A stretch of DNA of 64,000 nucleotides from NCBI RefSeq assembly GCF_002105285.1, contig NZ_MUHR01000001.1, forward strand, positions 62,001 to 126,000, written 5' to 3'. The notes beneath the pieces are model-generated. The model did no database searches, had not been told where the DNA came from, and worked only from the letters and a program-made list of their open reading frames with translations. Position numbers and translations under genes: made by a program. The stretch is from Planktotalea arctica (lineage in GTDB: Bacteria; Pseudomonadota; Alphaproteobacteria; Rhodobacterales; Rhodobacteraceae). Shown in pieces: positions 1 to 64,000 of this stretch (position 1 is its first letter; each line of letters starts with the position of its first letter).

Positions 1-821
1 TGCGCAATTGCGGCGGTGCCGTTGATCAGATGTTGCGCAGGGATCAGCACGCTGTCGCACCCGAACGTATATTCCACGTCAGAGCCGCCCACGATAAGGC
101 GCTGCGTCCCAGCAATGACCAAATCCGATTGCAGGCCAAAGTAGGGCGCGCGCAGGCGCACGGGGGCGTTGCTGCCAAAGGCAGGCGTGACTTTTTTGAA
201 CACGCCCAGAACGGGAACGATGTTCCCCGAGGCGCTTATCACCGTATCTCCGGGCTGCATCGCGCCGATCTTGCGATAGCCCTGAGACGTGAGAACAGGT
301 GTGTGATAATCCAGCGTTGGCGAGGGGCCGATCGAAAGCGGGCCTTTGTGAAAGCCGATATAGGACAGGTTTTGTGACACTGACGCATCGCGCATTTCCG
401 CGAGCGCGCCCAGAACTAGAGAGCCGGGCAAAGGAATGCAGCCTGCCAGTTCGCGTGTGAAAAGTGCATCGTCGCCCGGATGCTCTATCGAAAGAAGGCC
501 GTCACCGGTGTCGCAATCCCAGTTCAGGGTCAGCCGGAAACTGGCCGTGCGCGCCTGAAGCGTGTGCGAGATCAGAGCATGAAAGACGTCCTGCCCCGAT
601 GAAATCAGAACCGAAAACCCCTCGCCCGGTATGGACTGGATGCGTAGCAGGCACGGGTCTGGATGCAGGCTCACCACTTCCAAAAGCGTCGCGGCGCGGT
701 TGTCAGAGGGCAGGGGCGCTTCGATCACTAAAGCGCCTGCGCGGATCGGCGCCTCTGGGGTTACCGAGGCATGGGCCGCGGTGCGCGCGTCGCTGCCACC
801 GCTCCAGGCAAGCCAGCCCAT
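1..821 (-). CDS. Hint-domain protein, partial (3' end beyond window start)
   Basis: The minus-strand frame opens with ATG at 821 and stays open to the window edge, showing 273 residues; the C-terminus lies outside. Residues 1-165 match no domain I know. From about residue 170 the sequence resembles a Hint_2 module (TPVLTSQGYRKIG, then MQPGDTVISASG), the fold of intein and hedgehog autoprocessing proteins that is common in secreted rhodobacterial proteins. The position where autoprocessing Hint domains carry the nucleophilic Cys reads LDYHTP, so self-cleavage is doubtful. No signal peptide is visible. The start overlaps the stop of the upstream Hint gene by one base (TGATG), so the two are probably co-translated. 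Hint fold fairly sure; role unknown. Confidence 0.72.
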   Translation of the reverse strand, partial: MGWLAWSGGSDARTAAHASVTPEAPIRAGALVIEAPLPSDNRAATLLEVVSLHPDPCLLRIQSIPGEGFSVLISSGQDVFHALISHTLQARTASFRLTLNWDCDTGDGLLSIEHPGDDALFTRELAGCIPLPGSLVLGALAEMRDASVSQNLSYIGFHKGPLSIGPSPTLDYHTPVLTSQGYRKIGAMQPGDTVISASGNIVPVLGVFKKVTPAFGSNAPVRLRAPYFGLQSDLVIAGTQRLIVGGSDVEYTFGCDSVLIPAQHLINGTAAIA

Positions 822-2410
822 CAGGCGGCGCTTTCGAGTAATAGAGCGGCCTCGTGCTTGCGCAGAATACGGCGCGCGGACTGGCTGTAGCCCGCGCCTG
901 TATGTGGATCGAGCTCGGGGAAAAGCGCGCAAATTTCTGCAATCGCTTCTTCTTCGAACAGGTTGGTGATCTGGCCACCGGGCAGGAAACTTTCGCTCTC
1001 CAGCCCGTTGGAAATGACGATCTGATGTTGATCGAACAGCAGATGCACATAGCGCACATCGCCGCCTTCGCGCACGCGCACGCTGTCATCGTTGACCAAT
1101 TCCCTGGCGGCCACCAGCACTTCGGATTCGCCGAAAAGCAGTTCTGCCATTTCGTCCTGTAGCAAGATGCGGTGCAGCGGCGAGACTCGCAGAACGCCGT
1201 GCTCGCCAAATGTGTTTGCGGCAATTTCGATGGGGGCCATCTTGCCGCTTGCTGCGACTTCGCGTTGCCCGATCCAGCGCAGAGGCTGATATCCCTGATC
1301 ATGAGTGAGGATCATATCACCCGCCTCGAGCACTTCGACTGGCATTCTGCCTTGATCGGTTTCGATCAACGTGCCTGCGACAAAGCAGGGTACCATATCG
1401 AGCGTGACAAAGCCGGTGTCGGTATTGCCCGAAGCATTTTCGATTGCATAAGTGAAATTGACGGTTTCCGTATCGCCATCGCCGACCACATCAAAGGTGC
1501 CATCGGCGTTCAACTGGACGGTTTGCCCGGTACCAAGGGTGATGATGCTGCCGACCGTGACGGCCTGTCCGTTGATATGGGTGATGGTTATCGCACTGCC
1601 CGAGGCATTGGTGTCGTTGGCCTGAACGTCGATGGTTTTGGAGCCGTTGGGATCGACTGTAAAGCTGTCGTCATTGGCGATCAGCGATGTTTGCACCGAG
1701 TTTTCTGCGATCAGAAGGTTGGAATCGTATTGGGCGTCCGAAACATCGGCAATGCCGATGCGGATGGAATTGGTAACGCCGGGAATGACCGCCATTTTCA
1801 GCGACATGGTGACGGTAAAGCCATCCATCTCGGTGTTGTAGTCGTCGTTCGAATTATCAATGAACAGGTTGCTGTTGGCGTTGCCGTTGATGTTGCCGGG
1901 GTCGGCATCGCCGTTGCCGATAAGCATATCGACCTGAACACCATTGACCCAGACGCCGACGAAATCCTGATAGAGCGAATTGACGTATTCGGGATATTCC
2001 TCGGAGGAAAAAACGAATTGCATCGTCATTGTGTCGCCTGTGGGGATGAAATCCACGTCCAGCATTGCGGCATCATATGTGATGTTGTTGGTGCTGCCGC
2101 TGGCTGCGAGGTCGAAATCGTCTAACCCGTCATAGGCCGTGCCGAAATGGTTTGTCGACGTGCCAGTCGAGCGGTTGGGATCACCATTTGATTGCGTAAA
2201 ATCGCGCACATTGCCTGTGGATAGGATAACCCCGCGGTCCCCTGGCGTTGCGTCAGGCGAGCGTGAATCGCCGCGCCAATAATAGCCCGAAGCGTCGCTG
2301 TCACCCGTGTAGCTTGCGCTCTGGATGGCGACGCCATCACCAAAGATGCGCTGCGCCATGTTAAGCGCAGACTGGTTGGTATTGTAACCTAATTCACTAC
2401 CTGTCGCCAT
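821..2410 (-). CDS. Choice-of-anchor L and Hint domain protein
   Basis: A 529-residue acidic protein, probably exported without an N-terminal signal, as is usual for type I secreted proteins. Residues 1-245 resemble the choice-of-anchor L domain (Gly/Asn/Asp-rich, with FVFSSEEYPEYV near 133-143). Residues 245-340 look like a cadherin/Ig-like repeat (NDDSFTVDPNGSKTIDVQAN). A Hint_2 domain starts at Cys342 (CFVAGTLIETDQGRMPVEVL) and runs to about 490, with SPLHRILLQ as the histidine motif. Cys342 is the expected nucleophile. It is the first gene of a two-gene unit with the downstream Hint protein. A surface or extracellular role is inferred; the substrate is unknown. Confidence 0.78.
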   Translation of the reverse strand: MATGSELGYNTNQSALNMAQRIFGDGVAIQSASYTGDSDASGYYWRGDSRSPDATPGDRGVILSTGNVRDFTQSNGDPNRSTGTSTNHFGTAYDGLDDFDLAASGSTNNITYDAAMLDVDFIPTGDTMTMQFVFSSEEYPEYVNSLYQDFVGVWVNGVQVDMLIGNGDADPGNINGNANSNLFIDNSNDDYNTEMDGFTVTMSLKMAVIPGVTNSIRIGIADVSDAQYDSNLLIAENSVQTSLIANDDSFTVDPNGSKTIDVQANDTNASGSAITITHINGQAVTVGSIITLGTGQTVQLNADGTFDVVGDGDTETVNFTYAIENASGNTDTGFVTLDMVPCFVAGTLIETDQGRMPVEVLEAGDMILTHDQGYQPLRWIGQREVAASGKMAPIEIAANTFGEHGVLRVSPLHRILLQDEMAELLFGESEVLVAARELVNDDSVRVREGGDVRYVHLLFDQHQIVISNGLESESFLPGGQITNLFEEEAIAEICALFPELDPHTGAGYSQSARRILRKHEAALLLESAA

Positions 2411-2495
2411 GCCTCAATACCTTCGTATTGAGACAGTTCAAACTGCCCTACGCCCGCATTGTCGCGGATCTTTTTCTGTTTGGCCACGTTGGGCC

Positions 2496-2525
2496 TATAC
2501 TGCCGTTTGCCCTGCCTCGGGTCAA
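2496..2525 (-). promoter_or_regulatory. Possible promoter of the Hint gene pair
   Basis: On the minus strand TTGACC (2525-2520) is followed after 18 bases by AGTATA (2501-2496), a fair sigma-70-like arrangement about 85 bases upstream of the Hint gene start. The rest of the 290-base divergent gap to dapE shows only a TTGACA at 2530-2535 on the plus strand, without a good -10. Confidence 0.3.
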
Positions 2526-2702
2526 TTTATTGACAAGTCTCTAACACGTGGCTGTGGGTTTCGGAAACTGTTTTGAGTGAGTGGAAGGCATTGCACGTGC
2601 TGCTGCGTCCCTTTTTGGCCACAACCTCATGGGTTTGTTTGCATCAATGCGCGCACGGCAGTAGCTATGCAGGCAGGTATGCTCGCCCCAAAGGAAATGC
2701 TC

Positions 2703-3848
2703 ATGACGCCCATCGATCCTGTTCAATTGACCGCCGAATTGATCCAATGCCCTTCTGTCACGCCTATCGAGGGGGGCGCTTTGGTCTTGCTCGAGAACGC
2801 ACTGAACGCGGCTGGCTTTGAATGCACCCGCGTCGATCAGGGTGGCGTTTGCAATTTGTTTGCGCGCTTTGGCGACAAGGGCGCGGCCAAGACTTTTGGC
2901 TTCAACGGTCATACCGATGTCGTTCCAATCGGAGATGAGGCCGCGTGGACCCACGGTCCGTTCAGCGCAAAGGTTGTTGATGGTATCATGTACGGGCGCG
3001 GCACGACGGATATGAAATCAGGCGTTGCCGCTTTTGCCGCTGCTGCAATGGATTTCGTTGCTGCGACACCCCCAGATGGCGCGGTGATCCTTGCGGTCAC
3101 GGGCGATGAAGAAGGCGATGCGATTGATGGGACCACTGCTTTACTCGAATACATGGCCCGCGAGGGCGAAAAAATGGATGTGTGCCTCGTGGGCGAGCCG
3201 ACATGCCCGAACATGATGGGCGAGATGATGAAGATCGGGCGACGCGGCTCGATGACTGCTTGGATCGAAGTGACGGGAAAGCAGGGCCATAGCGCCTATC
3301 CCCACCGTGCGAAAAACCCGCTGCCCGCGTTGGTGCGCCTGATGGATCGGTTGGCGTCCCATGAGCTTGACCAAGGCACGAATCATTTCGATGCCTCCAC
3401 CTTGGCGGTGGTGACGATCGACACGGGCAATCCTGCGACCAACGTGATCCCCGCAAGCTGCCGTGCTGCGGTGAACATCCGTTTCAACGATTTACATAGC
3501 GGCGCGAGCCTTAGCGATTGGCTGCGCGCAGAGGCGGATAAAGTGGCTGATGAATTCGGCACGCCTATAGAGATGAAGATCAAGATTTCGGGCGAAAGTT
3601 TCCTGACGCCCCCCGGTGCATTGTCCGATCTGATCGCCAAATCGGTAGAAGCAGAGACAGGGATCAAGCCTGAGTTGTCCACATCCGGCGGCACGTCTGA
3701 TGCGCGGTTTGTGAAAGATCACTGTCCCGTGGTCGAATTCGGCCTTGTTGGGAAAACCATGCACCAAGTGGATGAAAACGTACCTGTTGAGCAGATAAAC
3801 CAGCTCAAAAGCATCTATGGCCGCATTCTGAAAGATTACTTTGCATGA
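2703..3848 (+). CDS. dapE: Succinyl-diaminopimelate desuccinylase DapE
   Basis: Hydrolyses N-succinyl-LL-2,6-diaminopimelate in the lysine/meso-DAP pathway that feeds peptidoglycan; cytosolic dinuclear zinc M20 peptidase-fold enzyme. At 381 residues it has normal family length. Metal and catalytic motifs are present: GHTDVVP (His70, Asp72), [10 protein letters not shown] (Asp103), [11 protein letters not shown] (Glu136/137) and MHQVDE near the C-terminus. The frame stays open further upstream, but the ATG at 2703 is preferred because AAGGAA lies 6 bases before it; an ATG at 2697 is too close to that site. The stop overlaps the start of the GNAT gene (ATGA). Confidence 0.95.
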
Positions 3849-4258
3849 GTGCGTCGCACACGGTTGATATAGCGCTGTGCCAATCTTTGCGCCGCACCGT
3901 TTTCACGCTGGAGCAGGGCGTAAGTGTCGCAGAGGAGGTCGATGGGCGAGACCCTGAAGCGGTGCATTTTCTGGCCACGTTGAATGGCAAACCTGTCGGA
4001 ACCGCGCGCATTTTGATCAAGGGCGATACTGCCAAAATCGGCCGCGTGTGCGTTCTGAAAGAGGCGCGCGGCACGCACCAAGGCCAAGCGCTTATGGCGG
4101 CTTGCATAGATTGGGCGCGCGAGGCTGGATTAAAACGTGCGCTGCTCGGGGCGCAGCTAACTGCGCTCGGATTTTACGAGGCTTTGGGGTTTGTTGCTTT
4201 TGGCCCTGTGTTCGATGATGCGGGCATAGATCACCGCGATATGGAGCTGATGCTGTGA
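3845..4258 (+). CDS. GNAT family N-acetyltransferase
   Basis: A 137-residue single-domain GNAT protein. The core strand-turn [19 protein letters not shown] (about residues 67-85) corresponds to motif A, which binds acetyl-CoA pyrophosphate, and [16 protein letters not shown] (about 108-123) is the usual C-terminal beta bulge. The target amine is not predictable. It overlaps dapE by 4 bases and the next gene by 4 bases, so the three genes are a translationally coupled unit. Confidence 0.85.
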
Positions 4259-4854
4259 AGGCCAAGCTGGTTATCATGGTTAAAGAGCCCCATCCGGGGC
4301 GCGTTAAAACCCGCCTTGGCCGCGACATTGGCCTGACCAATTCCGCATGGTGGTTTCGCCACCAAACCCGAGCGCTCTTGCGCCGTATTGAGGACCCGCG
4401 CTGGGACACGTTGCTGGCGGTTTCCCCTGATGTCGAGGGGATGAAGAGCCGCATTTGGCCTGCGCATCTTCCACGCGTGGCGCAGGGACGGGGCAACCTC
4501 GGGGATCGCATGGCGCGTCTTATGCGCGGTCTGCCAAGTGGCCCCGTTTGCATCATTGGCGGCGATATCCCCAGCATCATTCGTCCGCGCATCGCCGAGG
4601 CCTTCAAAGCGCTGGGCGCGCGCGAGGCGGTCTTTGGACCCGCGCCTGACGGTGGTTATTGGTTAATAGGGATGAAGCGGGCAAAGCCCCCTGCGGCCAA
4701 CATCCTGCAAAACGTGCGTTGGTCCAGCGAGCATGCCCTAGCGGATAGCGCGCGTAGCCTTGGAGATGCGTCCATCGTGCGCGTCGCGACCTTGCAAGAC
4801 GTGGATACGCTGGATGATCTTTTGGGCATGCAGTACCCGTGCAAATATCCTTGA
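4255..4854 (+). CDS. DUF2064/TIGR04282 family glycosyltransferase-like protein
   Basis: A 199-residue nucleotide-diphospho-sugar transferase-like protein (DUF2064, a GT-A-type fold seen in some arsenosugar clusters). Family motifs are PHPGRVKTRLGRDIG near the N-terminus, GGDIPSI in the middle (DxD-like) and FGPAPDGGYWLIGM. It starts with GTG at 4255, overlapping the GNAT stop (GTGA). No arsenic genes are nearby, so substrate and pathway are open. It ends the dapE unit. Confidence 0.82.
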   Translation: MKAKLVIMVKEPHPGRVKTRLGRDIGLTNSAWWFRHQTRALLRRIEDPRWDTLLAVSPDVEGMKSRIWPAHLPRVAQGRGNLGDRMARLMRGLPSGPVCIIGGDIPSIIRPRIAEAFKALGAREAVFGPAPDGGYWLIGMKRAKPPAANILQNVRWSSEHALADSARSLGDASIVRVATLQDVDTLDDLLGMQYPCKYP

Positions 4855-4926
4855 TCATTCCTGTTTCTTTCTAACGGGATCATCGTTAATGCACTTAATA
4901 GATGTAATTTAAGAGTGGAGTCTCCC

Positions 4927-5991
4927 ATGTCGTTGGAGCAAACAAATCAATTCCGTCAATTTGAATTTAGCGGAAATGCAAAAGAGTGGTTCGGTATCTG
5001 GATCGTCAATTTGCTATTGTCGATTGTCACAGTCGGGGTTTATTCCGCTTGGGCCAAGGTGCGCACAAAGAAATATTTCTATAATAACACCAGCGTCGAG
5101 GGTCGCAATTTCGACTATCACGCGACTGGGGGTCAAATTCTCAAAGGACGTTTGATCGTGATTGCCGCGCTTGTGGTGTTCCAGATTACCATAACGGTTC
5201 TGCCGATTGCCGGCCTGATTTTGGTACTCGCGCTTTTGGTTGGCTATCCATGGCTTTTGACCCGCGCGATGATGTTTAATGCGCGTCAATCCAGCTTTTC
5301 CAACGTGCGCTTTAATTTCGTTGGCACATACGGGCGCGCGGCGATGGTCTATCTGGTCTATCCGATCCTGTGTTTGCTGACGCTTTATACAACCGCGCCT
5401 ATCCTTGATCGCACGATTAAGCGTTTTTCGATCAACAATCACAAACTTGGCCTTGCGGGCTTTGACATGGATGCGCCAATCAGTGCGTTCTACAAAGCTG
5501 CCGGGCTTGCGCTGCTTTGGATTGTTGTCGTTTTTGTTGCGGCGATATTCTTCTTTGGTTTCAGCTTTGGCGCATTGGCAAATATGGATGCGCTGGTCGA
5601 GGATGACCCAAGCGTGTTCATCGCGATGATGGCGGCCTTCTACGCGGTGTTCTTCGCAGGCATCATTCCTGCGGGCTTTATTTATCAAGCCTTGACGCGT
5701 AATGCGATTTACAATGGCACAACGGTTGAGGGCGGACATAAACTGCGTTCGAACATTGGCGCGGGCAAGTTGCTCTGGATTGCATTGTCCAACATGGTCG
5801 TTGTGGTTTGCACGCTTGGCTTGATGCTGCCATGGGCGCAGGTGCGTATGACGCAGTATCTTGCCGATCACACGGGCGTTGAACTTGGCGGTTCGCTTGA
5901 TGATTTCATCGGTACGCAGCACGAGGCGACCACAGCGCTGGGCGATGCCTATTCCGACATCGAGGGCATCGACGTCGGTCTGCCGATCTAA
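4927..5991 (+). CDS. DUF898 (YjgN-like) integral membrane protein
   Basis: A 354-residue polytopic membrane protein made of repeated DUF898 modules, each an N-terminal FxFxGNAKEWFGIW-type motif followed by hydrophobic helices. The second copy is visible around YNGTTVEGGHKLRSNIGAGKL, which echoes YNNTSVEGRNFDYHATGGQ in the first. ATG at 4927 is chosen because GTGGAG lies 6 bases upstream; an in-frame GTG at 4915 is also possible. It lies 12 bases before an M48 protease gene, a pairing that suggests a shared envelope function. Molecular role unknown. Confidence 0.85.
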   Translation: MSLEQTNQFRQFEFSGNAKEWFGIWIVNLLLSIVTVGVYSAWAKVRTKKYFYNNTSVEGRNFDYHATGGQILKGRLIVIAALVVFQITITVLPIAGLILVLALLVGYPWLLTRAMMFNARQSSFSNVRFNFVGTYGRAAMVYLVYPILCLLTLYTTAPILDRTIKRFSINNHKLGLAGFDMDAPISAFYKAAGLALLWIVVVFVAAIFFFGFSFGALANMDALVEDDPSVFIAMMAAFYAVFFAGIIPAGFIYQALTRNAIYNGTTVEGGHKLRSNIGAGKLLWIALSNMVVVVCTLGLMLPWAQVRMTQYLADHTGVELGGSLDDFIGTQHEATTALGDAYSDIEGIDVGLPI

Positions 5992-6003
5992 GGGGCTGGT
6001 GCG

Positions 6004-7056
6004 ATGATGCAGCAAGTCACGCTAAACGGGCATGCCTACATTCGCGGATCATCGCGCCGCATTCCGGCCCGTTTGGAAATTGCCAAACACGGCGGTGAAA
6101 CGTGGCTGCGCGTTTTGCCTGAAACAGAGGCCGAATTGTCGTGCGCGCGCTTGTTGGATATCGCCATTGATCCTGCGCTGGGCCGCGCGGCGCGCAAGCT
6201 GACCTTTCAGGATGGCACTGTATTCGAAACCACAGATCATGCGGGGTTCGCTTTTCTGGACAGTCATACTCACGGTGCGCGCTTGCACCGTTTGGAACGC
6301 TTTGGTCCGCATCTGATCGGGTTTACTTTGGCCTGCCTCGCTGGTGCATTTCTGCTTTGGCGCTACGGTTTGGACATTCTAGCGGCGCTTGCGGTTGCGA
6401 TGACGCCTGCTGTGCTTGTTGAGCAAATTGACCGCGGGACGATGCAAACGATTGACTATGTGATGGCCGAGCCCAGCCAGCTTAGCCATGAAGAGCGCGA
6501 CAGAGCGCTTGGGATTTACCAAGCCGTCATCGCAGAATTGCCGGAGGCAGAGCGCAGCGCACGCGACTTCCAGCTATTGTTCCGCCACATGCCTGAGGTT
6601 GGACCCAATGCCTTTGCGCTGCCCGGCGGCACGATGGTGATGACAGATGCTCTGCTGCGCGAGTTCCCCTCCGAAGATGTGATTGCCGCCATTCTAGGTC
6701 ACGAAATCGCGCATGTGGTGGAAGAACACGGTTTGCGTCGGCTATACCGCTCGCTTGGTGCATACGTCTTGATCGCTTTGCTGGCGGGCGACACCGGACC
6801 GATGCTTGAGGATGTTTTGCTGGAGGGCAACGCGCTGCTGTCGCTGTCCTATTCGCGCACGCAAGAGACGGCTGCGGATGAATTTGGCTTGGCCCTATCG
6901 CATCAAGCAGGTTTCGATCCTGTGGGGCTCAAGGTGTTCTTTAAGGCCTTGGAGAGCGAGATGGGCAGTGGTTCCGAATGGAGGTCGAGCCACCCGAGCC
7001 ATAGTGCGCGTATCGAAGCGATTGATGCGTTTATTGAAACGCTGCCAGCGCGTTAG
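6004..7056 (+). CDS. M48 family zinc metalloprotease
   Basis: A 350-residue membrane-anchored metallopeptidase. Residues 1-100 form a soluble region, two hydrophobic segments lie around 105-138, and the M48 domain follows with HEIAHVVEEHG (zinc ligands His233 and His237, catalytic Glu234) and the downstream third ligand in RTQETAADEFGLAL (about Glu288). GGTMVMTDALL precedes the active site as in BepA/HtpX-type enzymes. An alternative ATG is three bases downstream. It is co-oriented with the DUF898 gene, probably for envelope protein quality control; that role is inferred. Confidence 0.88.
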   Translation: MMQQVTLNGHAYIRGSSRRIPARLEIAKHGGETWLRVLPETEAELSCARLLDIAIDPALGRAARKLTFQDGTVFETTDHAGFAFLDSHTHGARLHRLERFGPHLIGFTLACLAGAFLLWRYGLDILAALAVAMTPAVLVEQIDRGTMQTIDYVMAEPSQLSHEERDRALGIYQAVIAELPEAERSARDFQLLFRHMPEVGPNAFALPGGTMVMTDALLREFPSEDVIAAILGHEIAHVVEEHGLRRLYRSLGAYVLIALLAGDTGPMLEDVLLEGNALLSLSYSRTQETAADEFGLALSHQAGFDPVGLKVFFKALESEMGSGSEWRSSHPSHSARIEAIDAFIETLPAR

Positions 7057-7164
7057 GGTGTTTTATCTGCGCTTATTCCTTCGATATAGCAGTGGCCATC
7101 GAGCAGCGTTTGCAATGCGCGTTGGCACTGTGACTTGCGCGCGCGGCGTGCTACATCGCGCATT

Positions 7165-9423
7165 ATGAGCAAGATACCCACAAAAGCCGCGATCCTTGAA
7201 TGGATTTCTGACAATCCAACCCAGAGCGCCAAGCGCGATATTGCCAAGGCCTTCGGGATAAAAGGCGCGGCGCGTATTGATTTGAAGCGCATCATGAAAG
7301 AGCTGGAGGCCGAAGGTCATCTGGTGAAGCGCAAGAAAACGTTTCGCGACCCAGACAACCTGCCGCCTGTTTCTGTTTTGCAGATTATCGGGCCGGACAG
7401 TGACGGCGATCTTGCCGCGCGCGCACTTGAGTGGGAAGGGACCGGTGAGCAGCCTCAAATCCTGATGATCCCCAAAGCGAATGATCCTGCGCTGGGCGCG
7501 GGTGATCGCGTTTTGGCGCGTGTGACCAAGCTGAAGGGCGCAGGCAACCTCTATGAAGCGCGTCTGATACGCCACATTGGCGCGAACCCTGAACGCATTC
7601 TAGGCGTGTTCCGGACTAGCCACGAGGGTGGGCGCATCTTGCCTATCGACAAAGGCTCGAGCAGCGAATGGGACGTGCCTGCGGGCGCGACGAACGGCGC
7701 AAAAGATGGCGAGTTGGTCGAAGCAGAGCAAGCCGGCCCCAAGTCGCGCATGGGCCTACAGCGTGCGCGCATTGTAACGCGCCTTGGCGATCCGACCGCG
7801 CCCAAAGCAGTATCGCTGATCGCGATCCACCAGCACGGCATTCCCGACCATTTCCCTGACGAAGTGATTGCGGAGGCGGATGCTAAAGAACCCGCTGGTC
7901 TAGAAGGACGCACCGATCTGCGCGATGTGCCGCTGGTCACGATCGACCCTGCCGATGCGCGCGATCACGATGATGCCTGCTATGCAGAGGCGGACACGGA
8001 CCCCGCCAACAAGGGCGGTCACATCCTTTGGGTCGCAATTGCTGATGTGGCGCATTACGTGACGCCCGGCTCCGAACTTGACCGCGAGGCGCGCAATCGT
8101 GGCAATTCCAGCTACTTCCCCGACCGGGTTGTGCCGATGCTGCCGGATCGTTTGTCGGGTGATCTTTGCTCGCTGCACGAGGGTGTTTCGCGCGCTTGTA
8201 TTGCTGTGCGGATCGTTATTGATGGCGAAGGACAAAAGCTCAGCCACGCATTCATGCGCGGTTTGATGAAATCCCCCGCTTCGCTGAATTACACCGAAGT
8301 GCAGCAGGCGATGGATGGAAATCCGAATGAAAAGACCGCGCAGCTGGTGAATTCGGTTCTGCGTCCGCTTTATGGCGCCTATGCTGCTCTTAAAAACGCG
8401 CGCGCGGTGCGTCAGCCGTTGGAGTTGGACCTGCCAGAGCGCAAGATCATTCTGGATGACGAGGGCAAAGTCACCTCCGTTGCCTTTAGCGAGCGTTTCG
8501 ATGCGCATCGTTTGATCGAAGAATTCATGGTTCTCGCCAATGTCTGCGCCGCTGAAACGCTGATTGAGAAGAAACAGCCGCTCTTGTTCCGCGTGCACGA
8601 AGAACCCTCGCAAGACAAACTTAACGCATTGCGCGAAACGGCGCAGGCGGCAGGGCTGACGCTGCCTAAAGGGCAGGTTTTGCAGACGCGGCATCTCAAT
8701 AGCCTGCTCAAGCAGGCGGCGGATACGGACGAGTCCGAACTCATCAATATTTCTACTTTGCGATCCATGACGCAGGCCTATTACGCGCCGGAGAACTTCG
8801 GCCACTTTGGCCTCGCGCTGCGCAACTATGGCCACTTTACATCGCCTATTCGCCGCTACGCCGATCTGATCGTGCACCGCGCCTTGGTGACGGCGCATGG
8901 CTGGGGCAAGGATGGTCTGACGCAAGTGGACGCGGACGGGCTGAAAGAAACGGGCGAGCATATTTCCCAGACCGAGCGCCGCTCTATGGTCGCTGAGCGT
9001 GATACGACGGACCGCTATCTTGCGGCCTTTCTCAGTGAATATGTGGGTGAGGAATTGGGCGGGCGCATCAGCGGTGTCGTCAAATTCGGGCTGTTCGTGA
9101 AGCTGGATGCAACGGGGGCAGACGGGCTGATCCCTGTGCGCACCTTGGGGCGCGAGTTCTTTGATTTCGATGCGGATGCTTCGACCCTGACGGGGGTGGA
9201 GACGGGTATCACACTTGGCCTTGGGCAGCGTGTAACGGTCAAACTTGCCTCTGCCACGCCGCAAACGGGTGGGGTAGAATTAGAACTGCTGACGGTTGAG
9301 GGCAACGCAATGCCCAAGGGCGGAGGTGGTCATCGGGGCCGCGGCAAACCCACGCGGCGCAAGGAAGTTAGCTCCAAGCGCAAGGCGGATAAGGTGAAGC
9401 GCAAAGTGCAACGCACGCGTTAG
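7165..9423 (+). CDS. rnr: Ribonuclease R
   Basis: A 752-residue processive 3'-5' exoribonuclease of the RNB/RNase II superfamily that degrades structured RNA. Architecture: N-terminal winged-helix (ILEWISDNPTQSAKRDIAKA), cold-shock-like OB region, RNB catalytic core with the Asp cluster in TIDPADARDHDDAC, then an S1 domain (GRISGVVKFGLFVKLD) and a Lys/Arg-rich tail after about residue 715. The ATG at 7165 gives the normal N-terminus; a TTG ten codons earlier is less likely. The downstream 263 bases to the transglycosylase hold no gene I can support. Confidence 0.96.
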   Translation: MSKIPTKAAILEWISDNPTQSAKRDIAKAFGIKGAARIDLKRIMKELEAEGHLVKRKKTFRDPDNLPPVSVLQIIGPDSDGDLAARALEWEGTGEQPQILMIPKANDPALGAGDRVLARVTKLKGAGNLYEARLIRHIGANPERILGVFRTSHEGGRILPIDKGSSSEWDVPAGATNGAKDGELVEAEQAGPKSRMGLQRARIVTRLGDPTAPKAVSLIAIHQHGIPDHFPDEVIAEADAKEPAGLEGRTDLRDVPLVTIDPADARDHDDACYAEADTDPANKGGHILWVAIADVAHYVTPGSELDREARNRGNSSYFPDRVVPMLPDRLSGDLCSLHEGVSRACIAVRIVIDGEGQKLSHAFMRGLMKSPASLNYTEVQQAMDGNPNEKTAQLVNSVLRPLYGAYAALKNARAVRQPLELDLPERKIILDDEGKVTSVAFSERFDAHRLIEEFMVLANVCAAETLIEKKQPLLFRVHEEPSQDKLNALRETAQAAGLTLPKGQVLQTRHLNSLLKQAADTDESELINISTLRSMTQAYYAPENFGHFGLALRNYGHFTSPIRRYADLIVHRALVTAHGWGKDGLTQVDADGLKETGEHISQTERRSMVAERDTTDRYLAAFLSEYVGEELGGRISGVVKFGLFVKLDATGADGLIPVRTLGREFFDFDADASTLTGVETGITLGLGQRVTVKLASATPQTGGVELELLTVEGNAMPKGGGGHRGRGKPTRRKEVSSKRKADKVKRKVQRTR

Positions 9424-9686
9424 TGCTTTTGGTAAACTTATGTGCGCATGCGCTCTACATAAGGGGGGCAACCCGTCCCGCCCTTGAGCGTTCATATTGC
9501 GCAAGGATGATCGCGCCTTCCGATTGAATCGCATGCGCGCTCTTGAAGTGGGCACGAATAGCTTTCGCCCCAGGTGCGCACTGATGCGTTGGGATCGGCG
9601 AATACTTGCACTTAGGGTGGTTGATTTCTTTCGCATTGGAAACAATCACGCTACCGTCTGTGTAATTGGCTCTGAAAGGCGAACAC

Positions 9687-11030
9687 ATGCGCGCGCTATC
9701 CTTCGGTCTTTGCTTCACTCTTGCCTTGGTTGGTTCCGCCTCTGCGGGGCTTGTAGAACGATCTTTGCGGCCTGAAATGCGTCCTAGCTCCGAGGCACCT
9801 GTTGCCGCGCAAACGGCGGCGGTAGCGGTCGCGATACGCCCCATCGCGCGCCCTGCAGTGGTCACGAAAGAGCGCGCTGTGACACCAGCCGCGATCTTGG
9901 CAGCGACTTCGAACGCAGGGTTCAAGCGTTGGGTTTCAGGATTTCGCGGGCGTGCATTGAGGGCGGGGATCAGCGCAACGGTGTTCGAACGCTCGTTTCG
10001 CGGCGTGCAATATCTGGATAATGTGATCAAACGTGACCGCAATCAGAGTGAGTTTAGCAAGACGATTTGGGACTACCTCGATAGTGCTGCATCAGATACG
10101 CGCATCGCCAATGGCAAGGCGGCGCTCGCGCAGCATCGTGCCAAGCTGAACGCCATTGAGGCGAGATACGGTGTCGAGAAAGAAGTCGTTGTCGCGGTTT
10201 GGGGGCTAGAGAGCGCATATGGCGCGTTCCGAGGTAATACGCCGATCGTTTCGGCGCTGGCGACCCTTTCCTATGATGGGCGACGCGGGCAGTTTTTCGA
10301 GAGCCAACTGATCGCTGCGCTGAAGATTTTGCAGGCGGGGGATACATCGCCTGAAAACATGACGGGTAGCTGGGCCGGCGCGATGGGGCATACGCAGTTT
10401 ATTCCGACGTCCTACCTGGATTATGCCGTAGATTTTACAGGCGACGGGCGGCGCGATATCTGGGCGGATGACCCATCAGATGCGCTTGCATCGACTGCCG
10501 CATACCTCAGCCGGTTTGGTTGGGAAACGGGCGTGCCTTGGGGGGTGGAGGTCACTTTGCCGCGCGGCTTCGATTATGATCTGGCAAGCCGAAAGATCAA
10601 GAAATCCCCCACTGATTGGGCTGCGCTTGGGGTGATCGGCGCGAATGGTAAGGCTGTGCCGAACCATGGCGCGGGTTCAATTCTGCTGCCCGCAGGTGCG
10701 CGTGGAGTGGCGTTAATGGTGTTCAAGAATTTTAAGGTGATTGAGCGATATAACGCGGCGGATGCCTATGTGATCGGGGTCGGGCATTTGAGTGACCGGA
10801 TTGGCGGCAGCGGTCCGTTCAAGGCTGATTGGCCACGCGAGGATCGCGCGCTGACGTTTGTGGAGCGCCAGCAAATGCAGCGCCTGCTGAGTGCTGCGGG
10901 CTTCAATACCAAAGGTGTGGACGGCAAGGTCGGGCCGAAAACCATTGCCGCGATCAAGGATTTCCAACGCTCTGTCGGGATGGTTCCTGATGGCTATGCC
11001 TCGCTTGATCTGCTCAAGCGTTTGCGCTGA
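9687..11030 (+). CDS. Lytic murein transglycosylase (MltB family) with peptidoglycan-binding domain
   Basis: A 447-residue exported enzyme that cleaves peptidoglycan glycan strands to form 1,6-anhydromuropeptides. Residues 1-20 are a Sec signal (FTLALVGSASA). The MltB catalytic domain has VAVWGLESAYGAF with catalytic Glu175 and GSWAGAMGHTQFIPTSYLDY. A C-terminal PG_binding_1 domain covers about residues 390-447 (GVDGKVGPKTIAAIKDFQR). The ATG at 9687 is preceded by GAAAGG at a good distance, favouring it over the ATG at 9666. It stands alone and converges with the rppH cluster. Confidence 0.93.
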   Translation: MRALSFGLCFTLALVGSASAGLVERSLRPEMRPSSEAPVAAQTAAVAVAIRPIARPAVVTKERAVTPAAILAATSNAGFKRWVSGFRGRALRAGISATVFERSFRGVQYLDNVIKRDRNQSEFSKTIWDYLDSAASDTRIANGKAALAQHRAKLNAIEARYGVEKEVVVAVWGLESAYGAFRGNTPIVSALATLSYDGRRGQFFESQLIAALKILQAGDTSPENMTGSWAGAMGHTQFIPTSYLDYAVDFTGDGRRDIWADDPSDALASTAAYLSRFGWETGVPWGVEVTLPRGFDYDLASRKIKKSPTDWAALGVIGANGKAVPNHGAGSILLPAGARGVALMVFKNFKVIERYNAADAYVIGVGHLSDRIGGSGPFKADWPREDRALTFVERQQMQRLLSAAGFNTKGVDGKVGPKTIAAIKDFQRSVGMVPDGYASLDLLKRLR

Positions 11031-11074
11031 GTTAACTCCCGGGAGCCTCTGGCAGGAATGTTTAGGCAGAAGAG

Positions 11075-11629
11075 CTAGTTGCGCTCAAGCTTTGGGCATG
11101 CGCCTTTGAGGTAACAGCGCTCTACCGTTTCGAGTATGGCTTTGCTCGGTTCGTAGAAGATATGCCCGCCGCAGGGCGTGCTTGTGACGGTGTATCCCGC
11201 AGGGGTTTGCTTGAGAAAAGCGAGTACGGTTTTACCGCTGAGGGCAGCCGCGCACCAAGGGCCATAGCATAGAATTTCCAAGCTAAGTGGTGTGTCGAAA
11301 CGATGGGTGAAGCCTGATTTTCCCAGCGATGTGCCGCTCATCCGCGCTTTGATGCGGCTTGTAGGGGGCGTCTCATTCTGGCGCTGCATATCGACTTTGG
11401 GCAGTTGGGTCTCATCGAAGGTCAATGTGCCTGTGGCGGCGACATAGCCCTCCTTGGCGTTGATGACCTCATGCAGGGCTTCGGGCAAACCGAAGGGCAG
11501 GCACGAGAGCGCACTTGCGGGGGCAGTGATCAGAAGTGCGGCGCAAATTCCTGCAACACGCGCGCATAGACGTCGCGCTTGAACGGTACGATATTGGCAA
11601 CGAGCTCGCTTGAAGGGGTCCAGCGCCAC
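11075..11629 (-). CDS. Secreted Cys-containing protein of unknown function
   Basis: The mature part is clear: a hydrophobic signal-like stretch ([13 protein letters not shown]) followed by about 145 residues with Cys in [20 protein letters not shown] and RCYLKGACP, suggesting disulfides in the periplasm. I do not recognise the family. The start is uncertain. The only near upstream start codon in frame is GTG at 11629 (184 residues), which makes the gene overlap the 3' end of rppH by 100 bases; no convincing ribosome site is seen. Codon pattern and position after rppH suggest a real gene ending the rppH transcript. Confidence 0.6.
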
Positions 11630-12012
11630 CGCGAAAATTCCGGAATTTCGGTCGCGATGTTGATGTCCGCATCCGTGCCGTGAAATTTCATGAGAAACCA
11701 TTTCTGCTCCTGCCCTTTGTAGCGCCCTTTCCAGAGCTTTGGCACAAGCGCGTGGGGCAAGTCATAGGGAAACCAGCCCTGCGTTTCCCCGACCACCGTG
11801 ACAAGCCCTGGTGTAACGCCGGTTTCTTCCTCAAGCTCGCGCAGGGCTGCAACGCGCGCATCTTCGCCTTTGTCAATGCCCCCTTGGGGCATTTGCCACG
11901 CATTCGCGCTGCTATCGAGGCGCTGGGCGGTAAACACCTCGCTTGACGGGTTGATCAACATGATCCCGACGCAGGGGCGATAGGGCAGGGCTGCGATTTG
12001 TTCGGGGGTCAT
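11530..12012 (-). CDS. rppH: RNA pyrophosphohydrolase RppH (Nudix)
   Basis: A 160-residue Nudix hydrolase that removes pyrophosphate from 5'-triphosphorylated mRNA and so triggers decay. The N-terminus [11 protein letters not shown] and WQMPQGGID are typical of RppH. The Nudix box spans residues 44-66 (begins [11 protein letters not shown], ends RELEEETGV) with the metal-binding Glu cluster. The C-terminal [21 protein letters not shown] also fits. It lies 12 bases downstream of the DM13 gene and overlaps the following secreted protein gene. Confidence 0.93.
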
Positions 12013-12024
12013 TTGGGCGCTCTC

Positions 12025-12495
12025 CTAGCGATACTTTGCAGCGGTGATAAACTCACCGAAGCTCTCGCACCAGACCACAACTGTGTTGAACTCGGATACA
12101 TCGACGCCATCTGGCACGCTCAACAGGAAGCCGCCAAAGGTTTTGACCGCTCCGATCCGCTGGGCCTGCGCCTTGATCGGCTCGAATTCGTCCTCGTGCT
12201 CGACGAATTCACGTGTGAGGTAGACGAAATAATCAGGCCCGGGTGCGAGTTTGCCCTCATGCACGATTTCGCGCGCGCTGATGCTGATCGTGCCCTCACC
12301 CCAATGCAGGAAATCGCTGCCGCGCAGATCGCGCGTTAATTCAGCGGTGAACAACGCGCTTTGTGCCTTTTCCTCAAGCATCGCGGCATTCGGGCTGCTG
12401 GGTGCCGTCAGGATCGGCAGGAAATAGATACCAAGTGCGAAACCGATTGCGAGCGCGACACTGTGCGTGACGATGAAAGATATAAGGCGGCGCAT
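12025..12495 (-). CDS. DM13 domain membrane-anchored protein
   Basis: 156 residues: one N-terminal transmembrane anchor (SVALAIGFALGIYFLPIL), a short linker, then a DM13 domain from about residue 50 (GSDFLHWGEGTISIS, APGPDYFVYLTR, VVVWCESFGEFITAAKY). DM13 domains are proposed redox or electron-transfer modules, and the conserved Cys in VVVWCESF is present. It probably faces the periplasm. It is separated from ctpA by a terminator and followed closely by rppH. Physiological role unknown. Confidence 0.82.
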   Translation of the reverse strand: MRRLISFIVTHSVALAIGFALGIYFLPILTAPSSPNAAMLEEKAQSALFTAELTRDLRGSDFLHWGEGTISISAREIVHEGKLAPGPDYFVYLTREFVEHEDEFEPIKAQAQRIGAVKTFGGFLLSVPDGVDVSEFNTVVVWCESFGEFITAAKYR

Positions 12496-12523
12496 AATGG
12501 GTTCTTTCGCGTGTTCAGGAATG

Positions 12524-12558
12524 AAAAGAGCGGGCTGACCTGCAACCCGCTCTTGTTT
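12524..12558 (-). terminator. Rho-independent terminator after ctpA
   Basis: A 9-bp inverted repeat, AAGAGCGGG (12526-12534) and CCCGCTCTT (12546-12554), with an 11-base loop. On the minus strand the stem runs into TTTT, so it fits termination of the rsfS-to-ctpA transcript and separates it from the DM13 gene. Confidence 0.7.
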
Positions 12559-12584
12559 CGCTTCATTTGTTTAAGGCACGAATA

Positions 12585-13928
12585 CTACTCTTTCGGGCCA
12601 AGTGCACTGAGACCTTTGAGGATATCGATAGCATAGGCGAGTTGATAATCGTCCTCGCGCAGCTTCGCGACGGTTTCAGCTTTTTCGCGGTCCGCTTTGA
12701 TCTGCTCGATCTGATCTTCGGTCAGGCTGTCGTTGTCGAGGCTGCCGCGCAGATCACCCTCGGAGCGATTGCGCCGCGAGATGCTTTGCTCTTCCTCGGG
12801 CTCTTCCGCTTCAGGTTGGCGGCGGGGCTGCTCGACGATGATGTCGGGCGATACGCCAAGTGCCTGAATGGAGCGACCAGAGGGCGTGTAATAGTGCGCT
12901 GTCGTCAGACGCATTGCGCCGTTGCCGCGCAAAGGCATGACCGTCTGAACGGAGCCCTTGCCAAAGCTCTTGGTGCCGACGACGATCGCGCGGCGATGAT
13001 CTTGCAATGCGCCCGCGACGATTTCGGAGGCCGATGCAGAGCCGCCATTGATTAGAACCACGACAGGTTTGCCCATCGCCAGATCGCCGGGCGTCGCGTT
13101 GAAGCGATCACCGTCAGCCGGGTCGCGGCCACGGGTCGAGACGATTTCGCCTTTTTCAAGGAACGCATCGGATACACGGATAGCTTGGGTCAAAAGACCA
13201 CCGGGGTTGTTGCGCAAATCAATGATAAAGCCATTTACGTTGTCCATGCCGCCCAGCTTTTCCACTTCCTCGGCAAGTTTCGTTTCAAGGTTCGGGGTTG
13301 TCTGATCGTTGAACGTGGTGACACGCAATACAACGCTTTGCCCTTCCGCGCGTGAGCGCACGGCGGTGAGTTTGATCGTATCGCGCACGATGGAGACGTC
13401 AAACGGCTCCGGCTCGCCTTCGCGCACCACAGTGATGATGATTTCAGAGCCGACAGGGCCGCGCATCATTTCGACCGCTTCATCAAGGGCAAGGCCAAGG
13501 ATGCTTTCGCCGTCCACATGCGTGATGAAATCGCCCGATTCCATGCCGGCTTCATCCGCAGGGGTGCCGTCGATGGGCGAGACGACTTTGACGAAGCCGT
13601 CTTCTTGCGTGACTTCGATTCCGAGACCGCCGAATTCACCGCGCGTTTGTACGCGCATATCGTTTGCATCGTCTGGAGACAGATACGAGGAATGCGGATC
13701 GAGCGAGGTCAGCATTCCGTTGATCGCCGCTTCGATCAGATCGCCTTCATCGACTTCCTCGACATATTGCGCGCGGATGCGCTCAAAAATATCGCCGAAC
13801 AGATCAAGCTGTTCATATACGTTGACCTTTTTGTCCGCCTCTTGGGCTAGCAGCGGGGCGGCGACTTGCGTGGTCATGACGACCGCAGCCAAAGTGCCTC
13901 CCACTGCGGCCATGATAAACTTTTTCAT
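12585..13928 (-). CDS. ctpA: Carboxy-terminal processing protease CtpA (S41 family)
   Basis: A 447-residue periplasmic serine protease that trims C-termini of envelope proteins. A signal peptide (about residues 1-28, ending LLAQE) is followed by a PDZ domain (about 95-175, with GLGIEVTQEDGF and PADEAGMESGDFITHVDG). The S41 core has the substrate motif IIDLRNNPGGLL and the Ser/Lys dyad in NGGSASASEIVAG and GTKSFGKGSVQT. The C-terminal 80 residues are acidic and charged. AAGGA precedes the ATG. The gene follows the EnvC-like factor by 4 bases; both act in the cell wall. Confidence 0.94.
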   Translation of the reverse strand: MKKFIMAAVGGTLAAVVMTTQVAAPLLAQEADKKVNVYEQLDLFGDIFERIRAQYVEEVDEGDLIEAAINGMLTSLDPHSSYLSPDDANDMRVQTRGEFGGLGIEVTQEDGFVKVVSPIDGTPADEAGMESGDFITHVDGESILGLALDEAVEMMRGPVGSEIIITVVREGEPEPFDVSIVRDTIKLTAVRSRAEGQSVVLRVTTFNDQTTPNLETKLAEEVEKLGGMDNVNGFIIDLRNNPGGLLTQAIRVSDAFLEKGEIVSTRGRDPADGDRFNATPGDLAMGKPVVVLINGGSASASEIVAGALQDHRRAIVVGTKSFGKGSVQTVMPLRGNGAMRLTTAHYYTPSGRSIQALGVSPDIIVEQPRRQPEAEEPEEEQSISRRNRSEGDLRGSLDNDSLTEDQIEQIKADREKAETVAKLREDDYQLAYAIDILKGLSALGPKE

Positions 13929-13932
13929 GTGC

Positions 13933-15063
13933 TCATTCCTTGTCTGCCTTGAACCAATCCAGCGGGTCCACGGAACTGTTGTTTTCTCTTACGTCTATAT
14001 AGAGCGTTTCTGAGCGGGTGTTTCCACCCCCTTCACCTGCTTGTGAGACGATCTGGTCGATTTGATCGGTATTTCCGCCCATCAGACCCACAGGGAAGCC
14101 TGCGGGCAACACCTGGCCGATTTCTCCGTAAAGCGTTTCGAGGCCGGTCAGCACGAACAAAAGATCGGCTTGTGGTTCCAGAATGACCACATTGCCATAA
14201 TCGAGCAGGGGTCCGTGATAGCGGATGGTGGCCGTCGTAGGCGTCGTCACCAGTGATCGCGCACGTGCGGCGATCAGGATGCCGGGGCGCTCGATGCCGG
14301 CTGCGTCCGCTTCGCCCGCGCGGCGCAAAATGCGGCCCTCGACGGGTAGAGGCAGTGTGCCTTTGAAAGTGGCGATATCTGGCAGCGGCCCAAGCGCTTC
14401 GGAGGTGGTGATCTTGCTGAGACCCCCTGCGAAGGCGTCCAGCGTTTCGGTCGAGCTGATCAGGATCGCGGTGCGCACAGGATCTTCGGTGAACTTCTGG
14501 GGCAGGTCTTTGCGATCCGCCATGGCCTGACTGAGCGCGCTGCGCGCATCCTGAACGCCGATCAGGGCGGTGCGAAGCTCGTCCGTCGCCGTTTCCTGCA
14601 AGCTGCGCAGCAGGCTCATTTCCTCGACATCGCGGCGTAGCGCATTGGCGCGCGCACTCAGCGCGGGGGTCATTTCCGCAACCAGCATGCCCGAGCGCAC
14701 AGCACCCGCAGGCCCATCGGGATGCGCCATAAGAACCGGAGCCGGTGCGCGGCTGATGGTTTGCAAAATTCCGAGTAATTGTGCCACTTCACCGTCGCGC
14801 GCCGATAGTTGGCGGCTCAGCACATTCTCGCGCGTGGCGGCAAGGCGCAGACCCTCGCGCATGGCATCGAGGCCGGTCTCGAAGGCTTGCACGGTTGCCG
14901 TGAGCGCCTTCACGCGGTCGCGCGCTGATTTCGCGGTTTGCAATTGGCTTGAGGCTGCGCGCAGCTTGTCCGCCGCCGCTTGCGCCGTTGCGCCGGGATT
15001 GTCCTGCGCCGGAAGCGGGCTGGCCAAACTCAAGGCGATCAGAAAGGCGAGCAGGGCTCGCAT
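13933..15063 (-). CDS. EnvC-like LytM factor (degenerate M23 peptidase)
   Basis: A 376-residue exported protein: signal peptide (residues 1-19, ending PLPAQ), a long helical, probably coiled-coil region (about 25-230) and a C-terminal LytM/M23-like domain (GPLLDYGNVVILEPQADLL, YGEIGQVLPAGFPVG). The catalytic zinc motifs of active M23 enzymes are absent: the first His/Asp site reads ERPGILIAARA and the HxH site reads VLTGLETLY. This is the pattern of EnvC, which activates amidases without cutting. The start ATG at 15063 overlaps the gpmI stop (TGATG), giving tight coupling. Confidence 0.85.
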   Translation of the reverse strand: MRALLAFLIALSLASPLPAQDNPGATAQAAADKLRAASSQLQTAKSARDRVKALTATVQAFETGLDAMREGLRLAATRENVLSRQLSARDGEVAQLLGILQTISRAPAPVLMAHPDGPAGAVRSGMLVAEMTPALSARANALRRDVEEMSLLRSLQETATDELRTALIGVQDARSALSQAMADRKDLPQKFTEDPVRTAILISSTETLDAFAGGLSKITTSEALGPLPDIATFKGTLPLPVEGRILRRAGEADAAGIERPGILIAARARSLVTTPTTATIRYHGPLLDYGNVVILEPQADLLFVLTGLETLYGEIGQVLPAGFPVGLMGGNTDQIDQIVSQAGEGGGNTRSETLYIDVRENNSSVDPLDWFKADKE

Positions 15064-16580
15064 CAGGTGATCAGGCTCTTGCCGGTCATTTCGGGCGGTT
15101 GCGGCAGGTCCATCAATTGCAGCAGCGTCGGGGCTAGATCGGCAAGTCGCCCTTGGCGCAGAGTTGCTCCGGCAGGTCCACCGACCAGCGCCACAGGCAC
15201 AGGATTGACCGTATGCGCGGTATGCGGCCCACCTGTCACGGGATCGAACATCATTTCGCAATTGCCATGATCCGCGGTGACGATCATCGCGCCGCCTGCG
15301 GTTTCGAGCGCATCCAGCACGCGGCCAAGGCAAGCGTCCACCGCTTCACAGGCTTTGATCGCAGCCTCTAGATCGCCGGTGTGACCCACCATGTCGGGGT
15401 TGGCGTAGTTGGTGATGATCAAGTCATAGCCGTCGTTGATTGCGCCTACGAAGGCGTCGGTGACTTCAGCCGCGCTCATTTCGGGCTGCATGTCGTAGGT
15501 TGCAACCTTGGGGGACGGGGCCATGTACCGATCTTCGCCCTCTTCGGGGATTTCCACGCCGCCATTCATGAAGAACGTGACATGGGGGTATTTTTCCGTC
15601 TCTGCGCAGCGAAATTGCAGCTTGCCCTGTTTCGCGACCCATGCGCCTAGCGTGTTGGGAATGTCGCGCGGGGGGAAGACGGTTTGCAGATATGCGTTAT
15701 GCGCTTTGGAATACTCGACCATTCCGAGGACAGCCGACCAAGCTGGACGAGGGCCCGTTTCAAACGCGTCAAACTCTGGATCAGCAAGCGCGGCCAAAAT
15801 CTCGCGCGCGCGATCAGCGCGGAAATTTAGGCAGAAGAGGCCGTCGCCGTCCTTGGCACCAGCGTAATCGCCAATCACGCTCGCTTTGATAAATTCATCG
15901 GTAATACTCTCGGCGTAGGCGGCATCAATCGTTGCTTTGGCGTTTGGCTGGGCTGCGCCCTTTGCGTTTAGCATAGCATTAAATGCGGTGCTGACACGTT
16001 CCCAACGGTTGTCGCGATCCAATGCGTAGTAGCGCCCGCATACCGTTGCGATCTTAGCGCCGGCAGGCAACGAAGCTTCGAGCGTGTCGAGGTAGCCGAG
16101 CGCGGAAGATGGGGACACATCGCGCCCGTCTGTGATGAGGTGAAGCGCGACCGGCACGCCTGCCTTGGCAATCAGATCGACAGAGGCAACCAGATGCACC
16201 AGCGAGCCATGCACACCGCCATCGGACAAAAGCCCCATGATATGTGCGGTGCCGCCGCTGGCTTTGAGGGTTTTGATGAACCTCACCAAGGCCTCTGCCT
16301 TAAAATAACTGCCATCCTCGATCGCCAGATCAATCTGCCCAAGGTCCATCGCGACAACGCGCCCTGCGCCGATGTTCGTGTGGCCAACCTCTGAATTTCC
16401 CATTTGCCCGCTTGGTAGACCTGCATCCGGTCCATGCGTGATCAGTTGCGAGGACGGGCCTTGCGACATGATGTGATCGAAGTTTGGAGTATTGGCGAGG
16501 ACAGGTGCGTTTCCGGAGGTGTCGGGGCTGATACCCCAGCCGTCCAAAATACACAAAACGACAGGTTTGGGAGTGGTCAT
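15063..16580 (-). CDS. gpmI: 2,3-bisphosphoglycerate-independent phosphoglycerate mutase
   Basis: A 505-residue cytosolic Mn-dependent mutase interconverting 3- and 2-phosphoglycerate in glycolysis and gluconeogenesis. It has the family N-terminus VVLCILDGWGIS, the phosphoserine motif MGNSEVGHTNIGAGR (Ser63), the substrate site ITDGRDVSP, and the C-terminal metal motifs NYANPDMVGHTGD and TADHGNCEMM. It follows rlmH by 58 bases in the rsfS-rlmH-gpmI-envC-ctpA order. Confidence 0.96.
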   Translation of the reverse strand: MTTPKPVVLCILDGWGISPDTSGNAPVLANTPNFDHIMSQGPSSQLITHGPDAGLPSGQMGNSEVGHTNIGAGRVVAMDLGQIDLAIEDGSYFKAEALVRFIKTLKASGGTAHIMGLLSDGGVHGSLVHLVASVDLIAKAGVPVALHLITDGRDVSPSSALGYLDTLEASLPAGAKIATVCGRYYALDRDNRWERVSTAFNAMLNAKGAAQPNAKATIDAAYAESITDEFIKASVIGDYAGAKDGDGLFCLNFRADRAREILAALADPEFDAFETGPRPAWSAVLGMVEYSKAHNAYLQTVFPPRDIPNTLGAWVAKQGKLQFRCAETEKYPHVTFFMNGGVEIPEEGEDRYMAPSPKVATYDMQPEMSAAEVTDAFVGAINDGYDLIITNYANPDMVGHTGDLEAAIKACEAVDACLGRVLDALETAGGAMIVTADHGNCEMMFDPVTGGPHTAHTVNPVPVALVGGPAGATLRQGRLADLAPTLLQLMDLPQPPEMTGKSLIT

Positions 16581-16638
16581 GGCTGATACTTTCTTAGGCT
16601 TGCGCCCCTTCTAAGAGAAGCGTGTAGCCAAGGCAAAG

Positions 16639-17109
16639 CTAAACCCTGTGATACGGTCCGCCTGAGAGGATTGATGCCGCTCGATAGAGTTGTTCGGCCA
16701 GCATCACACGGGCGAGCATGTGGGGCCAGACCATGTTACCGAAGCTGAGTTTGAAATCTGCGCGCTTGCGCAGTTCAGGGTCAATCCCGTCCGCGCCTCC
16801 TATGATGAACGCCAGATCAGAGCGCCCCGCATCGCGCCATCTGGCAATTTGGTTGGCGAATTTGGGCGAAGTCATCACGCTGCCTCGCTCGTCCATGGCG
16901 CAGATCACAGCGCCCTTGGGGATGACGCGCTCCAGCAAAGCGGCCTCTGCACCCATGCCGAGGCTTTTCTTGTCCTCGACTTCCAGAACGGACAAAGGGC
17001 CGAGGCTGAGGCCCCGACCCGTTCGGTCAAACCGTGTTTGATAATCGTCGAAAAGCACTTTTTCCGGACCGGCGCGCATCCGCCCGACAGCACAGACATG
17101 TACTTTCAT
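16639..17109 (-). CDS. rlmH: 23S rRNA (pseudouridine-1915-N3)-methyltransferase RlmH
   Basis: A 156-residue SPOUT-fold methyltransferase acting on helix 69 of 70S ribosomes. Family motifs include the N-terminal [32 protein letters not shown] (the SAM-knot glycine loop) and the strongly conserved C-terminal [18 protein letters not shown]. It lies 6 bases downstream of rsfS, a widespread pairing of ribosome-maturation genes. Confidence 0.95.
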
Positions 17110-17115
17110 GAGGGA

Positions 17116-17553
17116 TTAGCTCGTTGTGGGGCGCGGCATGACTTCGTCGCCGCCAAGCCACATCTTTTCGATCTGGTAGAACTCGCGCACTTCGGGGCGG
17201 AACACATGAACGATGATATCGCCCGTATCCAGCAGAACCCAATCGCCGCTGCCCTTGCCCTCTAGCTTGGACGCACGGCCCAATTCCTGCTTGATCTTGT
17301 CTTGCAGCTTCTCGGAAATCGCAACGACCTGACGCGTAGAGCGGCCAGAGCAGACCAGCATGTAATCGCCAATAGCCGATTTACCGCGCAGATCGATCTG
17401 CACGATGTCTTCGGCTTTGTCGTCTTCAAGAGAGGCCATGATAAAGGCCAGAAGCGCATCGCTGCTGGTGTCATTGGGGCCGGTCATCGTGGTTGACCCA
17501 AGATCCGCGGCCGTTGCCGCATCGGTTTTAACAGACAGGACACTGTCCTCCAT
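17116..17553 (-). CDS. rsfS: Ribosome silencing factor RsfS
   Basis: A member of the RsfS/Iojap family, which binds ribosomal protein L14 and blocks subunit joining in starvation. The core includes IVQIDLRGKSAIGDYMLVCS, GRSTRQVVAISEKL, GDWVLLDTGDIIVHVF and REFYQIEKMW. The start is uncertain: ATG at 17553 gives 145 residues, ATG at 17487 gives 123, closer to typical family length; neither has a strong ribosome site. It is the first gene of the rsfS-ctpA transcript, whose promoter should lie in the following gap. Confidence 0.92.
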   Translation of the reverse strand: MEDSVLSVKTDAATAADLGSTTMTGPNDTSSDALLAFIMASLEDDKAEDIVQIDLRGKSAIGDYMLVCSGRSTRQVVAISEKLQDKIKQELGRASKLEGKGSGDWVLLDTGDIIVHVFRPEVREFYQIEKMWLGGDEVMPRPTTS

Positions 17554-18032
17554 AAGCACACCGATTCTGCCCCGGTGCTGGGTTTTTGCTATGTAGCACT
17601 GACAAGGTGAAATCTCAACCTGTGCAGTTGCAGCATTTTTGTGGGGAAAATGGGAACGGCTCAAAGCAGTCTTCGGGGTTTAAAGTTCGTCAGTGCCTGC
17701 CTTGTAGGTCTTGCTGCGGGACGGAGCTTGCTGCAGTGCGGCATTTGATTTGCGCCTTATTTTTAGGCGGTGACTTTTGAAAAGGCTAAGTTTTCACCAA
17801 AGCCGCACCAGTGGAGCTGATTTACCTCGGGAGCGCTTCAACTTTGGCCATCCAAGCTCAACGCTCTGACTGTCCGCATTTGGGCAATTCAATGCCACGC
17901 GAGGGTGCAATCCTGGCAGAAAACGACCCTCGCATGGCTGCAACGTAAAAGCTGCGTAATCCGGTTACCATGACCGCTGGGCCCTGCCTAGTATCGTGAT
18001 CGTGTGCGCGGCGAAACTAGGGGGTCTATCCT
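17554..18032. other. Gene-free divergent region between rsfS and urtA
   Basis: About 480 bases with no supportable gene; a 64-codon plus-strand frame at 17586-17780 has no ribosome site and unusual composition. The region should hold the rsfS promoter (minus) and the urtA promoter (plus). A possible urtA promoter is TTACCA (17965-17970), 18 bases, TAGTAT (17989-17994), with AGGGGG before the TTG start. I found no sigma-54 (TGGCAC-N5-TTGCA) match. A strong inverted repeat is listed separately. Confidence 0.4.
17894..17938. repeat. Long inverted repeat upstream of urtA
   Basis: GCCA-C-GCGAGGGT (17894-17906) and ACCCTCGC-A-TGGC (17926-17938) form a 12-bp stem with one mismatch and a 19-base loop. 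There is no T-run, so it is not a classic terminator. It lies about 95 bases before urtA, upstream of the possible -35, a position suited to a regulator site or a structured RNA. Confidence 0.5.
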
Positions 18033-19322
18033 TTGATCAATCGTAAAACACTACTCGCGTCGCTGTGCGCGACGTCGCTCTTCGCCTTAAGTACCGTTGC
18101 ACATGCGGACTGCGCTGAACCGGTCAAGGTTGGCGTGCTTCATTCGCTTTCCGGCACGATGGCCATTTCCGAGACAACTTTGAAAGATACCATGCTGATG
18201 TTAATCGAGCAGCAAAACGCAGCCGGTGGGGTCTTGGGCTGTCAGATCGAAGCGGTCGTTGTCGATCCTGCATCCGATTGGCCCTTGTTCGCTGAAAAGG
18301 CGCGGGAATTGCTGACCGTTAATAAAGTCGATGTAATCTTCGGAAACTGGACATCTGTGTCCCGTAAATCTGTTTTACCTGTCATCGAAGAATTGAACGG
18401 TTTGCTGTTCTACCCTGTTCAGTACGAGGGAGAAGAATCTTCGCGCAACGTGTTCTACACAGGCGCCGCACCGAACCAACAAGCTATTCCAGCGGTTGAT
18501 TATTTCCTGGAGGAACTGGGTGTCGAGAAATTTGCTCTGCTCGGCACAGACTATGTCTATCCCAGAACCACCAACAATATCCTTGAACAATACCTGCAAG
18601 ACAAGGGTATCGCGTCCGGGGACATCTTCGTGAACTATACGCCGTTTGGTCAATCTGATTGGGCGACGATTGTTTCTGACGTTGTGGCCTTGGGTGAAGA
18701 CGGCAAGCAGGTTGGCGTGATTTCCACGATCAATGGCGACGCTAACATAGGGTTTTATAAGGAACTGGCTGCCGCGGGTATCTCGGCTGATGACATCCCC
18801 GTTGTTGCATTCTCTGTGGGTGAGGAAGAACTATCTGGCCTCGATACAACAAACCTCGTGGGGCATTTGGCGGCTTGGAACTACTTCATGTCTGCAGAAT
18901 CTGATGCGAACACAGCCTTCATCGAGGCTTGGCAGGCATTTGCCGGTGAAGGCCGCGTGACCAACGATCCAATGGAAGCCCACTACATCGGCTTTAACAT
19001 GTGGGTTGCCGCGGTTGAGGCAGCAGGCACGACGGACGTAGATGCTGTCCGAGCCGCTATGTACGGACAGGAGTTTCCGAACCTGACGGGTGGTACGGCC
19101 GTTATGTTACCGAACCACCACCTCGCCAAGCCTGTTCTGATTGGTGAAATCACAGCAGACGGTCAATTCGACATTATTTCTCAGACGAGTGAAGTTCGCG
19201 GTGATGCGTGGACCGACTTCTTGCCAGCTTCGGCCGTGTTGGTGTCTGATTGGAAAAATTTGGGTTGCGGGATGTATAACACCGAGACCGAGACCTGCGT
19301 TCAGCTGACGTCCAACTACTAA
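18033..19322 (+). CDS. urtA: Urea ABC transporter substrate-binding protein UrtA
   Basis: A 429-residue periplasmic type I binding protein (Leu/Ile/Val-like fold) for urea, the recognition part of UrtABCDE. A Sec signal covers about residues 1-25 (LLASLCATSLFALSTVAHA). The mature start VKVGVLHSLSGTMAISET, IFGNWTSVSRKSVLPVIEE and the C-terminal LPNHHLAKPVLIGEI are hallmarks of UrtA. The start is TTG at 18033, supported by AGGGGG 9 bases upstream; no ATG fits. It opens the urt operon, and urease genes follow convergently. Confidence 0.94.
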   Translation: MINRKTLLASLCATSLFALSTVAHADCAEPVKVGVLHSLSGTMAISETTLKDTMLMLIEQQNAAGGVLGCQIEAVVVDPASDWPLFAEKARELLTVNKVDVIFGNWTSVSRKSVLPVIEELNGLLFYPVQYEGEESSRNVFYTGAAPNQQAIPAVDYFLEELGVEKFALLGTDYVYPRTTNNILEQYLQDKGIASGDIFVNYTPFGQSDWATIVSDVVALGEDGKQVGVISTINGDANIGFYKELAAAGISADDIPVVAFSVGEEELSGLDTTNLVGHLAAWNYFMSAESDANTAFIEAWQAFAGEGRVTNDPMEAHYIGFNMWVAAVEAAGTTDVDAVRAAMYGQEFPNLTGGTAVMLPNHHLAKPVLIGEITADGQFDIISQTSEVRGDAWTDFLPASAVLVSDWKNLGCGMYNTETETCVQLTSNY

Positions 19323-19331
19323 GATATTTTT

Positions 19332-19361
19332 CAGGCGCACGAGGAGACCTTCGTGTGCCTG
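19332..19361 (+). repeat. Intercistronic hairpin between urtA and urtB
   Basis: CAGGCGCACGA (19332-19342) pairs with TCGTGTGCCTG (19351-19361) over 11 bp with one G-U, around an 8-base loop. There is no T-run. Hairpins here commonly protect the binding-protein mRNA from decay or cause partial termination, so that UrtA is made in excess over the membrane subunits; that role is inferred. Confidence 0.6.
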
Positions 19362-19389
19362 TTGTAATGCCGAATACCGAAAGAATAGC

Positions 19390-21315
19390 ATGCGCCATAC
19401 AATCCTCGCCTTGATGATCTTGCTCGGCACTGCACTGGCGGCATCCGCCCAAACCTTGCAGTCCATCTTGCAAGCCCACGGCGAAGAAATCGCCAGCCCG
19501 TCGCGCAATTCGGTCGGCGTCGCTTTGGGGGATATAGTGGCCTCCGGCTTGCCACAAACAACGGACTTTCTAGAGCAATGGGCTGAAAAAAACGTCTGGC
19601 AGCGCGATGATGGCATGTTCTTTATCGGTGCCGAGGGGGAGGGCCTTCTAACCCTTACGGACATCGACACTGGCGCGCAATCCGCCGATGCCAGCGCTGA
19701 GTATTATCAGCTAAAGCCCAACGGCGGTGTGCGCCGTGTGATCGGGACAGCGCTGGTTCAGTTCCAATTGCTGGACCCTGATCTCACCCGTCGAGAGACC
19801 GCCGTCGCCTCGATTGCGCGCCGTCCCGAAGCTGCGCAGCTTGCCCCGCTTATGGCCTCTATCGATGGCGAAGTGGACGCCGACCTCAAGGCACGAAAAA
19901 TCCAACTAGCAAATTTCTTGTCCGCACGGTTTGCCGAAAGCCCGATGAATCGAATTGCAGCGATCAACAGTCTTGCAACTGATACATCTGTTGAGGCCCG
20001 CGCCGTCCTGAATCAAATTCTCACTAAGTCGCCAGGTGTCTCCGACCGCGCGCCTGACGGCAACATCGCGGCAATCCTTGACCCGTTCATCGATCCGGAT
20101 CGGTCTTACGCCGCTTTGGTTGCCGCCAACCTTGCGCCTGCGCGCCAAAGCGCCGCTGACATCAAAGAGGCACTGGAGGCTAACATCATTGGGGGTCGCA
20201 TCGCGGACCTCCCTGTGGCTCAAATGGATGATCCAGCAAATCGCGCGGCGGCCTATGCAGCCCTCGCCGCGCGTGGAGCCGTCCCCACGCTGGTCACCGA
20301 CGAGGCGCGCAATGCCGCCTTGTCCGCACATGTGTTCTACGAACTTTACGCCACGCCAAACGCCGACATTACAACCGCCGCCGCTACTGCGCTTGCCTCG
20401 GTCGAAACCCGTGTAGCATCGGCCCAGGCGGTTGATCTAACACTCGACGCCTTGTCTTTGGCATCGATCTTTTTCCTCGCGGCCATAGGACTTGCCATCA
20501 CCTTCGGGGTAATGGGCGTGATCAACATGGCCCACGGTGAATTCATCATGATGGGCGCTTACACGGGCTATGTGGTGCAGTTGTTCATTCCTAATTACAC
20601 CGTATCGATAGTCGTAGCTTTGCCACTGGCGTTCGCTGTAACATTTGCCGCAGGCGTGGTGATGGAACGCTTGGTGATCCGCCGATTGTATCATCGCCCC
20701 CTCGAAACCTTGCTTGCGACCTTTGGTATCTCGATCGCGCTACAACAGATTGCCAAGAATATCTTCGGCACCCAAGCGCGCCCGCTGACGTCGCCCGACT
20801 GGTTGGCAGGTGCCTTTGTGGTCAATGACGTTATCCGGATCAGTTTTATCCGCATTGCCATTTTTGCCATGGCCCTGATCTTTCTGGCGCTGATCTTGTA
20901 CATCCTCAAACGCACACGGCTTGGCCTTGAGGTTCGCGCTGTCACCCAAAATCCAGGCATGGCGTCATCCATGGGAATCAACCCGAATCGGATCAACATG
21001 ATGACCTTCGGCCTTGGCTCGGGCATTGCTGGCATCGCTGGGGTGGCCATTGGTCTATATGCCAAAGTCACCTCTGAAATGGGGTCTGATTACATTGTGC
21101 AGAGCTTTATGACCGTGGTCGTTGGCGGTGTCGGCAACGTTTGGGGCACGCTTGCGGGGGCAGCGATGATCGGTTTTGGCCAAAAGGGGATCGAATGGTT
21201 GAACCCATCCAACACCTTGGCCGCGCAAACCTATATGATCCTGTTCGTCATTCTATTCATTCAATTTCGCCCCAAAGGCATCGTCGCCCTCAAGGGCCGC
21301 GCGGCAGGAGATTAG
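19390..21315 (+). CDS. urtB: Urea ABC transporter permease UrtB with long N-terminal periplasmic domain
   Basis: 641 residues. A signal-like segment (residues 1-20) leads a soluble region to about residue 335 whose Ala-rich helical units (for example VASIARRPEAAQLAPLMASI) look like HEAT-type repeats. The LivH-type permease follows, with about eight hydrophobic segments (FFLAAIGLAITFGVMGVINMA onward), RTRLGLEVRAVTQNP and a conserved GIAGIAGVAIG segment. The extension is known in proteobacterial UrtB but absent in LivH; its role is unclear. It is followed by urtC after 2 bases. Confidence 0.93.
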   Translation: MRHTILALMILLGTALAASAQTLQSILQAHGEEIASPSRNSVGVALGDIVASGLPQTTDFLEQWAEKNVWQRDDGMFFIGAEGEGLLTLTDIDTGAQSADASAEYYQLKPNGGVRRVIGTALVQFQLLDPDLTRRETAVASIARRPEAAQLAPLMASIDGEVDADLKARKIQLANFLSARFAESPMNRIAAINSLATDTSVEARAVLNQILTKSPGVSDRAPDGNIAAILDPFIDPDRSYAALVAANLAPARQSAADIKEALEANIIGGRIADLPVAQMDDPANRAAAYAALAARGAVPTLVTDEARNAALSAHVFYELYATPNADITTAAATALASVETRVASAQAVDLTLDALSLASIFFLAAIGLAITFGVMGVINMAHGEFIMMGAYTGYVVQLFIPNYTVSIVVALPLAFAVTFAAGVVMERLVIRRLYHRPLETLLATFGISIALQQIAKNIFGTQARPLTSPDWLAGAFVVNDVIRISFIRIAIFAMALIFLALILYILKRTRLGLEVRAVTQNPGMASSMGINPNRINMMTFGLGSGIAGIAGVAIGLYAKVTSEMGSDYIVQSFMTVVVGGVGNVWGTLAGAAMIGFGQKGIEWLNPSNTLAAQTYMILFVILFIQFRPKGIVALKGRAAGD

Positions 21316-21317
21316 GT

Positions 21318-22493
21318 ATGGAACGCTCTTTCATTGCAAAAAACCCGTCCGTGCTGTGGTTCCTCTTGGGGCTTGCTGGCTTCACGATTGTCATCACGAT
21401 TCTGAGCGAAGCCTCTGGGGCCGCTCTGATTTCCACCTCGTTTGTCAAAACTCTCGGTAAAACCTTATGTTTGTGCCTTGTCGCAATCGCGATGGACGTT
21501 GTCTGGGGCTACTGCGGTATCCTCAGCCTTGGACATTTTGCCTTTTTCGGAATCGGAGGCTACGCCATCGGCATGTGGCTGATGTATGCGCGCACCGAAG
21601 ATATCGTGATTGCCTCGCTCGAAAACGCAACGTTGCCGCCCACACCGGATGAAATCACCAACGCCATCGGCACCCAAATATTTGGTGTTGTCGGCAGTTC
21701 GGACTTCCCGATGATTTGGGCGTTTTCCCATTCCCTCACCTTGCAACTTTTGGCGGTCGCCCTTGTGCCGGGCTTGCTGGCTTTGGTCTTTGGCTGGCTT
21801 GCATTTCGCAGCCGCGTCACAGGTGTTTATCTGTCGATCCTGACGCAAGCGATGACCTTGGCGCTTTCGCTTTACTTTTTCCAGAACGACACTGGCCTTC
21901 GCGGCAACAACGGGCTGTCTGGATTACAGAACATTCCTGGGCTTGAGGCTGTGTCCCAAGCGACCCTGTCGCTTTGGTTCTTCTGGGCCTCCGCATTTGC
22001 CCTTGGTGTGGGCTACGTTCTGTTTGCATGGATCACCGCGGGCAAACTGGGATCAGTCATTCGCGCAATCCGCGACAATGAGGCCCGCGTGCGATTCCTC
22101 GGGTATCATGTGGAAAGCTACAAACTGTTCGTCTTCACCATAACCGCCATCATCGCCGCCATCGCAGGCGCGCTGTATTACCCGCAAGCAGGCATCATAA
22201 ACCCCGCTGAAATCGCACCTATTGCGTCGATTTATCTGGCGGTTTGGGTGGCCATCGGTGGGCGGGGTCGTTTGTATGGCGCGGTCATTGGCGCGGCCGT
22301 CGTGTCGTTGATGTCGTCTTGGTTTACGGGCGGCAAAGCGCCTGACATCAACCTTGGGTTCTATGTGATCGGGTGGACAGACTGGTGGCTGGTGCTGCTT
22401 GGCCTCACCTTTGTGGCGGTCACATTATTCTTCCCCAAAGGTATCGGCGGATTGTTCGACCTTTTGCAGCCCCGCAAGGGAGACGCGCCATGA
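21318..22493 (+). CDS. urtC: Urea ABC transporter permease UrtC
   Basis: A 391-residue LivM-type membrane permease, partner of UrtB. About ten hydrophobic helices; typical stretches are VVWGYCGILSLGHFAFFGIG and the cytoplasmic coupling loop LGSVIRAIRDNEARVRFLGY. ATG at 21318 follows urtB's TAG by two bases with an AGG overlapping that stop; upstream in-frame codons lie inside urtB. The stop overlaps urtD's start (ATGA). Confidence 0.94.
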   Translation: MERSFIAKNPSVLWFLLGLAGFTIVITILSEASGAALISTSFVKTLGKTLCLCLVAIAMDVVWGYCGILSLGHFAFFGIGGYAIGMWLMYARTEDIVIASLENATLPPTPDEITNAIGTQIFGVVGSSDFPMIWAFSHSLTLQLLAVALVPGLLALVFGWLAFRSRVTGVYLSILTQAMTLALSLYFFQNDTGLRGNNGLSGLQNIPGLEAVSQATLSLWFFWASAFALGVGYVLFAWITAGKLGSVIRAIRDNEARVRFLGYHVESYKLFVFTITAIIAAIAGALYYPQAGIINPAEIAPIASIYLAVWVAIGGRGRLYGAVIGAAVVSLMSSWFTGGKAPDINLGFYVIGWTDWWLVLLGLTFVAVTLFFPKGIGGLFDLLQPRKGDAP

Positions 22494-23230
22494 ACACCCT
22501 TCTCGAAGTCTCGGGCGTCAGCGTTAGCTTTGACGGGTTCAAGGCGATTAACAACCTGTCCATTCAAATTGCCGAGCCTGAACTGCGCGCCATCATTGGC
22601 CCTAATGGCGCAGGCAAAACCACCTTTATGGATATCCTCACAGGTAAAACCAAACCCGACGAAGGGCGCGTGATTTGGGGTGAGAAATCCGTGTCCTTGC
22701 TGGGCATGAGCGAAAGCCAGATCGCGCAAAGCGGGATCGGGCGCAAGTTCCAGAAACCTACCGTCTTTGAGGCGCAAACGGTGCGCGAGAACATTGTCAT
22801 GGCCCTCAAAAACCCGCGCGGTCCGTTTGATCTATTGTTCAAGCGCCGTGTGGATGACAGCGCGGACCGCGCGCGCGAGATCAGCGATGAAATTGGGCTA
22901 TCGGATGCGCTTGATCAAACCGCGGGCGCGCTCAGCCACGGGCAAAAACAATGGCTTGAAATTGGGATGCTGTTGGCGCAAGACCCGCGTCTTTTGTTGG
23001 TGGATGAACCCGCCGCTGGCATGTCACCGTCCGAGCGTGAACACACAACCGACCTGCTGGTGCGCGCCGCCAGAACCCGCGCTGTTGTGGTTGTTGAGCA
23101 TGATATGGAATTTGTGCGCCGTTTGAATTGCAAGGTCACGGTGCTGCACCAAGGTTCAGTTCTTGCCGAAGGCAGCCTTGATCATGTTACCAAAAACCAA
23201 GACGTCGTTGACGTGTATTTAGGGCGCTAG
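22490..23230 (+). CDS. urtD: Urea ABC transporter ATP-binding protein UrtD
   Basis: A 246-residue LivG-type ATPase. Walker A GPNGAGKTT, a signature region LSHGQKQWLEIGMLLAQDP (a variant typical of UrtD rather than LSGGQ), Walker B LLLVDEPAAGM and the switch His in VVVEHDMEFV. It powers uptake with UrtE at the inner face of the membrane. The start at 22490 is set by the 4-base overlap with urtC. Confidence 0.95.
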   Translation: MNTLLEVSGVSVSFDGFKAINNLSIQIAEPELRAIIGPNGAGKTTFMDILTGKTKPDEGRVIWGEKSVSLLGMSESQIAQSGIGRKFQKPTVFEAQTVRENIVMALKNPRGPFDLLFKRRVDDSADRAREISDEIGLSDALDQTAGALSHGQKQWLEIGMLLAQDPRLLLVDEPAAGMSPSEREHTTDLLVRAARTRAVVVVEHDMEFVRRLNCKVTVLHQGSVLAEGSLDHVTKNQDVVDVYLGR

Positions 23231-23233
23231 AGC

Positions 23234-23929
23234 ATGTTGAATATCGAGAACCTCACCCTGAAATATGGGCAAAGCCAGATCCTAAATGGCGTGTCACTAA
23301 GTGCGAGGGCAGGTGAAGTCACCGCCGTAATGGGAACAAACGGCGTCGGTAAAACCAGCCTTTTGAAAGCGATAGCAGGGCGACACCCCTATGCGAGTGG
23401 CACTATGGCGCTTGATGGCAAATCCATCGAGCACCTTAACGCCTTTGACGCCGCCAAAGCGGGCATCGCTTATGTGCCGCAGGGCCGCGAGGTGTTTCCG
23501 ATGATGAGCGTGGTGGAAAACCTTCAGACAGGGTTCGCCTGTCTGGACAAAGCCGACCGCGCTGTTCCCGAACACATTTATGATTTGTTCCCCGTGTTGA
23601 GCGACATGGCCGACCGCCGCGGCGGGGACCTTTCGGGGGGACAGCAACAACAGCTTGCTATTGCACGCGCTCTAATTACGCGCCCCAAAGTATTGTTGCT
23701 CGACGAGCCGACAGAGGGCATCCAGCCCAACATCATCCAGCAAATTGGTAACGTCATTCGCATTCTGTGTGAACAAGGCGATATGGCTATCATTCTGGTC
23801 GAACAGTTTTTTGATTTCGCCTATGATCTCGGTGATGAATTCATTGTGATGAAACGTGGCGAGGTGGTGTTGCACAAGCGCGCCGATGATCTTGATCGCG
23901 GCACGCTGTACCAGCAAGTTTCAGTTTAG
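23234..23929 (+). CDS. urtE: Urea ABC transporter ATP-binding protein UrtE
   Basis: A 231-residue LivF-type ATPase: Walker [10 protein letters not shown], signature [15 protein letters not shown], Walker [14 protein letters not shown], switch His replaced by Gln in [10 protein letters not shown], which is normal for this subfamily. It follows urtD after 3 bases. Its stop codon overlaps the ureG stop on the other strand by 3 bases, so the transport and enzyme operons meet without any spacer or terminator. Confidence 0.95.
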
Positions 23930-24552
23930 GTTTTCGGGACCTCAAAGCCACCGATCTGGGCCAAAAATCCCAAAACCACATCCGCCCCGTTGCCCTTGCG
24001 CAGGCTGGTGAACACAAACGGCTTGCCTGCGCGCATGCGGGTCGCGTCGCGCTCCATCACCTCAAGAGAGGCCCCGACATGAGGCGCTAGGTCGGTTTTA
24101 TTGATGACAAGAATATCCGACTTCGTAATCGCAGGCCCGCCTTTACGCGGGATTTCTTCGCCTGCCGCCACGTCGATCACATAGACGGTTACATCGGCCA
24201 ATTCAGGACTAAACGTGGCCGAAAGATTGTCGCCCCCGCTCTCGATCAGTACGATTTCCACATCCTCGTGGCGGGCGCGCATTTCGGCAATCGCCGCTAG
24301 ATTGATCGAGGCATCCTCACGGATTGCCGTATGGGGACACCCTCCCGTTTCCACACCAATCACACGGTCTTGGGGTAGTATTTGCATACGCATCAGCGCT
24401 TCTGCATCTTCTTGAGTATAGATGTCATTGGTTATGACCCCGATGGAGATTTGCGGGTGCAATATCCGCGCCAGTGCTGCCGTCAATGTGGTTTTGCCCG
24501 CACCAACAGGGCCGCCAATGCCGATCCGAAGGGGTCCGTTTTGTGATGTCAT
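23926..24552 (-). CDS. ureG: Urease accessory GTPase UreG
   Basis: A 208-residue SIMIBI-class GTPase that hydrolyses GTP to drive nickel insertion into urease. P-loop GPVGAGKTT near residue 14, the nickel-site motif [32 protein letters not shown] and the base-recognition motif [13 protein letters not shown] at 24552 gives the normal UreG N-terminus. It lies 4 bases after ureF and ends the ure operon against urtE. Confidence 0.96.
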
Positions 24553-24556
24553 TGTT

Positions 24557-25192
24557 CTAACTCCGGAATACGCGGGAATATTGGGTTTCGTGGCGCATGG
24601 CCGCGATATCGGACGCCCATGCACAATTGTGTAGATCGTCCAGTGTGGCCCCGATGCTCGCCCTAGCTATGGCTGCGCAATGTGGCTTCAACGCGGTTTG
24701 CACTTTCTGCCCGTCCACTTGGCCCAATGGCACCAATCGCAGCGCTGCTGCGACGAGGTTCGCTATGTAGGCTTGCAGATACATGGCCGTGGTCAACTCA
24801 GGATCAAGTTTCATCACAACTGCCGCTTGGCCCACGGCAACTGGGTAGCAAAGTCGCCCTAGATCAAGATCCCAAACGGCTTGAACTGTTTCGCAAAACG
24901 CAGCACCCTGCAGATCGGTTTCCTTCAACCGTTCGGCACTGCTCGCAAATGCCCGTGCCTGTTCGTCAACCTCTGCGGCGTCCCCGCCATAAGCCATATT
25001 CAACAAAACAGCGTCCGATTGGGCCCCGCCAAACTGCAATAGATCTGATAACCATGCTTCTAACGTTGCAGCACAGGTGATTGCCCCCTCGTTGATCGCC
25101 GTTTCCAGCCCGTGCGAATAGGCAAAGCCCCCAACCGGAAAACTGGGCGACAGCAATTGCGATAGCGTGAGTGCGTCAGTGTTCGTGGTCAT
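24557..25192 (-). CDS. ureF: Urease accessory protein UreF
   Basis: A 211-residue all-helical chaperone that forms the UreD-UreF-UreG complex on apo-urease and gates nickel transfer. Family motifs are [18 protein letters not shown] near the N-terminus, VGQAAVVMK in the middle, and the C-terminal [13 protein letters not shown]. The ATG at 25192 overlaps the ureE end by 17 bases. Confidence 0.93.
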
Positions 25193-25649
25193 GCGCCGTC
25201 GCCACGTGTTCATGGGAATGCGTGCGCCCGTGTCCATATGCGCCGCCCTCGGGGGTGAATGGTTGGTGGACCTTGCGAACAGTCGCCCCGAGGTGTTCCA
25301 ACATATGCCCGATGACGGGATCGTCTTGGATCAACAATCGTGTCGCATCGATTTGGCAGGGTGTGTGGCGATTGCCGATGTGCCACGCCAGCTGCACCAG
25401 ATCGCCCGTGATTTCTAACAACGGTTCCTCGGCGGCAATGACTTCGATCAGTCGTCCATCGACAAGTTCGAACGCGTCGCCATGATCCATCGATGTGGTA
25501 TGTGCCAAATCCACCAACAGGGTCTCGCCGTGGGCAGTCTTGATGACCTTGCGGCGCAGAAAGCGTTCGTCATAAGTGAGCACGCATAGCGAAAACGCCC
25601 CCGTCCATGTCCCCGCTTTTCTGATTTTTTGAGTTATGAAGTCCGCCAT
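25176..25649 (-). CDS. ureE: Urease accessory nickel-binding protein UreE
   Basis: A 157-residue metallochaperone that delivers Ni(II) to UreG. The N-terminal peptide-binding region (VLTYDERFLRRKVIKTAHGE) is followed by the metal-binding domain with GNRHTPCQID and HMLEHLGATVRKVHQPFTPE. The tail is His-rich ([19 protein letters not shown]), extra nickel-binding capacity found in many UreE proteins. The start overlaps the ureC stop by one base. Confidence 0.94.
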   Translation of the reverse strand: MADFITQKIRKAGTWTGAFSLCVLTYDERFLRRKVIKTAHGETLLVDLAHTTSMDHGDAFELVDGRLIEVIAAEEPLLEITGDLVQLAWHIGNRHTPCQIDATRLLIQDDPVIGHMLEHLGATVRKVHQPFTPEGGAYGHGRTHSHEHVATAHDHEH

Positions 25650-27388
25650 CAGAACAAGAAATATCGCTGTGCCATGGGCAATTCCGTGGCGGGTTCGCAG
25701 GTGAGTAATTCACCATCCGCACGCACCTCATAGGTTTCGGGGTTTACCTCCATATGGGGGGTGGCGGTGTTGTGTATCAGGTTCGATTTCCCGATGTTGC
25801 GGGTATTCCGAACGGCCACGGTTTGCTTTGCTAGACCCAAGGTTTTTCCGATATCATTGGCCTGCGCCGCCGCAGAGACAAAACAAACGGCCGAATGTTC
25901 GACAGATCGCCCGAATGCCCCGAACATGGGCCGTGAATAGACGGGTTGCGGTGTTGGGATTGATGCATTTGGATCGCCCATTTGGGCGCAAACAATCGTT
26001 CCTGCCATCAAAACCATTTCAGGTTTCACACCAAAGAATGCAGGGTTCCACAGCACTAGATCGGCGCGTTTTCCTTCAGTAATACTGCCAATCTCGTGGC
26101 TGATCCCATGGGCAATTGCAGGGTTGATTGTGTATTTCGCGATGTAGCGCCGCACACGAAAATTGTCATTCTCGCCGGTTTCTTCGGCCAATCGTCCGCG
26201 CTGTTTCTTCATCTTGTCTGCCGTCTGCCAAGTGCGGATCAACACCTCGCCTACACGGCCCATGGCCTGACTGTCTGATGCAATAATCGAAAATGCGCCC
26301 ATGTCATGCAGGATATCCTCAGCGGCAATCGTCTCTCGGCGGATACGGCTTTCGGCAAAGGCCACGTCTTCGGGGATGGATTTGTCGAGGTGGTGACACA
26401 CCATCAACATATCCAGATGTTCCTCAAGCGTGTTGACCGTGTAAGGCCGCGTTGGGTTGGTGGAGGACGGCAAGACGTGCTCTTCGCCGCAAATCTTGAT
26501 AATATCGGGGGCATGGCCACCGCCTGCACCTTCAGTGTGAAACGCATGGATGGTGCGCCCCTTCATGGCTGCGACGGTGGTTTCTACAAAGCCGGATTCA
26601 TTCAAGGTATCCGTGTGGATCATCACCTGAACATCCATGTCATCGGCAACGGACAAGCAGCAATCAATGGCTGCGGGCGTGGTGCCCCAATCCTCATGCA
26701 GCTTCAATGCACAGGCCCCGCCATTCACCATTTCCACCAGCGCGTCTGGCTGGCTCGCATTGCCTTTGCCCGCAAACGCAAGGTTCATTGGAAAGGCATC
26801 CGCCGCTTGCAACATGCGCCCGATGTGCCACGGACCGGGTGTGCAAGTGGTTGCGAGCGTGCCGTGGGCCGGGCCCGTACCGCCCCCAAGCATCGTGGTC
26901 AGACCAGAGTGGAGTGCGTCCTCGATTTGCTGCGGGCAAATGAAATGGATATGACTGTCAAAACCACCGGCCGTCAGGATGCGTCCCTCACCCGCAATTA
27001 CTTCGGTGCCGGGCCCGACGATAATATCGACGCCAGGTTGGGTATCAGGGTTTCCAGCCTTGCCAATTTTGTGAATACGCCCGCTGCGCAGACCAACATC
27101 GGCCTTATAAACCCCGCTATGATCCACAATAAGCGCGTTGGTGATAACGGTATCCACTGCACCTTGCGCACGCGTTGCCTGCGATTGCCCCATCCCGTCG
27201 CGGATGACCTTGCCACCACCAAATTTCACTTCTTCGCCGTACGTTCGACTGTTTCCGCCATTGGCGCGCTCGGCCGTCAGGTCCCGCTCGACCTCGATGA
27301 TCAAATCTGTGTCTGCAAGACGCAGCTTGTCGCCCACAGTCGGGCCAAACATGGCTGCGTAATCCGCGCGTGAAATCGAACTGGCCAT
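25649..27388 (-). CDS. ureC: Urease subunit alpha UreC
   Basis: The 579-residue catalytic subunit hydrolysing urea to ammonia and carbamate at a dinuclear nickel centre. All ligands are visible: His146/His148 (DSHIHF), carbamylated Lys229 ([10 protein letters not shown]), His258 ([10 protein letters not shown]), His284 ([15 protein letters not shown]) and Asp372 ([14 protein letters not shown]). The mobile flap with [20 protein letters not shown] is intact. Slightly longer than the usual ~570 residues. It follows ureB by one base. Confidence 0.97.
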
Positions 27389-27389
27389 G

Positions 27390-27707
27390 CTACAGCTTTC
27401 CCATAACTTTATTATTAAACCCGAAAATTCGCCGTGCGCCTGACACCTCGATCAAGTTCACTTCGCGCCGCTGCCCTGGTTCAAACCGCACAGCGGTGCC
27501 AGGTGCGATGTCGAGGCGTCGCCCGTAGGCCGCGTCGCGATCAAATTCCAAAGCTCCGTTACTTTCGGAAAAATGATAGTGGCTGCCGACCTGTACGGGC
27601 CGATCGCCGGTATTCGCTACCATTAACGTGATCGCATCACGCCCTTCATTCAGGATCAGCTCGCCGTCGGCGGGGAAAAGTTCGCCCGGAATCATTTTGG
27701 GGATCAT
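27390..27707 (-). CDS. ureB: Urease subunit beta UreB
   Basis: A 105-residue structural subunit of the (UreABC)3 trimer. Typical sequence: [18 protein letters not shown], the [15 protein letters not shown] segment and [15 protein letters not shown] near the end. It lies 9 bases after ureA and 1 base before ureC. GGAG precedes the start. Confidence 0.96.
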
Positions 27708-27716
27708 CTGAGTCTC

Positions 27717-28019
27717 CTATCGGATCGGGTTGTGAACGGTGACAAGTTTGGTGCCGTCAGGAAACGTCGCCTCAACCTGCACATCGTTGATCATTTCGGC
27801 GATGCCCTCCATACATTGGCTACGGGTTACGATATGCGCCCCTGCCTCCATCATGTCGGCCACGGACCGCCCATCGCGCGCCCCTTCAACGACTGCATCG
27901 GTGATCAACGCAATTGCTTCGGGGTAGTTCAATTTTACTCCCCGCGCCAAACGTTTGCGCGCCACCTCTGCAGCCATGGCCACTAGCAACTTGTCTTTTT
28001 CACGAGGGGTTAACTGCAT
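27717..28019 (-). CDS. ureA: Urease subunit gamma UreA
   Basis: A 100-residue small structural subunit. Full-length family match: [53 protein letters not shown] and the C-terminal [18 protein letters not shown]. It follows ureD after 3 bases in the order D-A-B-C-E-F-G. Confidence 0.97.
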
Positions 28020-28022
28020 GGG

Positions 28023-28913
28023 TCAAAGTCTCCAGTTCTTTGGCACGGCATCGTTTGTGAGTAATTTCAGGATCGGCAAAAGGATGGTGCGCAAAGCAAA
28101 GCTGTCAGCGGCTAGGATGCGCACAACAAGGACGGTTTCGGATAACAGGCTGGCACCCGCGCAGCTCGGCAAAAGTGCGCGAACAGGATCAAGAAACAGC
28201 TTAGCATTTTGCTCGGCCAGAACTATGCTGGCCATAGCTCTGGCCCCATTTGCGACAGCTGGGCGCCCAAGTTGGCTGGCGATATCACCTTCGAACTTGA
28301 ACCGGTCCAGATAAAGGCTCTGACGATTGGAGAATATAGATACGCGATCATCCAAGCCTGCGGAGCGCAGGGTCTCTCCCGATGCTTCGCGTCCAAACAC
28401 CATTGGCTCAACCATCAGAAATTTGGCTCTAGGGTGGAGATGCACATCCAGACGTCGTCGCAAACGCGCCCGATCAAACACAATTGTTTCTTGTGGAAGC
28501 CAATAAAGTTGCGCGCCTTGTTCGGCAGTCAAAGTCGTCTGGATTGAACCCGCATTCAAATCCGAAGCGCCGTAGATGCGTTCGGCAGCTTGTGTTGTAC
28601 AACTGATATTGGCGTTCTCATGGGCTGTGACAGTAGTTGAAAACTGATCGCCCCCCGTCACACCGCCTGCTGTGTTAATGATTACGGCTTCAACATTCCC
28701 GCTTACGGGGCGCGGGAATATCGCGCGAAACGACCCTTGTTGGCGCAGGTTCTTTAACCGCGTGACATCACCCGATGCCCGCTGCGCACTAATATTTAGC
28801 ATCCCTCGAGCGCGCTGAAAAACAGGCAAAGAATTGATGGGAATGTGTGCAGTCACGCCAGCCTCTTCACATGTTAGCAGATAAGCCGTGGCGGGATTTG
28901 TCACAATGAGCAA
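28023..28913 (-). CDS. ureD: Urease accessory protein UreD
   Basis: About 296 residues; a beta-helical chaperone that binds apo-urease and recruits UreF/UreG. Conserved parts include NTAGGVTGGDQFS, TTQAAERIYGASD, LYWLPQETIVFDRARL and LVEPMVFGREASGE (approximate order). The start is not certain: TTG at 28913, GTG at 28904 or ATG further in (before LNISAQRASG) are possible and no strong ribosome site helps. It is the first gene of the ure operon; the promoter should be in 28914-29123. Confidence 0.92.
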   Translation of the reverse strand: MLIVTNPATAYLLTCEEAGVTAHIPINSLPVFQRARGMLNISAQRASGDVTRLKNLRQQGSFRAIFPRPVSGNVEAVIINTAGGVTGGDQFSTTVTAHENANISCTTQAAERIYGASDLNAGSIQTTLTAEQGAQLYWLPQETIVFDRARLRRRLDVHLHPRAKFLMVEPMVFGREASGETLRSAGLDDRVSIFSNRQSLYLDRFKFEGDIASQLGRPAVANGARAMASIVLAEQNAKLFLDPVRALLPSCAGASLLSETVLVVRILAADSFALRTILLPILKLLTNDAVPKNWRL

Positions 28914-29038
28914 GCAAAGGCCGTGAATGCGAAGTGGTTTACCAAGCGTTTGCGTGATCGCTTAATAATTAGACTGACATGCGTGAAAAACAGGCTGAAA
29001 AAATATTGAAAACAAACGCGGCACTAATCCAAAAGCCA

Positions 29039-29055
29039 GAACCTTGTTGCGGTTC
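29039..29055. repeat. Small inverted repeat upstream of ureD
   Basis: GAACC (29039-29043) and GGTTC (29051-29055) around 7 bases, in the 210-base gap between ureD and the MscS gene. It is about 125 bases upstream of the ureD start and may be a regulator site or chance; I found no clear promoter or sigma-54 element here. Confidence 0.25.
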
Positions 29056-29123
29056 CGCATAAGTTCAAGCGGATTCAAAACGGTTAGCCGAAGCGCGAAT
29101 TTTCATAGCTAAAGCAAGCGAAA

Positions 29124-30509
29124 TCATGATTTTTGCGAGGCTCCGTCCTCTAACATCCGCACTTCCCGCTGCGGGAACGGGATAGAAATATCGTTCTCCT
29201 TGAACGTATCCCATAGCGCCAAGAACACAGCGCCGCGCACATTTGTGAGGCCGCCTGTGGGGTCTCTGATCCAGAAGCGCAGGATGTAATCGACGCTGCT
29301 ATCGCCAAAACCCACCACGTGACACACTGGTGCGCGAGGTGCGCCGAGCACGCGGTTCACGGATTGCGCAGCGTCAACGGCCAGCGCGCGAACCTTGTGA
29401 GGATCATCGCCGTAGGCCGCGCCGAAAAAGATATCAAGGCGCACATAGTCACTGGAATGGGACCAGTTGACCACTTGGCCCGTGATCAAATCCTCATTCG
29501 GGATCAAGTATTCTTTACCATCGCGCGTAACTACGCTGACATAGCGCGCACCAAGCGAGTTGATCCAGCCGAACGTCTCACCCAGCGAAATGACATCCCC
29601 CGGTTTGATCGATTTATCGAGCAGGATGATGATGCCGGAAACAAGGTTGGAGACGACCTTTTGCAGGCCAAAACCAAGGCCGACACCGATGGCTCCTGAA
29701 AGCACCGCGAGCCCGGTCAGATCGACCCCGACCGTGCGCATCCCGATGAAGAAGGCAGCGCCATAGAGCAGCACTTGCAGGAACTTGATTGCGAGTACCT
29801 GCATCGATGGCGAGATTTCATCGTTGCGCCGGATGGTGGCCGAAGACACGGTGGACACGAAACGCGCGCCCGCGAAAAGCACGGCCAGAATGATGATCGC
29901 CTGCAAAACTGTCCAAAGCGATAGCCGCATGGTGCCAATCTCGAAGGCAATGCTTTGCATCACGTTTTGCGCTTCGTCCGTCAGGCTCACGATGCTGAGC
30001 GTCACCCAAATCCATGCGCCATACCGTATGATGCTGCGCAGCAAGGGATTGTGAATGAAGCGGGTGAAGAAGGCGACGAAGAACCACGCACTTGCGAGAT
30101 TGGCGATGATCGAGAGCAAGTAGGAGCGCGAGGGCCAAGTCATTTCGCGCATGATCAGTACGGTGGCCCAGATCAGCGCCACATAAACCAAAAGGCGCAA
30201 ACGTCTGTGCAGCATGACCAGAATGCGCATGCGCCATGTGGGCCAGCCTTCGCGCGTGCGCATCCATGTGTGCATACGCGGTTTGAGCACGCCCGTTAGA
30301 AAATGCGCCGCGATGAACACACCAAGCGCAATGGCGATCTGATAGGCGATCCAGGGGCGCAGCAGGTTTTCGGTGATGCCTTGCGCGAAATCGGCAAAGG
30401 AAAACGCCGCCTCTCGCAGTTCGGCCAATGCGTCGGGCGCGGTTACTGCGTCCTCAGCTGCGGCTGTTGTGGCCTGCTCCAGGGTGCTTTGCGCGGGGGT
30501 ATCGCTCAC
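29124..30509 (-). CDS. MscS family mechanosensitive ion channel
   Basis: A 461-residue inner-membrane channel of the MscS family, opened by membrane tension under osmotic downshock. An acidic N-terminus (1-45) precedes about six transmembrane segments, ending in the pore helix (LSGAIGVGLGFGLQKVVSNLVSG, about residues 275-300, here split as GAIGVGLGFGLQ and KVVSNLVSG). The beta domain follows (ILLDKSIKPGDVISLGE) and the cytoplasmic vestibule (RDGKEYLIPNEDLITGQVVN). It appears monocistronic. Confidence 0.92.
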   Translation of the reverse strand: MSDTPAQSTLEQATTAAAEDAVTAPDALAELREAAFSFADFAQGITENLLRPWIAYQIAIALGVFIAAHFLTGVLKPRMHTWMRTREGWPTWRMRILVMLHRRLRLLVYVALIWATVLIMREMTWPSRSYLLSIIANLASAWFFVAFFTRFIHNPLLRSIIRYGAWIWVTLSIVSLTDEAQNVMQSIAFEIGTMRLSLWTVLQAIIILAVLFAGARFVSTVSSATIRRNDEISPSMQVLAIKFLQVLLYGAAFFIGMRTVGVDLTGLAVLSGAIGVGLGFGLQKVVSNLVSGIIILLDKSIKPGDVISLGETFGWINSLGARYVSVVTRDGKEYLIPNEDLITGQVVNWSHSSDYVRLDIFFGAAYGDDPHKVRALAVDAAQSVNRVLGAPRAPVCHVVGFGDSSVDYILRFWIRDPTGGLTNVRGAVFLALWDTFKENDISIPFPQREVRMLEDGASQKS

Positions 30510-30571
30510 GGGGGCACCTTTGCCTCATTTTGTTTGCGTTACTCTGTCACGGGGCTTTGGCCTCGGCAAGG

Positions 30572-30712
30572 TTAGCGCAACAAAATGACGGACGTGGTTT
30601 GAAGCGCCTCTTCACCCGAAAGCGATATAGCGAGAAAGAACATGGCAACAAGCATCGCGATCATGGCGAACTGCAGGCGCGCGAGCGCGGAGATTTCAAG
30701 CACTGATTTCAT
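30572..30712 (-). CDS. Possible 46-residue single-span membrane protein
   Basis: A minus-strand ATG at 30712 opens 46 codons ending in TAA at 30572. The product has a charged start, one hydrophobic helix (FAMIAMLVAMFFLAISL) and a short polar tail. No clear ribosome site is seen. It lies in the 470-base gap between the MscS gene and leuC, in the same orientation as the channel. Could be a true small protein or chance. Confidence 0.3.
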   Translation of the reverse strand: MKSVLEISALARLQFAMIAMLVAMFFLAISLSGEEALQTTSVILLR

Positions 30713-30822
30713 AATGACGGGTGTACGCGCCCGGTCTCGACTTGGATCAGTCTTGGATCAAAAGAAAATCGCAAAAAAGTGGCGTCTTGCGAGACTCGGG
30801 CAGAGTGGTGTATCTGCGGGTC

Positions 30823-30912
30823 ATGATACGTGTTTTCGATCTGAACGAGCGCACACGCCTGCGCGAACGCTTTTACGGTGCCTTGCGCGCCGTGCTGGCG
30901 CGCCTAGGCTAG
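30823..30912 (+). CDS. Possible short leader ORF upstream of leuC
   Basis: ATG at 30823 (or GTG at 30808) opens a 29-codon frame ending in TAG 70 bases before leuC. The product is basic and Leu-rich (residues 20-29 ALRAVLARLG), with the last Leu codon being the rarely used CTA. Its place before a leucine biosynthesis gene suggests a leader peptide. Runs of Leu codons, typical of enterobacterial leuL, are missing and I see no clear terminator/antiterminator pair. Confidence 0.25.
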   Translation: MIRVFDLNERTRLRERFYGALRAVLARLG

Positions 30913-30982
30913 GGCCTATTTGATCAGGTAGCTTTGACGCTAGCGCATTTACAACATTCACAACAACGACGGGAGTGGACCC

Positions 30983-32386
30983 ATGTCCCCCAAGACGATC
31001 TATGACAAAATCTGGGATGCGCATGTTGCGCATGAAGCGGAAGACGGCACGTGCCTGCTCTATATCGACCGCCACCTTGTGCACGAAGTGACCTCGCCGC
31101 AGGCCTTCGAGGGTCTGCGCATGACGAGTCGCACAGTGCGCGCGCCGGACAAGACGATTGCGGTGCCGGATCATAACGTGCCCACGACGCTCGACCGTGT
31201 CAAAGGTATCGAGAACGTAGAGAGCAAAATCCAAGTCGACGCGCTGGACAAGAACGCCAAGGATTTTGGCATTCATTACTATCCAGTGTCCGATGTGCGC
31301 CAAGGTATCGTGCACATCGTCGGACCCGAGCAGGGCTGGACCCTTCCGGGCATGACCGTTGTTTGCGGTGACAGTCATACAGCAACGCATGGCGCATTCG
31401 GTGCACTTGCGCATGGCATTGGCACATCCGAGGTCGAGCATGTTCTGGCCACGCAAACGCTGATCCAGAAGAAATCCAAGAACATGAAGGTCGAGATCAC
31501 GGGCAAATTGAAGCCTGGTGTCACGGCCAAGGACATTACGATGTCTGTGATCGGTGTTACTGGCACGGCTGGCGGTACAGGTTATGTCATCGAGTATTGT
31601 GGCGAGGCCATCGAGGCCCTGTCCATGGAAGGTCGCATGACCGTCTGCAACATGGCGATCGAGGGCGGCGCGCGCGCAGGCCTGATCGCGCCGGACGAGA
31701 AGACATATGAGTATTGCAAAGGTCGCCCGCACGCGCCCAAGGGTGCAGAGTGGGAAGCGGCCGAGACGTACTGGCGCACGCTCTTCACCGACGAGGGTGC
31801 GCAATTCGATAAGATCGTGACACTGAATGGCGCGGATATCGAGCCGAGCGTGACATGGGGCACATCGCCCGAGGACGTTCTGCCAATCTCGGGCGTTGTT
31901 CCATCCCCCGAGGATTTCGAAGGCGGCAAAGTCGAGGCAGTGAAACGCGCGCTTGAATATATGGGCCTGACAGCTGGTCAAAAGCTGACGGACATCGAAA
32001 TTGACACAGTTTTTATCGGGTCTTGCACCAACGGTCGGATCGAGGATTTTCGCGCTGTTGCGGAAGTCGTCAAAGGAAAAAAGATCAAAGAAGGCATGCG
32101 CGCGATGATCGTGCCCGGCTCCGGCCTCGTGCGGGCGCAGGCCGAGGAAGAGGGCCTAGCGGATATCTTCCGCGATGCCGGTTTCGAGTGGCGCCTTGCG
32201 GGTTGTTCCATGTGTCTTGCGATGAACCCCGATCAATTGTCTGAGGGTGAGCGCTGCGCAGCGACGTCGAACCGTAACTTCGAGGGTCGTCAGGGCTATA
32301 AGGGGCGTACACATCTTGTGTCGCCCGCCATGGCAGCGGCGGCTGCAATCACCGGCAAGCTGACCGATATTCGGGACTTTACCTGA
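30983..32386 (+). CDS. leuC: 3-isopropylmalate dehydratase large subunit LeuC
   Basis: A 467-residue aconitase-family subunit isomerising 2- and 3-isopropylmalate with LeuD in leucine synthesis. Cys ligands for the [4Fe-4S] cluster sit in [13 protein letters not shown] and [28 protein letters not shown] and EHVLATQT are family signatures. GGGAG precedes the ATG. The stop overlaps the next ATG by one base (TGATG). Confidence 0.97.
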
Positions 32387-32757
32387 TGAACCGACGCGGA
32401 TTCCTGTCCATGCTTGGCTCTGCGGCAGTTATGCCTGCGGTGCCTTTGCGGGGTGCGTTCGCCGCCCCTGCGGCTGCGGCAGGATATTCGCGTTACATGT
32501 TCGGGCTGGGGGTATTTCATGCGGCGACGCAGCCGACGCTGACGGCTGCCGAACTGGCCAGCCAACTGCGCATTCCGCTAGAGCAATCCAGCGTAATGAT
32601 CGCAGAAATGCAGGCCAAGGGCGTGCTCAAGGAAGGCGCGAGTGACGTCTTTACTGCGCATGGCGGCAAGCTGCGCACGTCGCAAAGACGCACGGCACGG
32701 CCAAAACCCGATCTCAACAAAATGCAAAAGGCGCCGAAAGTGGCGCAGGAGACGACA
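32386..32757 (+). CDS. Tat-signal reading frame running in frame into leuD
   Basis: ATG at 32386, coupled to leuC's stop, opens a frame that begins with a twin-arginine signal ([18 protein letters not shown], cleavage near AFAAP). It continues through a helical segment ([20 protein letters not shown]) that resembles a small winged-helix-type unit, then a basic linker ([14 protein letters not shown]). There is no stop before leuD: the same frame continues through LeuD to 33363, giving a potential 325-residue fusion. I recall separate Tat-signal proteins between leuC and leuD in related bacteria, so loss of a stop is likely. Function unknown. Confidence 0.55.
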
Positions 32758-33363
32758 ATGGAAAAATTCGACAAACTATCCGGTATCGCCGCACCGATGC
32801 CGCTGGTGAATATCGACACGGATATGATCATCCCCAAGGTGTTCTTGAAAACGATCAAACGCACGGGGCTGGGCGTAAACCTGTTCGATGAGATGCGTTA
32901 TGATCGCCAGGGAAACGAGATTGCCGATTTTGTGCTGAACAAACCTGCCTACCGGAATGCGCAGATCATCGTTGCGGGCGATAATTTCGGCTGCGGTTCC
33001 TCGCGCGAGCATGCCCCTTGGGCGCTTGCGGATTTCGGTATCAAATCGGTGATTTCTACCTCTTTCGCTGACATTTTTTACAACAACTGCTTCAAGAATG
33101 GCATCCTACCTATCGTGCTGCCGCAAGCCGCAGTGGATGTGTTGATGAAGGACGCTGAAAAAGGTGCGAACGCGCGTTTGGATGTGGATCTGGTCGAGCA
33201 GACGGTGACCAGCTCTGACGGCGAAGTGTTCTCTTTCGAGGTGGATAGCTTCAAGAAACATTGCCTGATGGAGGGCCTCGACGACATCGGCCTGACGATG
33301 GCGAAAGCAAGCTCGATTGATGCGTTCGAAGCCAAGGCAAGCGCGCTGCGCCCTTGGGTCTAA
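32758..33363 (+). CDS. leuD: 3-isopropylmalate dehydratase small subunit LeuD
   Basis: 201 residues from the ATG at 32758, full normal LeuD length. Motifs: [37 protein letters not shown], and [25 protein letters not shown] ends 6 bases before this ATG, so independent translation of a cytosolic LeuD is expected even though the upstream Tat-type frame runs in without a stop. Forms the heterodimer with LeuC. Confidence 0.95.
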
Positions 33364-33388
33364 AGTCTGCTGGGTACCGGTAGTAAAA

Positions 33389-33418
33389 GGGCGAGGCTGC
33401 CTGAATGTGGCCTTGCCC
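33389..33418 (+). terminator. Weak stem-loop after leuD
   Basis: GGGCGAGGC (33389-33397) pairs with GCCTTGCCC (33410-33418), 9 bp with one G-U and a 12-base loop. No T-run follows, so Rho-independent termination is doubtful; it may mark the 3' end of the leuCD mRNA. Confidence 0.35.
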
Positions 33419-33554
33419 GAAGTTTGCAGGCTGTTAACCGCGCTGCGCCAAATGAAGCTCTCAATTTCTTGCAATTGTTACAATGTTGTCTGCGCGTAGC
33501 GCTCAAAACTACATGAGCCACAACATATAGTGCGTTGATTTTCATGTGCCTTTT

Positions 33555-33632
33555 TCTCGCACCTCAATTGATGTAATCTCGCACCAGTTCTGCCCTCTTT
33601 TGGCCCCTTTGATTAAGCATGTTAATCTCGCA
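33555..33632 (+). repeat. Repeated TCTCGCA elements in the leuD downstream gap
   Basis: TCTCGCACC occurs at 33555-33563 and 33577-33585 (22 bases apart) and TCTCGCA at 33626-33632; the second and third are both preceded by TAA. They lie in the 340-base gene-free stretch between leuD and the membrane protein at 33761, where I see no gene. They may be regulator sites. Confidence 0.3.
33611..33627. promoter_or_regulatory. Palindromic site upstream of the 33761 gene
   Basis: GATTAA (33611-33616), 5 bases, TTAATC (33622-33627): a perfect 6-5-6 palindrome about 135 bases before the membrane protein start, overlapping the third TCTCGCA element. A dimeric regulator site is possible; no regulator can be assigned. 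Confidence 0.3.
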
Positions 33633-33760
33633 GCTTGAGATATTGGCTCGATCAAGGCACAAATAGGGCAAGATTGAGGCAGACCGCTTTCATAGGGCGG
33701 TTCAAGTTGGAACAAGCAGTCGGCACCGCATCGACAGCGTCCAAGTTGAAGGGAAACAAC

Positions 33761-34597
33761 GTGGTTACGAACGTCTTTGGCGCAGCCATGCGCGCATTTC
33801 TCGTGTGGCTATTGATCGCTACACCTTCGCTGATCCTGACGGGCGGTGCTGGCGAGAGCAGTCAGTTGGTTGTGTTTTTCGCTGTGCTTGCTGCAGTCTT
33901 CACCTTTGTCGAATATTACAGCAGCTTTCCCTCGATCGTCGAGTTTCGCTTTGCCGCTCCGTTCAATCGTCACCGTTTCGTGACGATATTTGCCATTATC
34001 GCCTCACTTTCGCTCGTGTGCAAAGGGGTGTTTCAACCTACTGCGCTGACCCTGACTGTGCGGCACTGGGGCGATTTGCTCGGGCAAGCGATTGATGTGC
34101 CGTATTCACCAGTCCGGCTGGTCGTGCTGATGCTCCATGAAAACGCATCGGTCGAACTGGTCGAAATCGTGCGCACCGCAGCAGGCCTTGCCTATTCCAT
34201 CTCGCTTTTGTCGCTGGTGATTTTCATCTTGCTGGTGCGCGTTGCTAAATGGCCCTCCAAGTCGGGCGCGTTCAATGTCTGGGTTAACCTGCCCTTGTTT
34301 GACCCAACAGGCGGCGGCGATGTGTTGGTGCGTCTCAAGCGTGACGCGAATATTAACATTATCTTTGGATTTTTGCTGCCATTCTTGATCCCAGCCGTGG
34401 TGAAGACTGCGACCGATCTTGTCGGCAACCTGACGATGGATGATCCGCAAACTTTGATTTGGACAATGAGCGCATGGGCCTTCCTTCCTGCAAGCATGAT
34501 CATGCGCGGCATCGCCATGGGGCGCGTTGCGGAAATGATCGAAGAAAAACGCCGCCGTGCCTATGCGCAATCGGACGCAACTGCGCAGGCCATCTAA
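33761..34597 (+). CDS. Polytopic membrane protein of unknown function
   Basis: 278 residues from GTG at 33761, supported by AAGGGA six bases upstream; the frame is open from further back, but those codons lack a ribosome site. About six hydrophobic segments are visible, for example AFLVWLLIATPSLIL, VVFFAVLAAVFTFVEYY and ISLLSLVIFILLV, with a conserved-looking cytoplasmic LFDPTGGGDVLVRLKRDANINI. The C-terminus is charged (RRRAYAQSDATAQ). It overlaps or abuts the EEP-like gene, so the two may be co-expressed. I do not recognise the family. Confidence 0.78.
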   Translation: MVTNVFGAAMRAFLVWLLIATPSLILTGGAGESSQLVVFFAVLAAVFTFVEYYSSFPSIVEFRFAAPFNRHRFVTIFAIIASLSLVCKGVFQPTALTLTVRHWGDLLGQAIDVPYSPVRLVVLMLHENASVELVEIVRTAAGLAYSISLLSLVIFILLVRVAKWPSKSGAFNVWVNLPLFDPTGGGDVLVRLKRDANINIIFGFLLPFLIPAVVKTATDLVGNLTMDDPQTLIWTMSAWAFLPASMIMRGIAMGRVAEMIEEKRRRAYAQSDATAQAI

Positions 34598-35601
34598 CGC
34601 TTTTCCTGTGCCTTGTACTTTTGCCTTTCGTTGCGAGTGCGGAAGGATTTCGCATTGCCAGCCTGCATGCTGAACTGACGCGCAAGGGCCCGGGCCTGCT
34701 GCTGCGCGATATCGAGCGGGGTAAGGACGAACAGATCGCCGCCTTGCAACAGATCGTGCAATCCGTCGCGCCAGATATCCTGCTTTTGACCAAGGTTGAT
34801 TTCGATGCTGAACTGCGCACAGCGCGTGCGCTGCAACGCGCGCTGGGCTTTGATCACGCCTTCGCCTTGCCGCCCAATTCGATGGTGCCTACCAGCCTTG
34901 ACCTAGACGGTGACGGGCGCAAGGGGGATCGCCAATCCTGGGTGCGTTATGCGGGGGAGGGCGCGATGCTTTTGCTCTCGCAGCACCCTGTTCGACTGCG
35001 ATTTCATATGAACGATCTGCTTTGGAAGGACGCGCCGAATGCTCAGATGCCCATGCGGGCCTCTGACGAGCCGTTCCCGTCAATCGCGGCGCATGAGGCG
35101 TTGAAACTTGTGAGCATCGGTCTTTGGGTTGTCGATGTGATGCCAGAGGGCGGTGCGCCCCTGACGCTTCTTGTGTTTCAAAACCAGACGCCTGTGTTCG
35201 ATGGACCCGAGGACATGAATGGTCTGCGCAATCGTGCACAGCTTGGATTGGTGCGCGCAGTTATGGAGAGCGTCTATGGCACCTTTCCTACAAAGCGCTT
35301 TGCTGTGATGGGTAACGCCAACCTAGATCCTGCGCGCGGGGTGGGGGATCGCGGGGCAATCGCGGCGTTTTTGGCGGATCGCCGTGTGCAGGATTTAAGA
35401 CCGCAAAGCGCATTGGGCGGGGAGGCGACGGCGTTTTGGGACAAGCCGGGGCCGATGCGTGTGTCCTATATTTTGCCAAGCGCAGAGTGGCAGGTTGATC
35501 GCGCAGAAGTGGTTTGGCCGCAGGCTGGCCTGCTCCGCACAGCGGCAGAGCAGGCCAGTCGTCACAGAATGATCTGGCTGGAGCTTAGGCCGCCGCCGTA
35601 G
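34474..35601 (+). CDS. Endonuclease/exonuclease/phosphatase-fold secreted protein
   Basis: The mature part starts after a signal-like stretch (LTLFLCLVLLPFVASA, near 34610) and matches a rhodobacterial EEP-family protein: GPGLLLRDIERGKDEQIAAL, VAPDILLLTKVDFD, LDLDGDGRKGDRQSW, FDGPEDMNGLRNRAQLGL and RHRMIWLEL. Catalytic positions look altered: the GDxN motif reads MGNANLDP and the RvDY-type motif reads MRVSYILPS. The start is uncertain: ATG at 34474 (375 residues) lies inside the preceding gene, and no ATG/GTG/TTG lies just before the signal. Periplasmic location inferred. Confidence 0.75.
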   Translation: MGLPSCKHDHARHRHGARCGNDRRKTPPCLCAIGRNCAGHLTLFLCLVLLPFVASAEGFRIASLHAELTRKGPGLLLRDIERGKDEQIAALQQIVQSVAPDILLLTKVDFDAELRTARALQRALGFDHAFALPPNSMVPTSLDLDGDGRKGDRQSWVRYAGEGAMLLLSQHPVRLRFHMNDLLWKDAPNAQMPMRASDEPFPSIAAHEALKLVSIGLWVVDVMPEGGAPLTLLVFQNQTPVFDGPEDMNGLRNRAQLGLVRAVMESVYGTFPTKRFAVMGNANLDPARGVGDRGAIAAFLADRRVQDLRPQSALGGEATAFWDKPGPMRVSYILPSAEWQVDRAEVVWPQAGLLRTAAEQASRHRMIWLELRPPP

Positions 35602-36490
35602 TCAGGCCTAGTGTGGCCCCTTTGGGCAGCGGAACAAAATCCGTCGCTTGGCGAAAGGCCTCCACCATCGGCGTGTGCTCGAACTCCGGCACGAGTACGT
35701 TGAACTTTGTACCATCCAGCCAATGCGGCGTATTCCAGATGTAGCGCATTTCGAAGATATGTTTCATCTCGGGCATGAACGGCCAGACCAGTCGCAGCGG
35801 CCACCAAGCCATCTCCTTGATGCGCACATCGTGTCCGCGCGCCTCTGCAATATTTGCGGCCATTTGCTGCGCGCTCAGGGTGTAACCTTCGAAACAAATG
35901 TCCGCGAAACGATCAAGGCTATCGCGTTGCTCGGCTACCAAAACGGTCGCGCGCGCGAGGTCTGGCAGGAAGGCCCAAGCGCGTGGAATGCCCGGTTTTC
36001 CGGGAAAGGTTAGTGCGCCTTTGCGCAGGCTTGGTGCCATGATCCTGTCGAACCAATTGCCGGATGGCTCGGTGTCCAGATAATCCCCTGCGCGCAAAAC
36101 AATCGTGCGCACGCCAGCATCGCGGTAACCTTGCTCCATTTTGATGCGGATTTGGCCCAGTAGGTTGGTGGCGCGGTATTCTGATTTATCCGACCAGGGG
36201 GCTGGCGTGTTTTCGCCGAACACATAGACATTGCCTGGAATGACCACTGTGGCGTCATTGTCTAGTGCAGCGCGGTAAACGGCAGGCTGCATTGCCAGCA
36301 CCTGCGCGTTCCACTTTTGATAGGGTGGGTTCCACGCGTTAACAATCAGATCGACCCCGCGCGCGGCGTCCTGCAAAGTGCCGGTTTTGCGATCAAAGCG
36401 GCGTACATCCCAACCTGCTTTTTCAAATGCGAGGGCAGCATTGCGGCCAAAACGACCTGTGGGGCCAAGAACTAAAACTGTCTGTGTCAT
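35585..36490 (-). CDS. NAD(P)-dependent epimerase/dehydratase-like protein (extended SDR)
   Basis: 301 residues with an N-terminal Rossmann motif VLVLGPTGRFGRNAALAFE (a GxxGxxG variant), then NAWNPPYQKWN, and a middle NVYVFGEN; TLSAQQMAANIAEARG fits the C-terminal substrate domain of NAD-dependent epimerase/NmrA-like proteins. The Tyr-x-x-x-Lys pair is not clear, so it may bind NAD(P)H without classic SDR catalysis. ATG at 36490 has GGAG five bases upstream. It diverges from the LysR gene at 36581, its likely regulator. The 3' end overlaps the convergent EEP gene by 17 bases. Confidence 0.8.
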   Translation of the reverse strand: MTQTVLVLGPTGRFGRNAALAFEKAGWDVRRFDRKTGTLQDAARGVDLIVNAWNPPYQKWNAQVLAMQPAVYRAALDNDATVVIPGNVYVFGENTPAPWSDKSEYRATNLLGQIRIKMEQGYRDAGVRTIVLRAGDYLDTEPSGNWFDRIMAPSLRKGALTFPGKPGIPRAWAFLPDLARATVLVAEQRDSLDRFADICFEGYTLSAQQMAANIAEARGHDVRIKEMAWWPLRLVWPFMPEMKHIFEMRYIWNTPHWLDGTKFNVLVPEFEHTPMVEAFRQATDFVPLPKGATLGLTTAAA

Positions 36491-36541
36491 GTCATTCTCC
36501 ATTTCTTATGGGAACAGATATGCGCCATACACATTCAGTTT

Positions 36542-36558
36542 GATATTTACCAAATATC
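36542..36558. promoter_or_regulatory. LysR-type operator between the dehydrogenase and LysR genes
   Basis: GATATTT-ACC-AAATATC is a perfect 17-base palindrome containing the T-N11-A core (T at 36544, A at 36556) typical of LysR regulators. It lies midway in the 90-base divergent gap, 52 bases from the dehydrogenase start and 23 from the lysR start, as expected for a site controlling both genes. Confidence 0.6.
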
Positions 36559-36580
36559 TACATCATGTATTCATTTTTGA

Positions 36581-37510
36581 ATGGATAAAGCATTCTCCCA
36601 AACTGACTGGTCCCTCATCCGCGCCTTCCTTGCCGTAGCTGAAACCGGCTCGCTTTCTGGGGCTGCGCGCAGTCTTTCGCAAAGTCAGCCCACGCTAGGG
36701 CGACAGGTAAAGCTGCTCGAAGAACAATTGGGCTTGCGCCTGTTTGAACGCCAGCCCCGTGGCCTTGCCCTGACGCCAACCGGGGAGAGCCTGCTGGAGC
36801 CTGCGCGCGCCATGCGGGAGGCGTTTCATCAACTCAACCTGCGTGCGGCAGGTCGGGACGAGCGGATGCGCGGAACTGTGCGCATAACCGCCAGTGACGT
36901 CGTCGCGCGCCATGTGATGCCGCAAATAGTAGCTAAAATTCGCCGTATAGAACCGGATATTCAAATCGAATTGGTACCCACCAACGAGAGCGAAAATCTG
37001 TTGTTCCGCGAGGCCGATATTGCGGTGCGCATGTATCGCAGCACCCAGCTTGATGTGATTACTAAGCAAATTGCGACTGCGCCGATGGGAATTTATGCAG
37101 CCAAAAGCTATCTGGAGTTGATGGGTACGCCAGATGCAATTGAAGACCTTCTGAATCACACGATCGTTGGCTATGATCGCGATGATCGTATCATCCAAGC
37201 GATGCGTGAAATGGGTTGGCCGGTCACGCGTGATTTCTTTGCGGTGCGCTGTGATGATCAAAACACATACTGGGAACTCGTGCGTGCAGGGTGCGGTGTC
37301 GGGTTCACCCAACAATCCTTTGCTGAGCATGACCCTTTGGTGCAGCGCCTTATGCCTGCGCTTGTTCTTCCTGCACTTCCGGTCTGGCTGGCAGCGCCCG
37401 AGGCGATGCGCTCTACTCCGCGGATCAAGAGAGTTTGGGAGATGTTGGAAGAAGAAATTTGCGAAGTCTTCGAGGGCGTGAACCTTGACGCTACGGCCCC
37501 ATCTGGATAG
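36581..37510 (+). CDS. LysR family transcriptional regulator
   Basis: A 309-residue LTTR: N-terminal winged helix-turn-helix (about residues 8-67; [40 protein letters not shown]), then a periplasmic-binding-protein-like effector domain ([34 protein letters not shown]). The effector is unknown. It is divergent from the dehydrogenase gene with a palindromic T-N11-A site between. leuB follows 40 bases downstream, probably an independent gene. Confidence 0.92.
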
Positions 37511-37550
37511 GCCGTTTCGCAACAGATTAACCCATGTAGGAACGCGCGAT

Positions 37551-38654
37551 ATGAGCAACCCATCCCTTCTTATTCTGGCCGGTGACGGCATTGGCCCCGA
37601 AGTCATGGCGCAAGTTCAGCGCATCATTGGATGGTATGGCGAGAAGCGCGGCTTGAATTTCGACGTGAGCGAAGACCTTGTGGGCGGGGCGGCCTATGAC
37701 AAGCACGGCACGCCTTTGACCGACGAGACGATGGCAAAGGCGCAGGCGGCGGATGCTGTTCTGCTTGGTGCCGTGGGTGGCCCTAAGTACGACGATCTGG
37801 ATTTTTCCGTTAAGCCAGAGCGCGGCCTTTTGCGCCTGCGCAAGGAAATGGACCTGTTCGCGAACCTGCGTCCCGCACAGTGCTTTGACGCGCTTGCGGA
37901 GTTTTCGTCGCTGAAGACGGAACTTGTATCCGGCCTTGATATCATGATCGTGCGTGAATTGACGTCCGGTGTGTATTTCGGCGAGCCTCGCGGTATTTTC
38001 GAGGAAGGTAACCAGCGCGTTGGCATCAACACGCAGCGCTACACGGAGGCCGAGATCGAGCGCGGTGCGCGGGCAGCGTTTGAATTGGCGATGAAGCGTG
38101 ACAAGCGTCTTTGCTCCATGGAAAAAGCCAACGTAATGGAGAGCGGCATTCTGTGGCGTGAAGTCGTGACAGAGGTGTCCAAGGATTACCCGGAGGTCGC
38201 GCTGTCGCACATGTACGCGGATAACGGTGCCATGCAGTTGGTGCGTGCGCCCAAGCAGTTTGACGTTATCTACACGGACAATCTGTTCGGCGATATCCTA
38301 TCCGATTGTGCGGCGATGCTGACAGGCTCGCTGGGCATGCTGCCGTCTGCGAGCCTTGGGGCACCGATGGAAAATGGCCACCCGAAGGCGCTCTATGAGC
38401 CGGTACATGGCTCCGCCCCAGACATCACAGGTCAGGGCAAAGCCAACCCAAGCGCGTGTATCCTCAGCTTTGCAATGGCGCTGCGCTATAGCTTTGATCA
38501 AGGCGCGGAAGCGGATCGCCTCGAAGCGGCTGTTGAAAAAGTTCTGGCAGATGGTATTCGCACAGCTGACTTGATGCAGGCCGGCGACGGCAAGCCGGTG
38601 TCGACCACGGAAATGGGCGATGCAATTTTGGCGGCGCTTGACGCTTCACTCTAA
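37551..38654 (+). CDS. leuB: 3-isopropylmalate dehydrogenase LeuB
   Basis: A 367-residue NAD-dependent oxidative decarboxylase for the third leucine-specific step. Motifs: [84 protein letters not shown] (each part of the Mg/isopropylmalate site), and [23 protein letters not shown] at 37551 gives normal length. It is separated from leuCD by about 4 kb, a looser arrangement than leuCDB operons. Confidence 0.97.
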
Positions 38655-38678
38655 ACGCACCTTAGTTTGAGATAAATG

Positions 38679-38713
38679 CACCAAGGCGGACCTAAGGGCT
38701 TGCCTTGGTGTTT
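38679..38713 (+). terminator. Terminator after leuB
   Basis: CACCAAGGC (38679-38687) pairs perfectly with GCCTTGGTG (38702-38710), with a 14-base loop and a short TTT after the stem. It lies 25 bases beyond the leuB stop and before the DMT transporter gene. Confidence 0.55.
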
Positions 38714-38763
38714 GCATGTGTGATGCTTGCGGTAACACGAGGATAAAAATTCGGAGCCGGACT

Positions 38764-39717
38764 ATGGGCAGCAACACACAAGGTGCGTTGATCGCGCTGC
38801 TCGCTTTTGCGATTTTTGCGACCCATGATGTGATCGTTAAAGTGCTGGGCGCAGATTATTCGCCAATACAGATCATCTTTTTCTCTGTCCTGTTCGGCTT
38901 TCCATGGGTCACCCTGATGCTGATCCGAGATCCGAGTTCGGGCAACCTGCGTCCGCGTCATCCGTGGTGGACCACCTTTCGCACGATCGCTACGACAGCG
39001 ACGGGCGTATCAGCCTATTATGCTTTTTCCGCGCTGCCGCTGGCGCAGGTCTATGCTATTTTGTTTGCGACACCGTTGTTGATCACTATTTTGTCGATCC
39101 CGATCCTTGGCGAAACTGTCAAGCTGCGCCGCTGGGTCGCTGTTCTGGTCGGACTTTGCGGTGTTCTGGTGGTGCTTAAACCGGGTGCAGAGCCTTTGTC
39201 GCTTGGCCATGTCGCGGCGCTGGTTGCGGCGATGGGGAGCGCGTTCGCCTCGATCATCGTGCGCAAGATCGGCAAGGATGAGCGTAGCGTCGTGCTCCTG
39301 CTTTTTCCGATGATGGCCAATTTCGTAGTGATGGGTGCGCTTTTGGGGTTTGTCTATAAACCGATGCCCGCTGAGCATATGGCCGGAATCGCGGTGATGT
39401 CGATCATGGCGCTGCTTGCATCGGCCTTGGTGATCGCAGCCTATAAGGCGGGCGAAGCGGTGGTGGTCGCGCCGATGCAATATTCGCAGATCATCTGGGC
39501 AAGCCTGTTCGGCGTGCTGATGTTCAACGAATCGATGGATGCGGCGACAGTGCTGGGTGCAGCCATCATTATTGCCAGTGGGCTCTACATTGTGCTGCGC
39601 GAGGGGCGCGCGAATACGTCGCAAAATACACCGGTTTTGCGCACACGCACACGCATGGAGACGGGAACGAGCCTTCGTATCGGCCCGCTCATTCGCGCAC
39701 TCAAAAAGCAGAAATAG
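38764..39717 (+). CDS. DMT superfamily transporter (two EamA domains)
   Basis: A 317-residue inner-membrane protein with about ten hydrophobic helices in two EamA halves (IALLAFAIFATHDVIVKVLG in the first, AALVAAMGSAFASIIVRKIG in the second) and the family end-motif FGVLMFNESMDAATVLGAAI. ATG at 38764 has GGAG 7-8 bases upstream and is preferred to the codon at 38716. Substrate unpredictable; export of a metabolite is likely for this family. The stop abuts the ATG of the SGNH hydrolase. Confidence 0.9.
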   Translation: MGSNTQGALIALLAFAIFATHDVIVKVLGADYSPIQIIFFSVLFGFPWVTLMLIRDPSSGNLRPRHPWWTTFRTIATTATGVSAYYAFSALPLAQVYAILFATPLLITILSIPILGETVKLRRWVAVLVGLCGVLVVLKPGAEPLSLGHVAALVAAMGSAFASIIVRKIGKDERSVVLLLFPMMANFVVMGALLGFVYKPMPAEHMAGIAVMSIMALLASALVIAAYKAGEAVVVAPMQYSQIIWASLFGVLMFNESMDAATVLGAAIIIASGLYIVLREGRANTSQNTPVLRTRTRMETGTSLRIGPLIRALKKQK

Positions 39718-40443
39718 ATGGGTCTGTTGCCGCTTGATGTTTTGATGCGCCTGCCGTTGGCACCCTTGATGCTGTGGATGGGTACCCGCGTGCGCCGCAA
39801 TGCGCTGGTTTTGCCGGAGGCGTCGGGCGCGCGCGAAGGCACGTTCGGTGAGGGGCGTGATGTGCGCCTGTTAATTCTGGGCGATTCGTCAGGGGCGGGC
39901 GTAGGCGTGGTGACACAAAGTGCGGCGTTGAGCGGTCAGTTGGTGAACGCGCTTGGCCTGCATTGCCGGGTGCATTGGCGGTTGATTGCCAAGACCGGTG
40001 CGACGACGCAAAGCGCGGCTCAAATGTTGCTGGACGCGAGGGGTGGCCCTTATGATGTCGCGGTGCTTGCGCTTGGCGTGAACGATGCGGTGCGCCTATT
40101 GCCCTTGCGGTTCTGGCGCGCGCGCCAAGCAAAGTTGCGCAAAATCTTGCGGGAGCGATTTGGCGTGCGCTATATTTGCGTGACTGGCGTGCCGCCGCTT
40201 GAATATTTTCCGGCCCTACCGCGGTTGCTCCAGTGGATCCTTGGATCGCATGCGCGCCGCATGGATGGTGTGTTGCAGGAAGATTTGCGCACAGATAGCG
40301 GCGCAGAGCATGTGCAGATCGACATGCCCTTCAGCCGTGATGCGATGGCCGAAGACGGCTATCATCCAAGCGCGGATACCTACCGGCTTTGGGGGCAAGC
40401 CATGGCGAAAAGAATTCTGGACGTGAATGGGTCAAGCGATTGA
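39718..40443 (+). CDS. SGNH/GDSL hydrolase family protein
   Basis: 241 residues. SGNH blocks are visible: block I LLILGDSSGAGVGV (catalytic Ser in GDSS), block II Gly in KTGATTQSA, block III ALGVNDAVRLLP (Asn), and block V DGYHPSADTYRLWG (Asp/His). This is an esterase/lipase-like fold; N-terminal hydrophobicity (PLDVLMRLPLAPLMLWMG) suggests a membrane anchor or signal. Starts immediately after the DMT gene stop, so co-translated. Substrate unknown. Confidence 0.87.
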   Translation: MGLLPLDVLMRLPLAPLMLWMGTRVRRNALVLPEASGAREGTFGEGRDVRLLILGDSSGAGVGVVTQSAALSGQLVNALGLHCRVHWRLIAKTGATTQSAAQMLLDARGGPYDVAVLALGVNDAVRLLPLRFWRARQAKLRKILRERFGVRYICVTGVPPLEYFPALPRLLQWILGSHARRMDGVLQEDLRTDSGAEHVQIDMPFSRDAMAEDGYHPSADTYRLWGQAMAKRILDVNGSSD

Positions 40444-40659
40444 GTGATTCTTGCAAAGGCAAAAGGCCAGACAATCGCCCGAAACTGCGCACGATACAGG
40501 CAATCTGCACTCCAGGAGGCAAATTCACGGTCGAATCGGCTGACTGTGCAAAATATGTAAGTCAATCAAGCAAATTGGTTGCGTTGTAGTTCCAGTCGCG
40601 CTTTAGTCTGTGATGCACAATGCAGGGATAACCTGCTGCAAAGACATGGGGAGCCTCGT

Positions 40660-41760
40660 TTGGCCGATAGTCACGCTGAAGATGCGTTCGTTGAATTCGA
40701 CCGCGTACAGAAAAGCTACGATGGGGAAAATCTCGTCGTAAAGGATCTTAATCTTTCATTGCCCAAGGGCGAGTTTCTGACGATGCTCGGTCCATCCGGT
40801 TCCGGCAAGACGACTTGCCTGATGATGCTGGCGGGCTTTGAGACTGCGACCCATGGCGACATTCGCCTTGATGGGCAGCCGATCAACAACATTCCTCCGC
40901 ACAAACGCGGTATCGGAATGGTGTTCCAGAATTACGCTCTGTTCCCGCATATGACCATTGCGGAGAACCTCAGCTTTCCGCTGGAAGTGCGCAAAATGGG
41001 TAAAGCCCAGCGTGAAGCGAAAGTGAAACATGTGCTGGAAATGGTGCAGATGGGCGAATTCGGCGGACGCCGGCCCTCGCAGCTTTCCGGCGGCCAACAG
41101 CAACGTGTTGCCCTCGCGCGCGCGCTAGTGTTCGAAGCAGAACTTGTGCTGATGGACGAGCCGCTCGGCGCGCTTGACAAGCAATTGCGCGAAACCATGC
41201 AGTTCGAGATTAAGCGCATTGCGGATAACCTTGGTATTACAGTGGTTTACGTGACGCACGATCAGACCGAAGCGTTGACCATGTCCGACCGCGTTGCTGT
41301 ATTCGAGGATGGGCGTATTCAGCAGTTGGCCCCACCGGATCAACTGTACGAAAGCCCGGAAAACAGCTTTGTTGCGCAGTTCATTGGCGAGAACAACACG
41401 CTTGAAGGTACTGTCAAAGAGATCAAGAACGGCATTGCCTTGGTGCAGCTTGACGGGGGTGGTCTAATCGATTGCAAGCCGGTCAACGTCACCAAAGCCG
41501 GCGAGCGCACACGCGTTTCAATCCGTCCGGAGCGCGTTGAGTTTGACAAAACGCGCCTTCACGCGGATGCTCACACGCTCAAGGCGGAAGTTCTAGAATT
41601 TATCTATATGGGTGATATTTTCCGCACGCGTCTGCGCGTTGCCGGAAAAGAGGACTTCATCATCAAGTCACGAAATGCACCGGATCAGGTTCGCTTGGAG
41701 CCGGGCAGCGAGATTGAAATCGGTTGGTTGGCAGAAGATTGCCGTGCGCTCGACGCTTGA
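40660..41760 (+). CDS. Polyamine-type ABC transporter ATP-binding protein
   Basis: A 366-residue PotA/PotG-like ATPase: Walker A GPSGSGKTT, Q-loop VFQNYALFPHM, signature LSGGQQQRVALARAL, Walker B LVLMDEPLGALD, switch His VTHDQTEALTM, and a C-terminal TOBE domain (about 285-366). The start is TTG at 40660, backed by GGGGAG six bases upstream; no ATG fits. First gene of an importer with binding protein and two permeases. The 216 bases before it contain no gene I can support. Confidence 0.92.
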   Translation: MADSHAEDAFVEFDRVQKSYDGENLVVKDLNLSLPKGEFLTMLGPSGSGKTTCLMMLAGFETATHGDIRLDGQPINNIPPHKRGIGMVFQNYALFPHMTIAENLSFPLEVRKMGKAQREAKVKHVLEMVQMGEFGGRRPSQLSGGQQQRVALARALVFEAELVLMDEPLGALDKQLRETMQFEIKRIADNLGITVVYVTHDQTEALTMSDRVAVFEDGRIQQLAPPDQLYESPENSFVAQFIGENNTLEGTVKEIKNGIALVQLDGGGLIDCKPVNVTKAGERTRVSIRPERVEFDKTRLHADAHTLKAEVLEFIYMGDIFRTRLRVAGKEDFIIKSRNAPDQVRLEPGSEIEIGWLAEDCRALDA

Positions 41761-41866
41761 TTGATTTCATCGAATGTCGGACCGAGGTCCGAACGTTCAG
41801 AAGATCACGCATGCGTGTCCGTCATGCGGGTCTACAAATAGTACGGACATCTAGGGAGAGGTATCC

Positions 41867-42976
41867 ATGAAGTTTACAACTACACTACTTGCGACTTCAG
41901 CGCTTGTCGCAGTTGGCAGCACAGCATCCGCAGAGGGCCACATGGCGTCTGACATGGTTCTGGTCAGCTGGGGCGGTTCGTATCAAAACAGCCAGCAAAA
42001 GGCCTACGTAGAGCCTTATCTGGCCATGAACGAAGGTGTGACAGCCATTTGGGACGAAAGCTCTGCCGAGGCAGTCGCCAAATTGCGCGCGATGAACGAA
42101 GCGGGCAACGTCACCTGGGATCTGGTCGACGTCGTTGCATCGGATGCAATGCGCCTGTGCGACGAAGGTCTCGCGATCGAGCTGGATCACGACGCGATCC
42201 TGCCACCAGCGCCAGACGGCACACCAGCAACTGAAGACTTTGGCGATCTGATCGTCTCTGATTGCTTCGTGCCGCAGATTGTCTACTCGACGACATTCGG
42301 CTACCGCACGGACAAAGTAGGCGACACGCCTCCAACATCCGTATGTGCGATCTTCGATCTGGAAGCATATCCAGGCAAGCGTTCGCTTCAAAAGCGCCCA
42401 ATCGACAACATGGAATGGGCTTTGTACTGTGACGGCGTCGGCAAAGACGACATCTACAGCACGCTCGGCACCGACGAAGGTGTTGCGCAGGCCTTGGCCA
42501 AGCTTGACACGATCAAGGACTCTGTAATCTGGTGGTCTGCCGGCGCGGAAACGCCTCAGCTTCTCGCCGATGGCGAAGTTGTAATGGGTTCCACGTTCAA
42601 TGGCCGTTTGTTCTCTGCGATCGCAGAGCAGAACCAGCCGATTGGCATGCTTTGGGACCTTCAGTCGTTCGATCTTGACGGTTGGATCGTTCCAGCGGGT
42701 CTGAGCCCCGAGCGTGAAGCACGCGCATTGGATTTCCTTGCATTCGCAACAGACACACAGCGTCTTGCGGATCAGGCGAAGTACATTTCCTACGGTCCAG
42801 CGCGCAAGTCGTCCGCACCTTTGGTTGGCAAGCACGCGACACTGGGTATCGACATGGCTCCACATATGCCGACAGATCCTGCAAACTCGCAGCGTGTGCA
42901 CATCTATGACTACGAGTGGTGGGCAGACAACCGCGACGATCTGGATGCGAAGTTCCAGGCGTGGTTGGCTCAATAA
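41867..42976 (+). CDS. ABC transporter extracellular solute-binding protein (PotD/PotF-like)
   Basis: A 369-residue periplasmic binding protein, family 1. Signal peptide: residues 1-22 (LLATSALVAVGSTASA). The mature part has VSWGGSYQNSQQKAYVEPYL, WDLVDVVASDAMRLCDEGLA and VPAGLSPEREARALDFLAFA, typical of polyamine or related binding proteins; spermidine, putrescine or another amine is likely but not provable from sequence. AGGGAGAGG precedes the ATG. A 106-base gap from the ATPase carries CGGACC-GA-GGTCCG, a small palindrome. Confidence 0.92.
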   Translation: MKFTTTLLATSALVAVGSTASAEGHMASDMVLVSWGGSYQNSQQKAYVEPYLAMNEGVTAIWDESSAEAVAKLRAMNEAGNVTWDLVDVVASDAMRLCDEGLAIELDHDAILPPAPDGTPATEDFGDLIVSDCFVPQIVYSTTFGYRTDKVGDTPPTSVCAIFDLEAYPGKRSLQKRPIDNMEWALYCDGVGKDDIYSTLGTDEGVAQALAKLDTIKDSVIWWSAGAETPQLLADGEVVMGSTFNGRLFSAIAEQNQPIGMLWDLQSFDLDGWIVPAGLSPEREARALDFLAFATDTQRLADQAKYISYGPARKSSAPLVGKHATLGIDMAPHMPTDPANSQRVHIYDYEWWADNRDDLDAKFQAWLAQ

Positions 42977-42994
42977 GCCGCTATGACTTTCGAG

Positions 42995-43013
42995 GCGGGC
43001 CGTTATGGCCCGC
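42995..43013 (+). repeat. Intercistronic hairpin after the solute-binding protein gene
   Basis: GCGGGCC (42995-43001) and GGCCCGC (43007-43013) with a 5-base loop form a very stable stem 19 bases past the stop, with only a weak T-rich stretch after it. As after urtA, such a hairpin probably stabilises the binding-protein message or reduces read-through into the permease genes. Confidence 0.6.
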
Positions 43014-43046
43014 TTCACCTTTCCCCTCACATATCCGAGGACAGTG

Positions 43047-44609
43047 ATGACAAGCGCACCTGATACAGCTCTTTCCGGCAAGGTTCTTGCCGCTGACGGC
43101 ACCCCACTCAAACGCTCTTTGAACCGCGCCCTGCGCCGTCAAAAACTGCGTGCGTTGGCGCTGATCGCCCCGCTTTTGATCTTTGTTCTTGTGACCTTTA
43201 TCGCCCCGATCGGCGATATGCTGTTTCGTTCTGTGGAAAACCAGATCGTGCCGGACAACCTGCCCGAAACGATCATGCGGCTTGAAAGCTGGGACGCGAA
43301 CGGCAACGAGATGCCTGGCGAAGACGTTTTCGAGGGCATGTATGTTGACCTTGCCCTTGCCGCTGAAAAGAAAGTTCACACGCGCGTCGGATCGCGGTTG
43401 AACTACGAAGAAAGCGGTATGTCGTCTTTGTTCCGCAAGACTGGCCGCAAGGTTTCACGTTTTGAAACAGATGCTTACGAGGATGCTTTGCGCGCTCTTG
43501 ACCCGATCTGGAAAGAGCCTGCAACCTTTGCTGATCTATTCCAGAACGCCGAAGTCGCGGCGGCCCTGCCATTTGCCGCACGCACTTGGAAGCGTTGGAG
43601 TACATTTGTGACCGAAGAGGGCGATGATCCTCGCACGCAAAAGCTGGAACCCTATCTGAGCGCCGCGCTTTACTATGATCTGCGCGACAACGATGTGCCG
43701 GCCTCTGCGCCTGCGCATCTCAAAGCTGCTGATGCACTTGCCGCCGAGATCACGCCCGTGGCGTTGATCCCTGAATTTCTTGATGCAGAAGAAGACTGGG
43801 CGGACGCGGGAAACTGGCGCGTTATTCAGACCTACGCTGGTAACTATACCAACGGATATTTCCTGAATTCCATTGATATGATGAAGGGCGTGGACGGCGC
43901 TGAGATGCGCCCCGAGAATGAGCGCCTCTACATCACGTTGTTCGTGCGCACGATGATCATGTCATTGGTGATCACTGGATCGTGCATCCTGCTGGGCTAT
44001 CCAGTCGCATGGATTTTGGCGAACCTGCCTGCGCGCACCGCAAACATGTTGATGATCCTAGTGCTATTGCCGTTCTGGACGTCGCTTCTGGTGCGAACCT
44101 CTGCTTGGAAAATCATGTTGCAACAGCAAGGCGTGGTGAACGATACCCTCGTCTGGCTTGGTATTGTGGCGAATGACGGGCGCCTTGCGCTGATCAACAA
44201 CCAGACGGGCACGATTATTGCGATGACGCATATCTTGCTGCCTTTCATGATTTTGCCGTTGTATTCAGTGATGCAGACGATTTCACCGACCTATCTGCGC
44301 GCCGCCAAATCGCTGGGAGCGAACAACTGGACAGCCTTCTGGCGGGTCTACTTTCCACAGTCTGTGCCGGGTATCGGCGCGGGGTCGATCCTCGTGTTCA
44401 TTTTGTCGATTGGTTACTACATCACGCCCGAATTGGTCGGTGGCACCAAGGGTGTCTTCATCTCCAACCGGATCGCATTCCACATTTCATCCTCCCTCAA
44501 TTGGGGCCTTGCGGCAGCGCTTGGAGCGATCTTGCTCGCTGTGGTTTTGCTGCTCTATTGGGCCTATGACAAAGTTGTCGGCATCGACAACGTAAAGCTG
44601 GGGGGCTAA
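43047..44609 (+). CDS. Polyamine-type ABC permease with large periplasmic insert
   Basis: 520 residues from ATG 43047, after GAGGA. PotB-type permeases are usually near 300 residues; here TM1 (about 33-55, LIAPLLIFVLVTFIAPIGDM) is followed by about 235 extra, mostly charged residues before the remaining helices (from about 292, RLYITLFVRTMIMSLVITGS). The EAA loop that docks on the ATPase is present (YLRAAKSLGANNWTAFWRVY). The insert probably projects into the periplasm and may contact the binding protein. Confidence 0.9.
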   Translation: MTSAPDTALSGKVLAADGTPLKRSLNRALRRQKLRALALIAPLLIFVLVTFIAPIGDMLFRSVENQIVPDNLPETIMRLESWDANGNEMPGEDVFEGMYVDLALAAEKKVHTRVGSRLNYEESGMSSLFRKTGRKVSRFETDAYEDALRALDPIWKEPATFADLFQNAEVAAALPFAARTWKRWSTFVTEEGDDPRTQKLEPYLSAALYYDLRDNDVPASAPAHLKAADALAAEITPVALIPEFLDAEEDWADAGNWRVIQTYAGNYTNGYFLNSIDMMKGVDGAEMRPENERLYITLFVRTMIMSLVITGSCILLGYPVAWILANLPARTANMLMILVLLPFWTSLLVRTSAWKIMLQQQGVVNDTLVWLGIVANDGRLALINNQTGTIIAMTHILLPFMILPLYSVMQTISPTYLRAAKSLGANNWTAFWRVYFPQSVPGIGAGSILVFILSIGYYITPELVGGTKGVFISNRIAFHISSSLNWGLAAALGAILLAVVLLLYWAYDKVVGIDNVKLGG

Positions 44610-44612
44610 ACC

Positions 44613-45791
44613 ATGGCCGCACTGACACCGATCTCGCGTAAACCCGCGTCCCTTGTCGTTCCGACTGTTGCCGCCTCTGGTGCGTTTGCGGGGCTGTTCG
44701 TCGGCACGTCCCAAGGATCAGGCTTTTTAGGGGTTATCATCGGGGCCGCTGTGCTTGCGGTCATTGCGCTCATCGTGATGAAAGAAGTGTTACCAGAGCG
44801 TTCGATGCGCTGGGTCACGCTGGCTGGCTTTGCCATTCTCGGATTTTTGATCGGCGGTTTTGTAGCGGCGATCATCGGCGCGCTATTCGGTTGGTTCTTC
44901 GGTTGGTTCGCCTACTGGATTTTCGAGGGTCGGTATCGTAGCAAAGTTGCGCCCTACCTTACATCGGGCCAAGTCCTTTGGCATTTTTCCTTCCGCGTCA
45001 TTTGCGGCATCATTTTCATGTTCCTGATCACACCGATCATCGTGATCATTCCGCTGAGCTTCAACGCACAGGATTTCTTTACGTTCACCCCTGAAATGCT
45101 GCGCTTTGATCCTGAAGGTTATTCTCTAAAGCATTACCGTGACTTCTTTACCAATAGCGAGTGGACGAATGCCGTCTGGAACTCTCTGCGAATTGCACCT
45201 GTGGCGACGCTGTTCTCTGTTTCGCTTGGCACGCTCGCGGCAATTGGTTTGAGCCAAAGCCATGTGCCTGGCAAACGTGCGATTATGGCGATCCTGATTT
45301 CGCCAATGATCGTTCCCTTGATCATCTCGGCGACGGGCATGTACTTCTTCTACTCCAAGATCGGAATCGTGGGCACTTATTGGGGTGTCGTACTCGCGCA
45401 CTCTGCGCTTGGTATTCCTTTTGTGATCATCACGGTAACCGCGACACTGGTGGGTTTTGACAACTCGCTGACGCGCGCGGCGGCCAACATGGGTGCAAAC
45501 CCAGTGACCACTTTTTTCAAAATCCAGATGCCTTTGATCTTGCCAGGGGTTGTTTCCGGCGGCCTCTTCGCGTTCATCACGTCGTTTGACGAAGTTGTCG
45601 TGGTGCTGTTCATCGGCTCTGCCGAGTTGCAAACGCTGCCTTGGCAGATGTTTACAGGTCTGCGCGAGCAAATCAGCCCGACTATCCTTGCGGCTGCGAC
45701 GGTACTTGTGGGTATCTCGATCGTCTTGCTGACGGTGGTCGAAATGTTGCGCCGTCGCTCTGAGCGCCTTCGCGGGATGAGCCCGGGTTAA
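44613..45791 (+). CDS. Polyamine-type ABC permease with extra N-terminal helices
   Basis: 392 residues, PotC-like. An additional N-terminal region of about 110 residues contains Gly/Ala-rich hydrophobic stretches (FAGLFVGTSQGSGFLGVIIG, AVLAVIALIVMKEVL, FIGWF-type helix) before the normal permease core that begins VLWHFSFRVICGIIFMFLIT. The core has the EAA motif (SLTRAAANMGANPVTTFFKI). It follows the PotB-like gene after 3 bases and ends the operon at a strong terminator. Confidence 0.9.
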   Translation: MAALTPISRKPASLVVPTVAASGAFAGLFVGTSQGSGFLGVIIGAAVLAVIALIVMKEVLPERSMRWVTLAGFAILGFLIGGFVAAIIGALFGWFFGWFAYWIFEGRYRSKVAPYLTSGQVLWHFSFRVICGIIFMFLITPIIVIIPLSFNAQDFFTFTPEMLRFDPEGYSLKHYRDFFTNSEWTNAVWNSLRIAPVATLFSVSLGTLAAIGLSQSHVPGKRAIMAILISPMIVPLIISATGMYFFYSKIGIVGTYWGVVLAHSALGIPFVIITVTATLVGFDNSLTRAAANMGANPVTTFFKIQMPLILPGVVSGGLFAFITSFDEVVVVLFIGSAELQTLPWQMFTGLREQISPTILAAATVLVGISIVLLTVVEMLRRRSERLRGMSPG

Positions 45792-45812
45792 ACCCTGCCC
45801 TCATGATCTCAC

Positions 45813-45846
45813 AAAAAAAGCCGGCCCTTGAGAGGCCGGCTTTTTT
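45813..45846. terminator. Bidirectional Rho-independent terminator
   Basis: A7-GCCGGCC, 7-base loop, GGCCGGC-T6: a GC stem (45820-45826 with 45834-45840) flanked by A-run and T-run, so it works in both directions. It separates the polyamine ABC operon (plus) from ilvE (minus). Confidence 0.9.
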
Positions 45847-45866
45847 ATGTTGTCTCTTCGGCAGGA

Positions 45867-46736
45867 TCAGACGCGCACGAGTTTCTCGTAGGCTTCTGAA
45901 ATCTCACGCGTCAATGCGCCGACCTCAAAGTTATAATCGCCGATCTGGCCAACCGGCGTCACTTCTGCCGCCGTTCCAGTCAGCCAGCACTGCTCAAAGC
46001 CTTCAACCTCTTCCGGCATGATCACGCGCTCATTCACGGTGATGCCGCGTTCTTGCAGCATGCCGATCACCGTCTGACGTGTGATCCCGTTAAGGAAGGC
46101 ATCGGGCTTGGGCGTATGCACTTCGCCGTCCTTTACAAAGAAGATATTCGCGCCTGTAGCCTCGGCCACGTAGCCGCGATAATCGAACATCATCGCATCA
46201 GAGCAACCTTTGGCCTCTGCCGCGTGCTTGGACATGGTCGCGATCATATACAGACCCGCCGCCTTGGCTTGGGACGGTGCCGTCTCGGGTGAGGGGCGTT
46301 TCCATTTCGCGATATCGAGCTTTGCGCCCTTCATCTTGGCATCGCCGTAATAATTGCCCCACTCCCAAACGGCCACTGCCATATGAACAGGGTTGCGCGC
46401 TGACGCGACGCCCATATCTTCACCAGCGCCGCGCCATGCAACTGCGCGTACATAGGCATCTTTGAGTCCGTTGGCTTCCAAAGCGGCGGTTTTGGCGGCC
46501 TCGATTTCATCCACAGTATAGGGAATATCAAAGTCGATAAGTTTGCCAGAATTGATCAGACGCTGCGAGTGTTCGCGCGATTTGAAAATCTTGCCGGAAT
46601 AGCAACGCTCGCCCTCGAATACGGAAGAGGCGTAGTGCATCGCATGGGTCAGGATATGCACATTGGCATCGCGCCATTCGACGAGCTTGCCGTCCATCCA
46701 GATTTTTCCGTCGCGATCTGCATAAGATCCAGCCAT
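45867..46736 (-). CDS. ilvE: Branched-chain amino acid aminotransferase IlvE
   Basis: A 289-residue fold type IV PLP enzyme catalysing the last step of Leu, Ile and Val synthesis. PLP Lys158 lies in SQAKAAGLYM; other motifs are VHILTHAMHYASSVFEGERC, GYVAEATGANIFFVKDG and LNGITRQTVIGML. It complements the leu genes of this window but has its own transcript, divergent from petP. GGAG-type site precedes the ATG. Confidence 0.95.
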   Translation of the reverse strand: MAGSYADRDGKIWMDGKLVEWRDANVHILTHAMHYASSVFEGERCYSGKIFKSREHSQRLINSGKLIDFDIPYTVDEIEAAKTAALEANGLKDAYVRAVAWRGAGEDMGVASARNPVHMAVAVWEWGNYYGDAKMKGAKLDIAKWKRPSPETAPSQAKAAGLYMIATMSKHAAEAKGCSDAMMFDYRGYVAEATGANIFFVKDGEVHTPKPDAFLNGITRQTVIGMLQERGITVNERVIMPEEVEGFEQCWLTGTAAEVTPVGQIGDYNFEVGALTREISEAYEKLVRV

Positions 46737-46831
46737 CGTGCTCTCCTTCCATGTTTTCCATTTGTTGCGCGCGTTACGTCCGAAGTGGACATAATATTGC
46801 GCTAAAACTGAGAATCGCTAACAGTCCGTTA

Positions 46832-46860
46832 TTGGAAAGTCAATAAAGCTGACATATAAT
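46832..46860 (+). promoter_or_regulatory. Sigma-70 promoter of petP-petR
   Basis: TTGGAA (46832-46837), 17-base spacer, TATAAT (46855-46860), a near-consensus housekeeping promoter. Transcription would start near 46867, leaving a leader of about 20 bases before the ATG at 46888. Confidence 0.7.
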
Positions 46861-46887
46861 TTGCCAAAGACCCGAGAAAGGCCAGCC

Positions 46888-47394
46888 ATGTCCGACCGCA
46901 GTCCAGCGCAGCATAGCGATATGCTCTTGTTCCTCACGGACGAGCAATTGCGCCAAGGGATCGAGGCGATGTTCTTTGCCTATCAGGGTTTTACTGCTGA
47001 TCCCGATCGTATTCTTGCTGGTATGGCCTACGGCCGTGCGCATCACCGCGCGGTACATTTCATCAACCGTGCACCCGGCACGACGGTGAACAATCTGCTC
47101 GGTATTCTAGGTGTGACCAAGCAATCGCTGAACCGGGTTTTGCGAACTTTGATCGAGGATGGTTTGGTTGAAAGCAAAGTAGGGCGCGTGGATAAACGAG
47201 AGCGCCATTTGTTCCTTACCGAGGCGGGCGCAGAGTTGGAGCGCAAACTCTCTGATGCGCAGCGCGCTCGCATGCGCGCCGCTTACCGCGATGCTGGTCC
47301 CGAGGCTGTGACTGGCTTTCGCGCCGTACTTGAGGCAATGATGGACCCCAACATGCGCCGTAAGTCCAGCGCACTCAAGGAAAGCAGCACATGA
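46888..47394 (+). CDS. petP: MarR family regulator, PetP-like
   Basis: 168 residues, MarR-type winged helix (GRAHHRAVHFINRAPGTTVN, LLGILGVTKQSLNRVLRTLI, wing GRVDKRERHLFLTE). In Rhodobacter capsulatus a MarR protein, PetP, is encoded just before response regulator PetR upstream of petABC; the same MarR-then-regulator pair with a 4-base overlap occurs here, so the name is by analogy. petABC is not adjacent. Start chosen at ATG 46888 after AAAGG; an upstream in-frame TTG at 46861 is unlikely. Confidence 0.8.
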   Translation: MSDRSPAQHSDMLLFLTDEQLRQGIEAMFFAYQGFTADPDRILAGMAYGRAHHRAVHFINRAPGTTVNNLLGILGVTKQSLNRVLRTLIEDGLVESKVGRVDKRERHLFLTEAGAELERKLSDAQRARMRAAYRDAGPEAVTGFRAVLEAMMDPNMRRKSSALKESST

Positions 47395-48092
47395 GTGATC
47401 CAGACGCCCATCTTTTGATCGTAGATGACGACGAACGCATTCGTGGCCTGTTGCAGAAATTCCTGATGCGTCATGGGTTTCTGGTGACCGCTGCGCGAGA
47501 CGCGGCCCATGCGCGGCGCATTTTGGGTGGGCTTGATTTCGATCTGATCGTACTGGATGTCATGATGCCGGGCGAAGATGGTATCAGCCTGACACGCGAT
47601 TTGCGCAAGACTTCGACAACGCCGATCATGCTGCTGACTGCCAAAGGCGAGACAGAAAACCGGATCGAGGGTCTCGAAGCAGGGGCGGACGATTACCTGC
47701 CCAAGCCGTTCGAACCCAAAGAACTGCTGCTGCGCATTAATGCGATCCTGCGCCGTATGCCTGAGGCAGAAGCGGTGAACACGGCACCTAAAGTTTTGCA
47801 CCTTGGCCCCGTGCGCTATGACATCGAGCGCGGCGAAATGTGGAACGGTGATGACATCGTGCGCCTGACTGCCACAGAAGCGCAGCTGATGCGGATCTTC
47901 TCCAAACACGTGGGTGAACCTGTGAGCCGCGTGCAAATGGTCGAGGAATTAGGCCGTGATCGCGGCCAGGCCCAAGAGCGCGCGGTGGATGTGCAGATCA
48001 CCCGCCTGCGGCGCAAGATCGAAGTTGACCCAAAGCAACCCCGCTACATGCAGACCGTGCGCGGCGCTGGCTACATGTTGGCGCCTGATTGA
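47391..48092 (+). CDS. petR: OmpR-type response regulator, PetR-like
   Basis: 233 residues: receiver domain (acidic pocket VDDDERIRG, phospho-acceptor Asp56 in LIVLDVMMPGEDG, Lys85 in LTAKGE) and a C-terminal OmpR/PhoB winged helix (about 135-230; RLTATEAQLMRIF, DVQITRLRRKIEVDPKQPRY). It overlaps petP by ATGA. No histidine kinase is encoded nearby, so it is an orphan here; petR naming follows the R. capsulatus arrangement. Confidence 0.85.
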   Translation: MSDPDAHLLIVDDDERIRGLLQKFLMRHGFLVTAARDAAHARRILGGLDFDLIVLDVMMPGEDGISLTRDLRKTSTTPIMLLTAKGETENRIEGLEAGADDYLPKPFEPKELLLRINAILRRMPEAEAVNTAPKVLHLGPVRYDIERGEMWNGDDIVRLTATEAQLMRIFSKHVGEPVSRVQMVEELGRDRGQAQERAVDVQITRLRRKIEVDPKQPRYMQTVRGAGYMLAPD

Positions 48093-48186
48093 GGCTTAGC
48101 GACTTTATGAGGCGGGGGCAGGCCAGTTGGCTGGTGCTAGCACAGGCCATCTGCGATGCTCGTTCTGAGCCGAGAGGAAAACAGAA

Positions 48187-49113
48187 ATGACCACAGCCCT
48201 TATCACCCATCCAGATTGCCTTGAGCATGTCACGCCCGCAGGCCACCCCGAGCAGGTCGCGCGGCTGGAATACATCCTGCGCGCGCTCAAGGACAAAGAC
48301 GTCACGCGCATCAATGCGCCCTTGGGCAGCGAAGATGATATTATGCGCTGCCATCCTGCTAGCCATATCACCGACCTGCGCAGCGCACTTCCGAATGTGG
48401 GCAATCGTCAGCTAGATGCGGATACGCATATGTCGCCCGGCTCGCTCGATGCTGCGTTTCGCGCGGTGGGGGCTGTGACCAAAGCGGTGGACATGGTGAT
48501 AGCCGGTGAGGCGCATAACGCATTCGCCGCGATCCGCCCCCCGGGGCATCATTGCGAAACAAGCACGCCCATGGGCTTCTGCCTGTTCGGCAACGTCGCG
48601 ATTGGCGCGAAATATGCGTTGGAGCATCATGGCCTTAAACGTGTCGCAGTCGTGGATTTCGACGTGCATCACGGCAACGGCACGCAAGACTTGCTCTGGA
48701 ACGAGGCGCGCGCGCTGGTGATTACCTCGCAGCAAATGCCGCTTTGGCCTGGAACCGGCGAGCGCTCCGATAAGGGTGGGCATGACAATGTCCTTAACCT
48801 GCCCATCGCGCCGGGCAGCACAGGCGATCAAATGCGCGCGCTTTACACGACCGAAGTGTTCCCCCGTCTGCGTGCGTTCAATCCAGAAATGATCTTCATC
48901 TGCGCAGGCTTCGATGCGCATCAGGACGACCCGCTCGCAGGGCTCAACTGGTCTACTGCCGATTTCAAATGGCTCACGACAGAGCTGTGCAAAATTGCAG
49001 GGGAAATTTGCGAGGGGCGTGTGGTCTCTGCGCTGGAAGGCGGCTATGACTTGGACGCGCTCGCCGACGCTGTGGGCGCGCATGTCGATGCTTTGATGGA
49101 GGCCAGCGCATGA
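48187..49113 (+). CDS. Histone deacetylase family protein (AcuC/HdaH-like)
   Basis: A 308-residue zinc-dependent deacetylase of the arginase/HDAC fold. Active-site parts: RPPGHHCETSTPMGFC (His121/His122), DFDVHHGNGTQ (zinc ligands Asp159 and His161) and GFDAHQDDPLAGL (third zinc ligand Asp243). Possible substrates are acetyl-polyamines or acetylated proteins. GAGAGGAAAAC precedes the ATG. It overlaps xseB by 4 bases, so it is translated with xseB-ispA. Confidence 0.9.
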   Translation: MTTALITHPDCLEHVTPAGHPEQVARLEYILRALKDKDVTRINAPLGSEDDIMRCHPASHITDLRSALPNVGNRQLDADTHMSPGSLDAAFRAVGAVTKAVDMVIAGEAHNAFAAIRPPGHHCETSTPMGFCLFGNVAIGAKYALEHHGLKRVAVVDFDVHHGNGTQDLLWNEARALVITSQQMPLWPGTGERSDKGGHDNVLNLPIAPGSTGDQMRALYTTEVFPRLRAFNPEMIFICAGFDAHQDDPLAGLNWSTADFKWLTTELCKIAGEICEGRVVSALEGGYDLDALADAVGAHVDALMEASA

Positions 49114-49352
49114 GCGATGCAAACGTGACAGAAATGAGCTTTGAGCAGGCCATGGGCGAGCTTGAGCAAGTGGTTAGCCAGCTTGAACGCGGGGATGTGC
49201 CGCTGGAGCAATCTATCGCGCTTTACGAGCGGGGCGCGCAGTTGAAGAAACGCTGCGAGGCGAAGCTGAAAGAGGCTGAGGAAAAGGTCGCAGCGATCAC
49301 ATTCGACGGTGATGGCGCGCCCAAAGGAACGACCCCTGTCGAGGGGCTGTGA
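49110..49352 (+). CDS. xseB: Exodeoxyribonuclease VII small subunit XseB
   Basis: An 80-residue helical subunit of exonuclease VII, with the family core MSFEQAMGELEQVVSQLERG and LYERGAQLKKRCEAKLKEAE. Overlaps the deacetylase gene and ispA by 4 bases each; xseB-ispA-dxs is a common bacterial order. xseA is not in the window. Confidence 0.95.
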   Translation: MSDANVTEMSFEQAMGELEQVVSQLERGDVPLEQSIALYERGAQLKKRCEAKLKEAEEKVAAITFDGDGAPKGTTPVEGL

Positions 49353-50221
49353 CACTTCAAACAGATATGAGTGTTTGGTCTGCGCAAGTAGATCAACATT
49401 TCGCGCGCGTGCTATCTGGCTTCGCGGATGTGCCTGTGGTGCAGGCCATGCGCTATGCGACTACAGGTGGCAAACGCCTGCGCGCGTTTCTCGTGCGTGA
49501 AGGTGCCCGTGTCTGTGGCGGTGATGCGGTTCGCGCGATTTGGCCTGCCTGTGCGATTGAGGCGCTGCATGCTTACTCGCTCGTGCATGACGATTTGCCC
49601 TGCATGGACGATGATGATCTGCGCCGTGGTCAGCCGACAGTCCATGTTAAATGGGATGACGCGACGGCTGTGCTCTGTGGAGATGCCTTGCAAACGCTTG
49701 CGTTCGAACTGGTGAGCAACCCGAATTGCCACGACAACCCATTGGTGCGCTCAACGCTCGCGTTAAGCCTCGCGCGTGCGAGCGGAGCTACGGGCATGGT
49801 ATACGGTCAGGCGCTTGATATTGAAGCGGAAAAAGCGGCGACACCGCTGACGCTTGAGCAAATAACCGAGTTGCAAAATGGCAAAACCGGCGCGCTTATC
49901 ACTTGGTCTGCGACCGTTGGTGCAACGCTTGCCCAAGCCGACGCTAAACCGCTCCAAACCTATGGCGATGCGCTTGGCCTCGCCTTTCAAATTGCCGACG
50001 ATATCCTCGATGTAACGGGTGATGCTGCCACCCTTGGCAAGGCAGCGCAGAAGGATGCAGATGCCGGCAAGGCTACGTTCGTGTCCCTATTGGGCCTTGA
50101 AGGGGCAAAGCGCCGCGCCGAAACGCTGGTGGAATCGGCCCTTGATGCGCTAACTGTCTATGGCGAAGACGCTGACAACCTGCGTGCAACCGCGCGTTTC
50201 GTGATCCAGCGCCGTTCTTGA
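49349..50221 (+). CDS. ispA: Polyprenyl synthetase, farnesyl diphosphate synthase IspA
   Basis: A 290-residue trans-prenyltransferase condensing IPP with DMAPP/GPP. First Asp-rich motif DDLPCMDDDDLRRGQPTVH (Asp81/82/87), second FQIADDILDVTGD, and TGGKRLRAFLV near the N-terminus (IPP binding). The GTG start at 49349 overlaps the xseB stop (GTGA); ATG at 49367 is an alternative. dxs follows 24 bases downstream. Confidence 0.93.
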   Translation: MTLQTDMSVWSAQVDQHFARVLSGFADVPVVQAMRYATTGGKRLRAFLVREGARVCGGDAVRAIWPACAIEALHAYSLVHDDLPCMDDDDLRRGQPTVHVKWDDATAVLCGDALQTLAFELVSNPNCHDNPLVRSTLALSLARASGATGMVYGQALDIEAEKAATPLTLEQITELQNGKTGALITWSATVGATLAQADAKPLQTYGDALGLAFQIADDILDVTGDAATLGKAAQKDADAGKATFVSLLGLEGAKRRAETLVESALDALTVYGEDADNLRATARFVIQRRS

Positions 50222-50245
50222 TGTTTTACCGAAGGGACATGCCCC

Positions 50246-52174
50246 ATGTCTGATCGCCCGATTACCCCGCTTTTGGACCGTGTAAACCGGCCCAGTGATC
50301 TTAAGCAGTTTTCCGATACGGAACTGGTACGCGTGGCGCAGGAATTGCGTTCTGAGACGATTTCGGCGGTTTCTGAAACAGGCGGTCACTTGGGCGCTGG
50401 TCTTGGGGTCGTTGAGTTGACAGTCGCGCTGCATGCTGTGTTCAACACGCCCAAGGACAAAATTGTCTGGGATGTGGGCCATCAGTGCTACCCTCATAAA
50501 ATCCTGACTGAACGTCGCGACCGTATTCGGACCCTGCGCATGAAGGATGGTCTGAGCGGGTTCACCAAACGTAGCGAAAGCGTCTATGACCCCTTCGGCG
50601 CTGCGCATTCCTCGACCTCTATTTCTGCCGCTTTGGGCTTTGCTGTGGCGCGTGATCTGGGCGGTGAATGTCCCGGTGGGCTTGGCGATGGGATTGCCGT
50701 GATTGGCGATGGCTCGATCAGTGCTGGCATGGCGTTCGAGGCGATGAACAACGCGGGTCATCTCAAGAAACGTATGTTCGTGATCCTGAATGATAACGAG
50801 ATGAGCATTGCGCCGCCTGTTGGTGCCATGTCCTCCTATCTCAGCCGACTTTATGCCGAAGAGCCGTTTCAAGACCTGAAAAACGCTGCCAAGGGGGCAG
50901 TGAGCCTGCTGCCAGAACCCTTCCGTGAGGGGGCGAAGCGTGCCAAGGATATGCTCAAGGGCATGACAGTTGGCGGGACCTTGTTCGAGCAACTTGGCTT
51001 TTCTTACCTTGGCCCCATCGACGGGCATGACATGGACCAGCTTTTGCCGGTTCTGCGCACGGTGCATGCGCGTGCAACGGGGCCAGTTTTGATCCATGTG
51101 ATAACGAAAAAAGGCAAGGGATACGCTCCAGCGGAGCAAGCGCGCGACAAAGGGCATGCGACTGCGAAATTCGATGTGATCACCGGCGAGCAAAAGAAAT
51201 CCCCGTCCAACGCGCCCAGTTACACCAAGGTGTTCGCAGAAAGCCTGCTGAAAGAGGCGGCGCTTGATGACAAAATTTGTGCTGTCACCGCCGCGATGCC
51301 GGATGGCACGGGCCTGAACCTGTTTGCGCAGCGCTACCCGAGCCGCTGTTTTGACGTGGCCATCGCTGAACAGCACGGCGTGACATTCTCTGCTGCGCTT
51401 GCCGCTGGCGGAATGAAGCCTTTTTGCACTATGTATTCTACGTTTTTACAGCGCGGTTATGACCAAGTCGTGCATGACGTCGCTATCCAGCGTCTGCCCG
51501 TGCGTTTCGCCATTGATCGCGCGGGTCTCGTTGGCGCAGACGGGGCGACCCATGCGGGGGCATTTGATATCGCCTACCTTAGCAATCTTCCTGGATTCAC
51601 CGTGATGGCCGCTGCGGATGAGGCTGAACTTGTGCATATGGTTGCCACGGCTGTTGCGCATAATGATGGGCCGATTGCCTTTCGCTTTCCGCGCGGCGAA
51701 GGGGTTGGCGTTGAGATGCCCGAGAAGGGCGTACCGCTTGAGATTGGCAAAGGCCGCATGATCCGGCAGGGCAAGGGCGTTGCGATCCTGTCGTTCGGGA
51801 CGCGCTTGAAAGAGGTGGAGGATGCCTGCGACGCGCTCGCCGCTAAGGGCATAACGCCCACCATTGCAGACGCGCGGTTCTCCAAGCCACTGGATCGCGA
51901 TTTGATCTTGCAATTGGCAAGTGATCATGAGGCGCTGATTACGATTGAAGAGGGCGCAATCGGCGGTTTCGGCAGCCACGTCGCGCAGTTGTTGGCGGAA
52001 GAGGGCGTGTTCGATACTGGCCTCAAATATCGCTCCATGGTTTTGCCCGATATCTTCATCGACCAGTCCGATCCGCGTGACATGTATCGCGTAGCGGGGC
52101 TAAATTCACAAGACATCGAAGCCAAGGTTCTGGATGTCCTGGGCATCGCGCAAATCGGCTCGAAAAAGGCATGA
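50246..52174 (+). CDS. dxs: 1-deoxy-D-xylulose-5-phosphate synthase Dxs
   Basis: A 642-residue thiamine diphosphate enzyme making DXP from pyruvate and glyceraldehyde 3-phosphate, entry to the MEP isoprenoid pathway. Motifs: [18 protein letters not shown]/Mg motif [18 protein letters not shown], catalytic [14 protein letters not shown] and [21 protein letters not shown] precedes the ATG. The stop overlaps the P450 start by ATGA. Confidence 0.96.
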
Positions 52175-53361
52175 GTTTCATGCTGACAAACCTGCCCGCA
52201 GGTTATCACGACAACCCATACCCCCACTACGCGTTTCTGCGCGAACAGGCCCCCGTTTGCGCGCAGCCAGACGGCTCTTTCATTATTTCGCGTCACGCTG
52301 ATCTAGATATGATCTACCGTGATAATGCGCGCTTCATCTCGGACAAAAAGAAGGTGTTCACGCCGAAATTCGGCACGGATGCACCTTTGTTCGAGCATCA
52401 CACAACATCGTTGGTGTTCAACGATCCACCCCTGCACACGCGCGTGCGCAAGATTATGGTAGGCGCTATGAACCCGCGTGCGCTTGCGTCGATGGAACCA
52501 GGTCTGGTGACTTTGGTTGATGGCCTGCTGGATGAGATGGAGGGCGCAGGTGAAGTCGATTTGATCGAGGCTTTCGCAGGTGCGATCCCTATCGAAGTCA
52601 TTGGCAACCTGTTCAATATTCCACGCGAAGGCCGTGGCCCTCTGCGCGACTGGTCGCTGGCAATCTTGGGCGCGTTAGAGCCGCAATTGACGCCCGAGCA
52701 GGAAGTGCGCGGCAACAAAGCTGTACTCGATTTTGTGACCTTCCTGACGGAAATTGTCGCGGATCGCCGCTTGCGCCCCGGCGATCCGCAAACGGACGTG
52801 CTGACACGTTTGATTCAAAGCGAGGAGGGGCAGCTAAGCCCTGTCGAGCTTTATCAAAACTGCATTTTCATTCTCAACGCAGGGCATGAGACGACGACCA
52901 ACCTGATCGGCAACGCGCTCTGGCTTTTGAGCGAGGATCGCGTTGCGCGGGAAGGTCTGATCGTAGAGCCGAAATTGATCACCACAGCCGTCGACGAATT
53001 CTTGCGCATGGAAAGCCCCAACCAGTTTGGCAACCGCCTCACCACCGAGGACATGACGCTGCACGGAACGCATATCCCCGCTGGTACGGACCTGCACATG
53101 AGCATTGGCGCGGCCAATCGCGACCCTGCGCAATTCGAAAATCCAGACGTTTTGCAACTGGCTCGCCGCCCTAACAAACACCTCGCTTTTGCTGGCGGCG
53201 CACACACATGCGTTGGCCTCACTCTTGCGCGGATGGAAGGGCGGGTCGCCATTGGAAAATTCCTAGAGCGCTTCCCGAAATACGAGATCACCAGCGGTGC
53301 GACACGTGCGGCCCGCATCCGGTTTCGCGGGTTTTCGAAGCTGCCTGCGTTGCTTGGCTAA
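52171..53361 (+). CDS. Cytochrome P450
   Basis: A 396-residue soluble class I P450. Oxygen-binding I-helix AGHETT (237-242), K-helix EFLR (276-279) and heme-Cys motif [18 protein letters not shown] with Cys347. It needs ferredoxin and reductase partners, not found here. Translational coupling to dxs (ATGA) and nearby ispA suggest oxidation of an isoprenoid-derived substrate such as a carotenoid, terpenoid or quinone; this is inference from context only. Confidence 0.9.
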
Positions 53362-53490
53362 AAGTTTCCAAGATTTGTCCATTTGCGCGCGCCTTATGAT
53401 CGTGATGCGCATGAATACCGGCGATACAGAAGCTGGCTATGGCAAACGATCAAGCGGATGCGCGTCGCGGAATCCCTTAGCCAGTAAACG

Positions 53491-53523
53491 CAAAAAGGCC
53501 CGAGTGGGAGGAACTCGGGCCTT
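53491..53523 (-). terminator. Terminator after the Hsp20 gene
   Basis: AAGGCCCGAGT (53495-53505) pairs with ACTCGGGCCTT (53513-53523), 11 bp with a 7-base loop. On the minus strand the stem is followed by TTTT, so it mainly ends hsp20 transcription; on the plus strand the following bases are not T-rich, although it may slow transcription from the P450 gene. Confidence 0.8.
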
Positions 53524-53546
53524 CGTCGCGCTGGGGTGGTTAGGTG

Positions 53547-54014
53547 TTAGTTAACGGCTTTCGCCTCGACCACATCCTTATCAACTGAGCCTGCGCGCGC
53601 GATTTCGATCTGGCGTGGTTTCAGTGCTTCGGGCATCTCGCGGCTCAGATCAATGTGCAGCATGCCGTCCTCGTGGCTTGCGCCTGTGACGCGCACGTGA
53701 TCCGCAAGGTGGAAGCGTCGCTCGAACGCGCGTGTCGCGATGCCGCGGTGTAGATAGGTCCGCTCTGCCGCTTCCTCGCCCTTGCGCGCAGAAACGAATA
53801 GCGCACCGTCCTTTACTTCGACGGACAGATCGGCGTCAGAGAAACCGGCGACGGCGATCGAGATGCGATAGTCGTCATCAGAGGTCTTTTCGATGTTATA
53901 CGGTGGGTATGTATTGGCGCTGACATCGTTGGACATAACGCGGTCCATCATGTCTGCAATCTGGTCGAAGCCAATTGTCGCGCGGTGCATTGGCGCGAAA
54001 TCAAAAGTACGCAT
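53547..54014 (-). CDS. Small heat shock protein Hsp20 (IbpA family)
   Basis: A 155-residue alpha-crystallin-domain holdase chaperone that prevents aggregation of unfolded proteins. The N-terminus IGFDQIADMMDRVMS fits IbpA/HspH; the domain covers about residues 38-130 (YPPYNIEKTSDDDYRISIAV, FERRFHLADHV, GMLHIDLSREMPEALKPRQI, with the I-x-I-like end ALKPRQIEI). AGGA sits 6 bases before the ATG. A sigma-32-like promoter and ROSE-like leader lie upstream, so both transcription and translation are likely heat-controlled. Confidence 0.93.
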   Translation of the reverse strand: MRTFDFAPMHRATIGFDQIADMMDRVMSNDVSANTYPPYNIEKTSDDDYRISIAVAGFSDADLSVEVKDGALFVSARKGEEAAERTYLHRGIATRAFERRFHLADHVRVTGASHEDGMLHIDLSREMPEALKPRQIEIARAGSVDKDVVEAKAVN

Positions 54015-54019
54015 GGGTC

Positions 54020-54101
54020 ATCCTCACTTGAGCAATAACAATATGTTAGCGATCTTCCCGTCCGGGACAGACCGAAGTACGCAGCCCATCATTGGCGCTG
54101 C
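54020..54101 (-). ncRNA. ROSE-like RNA thermometer in the hsp20 leader
   Basis: The 5' leader of about 90 bases can fold into a series of stems. The last is UUGCUC-AAGU-GAGGAU (54035-54020): AGGA of the ribosome site pairs with U-U-(G)-C-U, leaving the unpaired G that is the mark of ROSE thermometers. Upstream are UAACA-UAU-UGUUA (54048-54036), a middle stem with CUUC/GAAG ends (54077-54054) and GCAGC/GCUGC (54101-54081). At low temperature the ribosome site would be masked. Known ROSE elements precede the same gene class in rhizobia and enterobacteria; identity here is from sequence only. Confidence 0.6.
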
Positions 54102-54111
54102 GGTAGTTTAG

Positions 54112-54140
54112 AGTTGGGGGCCGTGGATAATGGTTTCAAG
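54112..54140 (-). promoter_or_regulatory. Sigma-32 (RpoH) promoter of hsp20
   Basis: On the minus strand CTTGAAA (54140-54134), a 13-base spacer and CCCCCAACT (54120-54112) match the heat-shock promoter pattern CTTGAA/CCCCATnT closely. Start of transcription near 54105 gives the 90-base leader described separately. Confidence 0.7.
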
Positions 54141-54153
54141 GGTCGTGAAACAG

Positions 54154-54975
54154 CTATTTCATGACTTTCAAAAATCGCGCCTGCGACGTGCTGCGCGAAG
54201 ACCGATCATTGACCGAAATACGTTTTGCACCGGTTGATCTCCGCGTAGGACTAGCGCGGATCGTGCGTTTCAGGGCCGCGACCGTATCGGGCAATTCCAT
54301 GCCGAAGGCGGCTTTGTTGCCGCGATAAGTGCCGGTCGCGGAGGTAAGCGAAACAATGGGGTAGCGCCCGTTTTCACGCGCAAAAATGGCAGAGCCGGAG
54401 GAACCATAGGTGACGTCACAGTCCAATACCAGCACGCCCTGCGCGCGCGCAAGGATGTTGCAGGCCTTTTGCCACGACATGTTTTCAGTGCGCCCTTGGC
54501 CGTAGGATACGACACTGACTGCGCCTTGGATTGGTGCGCTTGAATGAAGCGCGAAGGGATCGGCGACGCTGCTTGAAATCGGTTCATCCAGAAGGATAAG
54601 CGCGACATCGGAGGCGACGCGCGCTTGCGAAATCGCGCCTGTCGGCTCGTACCCCGGGTCAACGGCGATACGCATTGCGCGCTGCTCTGCGAGAGCCGTG
54701 CCGCTGGTCAAAGCAGCGCGAAAGGTCAAATTCTTAGCGCCATAAGCCTTGCCAGTGCTGGCGTTGTAAACACAGTGTGCAGCCGTCAGAACCAGATCGG
54801 CAGCAATCAAGGTGGCGCTGCAAAACCCATCGGGATTGTCCAGTCGGCCCACTGCCTCCAGCCCGAGCACTTCATCGCGGCTAACGAGCGGGTTCAGGGA
54901 GCTGGACTCGCTTGCCCAGCCCGGTAGCGCCATAGCAAGTGTAAAAGCTCCGGATATAAGTGTGCGCAAACTCAT
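54154..54975 (-). CDS. Trypsin-like serine protease (S1 family)
   Basis: A 273-residue exported protease. Signal peptide about 1-21 (ISGAFTLAMALPGWASE). Catalytic triad: His in LTAAHC, Asp in SDVALILLDEP, Ser in YGSSGSAIF. A basic C-terminal tail (after about residue 235; RASPTRRSTGAKRIS, RSSRSTSQARFLKV) extends beyond the protease domain. It lies 7 bases after a related protease gene, so the two are a tandem duplicate unit. Substrate unknown. Confidence 0.9.
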   Translation of the reverse strand: MSLRTLISGAFTLAMALPGWASESSSLNPLVSRDEVLGLEAVGRLDNPDGFCSATLIAADLVLTAAHCVYNASTGKAYGAKNLTFRAALTSGTALAEQRAMRIAVDPGYEPTGAISQARVASDVALILLDEPISSSVADPFALHSSAPIQGAVSVVSYGQGRTENMSWQKACNILARAQGVLVLDCDVTYGSSGSAIFARENGRYPIVSLTSATGTYRGNKAAFGMELPDTVAALKRTIRASPTRRSTGAKRISVNDRSSRSTSQARFLKVMK

Positions 54976-54982
54976 TGATTTC

Positions 54983-55801
54983 CTATGGTTTCACGAATTT
55001 CGCACCTGAAATGCCGCGCCCTTCTTGGCTTGCAGCGGCGCGGCTTTCTTGCGTGCCAACTACACTGAAGCGCCCACGCCCTGCCGCAAGCTCAGCGCGC
55101 AAACGCGCAAGCGGGCTCTCTAGCGCAGTGCCGAGCGAGACGGGAATCCCCTTCACTTCGGCCTTAGCAGAGACAACGGAAACGATTTTGGCAGTGTCGC
55201 CCTCGATGCTGAAAATAGGTGCGCCGGACGAGCCGAAATTCACCTCGCACGACATCACCAACACGCCTTTTTGACGCGCCATGACGTGACACAGCTCCTG
55301 CAAGGACGGTGCTTCGGAGCGATCAAGCGCATAGGATACAACGCCGATCTGGTCGCCCTTCTTTGGACGCTCGGCTGTTTCAAAAGGAATGACCTTGGTG
55401 TTGCGAATAGGTCTGTCCAACTCGATCAAGGCCAGATCATTGCGCACGCGGTCGGTCGTCGCTGTGCCGTCATAGACGTAATCGGGATGCGCCACGGCGC
55501 GGCGCACATGGCGATAGGCAGAGGCGCGCCCATCGCGCCAGCCTGCGCGAAATTCCATGGTATCGGTATCGACGCGTGCGCCTGTGTCACGATCATAAAG
55601 GCAATGAGCTGCAGTCAAAACAAGATCGGGCGCAATAAGCGCGCCGGTGCAAAAGCCTTTGCCGGCAACGTCGAGACGGCCAACCGCCTCCCAGCCGCGC
55701 GAATCGTCGCCGGTGTTGAGGCGTTTCAGGCTGCTGGACTGCGCACTGGCGCTATTTGAAAAGGCAAAAGCCCATAAGATCAGAACTACGATCCGCGTCA
55801 T
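54983..55801 (-). CDS. Trypsin-like serine protease (S1 family), tandem paralogue
   Basis: 272 residues from ATG at 55801, which has GGAG five bases upstream; an in-frame ATG seven codons earlier overlaps that site. Signal peptide about 1-20 (VVLILWAFAFSNSASA). Triad: His in LTAAHCLYD, Asp in RNDLALIELDRP, Ser in NFGSSGAPIF. It shares SSSLKRLN/SSSLNPLV and GWEAVGRLD/GLEAVGRLD starts with the next protease, showing duplication. The C-terminus (RAAASQEGRGISGAKFVKP) ends in residues similar to its neighbour's FLKVMK. Confidence 0.9.
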   Translation of the reverse strand: MTRIVVLILWAFAFSNSASAQSSSLKRLNTGDDSRGWEAVGRLDVAGKGFCTGALIAPDLVLTAAHCLYDRDTGARVDTDTMEFRAGWRDGRASAYRHVRRAVAHPDYVYDGTATTDRVRNDLALIELDRPIRNTKVIPFETAERPKKGDQIGVVSYALDRSEAPSLQELCHVMARQKGVLVMSCEVNFGSSGAPIFSIEGDTAKIVSVVSAKAEVKGIPVSLGTALESPLARLRAELAAGRGRFSVVGTQESRAAASQEGRGISGAKFVKP

Positions 55802-55858
55802 GCCGTCTCCAATGCGTTTCAAATAGGATAGAAGCCGGATGCGGCGACAATAAGGCGT

Positions 55859-57178
55859 TTAGCGCAAAATGGGAACGTTCGGTTGGTCTGACGCCCGGTC
55901 CATCTTGGCGGGTTTTGGCCCACCTGTTGCCCAATCCAAAAGCTCGACCGTATGCACAACGGGCACGCCAACTGCAGAGCCGATTTGCATCATGCAGCCG
56001 ATGTTACCTGCGGCGATCACATCGGGGCTTTTCGCCATCAGCGTTTCGACCTTGCGATCCTTTAGCTGGCTGGAAATCTCAGGCTGCATCAGGTTGTACG
56101 TCCCCGCAGAACCGCAGCACAGGTGACTGTCCTTGGGTTCAACGACGGTGAAACCCGCGCGTTTCAGTAAATCTTTTGGCGCTGTTTTGATCTGCTGCCC
56201 ATGCTGGAGCGAGCAGGCCGCGTGATAGGCCACGGTCATCTTTGGTGCGCTGCCCTGAGGTAGATCGAGGGTTTGCAGCACCTCGCTCACATCCTTTGCA
56301 ATGCTTGCCACGCGTTTGGCATCAGCTTCCAGTGGATCACCCGTGAACATATGGCCATAGTCCTTCACGGTCGTGCCGCAGCCAGAAGTGTTGATCACGA
56401 TTGCATCCAATCCGCCTGCATTCATTTCAGCAATCCACGCCTTGATATTCGCCGCCGCCGCCGCGTGGCTTTCGCTTTGCTTGCCCATGTGGTGCGTCAG
56501 CGCGCCGCAACATCCCTGACCCTTCGCAACGACGACTTCGCAGCCGAAGCGCGTCAGCAGCCGAATGGTGGCATCGTTGATATCTGTATCGAGCGCGCGC
56601 TGCGCGCAGCCCGTCATCAGGGCCACGCGTTTGGTTTTTCTAGCCACAGGTGCAAAGCTCTGCGGATCGTCATTGCGGCTCACCGGCGGTACTTGTTTCG
56701 GGGCCATCGCGATCATCGCGCGCAGACGTTTATCGGGGATCAGGCGCACAAAAGGCCGCGCCATTTTCGCACCTAGCAACGCCACACGAAAGCGCATGGG
56801 ATAGGGCAACACGCGCGCCAGTACCCAGCGCAATGCGCGCTCGCTCATTGGGCGTTTATAATTTTCTTCGATATAATTTCGGGCGTGATCCACGAGGTGC
56901 ATGTAATGCACGCCTGACGGACATGTGCTCATGCAGGCAAGGCAACTAAGGCAGCGATCAATATGGCCGACAGTCTTGGCATCGGGAACGCGTCCCGTTT
57001 CCAGCATTTCTTTGATCAGATAGATACGGCCACGCGGACTATCGAGTTCATCCCCAAGAATTTGATAGGTCGGGCAGGTCGCCGTGCAAAAACCGCAATG
57101 CACGCAAGAGCGCAAGATCTGGTTCGAGCGTTGGATCGCAGGATCCTGCATCTGAACATCAGTGAATTCGGTTTTCAT
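55859..57178 (-). CDS. glcF: Glycolate oxidase iron-sulfur subunit GlcF
   Basis: A 439-residue subunit of membrane-associated glycolate dehydrogenase, passing electrons from flavin to quinone. Two [4Fe-4S] motifs: CVHCGFCTATCPTY (residues ~26-39) and CLSCLACMSTCPSG (~76-89). Two CCG cysteine-rich domains follow (GQGCCGALTHHMG, AYHAACSLQHGQQ, LCCGSAGTYNLMQP). It overlaps glcE by 4 bases and ends the operon. Confidence 0.95.
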   Translation of the reverse strand: MKTEFTDVQMQDPAIQRSNQILRSCVHCGFCTATCPTYQILGDELDSPRGRIYLIKEMLETGRVPDAKTVGHIDRCLSCLACMSTCPSGVHYMHLVDHARNYIEENYKRPMSERALRWVLARVLPYPMRFRVALLGAKMARPFVRLIPDKRLRAMIAMAPKQVPPVSRNDDPQSFAPVARKTKRVALMTGCAQRALDTDINDATIRLLTRFGCEVVVAKGQGCCGALTHHMGKQSESHAAAAANIKAWIAEMNAGGLDAIVINTSGCGTTVKDYGHMFTGDPLEADAKRVASIAKDVSEVLQTLDLPQGSAPKMTVAYHAACSLQHGQQIKTAPKDLLKRAGFTVVEPKDSHLCCGSAGTYNLMQPEISSQLKDRKVETLMAKSPDVIAAGNIGCMMQIGSAVGVPVVHTVELLDWATGGPKPAKMDRASDQPNVPILR

Positions 57179-58287
57179 AGCGCGTCTCCCATCAGGCCCG
57201 AGTTGAACAAGCTCTTTGGATCAAAGCGCGCGCGCAGGCCCGCGCTGATCTTGGCAAGCGGGGCAGGCTCGGGGTGGAAGCGGTTAAGTTTGGCAAAACT
57301 CGTATCGCTGGCGCGCATCAGCGTTGCGTGGCCTGCAACACCCATCTTTGCACGGACGTTTTTCCCGCTTGCGACCTCAGCCCAGATCAAGCCACCGCCC
57401 CAATCGAGCATTGCTTTCTCGGGCTGGATCACCTCCAGAACAGCCGGAGCATCGCTTGGTTTGACCGAAATACGCCAAAGATCGCCGCCACCTGCAAAGG
57501 CGCGTGCATCGCGAATATCTCGCCACAGATCTTCACAGATCACTTGATCGTCAATCACCGTGATTTCGCCAAAAGGCGCCAAAACACTGCGCAACTGTTC
57601 TGCCCGATAGCGGGCCGATGCCTCAAACCCCTCAAGGCGCAGCAGCACAGCGCCATCCACATCGCGCACAGCACCGGACACTTCAAAGGCGGATCCAAGC
57701 GCTGCGGACATCGCGGCGACAGTCATGTCCGCCTCCAGTCCTTCCAGACGCAGGCATAGTTGCATCTCTACATCTGGCAGCACCTTGAACGAAATCTCTG
57801 ATAGAACTCCAAGCGTGCCATGCGCGCCGCTCATCAGCTTGACCAGATCATAGCCCGTGACGTTCTTCATCACGCGCCCACCGTTCTTGACCACATTGCC
57901 AGCGCCATCGACAAACCGCACACCCAGCATGAAATCTCGGCAGGCTCCTGCAGAAATCCTGCGCGGGCCTGAAGCATTGCTCGCCGCCACGCCGCCAATC
58001 GTGCTCTCGCCGATGGTGCCAAGTACGTCGCGCAGATCAGAGGGTTCGAAGGCGAGCCTTTGGTTTTCAGCGCTCAAAGCGACTTCAATCTCGGAAATCG
58101 GCGTTCCCGCCCCCGCAACCATCGTCAACGCGCCCGGCTCATAAAGCGAAATACCAGACAAACCATCCGTTTCCAGAACATCGCCCGCTTTGGGTCCAAC
58201 CAGCCGAGTGCCGCCGCCACGAATGGCAAAAGGCGCTGTTGCACCCAAAATCAACTCGGCCAGTTCGGCCTCTGATGTAGCTCTCAT
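57175..58287 (-). CDS. glcE: Glycolate oxidase FAD-binding subunit GlcE
   Basis: A 370-residue PCMH-type FAD subunit. Family features: PFAIRGGGTRLVGPKAGD near the N-terminus, DVLGTIGESTIGGVAASNAS, VKNGGRVMKNVTGYDLVKLM and the C-terminal ARFDPKSLFNSGLMGD. A known partner of GlcD and GlcF; all three are needed in Escherichia coli. It follows glcD after 61 bases, the largest gap in the operon. Confidence 0.94.
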   Translation of the reverse strand: MRATSEAELAELILGATAPFAIRGGGTRLVGPKAGDVLETDGLSGISLYEPGALTMVAGAGTPISEIEVALSAENQRLAFEPSDLRDVLGTIGESTIGGVAASNASGPRRISAGACRDFMLGVRFVDGAGNVVKNGGRVMKNVTGYDLVKLMSGAHGTLGVLSEISFKVLPDVEMQLCLRLEGLEADMTVAAMSAALGSAFEVSGAVRDVDGAVLLRLEGFEASARYRAEQLRSVLAPFGEITVIDDQVICEDLWRDIRDARAFAGGGDLWRISVKPSDAPAVLEVIQPEKAMLDWGGGLIWAEVASGKNVRAKMGVAGHATLMRASDTSFAKLNRFHPEPAPLAKISAGLRARFDPKSLFNSGLMGDAL

Positions 58288-58348
58288 CTTTTCTGGTCCT
58301 CAAACATCTTGGGGGATTCGGCCTTGGCCGATAGGGGCAGGGCCCCCA

Positions 58349-59794
58349 TCATTCGGCGGCCATGGGCGCGCGGCGCAATTCAGACACATCCAGCGGAAAC
58401 ACCTTCGCGGGGTTCAAAAGCCACTTGGAATCAAACACATCCTTCACCGCCATCTGCGCCGCCAAATCCTCTGGCGTATACTGCACGCTCATCAAATCAC
58501 GCTTCTCGATTCCGACCCCATGTTCGCCCGTCAGGCAACCGCCCGCCTCGACGCAGAGCTTCAGAATTTCAGCGCCAAACGCCTCGCACAACTCCAGATC
58601 GCCTTCTTTATTGGCATCAAAAAGGATTAGCGGGTGCATATTGCCGTCCCCTGCATGGAAGACGTTGCCGACATCCAGCCCAAATTCGATCGACAACTCC
58701 CCAATACGGCGCAAGACCATGGGCAAGGAAGACACAGGAATCGTCCCATCTAGGCACATGTAATCGTTGATCTGCCCCATCGCGCCAAAGGCGCTTTTGC
58801 GGCCCAGCCAGATGCGCGCAGCTTCATCTGCGTCCTTTGCCTCGCGAAACTCAACGGGGTTATGGCGCTCTGCAATCGCACGGATCAGCGACAGTTGCGC
58901 GTCGATTTCCGCATCGGAACCTTCAACCTCGATGATCAAAACCGCCTCACACAGGGGATAGCCTGCTTGCGCGTAATTCTCGACCACCTCGATCACGCGG
59001 CGGTCCATGAATTCAATCGCGACGGGCAACACACCTGCCTTGATAATGTCGGATACGCAGGCCCCCGCGACTTCGTTGCTATCAAAGCCCACCAATACGG
59101 GCCGTGCGCCTTCTGGCTTGTGCAGAATGCGAAGGGTTGCTTCCGTGACGACCCCAAGCTGCCCTTCAGAGCCGCAAATAACCCCAAGCAGGTCAAGCCC
59201 GCCACTGTCCAGATGTGCACCGCCTATTTCCACGACTTCGCCGTCCATCATCACCATGGTGACGCCCAGCAGGTTGTTCGTGGTCACGCCGTATTTAAGA
59301 CAATGCGCCCCACCCGAATTCATCGCGATATTGCCGGCAATGGCGCAGGCCAACTGGCTGGAGGGATCGGGCGCATAGAAGAAACCTTCTTCCTCGACTG
59401 CACCGGACACGCTCAGATTGGTGCGCCCCGTCTGCACGCGGATCACGCGGTTGGGGTAATCCGTGTCCAGCACATCATTCATGCGCGCCACGCCAAGGAT
59501 CACGCAGTCCGCCGTTGGCAAGGCGCCCCCCGCAAGCGACGTGCCAGAGCCGCGCGGCACGACAGGGACGTTCATCTCATGACAAATGCGCAGAACCGAA
59601 GAGACTTCGGCAGTCGAGCGCGGCAAGACGGCAAGCAAAGGCGGACATTTATATGCGGTTAGCGCATCGCATTCATAAGCGCGGGTTTCCACTTCGTCAT
59701 GGATCACTGCATCTTCTGGCAGGATATCCAGCAGGTGGCTGACCAATTCTGCCTTGCGAGACAAGACAATCGAATCTGGGCGTGGCATATCCAT
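58349..59794 (-). CDS. glcD: Glycolate oxidase catalytic subunit GlcD
   Basis: A 481-residue FAD-linked oxidase (FAD_binding_4 plus FAD-oxidase_C) that oxidises glycolate to glyoxylate, enabling use of phytoplankton-derived glycolate. Motifs: VPVVPRGSGTSLAGGALPTA, CAIAGNIAMNSGGAHCLKYG, and the C-terminal VGNVFHAGDGNMHPLILFD and GGCLTGEHGVGIEKRD. AAGGAG ends 6 bases before ATG 59794. First gene of glcDEF, behind a candidate promoter/operator. Confidence 0.95.
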   Translation of the reverse strand: MDMPRPDSIVLSRKAELVSHLLDILPEDAVIHDEVETRAYECDALTAYKCPPLLAVLPRSTAEVSSVLRICHEMNVPVVPRGSGTSLAGGALPTADCVILGVARMNDVLDTDYPNRVIRVQTGRTNLSVSGAVEEEGFFYAPDPSSQLACAIAGNIAMNSGGAHCLKYGVTTNNLLGVTMVMMDGEVVEIGGAHLDSGGLDLLGVICGSEGQLGVVTEATLRILHKPEGARPVLVGFDSNEVAGACVSDIIKAGVLPVAIEFMDRRVIEVVENYAQAGYPLCEAVLIIEVEGSDAEIDAQLSLIRAIAERHNPVEFREAKDADEAARIWLGRKSAFGAMGQINDYMCLDGTIPVSSLPMVLRRIGELSIEFGLDVGNVFHAGDGNMHPLILFDANKEGDLELCEAFGAEILKLCVEAGGCLTGEHGVGIEKRDLMSVQYTPEDLAAQMAVKDVFDSKWLLNPAKVFPLDVSELRRAPMAAE

Positions 59795-59811
59795 ACATTG
59801 CTCCTTGATGT

Positions 59812-59836
59812 AATTGGTAATAAAATATAACCAATT
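59812..59836. promoter_or_regulatory. Inverted repeat operator before glcD
   Basis: AATTGGT (59812-59818), 11 bases, ACCAATT (59830-59836). The half-sites TTGGT/ACCAA are those used by FadR-subgroup GntR regulators of 2-hydroxy acid genes, although those sites usually have a 3-base spacer. It overlaps the -10 of the candidate glcD promoter and lies 18 bases before the ATG, as expected for repression. No GntR gene is in the window. Confidence 0.5.
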
Positions 59837-59850
59837 TAGCGCATTGGCAA
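59822..59850 (-). promoter_or_regulatory. Candidate glcDEF promoter
   Basis: Minus strand TTGCCA (59850-59845), 17 bases, TATTTT (59827-59822). The start of transcription would be near 59815, leaving a leader of about 20 bases with AAGGAG. The inverted repeat at 59812-59836 covers the -10 element. Confidence 0.5.
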
Positions 59851-59878
59851 GGTATCTTTTAAGCGCCTATGTGATGGC

Positions 59879-60586
59879 ATGGATATTCTTGATCGCCTCT
59901 CGTTGTTTTCGCCTCTTGATTATAGTGCTTTTGGGCTGCTTGTCGCCCTCTGGATCGCCATCGACTGGCGCATCGAGCATCCCTCTAGCAAACATCCTTC
60001 CGTTTCGGTTGTCATGGCGGATTACCGGCGTGAATGGATGCGCCAGATGATTACCCGCGATCCGCGTATCTTTGATGCGACGATCCTTGGGAACTTGCGT
60101 CAGGGCACCGCGTTTTTTGCGTCGGCTAGCATGATTTCTATTGGCGGCGTGTTGGCTTTGGTCGGCAATAAGGAACAACTGATCGGCATTGCTGATGATC
60201 TGACCCTAAGCCGCGATCCTGATATCGTTTGGGAGATCAAGCTGATGGTCACGCTGTTCTTTGTCACCAACGCATTTCTGAAATTCGTCTGGTCCAACCG
60301 CCTGTTTGGCTATTGCGCCGTCGTCATGTCCTCTGTCCCGAACGAGGTGGATGATCCCAGAACCATGCCTCGTGCGATGAAGGCTGCTGAGATTAATGTT
60401 ACCGCCGCGCGTGGCTTTAACCGCGGTTTGCGCTCGGTATATTTTGGGCTGGCTTCTATCGCATGGCTGGCTGGGCCTATCGCGTTGATTGGAGCGGTTT
60501 TGACCACTTGCCTCGTTCTATGGCGGCGAGAATTCGCATCGCACTCGCGCAGCGTGTTGCTCTCGGGTGACGATCACATCGCTTAA
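59879..60586 (+). CDS. DUF599 family membrane protein
   Basis: 235 residues with about four hydrophobic segments (DYSAFGLLVALWIAIDW, ASASMISIGGVLALVG, LMVTLFFVTNAFLKFVWS and IAWLAGPIALIGAVLTTCLV) and the DUF599 features YRREWMRQMITRDPRIFDA and AARGFNRGLRSVYFGL. Role unknown. It diverges from glcD; the promoter for this side is not clear, and no strong ribosome site precedes the ATG. Confidence 0.87.
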   Translation: MDILDRLSLFSPLDYSAFGLLVALWIAIDWRIEHPSSKHPSVSVVMADYRREWMRQMITRDPRIFDATILGNLRQGTAFFASASMISIGGVLALVGNKEQLIGIADDLTLSRDPDIVWEIKLMVTLFFVTNAFLKFVWSNRLFGYCAVVMSSVPNEVDDPRTMPRAMKAAEINVTAARGFNRGLRSVYFGLASIAWLAGPIALIGAVLTTCLVLWRREFASHSRSVLLSGDDHIA

Positions 60587-60634
60587 CGCGCTTGTGATTG
60601 CCAGAATCGCGCGATGCGCCCTAAGTGGGGGTCT

Positions 60635-60994
60635 ATGAAACACCTGCCAATCCTTTTCGCAGCGCTCATTGCGGCTGCGCCCGCCCTTGCCGAAGCGCCC
60701 AAGGTGATTAACGCTGTCGCCCATTCCACTGGGATGGGTTGGGATTTTGACGTGACGATCGAGCATCCAGATACGGGATGGGATCATTATGCGGATGGCT
60801 GGGAAATCATTGATGCGCAGGGCAAGGTGCTTGGTACGCGCATTTTGCACCATCCTCATGTGAAAGAGCAGCCCTTCACGCGCTCTTTGCGCCACGTTAT
60901 GCTGCCCGATGGCACCCGCGAAGTTTTCATTCGCGTGAAATGTTCAGAGCACGGGTGGAAGGACAGTGGCTATAAGGTGACGCTCACCCGTTAG
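60635..60994 (+). CDS. Small secreted protein of unknown function
   Basis: 119 residues from ATG 60635, preceded by TGGGGGT. Signal peptide about 1-20 (LFAALIAAAPALAEAP). The mature part is rich in His/Asp/Trp (MGWDFDVTIEHPDTGWDHYA, DGWEIIDAQ, LHHPHVKEQPFTRSL) and ends VFIRVKCSEHGWKDSGYKVT; a beta-rich periplasmic fold, possibly metal-binding, is suggested by composition only. I do not recognise the family. Its 3' end overlaps the convergent gene by 4 bases. Confidence 0.7.
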   Translation: MKHLPILFAALIAAAPALAEAPKVINAVAHSTGMGWDFDVTIEHPDTGWDHYADGWEIIDAQGKVLGTRILHHPHVKEQPFTRSLRHVMLPDGTREVFIRVKCSEHGWKDSGYKVTLTR

Positions 60995-63033
60995 CGCCGC
61001 CCCTCGCGCAGCCATGCGGCGAGGATCAGCCCAGAGGCTAAGAGCAACACAAGCCAAGCAGGAAGCAGTGCGGTTTGACGCACGTTCAGTGTCTCGTAAG
61101 CGCCGCGCGGCGTAATCCCGAGCCAACCACGACCTGCCGCAGGACGCCCCTCGCGCACTGTGCGAATACTTGGCAGACCGTCCTCAAGCCGCAAAGCACC
61201 GCCGCGCGCTGCGTCAATGGCCGGGGCTAGCAGGTCTGCTGTCGCGATGGTCTTCTCGAATTCGCGCGGCGCAGCGGGGCCAAGGCCGATCACGGTTTCA
61301 TGTTCGCCGTCATTTAGGCGGTAAAGCCCGATTTCGGCGCCTGTGTGTTGCGCCTCAAAGCGCCCCGGCTCGGTCTGTGTCAGCGCGAGTTCCACTTCGC
61401 TGCCGTCGGGTGCCGTCACGATCACGGGCGGCGCGCGCTCCTCCAATGTCCGGCGAATGATGCGCATGGATTGGCCTGTGGCCTCTGCCATAAGCGCGTC
61501 CTCTTCCAGCTCAGGCTCGCCCATCATCCAATGGGCAAGGCGGCGCAGCAGTTCCAGTTGCGGACCGCCACCCTCGAAGCCACGGCTCCAGAGCCACGCG
61601 TGATCAGAGGCAAGCAGCGCAACGCGACCTTCGCCGACGCGGTCGAGCACCAGTAGCGGGCGCTCATCGACGCCGGTCATGAGCACATTGCCTGCATTCG
61701 GTTCCACTTCGATCTGGCGCATCCAGCGGCCCCAGTTTTCCGCGTTGGGCAGGCCCGCCGTCACGGGATGGCGCGCGCCGAGGTCGCTGACGGTGGGGCG
61801 ATACCCCTCTTCGATCACGCGCGCGCTGGGCGTCGCAGGCATGATCTGCGAGAGCGGCGAGCGGTAAATGCTATCGGCAGAGGCGAAATCCGGCCCGGCA
61901 GCGACCAGCACCGCGCCGCCCTCCTGCACATAGCGCACGACGTTATCGAGGTAGATCGAGGGCAGGATGCCGCGCCTCTTGTAGCGATCAAAGATGATCA
62001 GATCGAAATCCTCGATCTTGTCGAGAAACAATTCGCGTGTGGGGAAGGCGATAAGGGACAACTCGCTGACGGGTACGCCGTCCTGTTTCTCTGGGGGACG
62101 CAGAATGGTGAAATGCACCAGATCAACCGAGCTGTCCGATTTCAGCAGATTGCGCCATGTGCGCCCGCCTGCATGCGGCTCACCCGAGACGAGCAGTACG
62201 CGCAGGCGATCGCGCACGCCGTTCATCTGAATGAGCGCAGTGTTGTTGCGCGCGGTCAATTCGCCCTCCGCTTCGGGAACGGAGAACTGGATCACGTTGC
62301 GCCCGCCGTGGGGCAGCGTGAGGGGCAGATCGATTTCCGCATCTATCGGCACTTCAAAGCGCTGGGGCGGCGCGCCGTCGATGGAAATTTCCAGCGGCGC
62401 AAAGCCCGTACTGGATGGCGCAGCGCCCATGTCCTCGATCTTGAGCGTGAGGGTGACAGGTTCGCCCAGAATGGCAAAAGCAGGGGCGTTGGTGACGCTG
62501 AGGCGGCGGTCCCAATCGGTGCTTTTTCCGCTTAGCAGCAGGTGCAAGGGCGCAGGCATGTCCGGCGCGCGTTCCAGATCATGCACGCGCCCGTCGCTTA
62601 GCAGGAACGCGCCTGCGATGCGCGCTTGGGGTAGTTCGGCAAGGGTCTCGCCAAGCACCGTCATAAGCTGCGTACCTGCATCGCCCTCGCTATCGGGAAC
62701 AGTCACGCGCACCACTTGCGTGCCCGCGCGCTGCGCCAAAAGCGCGTCGAGCGCATCTGCGGCATCCTTGGTGACGCCCGCGCGCTCTGCCAGGTTTTGG
62801 GAGGCGGTTTCATCGCTGATGATCACGACGATATCGTCAAGGCTACCACGTTCCTCGCGTTGCAGACTTGGCCCTGTCAACGCAGCAATAACCACAAATC
62901 CTGAAAGCCCGCGAAGCCATGCACCAGAAAGCCTGCGCCAGAGCGAAAGCACGAGGCCAGCAAACACCACAACAGCCGCCGCTAACAGCAACGACATGGG
63001 AACGAGCGAATCGAAAACGATGGTCTGGGTCAT
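60991..63033 (-). CDS. Large membrane protein with GATase-like periplasmic domain
   Basis: 680 residues: two N-terminal helices (MSLLLAAAVVVFAGLVLSLW and LSGFVVIAALTGP), a large extracytoplasmic region and a C-terminal helix (LLPAWLVLLLASGLILAAWL). The middle (RLRVLLVSGEPHAGGRTWRN, LIIFDRYKRRGILPSIYLDN, YVQEGGAVLVAAGPDFAS, VALLASDHAWLWSRGFEGGG) is typical of the glutamine amidotransferase-like membrane proteins beside DUF4159/BatA genes. Catalytic Cys of GATases is not seen, so enzymatic activity is unlikely. The start overlaps the DUF4159 gene stop by ATGA. Confidence 0.8.
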   Translation of the reverse strand: MTQTIVFDSLVPMSLLLAAAVVVFAGLVLSLWRRLSGAWLRGLSGFVVIAALTGPSLQREERGSLDDIVVIISDETASQNLAERAGVTKDAADALDALLAQRAGTQVVRVTVPDSEGDAGTQLMTVLGETLAELPQARIAGAFLLSDGRVHDLERAPDMPAPLHLLLSGKSTDWDRRLSVTNAPAFAILGEPVTLTLKIEDMGAAPSSTGFAPLEISIDGAPPQRFEVPIDAEIDLPLTLPHGGRNVIQFSVPEAEGELTARNNTALIQMNGVRDRLRVLLVSGEPHAGGRTWRNLLKSDSSVDLVHFTILRPPEKQDGVPVSELSLIAFPTRELFLDKIEDFDLIIFDRYKRRGILPSIYLDNVVRYVQEGGAVLVAAGPDFASADSIYRSPLSQIMPATPSARVIEEGYRPTVSDLGARHPVTAGLPNAENWGRWMRQIEVEPNAGNVLMTGVDERPLLVLDRVGEGRVALLASDHAWLWSRGFEGGGPQLELLRRLAHWMMGEPELEEDALMAEATGQSMRIIRRTLEERAPPVIVTAPDGSEVELALTQTEPGRFEAQHTGAEIGLYRLNDGEHETVIGLGPAAPREFEKTIATADLLAPAIDAARGGALRLEDGLPSIRTVREGRPAAGRGWLGITPRGAYETLNVRQTALLPAWLVLLLASGLILAAWLREGRR

Positions 63034-64000
63034 TGGCCAAGCCTGTCGAGCAGCGCAGGCACATGGACCTGATCAGATTTATAATTGCCCGTCAAAACGT
63101 GCATCACCAGATTGACGCCGAAGCGGTAGGCGAGTTCGCGTTGCCGCTCGCCCGCGAAACCGCGCCCGATGGGAAAGATCGAATTGCCGCGCGCGTCCAT
63201 CGCCCAAGCAGCGGCCCAATCATTGCCGCCGATCACCACAGGGCTGACCCCATCGTTGAGGTTGCGAAACGGCATGCCCTCGACGCGCTCCGCGTCTTTT
63301 GGTGCAGCCTCAACCCAGATATCGCGGGCTGTGTGGCGACCGGGGAAATCTTGCAGCAGATAAAAGGTGCGCGTAATCACATGATCCTCGGGTAGGGGTT
63401 CCAGCGGTGGGATATCCAGCGGCTCCGCGAGCGCTTGCAACTTGCGGCCATTCGGGCTTGACGCGCCAAAGCGTGCGATATCCGCATCGCGGGTGTCGAA
63501 CAGGATCATGCCGCCGGAGCGCAGAAAATCGTTCAGCTTGGCATAGGCGTTTGCCGACGGCGTTGGCTGATCTGGGGTAATCGGCCAGTAAAGCAGCGGG
63601 AAGAACGCCAGCTCGTCGGTTTCAAGGTCAACGCCGATGGGGTCCGTCGGCTCGATCGAGGTGCGAAAGAACAGCGTTTGTGACAGGCCGCGCAGGCCCG
63701 CCTCTGCCGTGCGATCAATCTCGGGGTTGCGCGTGATCACATGGCCAAGCACCAGTTCTGACGATGCGCTGAGTGCGAAAGCATCGTCTTGTGCATCGGC
63801 GGGGAACCCCAACAACATCATCGCGCCAAACCCTGCGATTGCGCCGCGAAGGCGCCCGGACATGGCGAGGGAGGCGACGATATCCACCATCAAAAGCGCA
63901 AGCGCGAGACTCAGAAGTATACCGCCCAGCGGCGTTTCAGGGCGGGTTTGCATCAGGCGAATGTCGGTGCCAGCGGGCCAGCTTGCCTGCGCCAGTTCCG
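63030..64000 (-). CDS. DUF4159 domain membrane protein, partial (5' end beyond window)
   Basis: The frame is open through the window edge (ELAQASWPAGTDIRL precedes an internal Met at 63953), so the N-terminus, probably a BatA-type and transmembrane region, is missing. Visible: a helix near the edge (ILLSLALALLMVDIVASLAM), then the DUF4159 domain (TDELAFFPLLYWPITPDQP, LNDFLRSGGMILFDTRDAD, LEPLPEDHVITRTFYLLQDF, RFGVNLVMHVLTGNYKSDQ). Such proteins usually belong to MoxR-BatA-DUF4159 envelope clusters, likely continuing upstream. Confidence 0.85.
   Translation of the reverse strand, partial: ELAQASWPAGTDIRLMQTRPETPLGGILLSLALALLMVDIVASLAMSGRLRGAIAGFGAMMLLGFPADAQDDAFALSASSELVLGHVITRNPEIDRTAEAGLRGLSQTLFFRTSIEPTDPIGVDLETDELAFFPLLYWPITPDQPTPSANAYAKLNDFLRSGGMILFDTRDADIARFGASSPNGRKLQALAEPLDIPPLEPLPEDHVITRTFYLLQDFPGRHTARDIWVEAAPKDAERVEGMPFRNLNDGVSPVVIGGNDWAAAWAMDARGNSIFPIGRGFAGERQRELAYRFGVNLVMHVLTGNYKSDQVHVPALLDRLGQ

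Follow-up and report, generated by a model that had tools for sequence, protein, structure and literature searches.

The hsp20 gene of Planktotalea arctica in the window (the whole stretch of 64,000 nucleotides analyzed here) very probably carries, as judged from its sequence and that of its relatives, a ROSE-type RNA thermometer of the alpha- and gammaproteobacterial small heat-shock protein (sHsp) type, located behind a promoter for the heat-shock sigma factor. Such dual control, by an RpoH promoter and a ROSE leader, had been proposed in the initial annotation of this region, and is supported by a conserved promoter, a conserved motif opposite the ribosome site, covarying stems, and a match between a covariance model of the leader (R1) and the Escherichia coli ibpA leader, although the annotation's own Rfam check failed.

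Promoter and leader of hsp20

The hsp20 gene (53547–54014, minus strand) encodes an IbpA-like small heat-shock protein of 155 amino acids (Pfam PF00011, 64.8 bits). Among the best 80 of 565 named relatives by protein similarity, the closest Hsp20 proteins are those of Planktotalea frisia (91% identity) and Rhodobacteraceae bacterium HTCC2083 (88% identity). Two tandem genes for trypsin-like proteases (54154–54975 and 54983–55822, minus strand) are directly upstream of hsp20 on the same strand, and a pattern scan identified an intrinsic-terminator-like hairpin 3′ of hsp20 (53494–53524, minus strand; one found, vs. a mean of 0.7 in shuffled sequence).

The promoter consists of a −35 element, CTTGAAA (54134–54140, minus strand), and, 13 bases past it, a −10 element, CCCCCAACT (54112–54120, minus strand); the sequence is thus as initially claimed (CTTGAAA-N13-CCCCCAACT), and it is conserved in relatives. 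Compared with the E. coli sigma-32 promoter consensus, given as CTTGAA-N(13-18)-CNCCATAT in the portion of the source available (PMC3669281), CTTGAA-N15-CCCCAACT agrees at six of six bases of the −35 element and at five of the seven specified bases of the −10 element. The pattern alone is unspecific (26 matches in the P. arctica genome, vs. seven for the reversed pattern), and weight was therefore put on conservation. All 80 leaders compared have TTGA 118–138 bases 5′ of the start codon; they comprise the window and the best 80 of 565 relatives minus one (L013) that has too little upstream sequence. Furthermore, 75 of the 81 matches to TTGA-N15..18-CC[CAT] within 300 bases of the start fall in the 120–139 bin. 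The −10 region of the relatives is a C-rich block with a conserved A and T; in a short-pattern search, CCC[AT] or CC[AT]A was absent at the −10 place in eight of the 80 leaders. Based on these data, hsp20 would be transcribed by RpoH from 54140–54112, with the transcription start expected near 54104–54107 (about 54106).

The leader of roughly 91 bases is predicted to fold into three hairpins (all minus strand): H1, with a GCC...GGG core (54080–54102); H2, CUGUCCC...GGGAAG (54050–54074); and the ROSE-type H3 (54017–54039). In H3, UUGCU (54035–54031) pairs with the ribosome site (Shine–Dalgarno, SD) AGGA (54024–54021), leaving G54033 bulged, and the four-base loop AAGU (54029–54026) is closed by C54030–G54025. 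The pairing of UUGCU with AGGA, the four-base loop, and the unpaired G that had been described initially were all recovered by sequence inspection and folding, whereas only two stems (H1 and H2), rather than the three that had been reported, precede the SD hairpin.

Computed opening of AGGA with temperature (ViennaRNA) is gradual: the unpaired fraction in the window leader is 0.15 at 20°C and 0.33 at 42°C, vs. 0.08 and 0.14 by the same method for the known thermometer of E. coli ibpA. As even the E. coli control shows no melting by this method, we do not take the result as evidence either way. A small computed opening would suit a conserved leader that stabilizes the mRNA or simply occludes the SD and has no useful response to temperature, RpoH alone providing the heat control; however, the failure of the E. 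coli element to melt in the same computation, the presence of the ROSE motif in every leader compared (see below), and the relation to E. coli ibpA make this very improbable. The share of relatives (the best 80 of 565) with AGGA predicted as hidden, meaning ≤0.1 unpaired at 30°C, was 0.475, vs. 0.1375 among 240 upstream-shuffled controls; in a quarter of the same 80 relatives, AGGA was predicted to be about 0.4 unpaired at every temperature from 20 to 42°C.

Conservation of the leader and its relation to known ROSE elements

The motif U(U/C)GCU, followed by AGGA before the start codon, was found in all 81 leaders examined (the window and the best 80 of 565 named relatives by protein similarity). 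For covariation analysis, 71 of these 81 leaders were aligned (alignment A1), ten having been dropped by eye as close to others. Using the structure with an extended H3, 92.0% of alignment cells are paired (vs. 83.8% in shuffles), and the covariation score of the whole structure is 0.306, vs. 0.158 for shuffled and at most 0.114 for slid alignments. Most of the covariation comes from H1, in which all four outer pairs have changes on both sides, and from H2. The score of H3 (0.155) is barely above those of shuffled (0.113) and best slid (0.123) alignments. Its core pairs are almost invariant, which is expected given that the ribosome site forms one of the strands; one of the six pairs has both-side changes, a number also reached by shuffles. 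In 11 of the 71 leaders, the C-G pair beside the loop is replaced by U-A. The initial expectation of a UUGCU/AGGA stem conserved with compensatory changes is therefore borne out for conservation, whereas the compensation is thin, consisting of this C-G to U-A change and a pair count that does not exceed that of shuffles.

The fold energy of the window leader is modest (z −1.94; nine of 200 shuffles equally good), as might be seen if the stems were a chance structure in an intergenic stretch. Covariation, and the R1 matches across the family described below, speak so clearly against a chance structure that we regard it as already refuted, its probability being close to nil. That the leader structure is more than chance is strongly indicated by the comparison of sequences, the matter being decided by conservation rather than by fold energy.

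A second hsp20 gene in the P. arctica genome (leader at L002:1312–1383, contig 45) has an RpoH-like promoter (−10 element CCCATAT) and a shorter ROSE-type leader that consists of H1 and H3 without H2 (R1, 22.5 bits). A CCATAT block and a GCC...GGG core recur in thirty leaders of this second type (hsp20-2), including that of P. arctica, and in all of these UCGCU is followed by AGGA or AGGG. UCGCU is invariant in the 25 that were aligned (A3), five with an unclear start having been left out. Below the core, 24 of these 25 leaders have a G-C pair and one has A-U, vs. A-U in 60 of the 71 leaders of the first type (hsp20-1), which is a compensated change between paralogues.

The Rfam match that had been named initially as a check on the ROSE assignment failed, in that the ROSE models gave no match at gathering score in the whole window, and none at E-values up to 10 in 53900–54350. 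The same scan of the window returned a strong match (101 bits) to RF02514 (5_ureB_sRNA) at 26917–27206 on the plus strand. RF00435 had no match at an E-value of 10 in the P. arctica genome, and no ROSE model matched at an E-value of 1 in the six second-hsp20 loci scanned. RF02523 (ROSE_3) reached its gathering score in none of 120 family genomes; among its six best weak matches in these genomes, five are just 5′ of hsp20 starts. Twenty loci (19 of relatives and the second hsp20 of P. arctica) yielded sub-threshold matches only (ROSE_3 at best 32.5 of 43 bits; ROSE_2 at best 26.2 of 65 bits), with those to ROSE_2 and ROSE_3 being at the right place in some relatives; 20 class-level loci also had sub-threshold ROSE matches only, the best being to RF00435 (38.5 of 45 bits). 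The leader is not filed under RF00435, RF01832, or RF02523 as modelled. Because the Rfam ROSE models miss the rhodobacterial form where they were tried, this leader probably goes unnoticed when genomes of this large marine group are annotated; the 71-leader alignment and R1 could seed a new RNA family or the extension of an existing one.

The covariance model R1 was built from the 71 Rhodobacteraceae leaders of A1, with E. coli ibpA not among them. R1 nonetheless recognizes the E. coli K-12 ibpA leader (31.7 bits) with all three hairpins aligned; this leader was identified as ROSE_2 in the Rfam scan (100.4 bits). In a search of the P. arctica genome, only the hsp20 leader was above chance (69.1 bits). 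Two more matches in that genome (16.7 and 12.9 bits), the first in apparently coding sequence, were taken as chance. R1 matches 230 of 248 family genomes, the model itself having been built from members of that family; among the 18 genomes that have no R1 match, 12 also lack an hsp20-1 match at ≤1e-40, and six have one. Across the class, R1 matches 90 of 385 genomes at an E-value of 0.01, with five of the 90, P. arctica included, belonging to Rhodobacteraceae. An Hsp20 frame is on the same strand in 93 of these 97 class-wide matches (the leader of P. arctica included): it adjoins the match in 29 of the 30 cases with coordinates, and is present in 64 of 67 short stretches (about 1.1 kb or less), for which positions within the stretch are not given.

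The E. coli ibpA ROSE element (RF01832, ROSE_2) resembles the window leader in having three hairpins in the same order, an IbpA-type gene, and U(U/C)GCU opposite AGGA in the last hairpin; its second hairpin aligns with H2, and the two have CCUGUCC...GGAAGG in common. The difference lies in the low RF01832 scores of the 20 loci given above, which place the rhodobacterial form beyond the Rfam model. The ROSE1 element of Bradyrhizobium, which we take to be Rfam RF00435, and ROSE_3 share with the window leader the motif, the sort of gene that follows, and the arrangement in several hairpins, and the ROSE_3 consensus GAUGCC...GGGUC resembles H1.

In the available text of PMC3669281, which counts E. 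coli ibpA among the best-studied ROSE-like thermometers, the ROSE-like class is described as having two to four hairpins before a small heat-shock gene, with U(U/C)GCU in the 3′-proximal hairpin blocking the SD by imperfect pairing. The window leader has an SD-blocking hairpin within a multi-hairpin 5′ untranslated region (UTR), an sHsp gene, and a detectable relation to a studied member of the class. According to the same text, control by RpoH and a ROSE element together has been demonstrated for ibpA of Pseudomonas putida; the Pseudomonas ibpA thermometers thus share with the window leader a sigma-32 promoter and a ROSE-like leader under dual control, tested there, but are short and have two hairpins, whereas the window leader has three (PMC3669281). 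The short H1 and H3 leader of the second hsp20 of P. arctica can be likened to this two-hairpin form, as far as the latter is described in that text (PMC3669281).

A rhodobacterial case was initially thought to widen the distribution of ROSE elements. This is not supported: in the Roseobacter Nautella sp. R11, ibpA and hspD had already been reported in 2011 to have typical ROSE-like motifs upstream, in one sentence that comes without alignment or test in the text available (PMC3230580). This bacterium belongs to the same clade, and has the same kind of gene and, as in the P. arctica genome, two sHsp genes (PMC3230580). The distribution of the leader is no surprise, and the leader is an expected member of the known ROSE class.

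Proposed thermosensing and possible Hsp20 autorepression

In the mechanism that we propose, heat would raise RpoH activity, and hsp20 would then be transcribed from 54140–54112. The leader would fold into H1, H2, and H3, with H3 hiding the SD at growth temperature; on warming, this imperfect helix would loosen near the bulged G, permitting ribosome entry, by analogy with the known class. H1 and H2 would probably serve as a folding aid or in Hsp20 binding.

The latter function is suggested by E. coli IbpA, which, according to the accessible portion of PMC10474464, represses its own translation via the 5′ UTR in a manner that needs Arg93, whereas IbpB is described there as having no self-repression activity; R93 in alphaproteobacterial IbpAs is also noted in that source (PMC10474464). 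In protein alignments, R93 of E. coli IbpA is matched by an Arg in the window Hsp20, and the equivalent residue is Arg in 81 of 81 hsp20-1 proteins (the window and the best 80 of 565 relatives) and in 30 of 30 hsp20-2 proteins, while the inactive E. coli IbpB has Gln. Among class-level Hsp20 frames, the Arg93 equivalent is present in 83 of 88, the others having Gln (two), Gly (one), or a gap (two). Because this arginine is kept in rhodobacterial Hsp20s, a feedback loop in which Hsp20 acts on its own mRNA through the leader is plausible by analogy.

These data might be taken further, to a leader that is mainly a platform for Hsp20 autorepression, with temperature acting by drawing Hsp20 to aggregates and not by RNA melting. 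Self-repression by E. coli IbpA through its 5′ UTR with the required Arg93 (in the part of PMC10474464 available), the Arg kept in all 81 hsp20-1 and all 30 hsp20-2 proteins, and the conservation of H1 and H2, which are as well kept as H3, would all fit such a role. However, ROSE thermosensing is typified by U(U/C)GCU opposite the SD, and there may be other reasons for the conservation of the arginine; we consider it unlikely that autorepression is the main function. Autorepression and RNA melting are mutually compatible, and a ROSE-type thermometer could also be subject to feedback by Hsp20.

ROSE-type leaders before rpoH, clpB, and a lipoprotein-like frame

The four class-wide R1 matches that have no Hsp20 frame precede rpoH (one), clpB (two), and a lipoprotein-like frame (one). 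The rpoH assignment is based on a match to TIGR02392 (327.1 bits; cut-off 323.1) for the frame that follows the R1 match in L175. A leader about 75 bases before rpoH was found in three of three genomes examined of one small-genome alphaproteobacterial order (L318, L319, and L320; R1 30.9, 21.5, and 18.1 bits), these genomes being drafts that are 83–87% complete. All three leaders have UAUUGCU...AGGAU, their H1 stems differ in sequence yet pair (by eye), and a housekeeping-like promoter, TTGACT...TAAAAT or TATACT, is discernible 5′ of them by eye. No Rfam ROSE model matched these three loci at an E-value of 1.

The two clpB matches are in L202 and L210, the latter being a copy of the former at 89% identity; the frame in L202 is a 301-amino acid start with 408 bits to TIGR03346, for which the cut-off of 1232 applies to the whole protein. 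In clpB leaders of the order of L202, an alphaproteobacterial order other than that of the rpoH leaders (L238–L255, 95 bases before clpB), three hairpins are conserved, and the last stem, GCAAUGUCU...GGAGUUGC, is predicted to hide the SD. The alignment of clpB leaders from this order (A2) holds 16 of 20 clpB matches, with L242, L254, L256, and L257 omitted (two of these, L254 and L256, differ in appearance), a selection that favors the structure. The 16 leaders have H1, H2, and the last stem, which is GCAA(U/C)GUC...GGAGUUGC in 15 of them and has outer four pairs that are identical in all 16. The ROSE_3 gathering score was passed by one of five clpB loci scanned in this order (L240, 43.9 of 43 bits).

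The clpB genes of Rhodobacteraceae, including that of P. arctica (leader at L321:64–149, contig 9), have a different covarying leader, in which a long-range helix of RAGRYYC with GGRYGCUU encloses an inner hairpin. In the alignment of 24 of 31 such leaders (A5; the P. arctica leader with 23 among L262–L287, from 59 genomes with a match), 92.2% of cells are paired and the covariation score is 0.439, vs. 0.226 in shuffles; these counts favor the structure, since ill-fitting leaders were left out (L258–L261, L264, and L270 had no clear fit, and L281 was cut off). R1 had no match in the P. arctica clpB leader at an E-value of 10, and Rfam had none at an E-value of 1 in L278 and L321, the two Rhodobacteraceae clpB leaders scanned. 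According to the structural model, the GCUU strand of this leader has two possible pairing partners, the far RAG and the SD.

We tentatively suggest, as a possibility that falls somewhat short of being probable, that an alphaproteobacterial ROSE-type leader is common to several heat-shock genes, being found not only on the two hsp20 copies but also on clpB (at least one order) and on rpoH (the small-genome order); in the latter, a ROSE thermometer on rpoH, behind a housekeeping-like promoter, would switch on the heat-shock response. Speaking against this wider reading are the missing R1 match in the P. arctica clpB leader, the negative Rfam scans of the three rpoH and six second-hsp20 loci, the single clpB locus in five that passed a ROSE cut-off, and the draft state of the rpoH genomes. 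No description of ROSE-type leaders before rpoH or clpB was found in the literature searched, and we make no firm claim that they are unpublished. The clpB and rpoH leaders are more novel than the hsp20 leader, and are the part of this work that specialists would want tested. The remaining R1 match without an Hsp20 frame (L125:1501–1773) precedes a lipoprotein-like frame of 59 amino acids, which matched no Pfam or NCBIfam family, and is a full ROSE-type leader with an R1 score of 46.7 bits.
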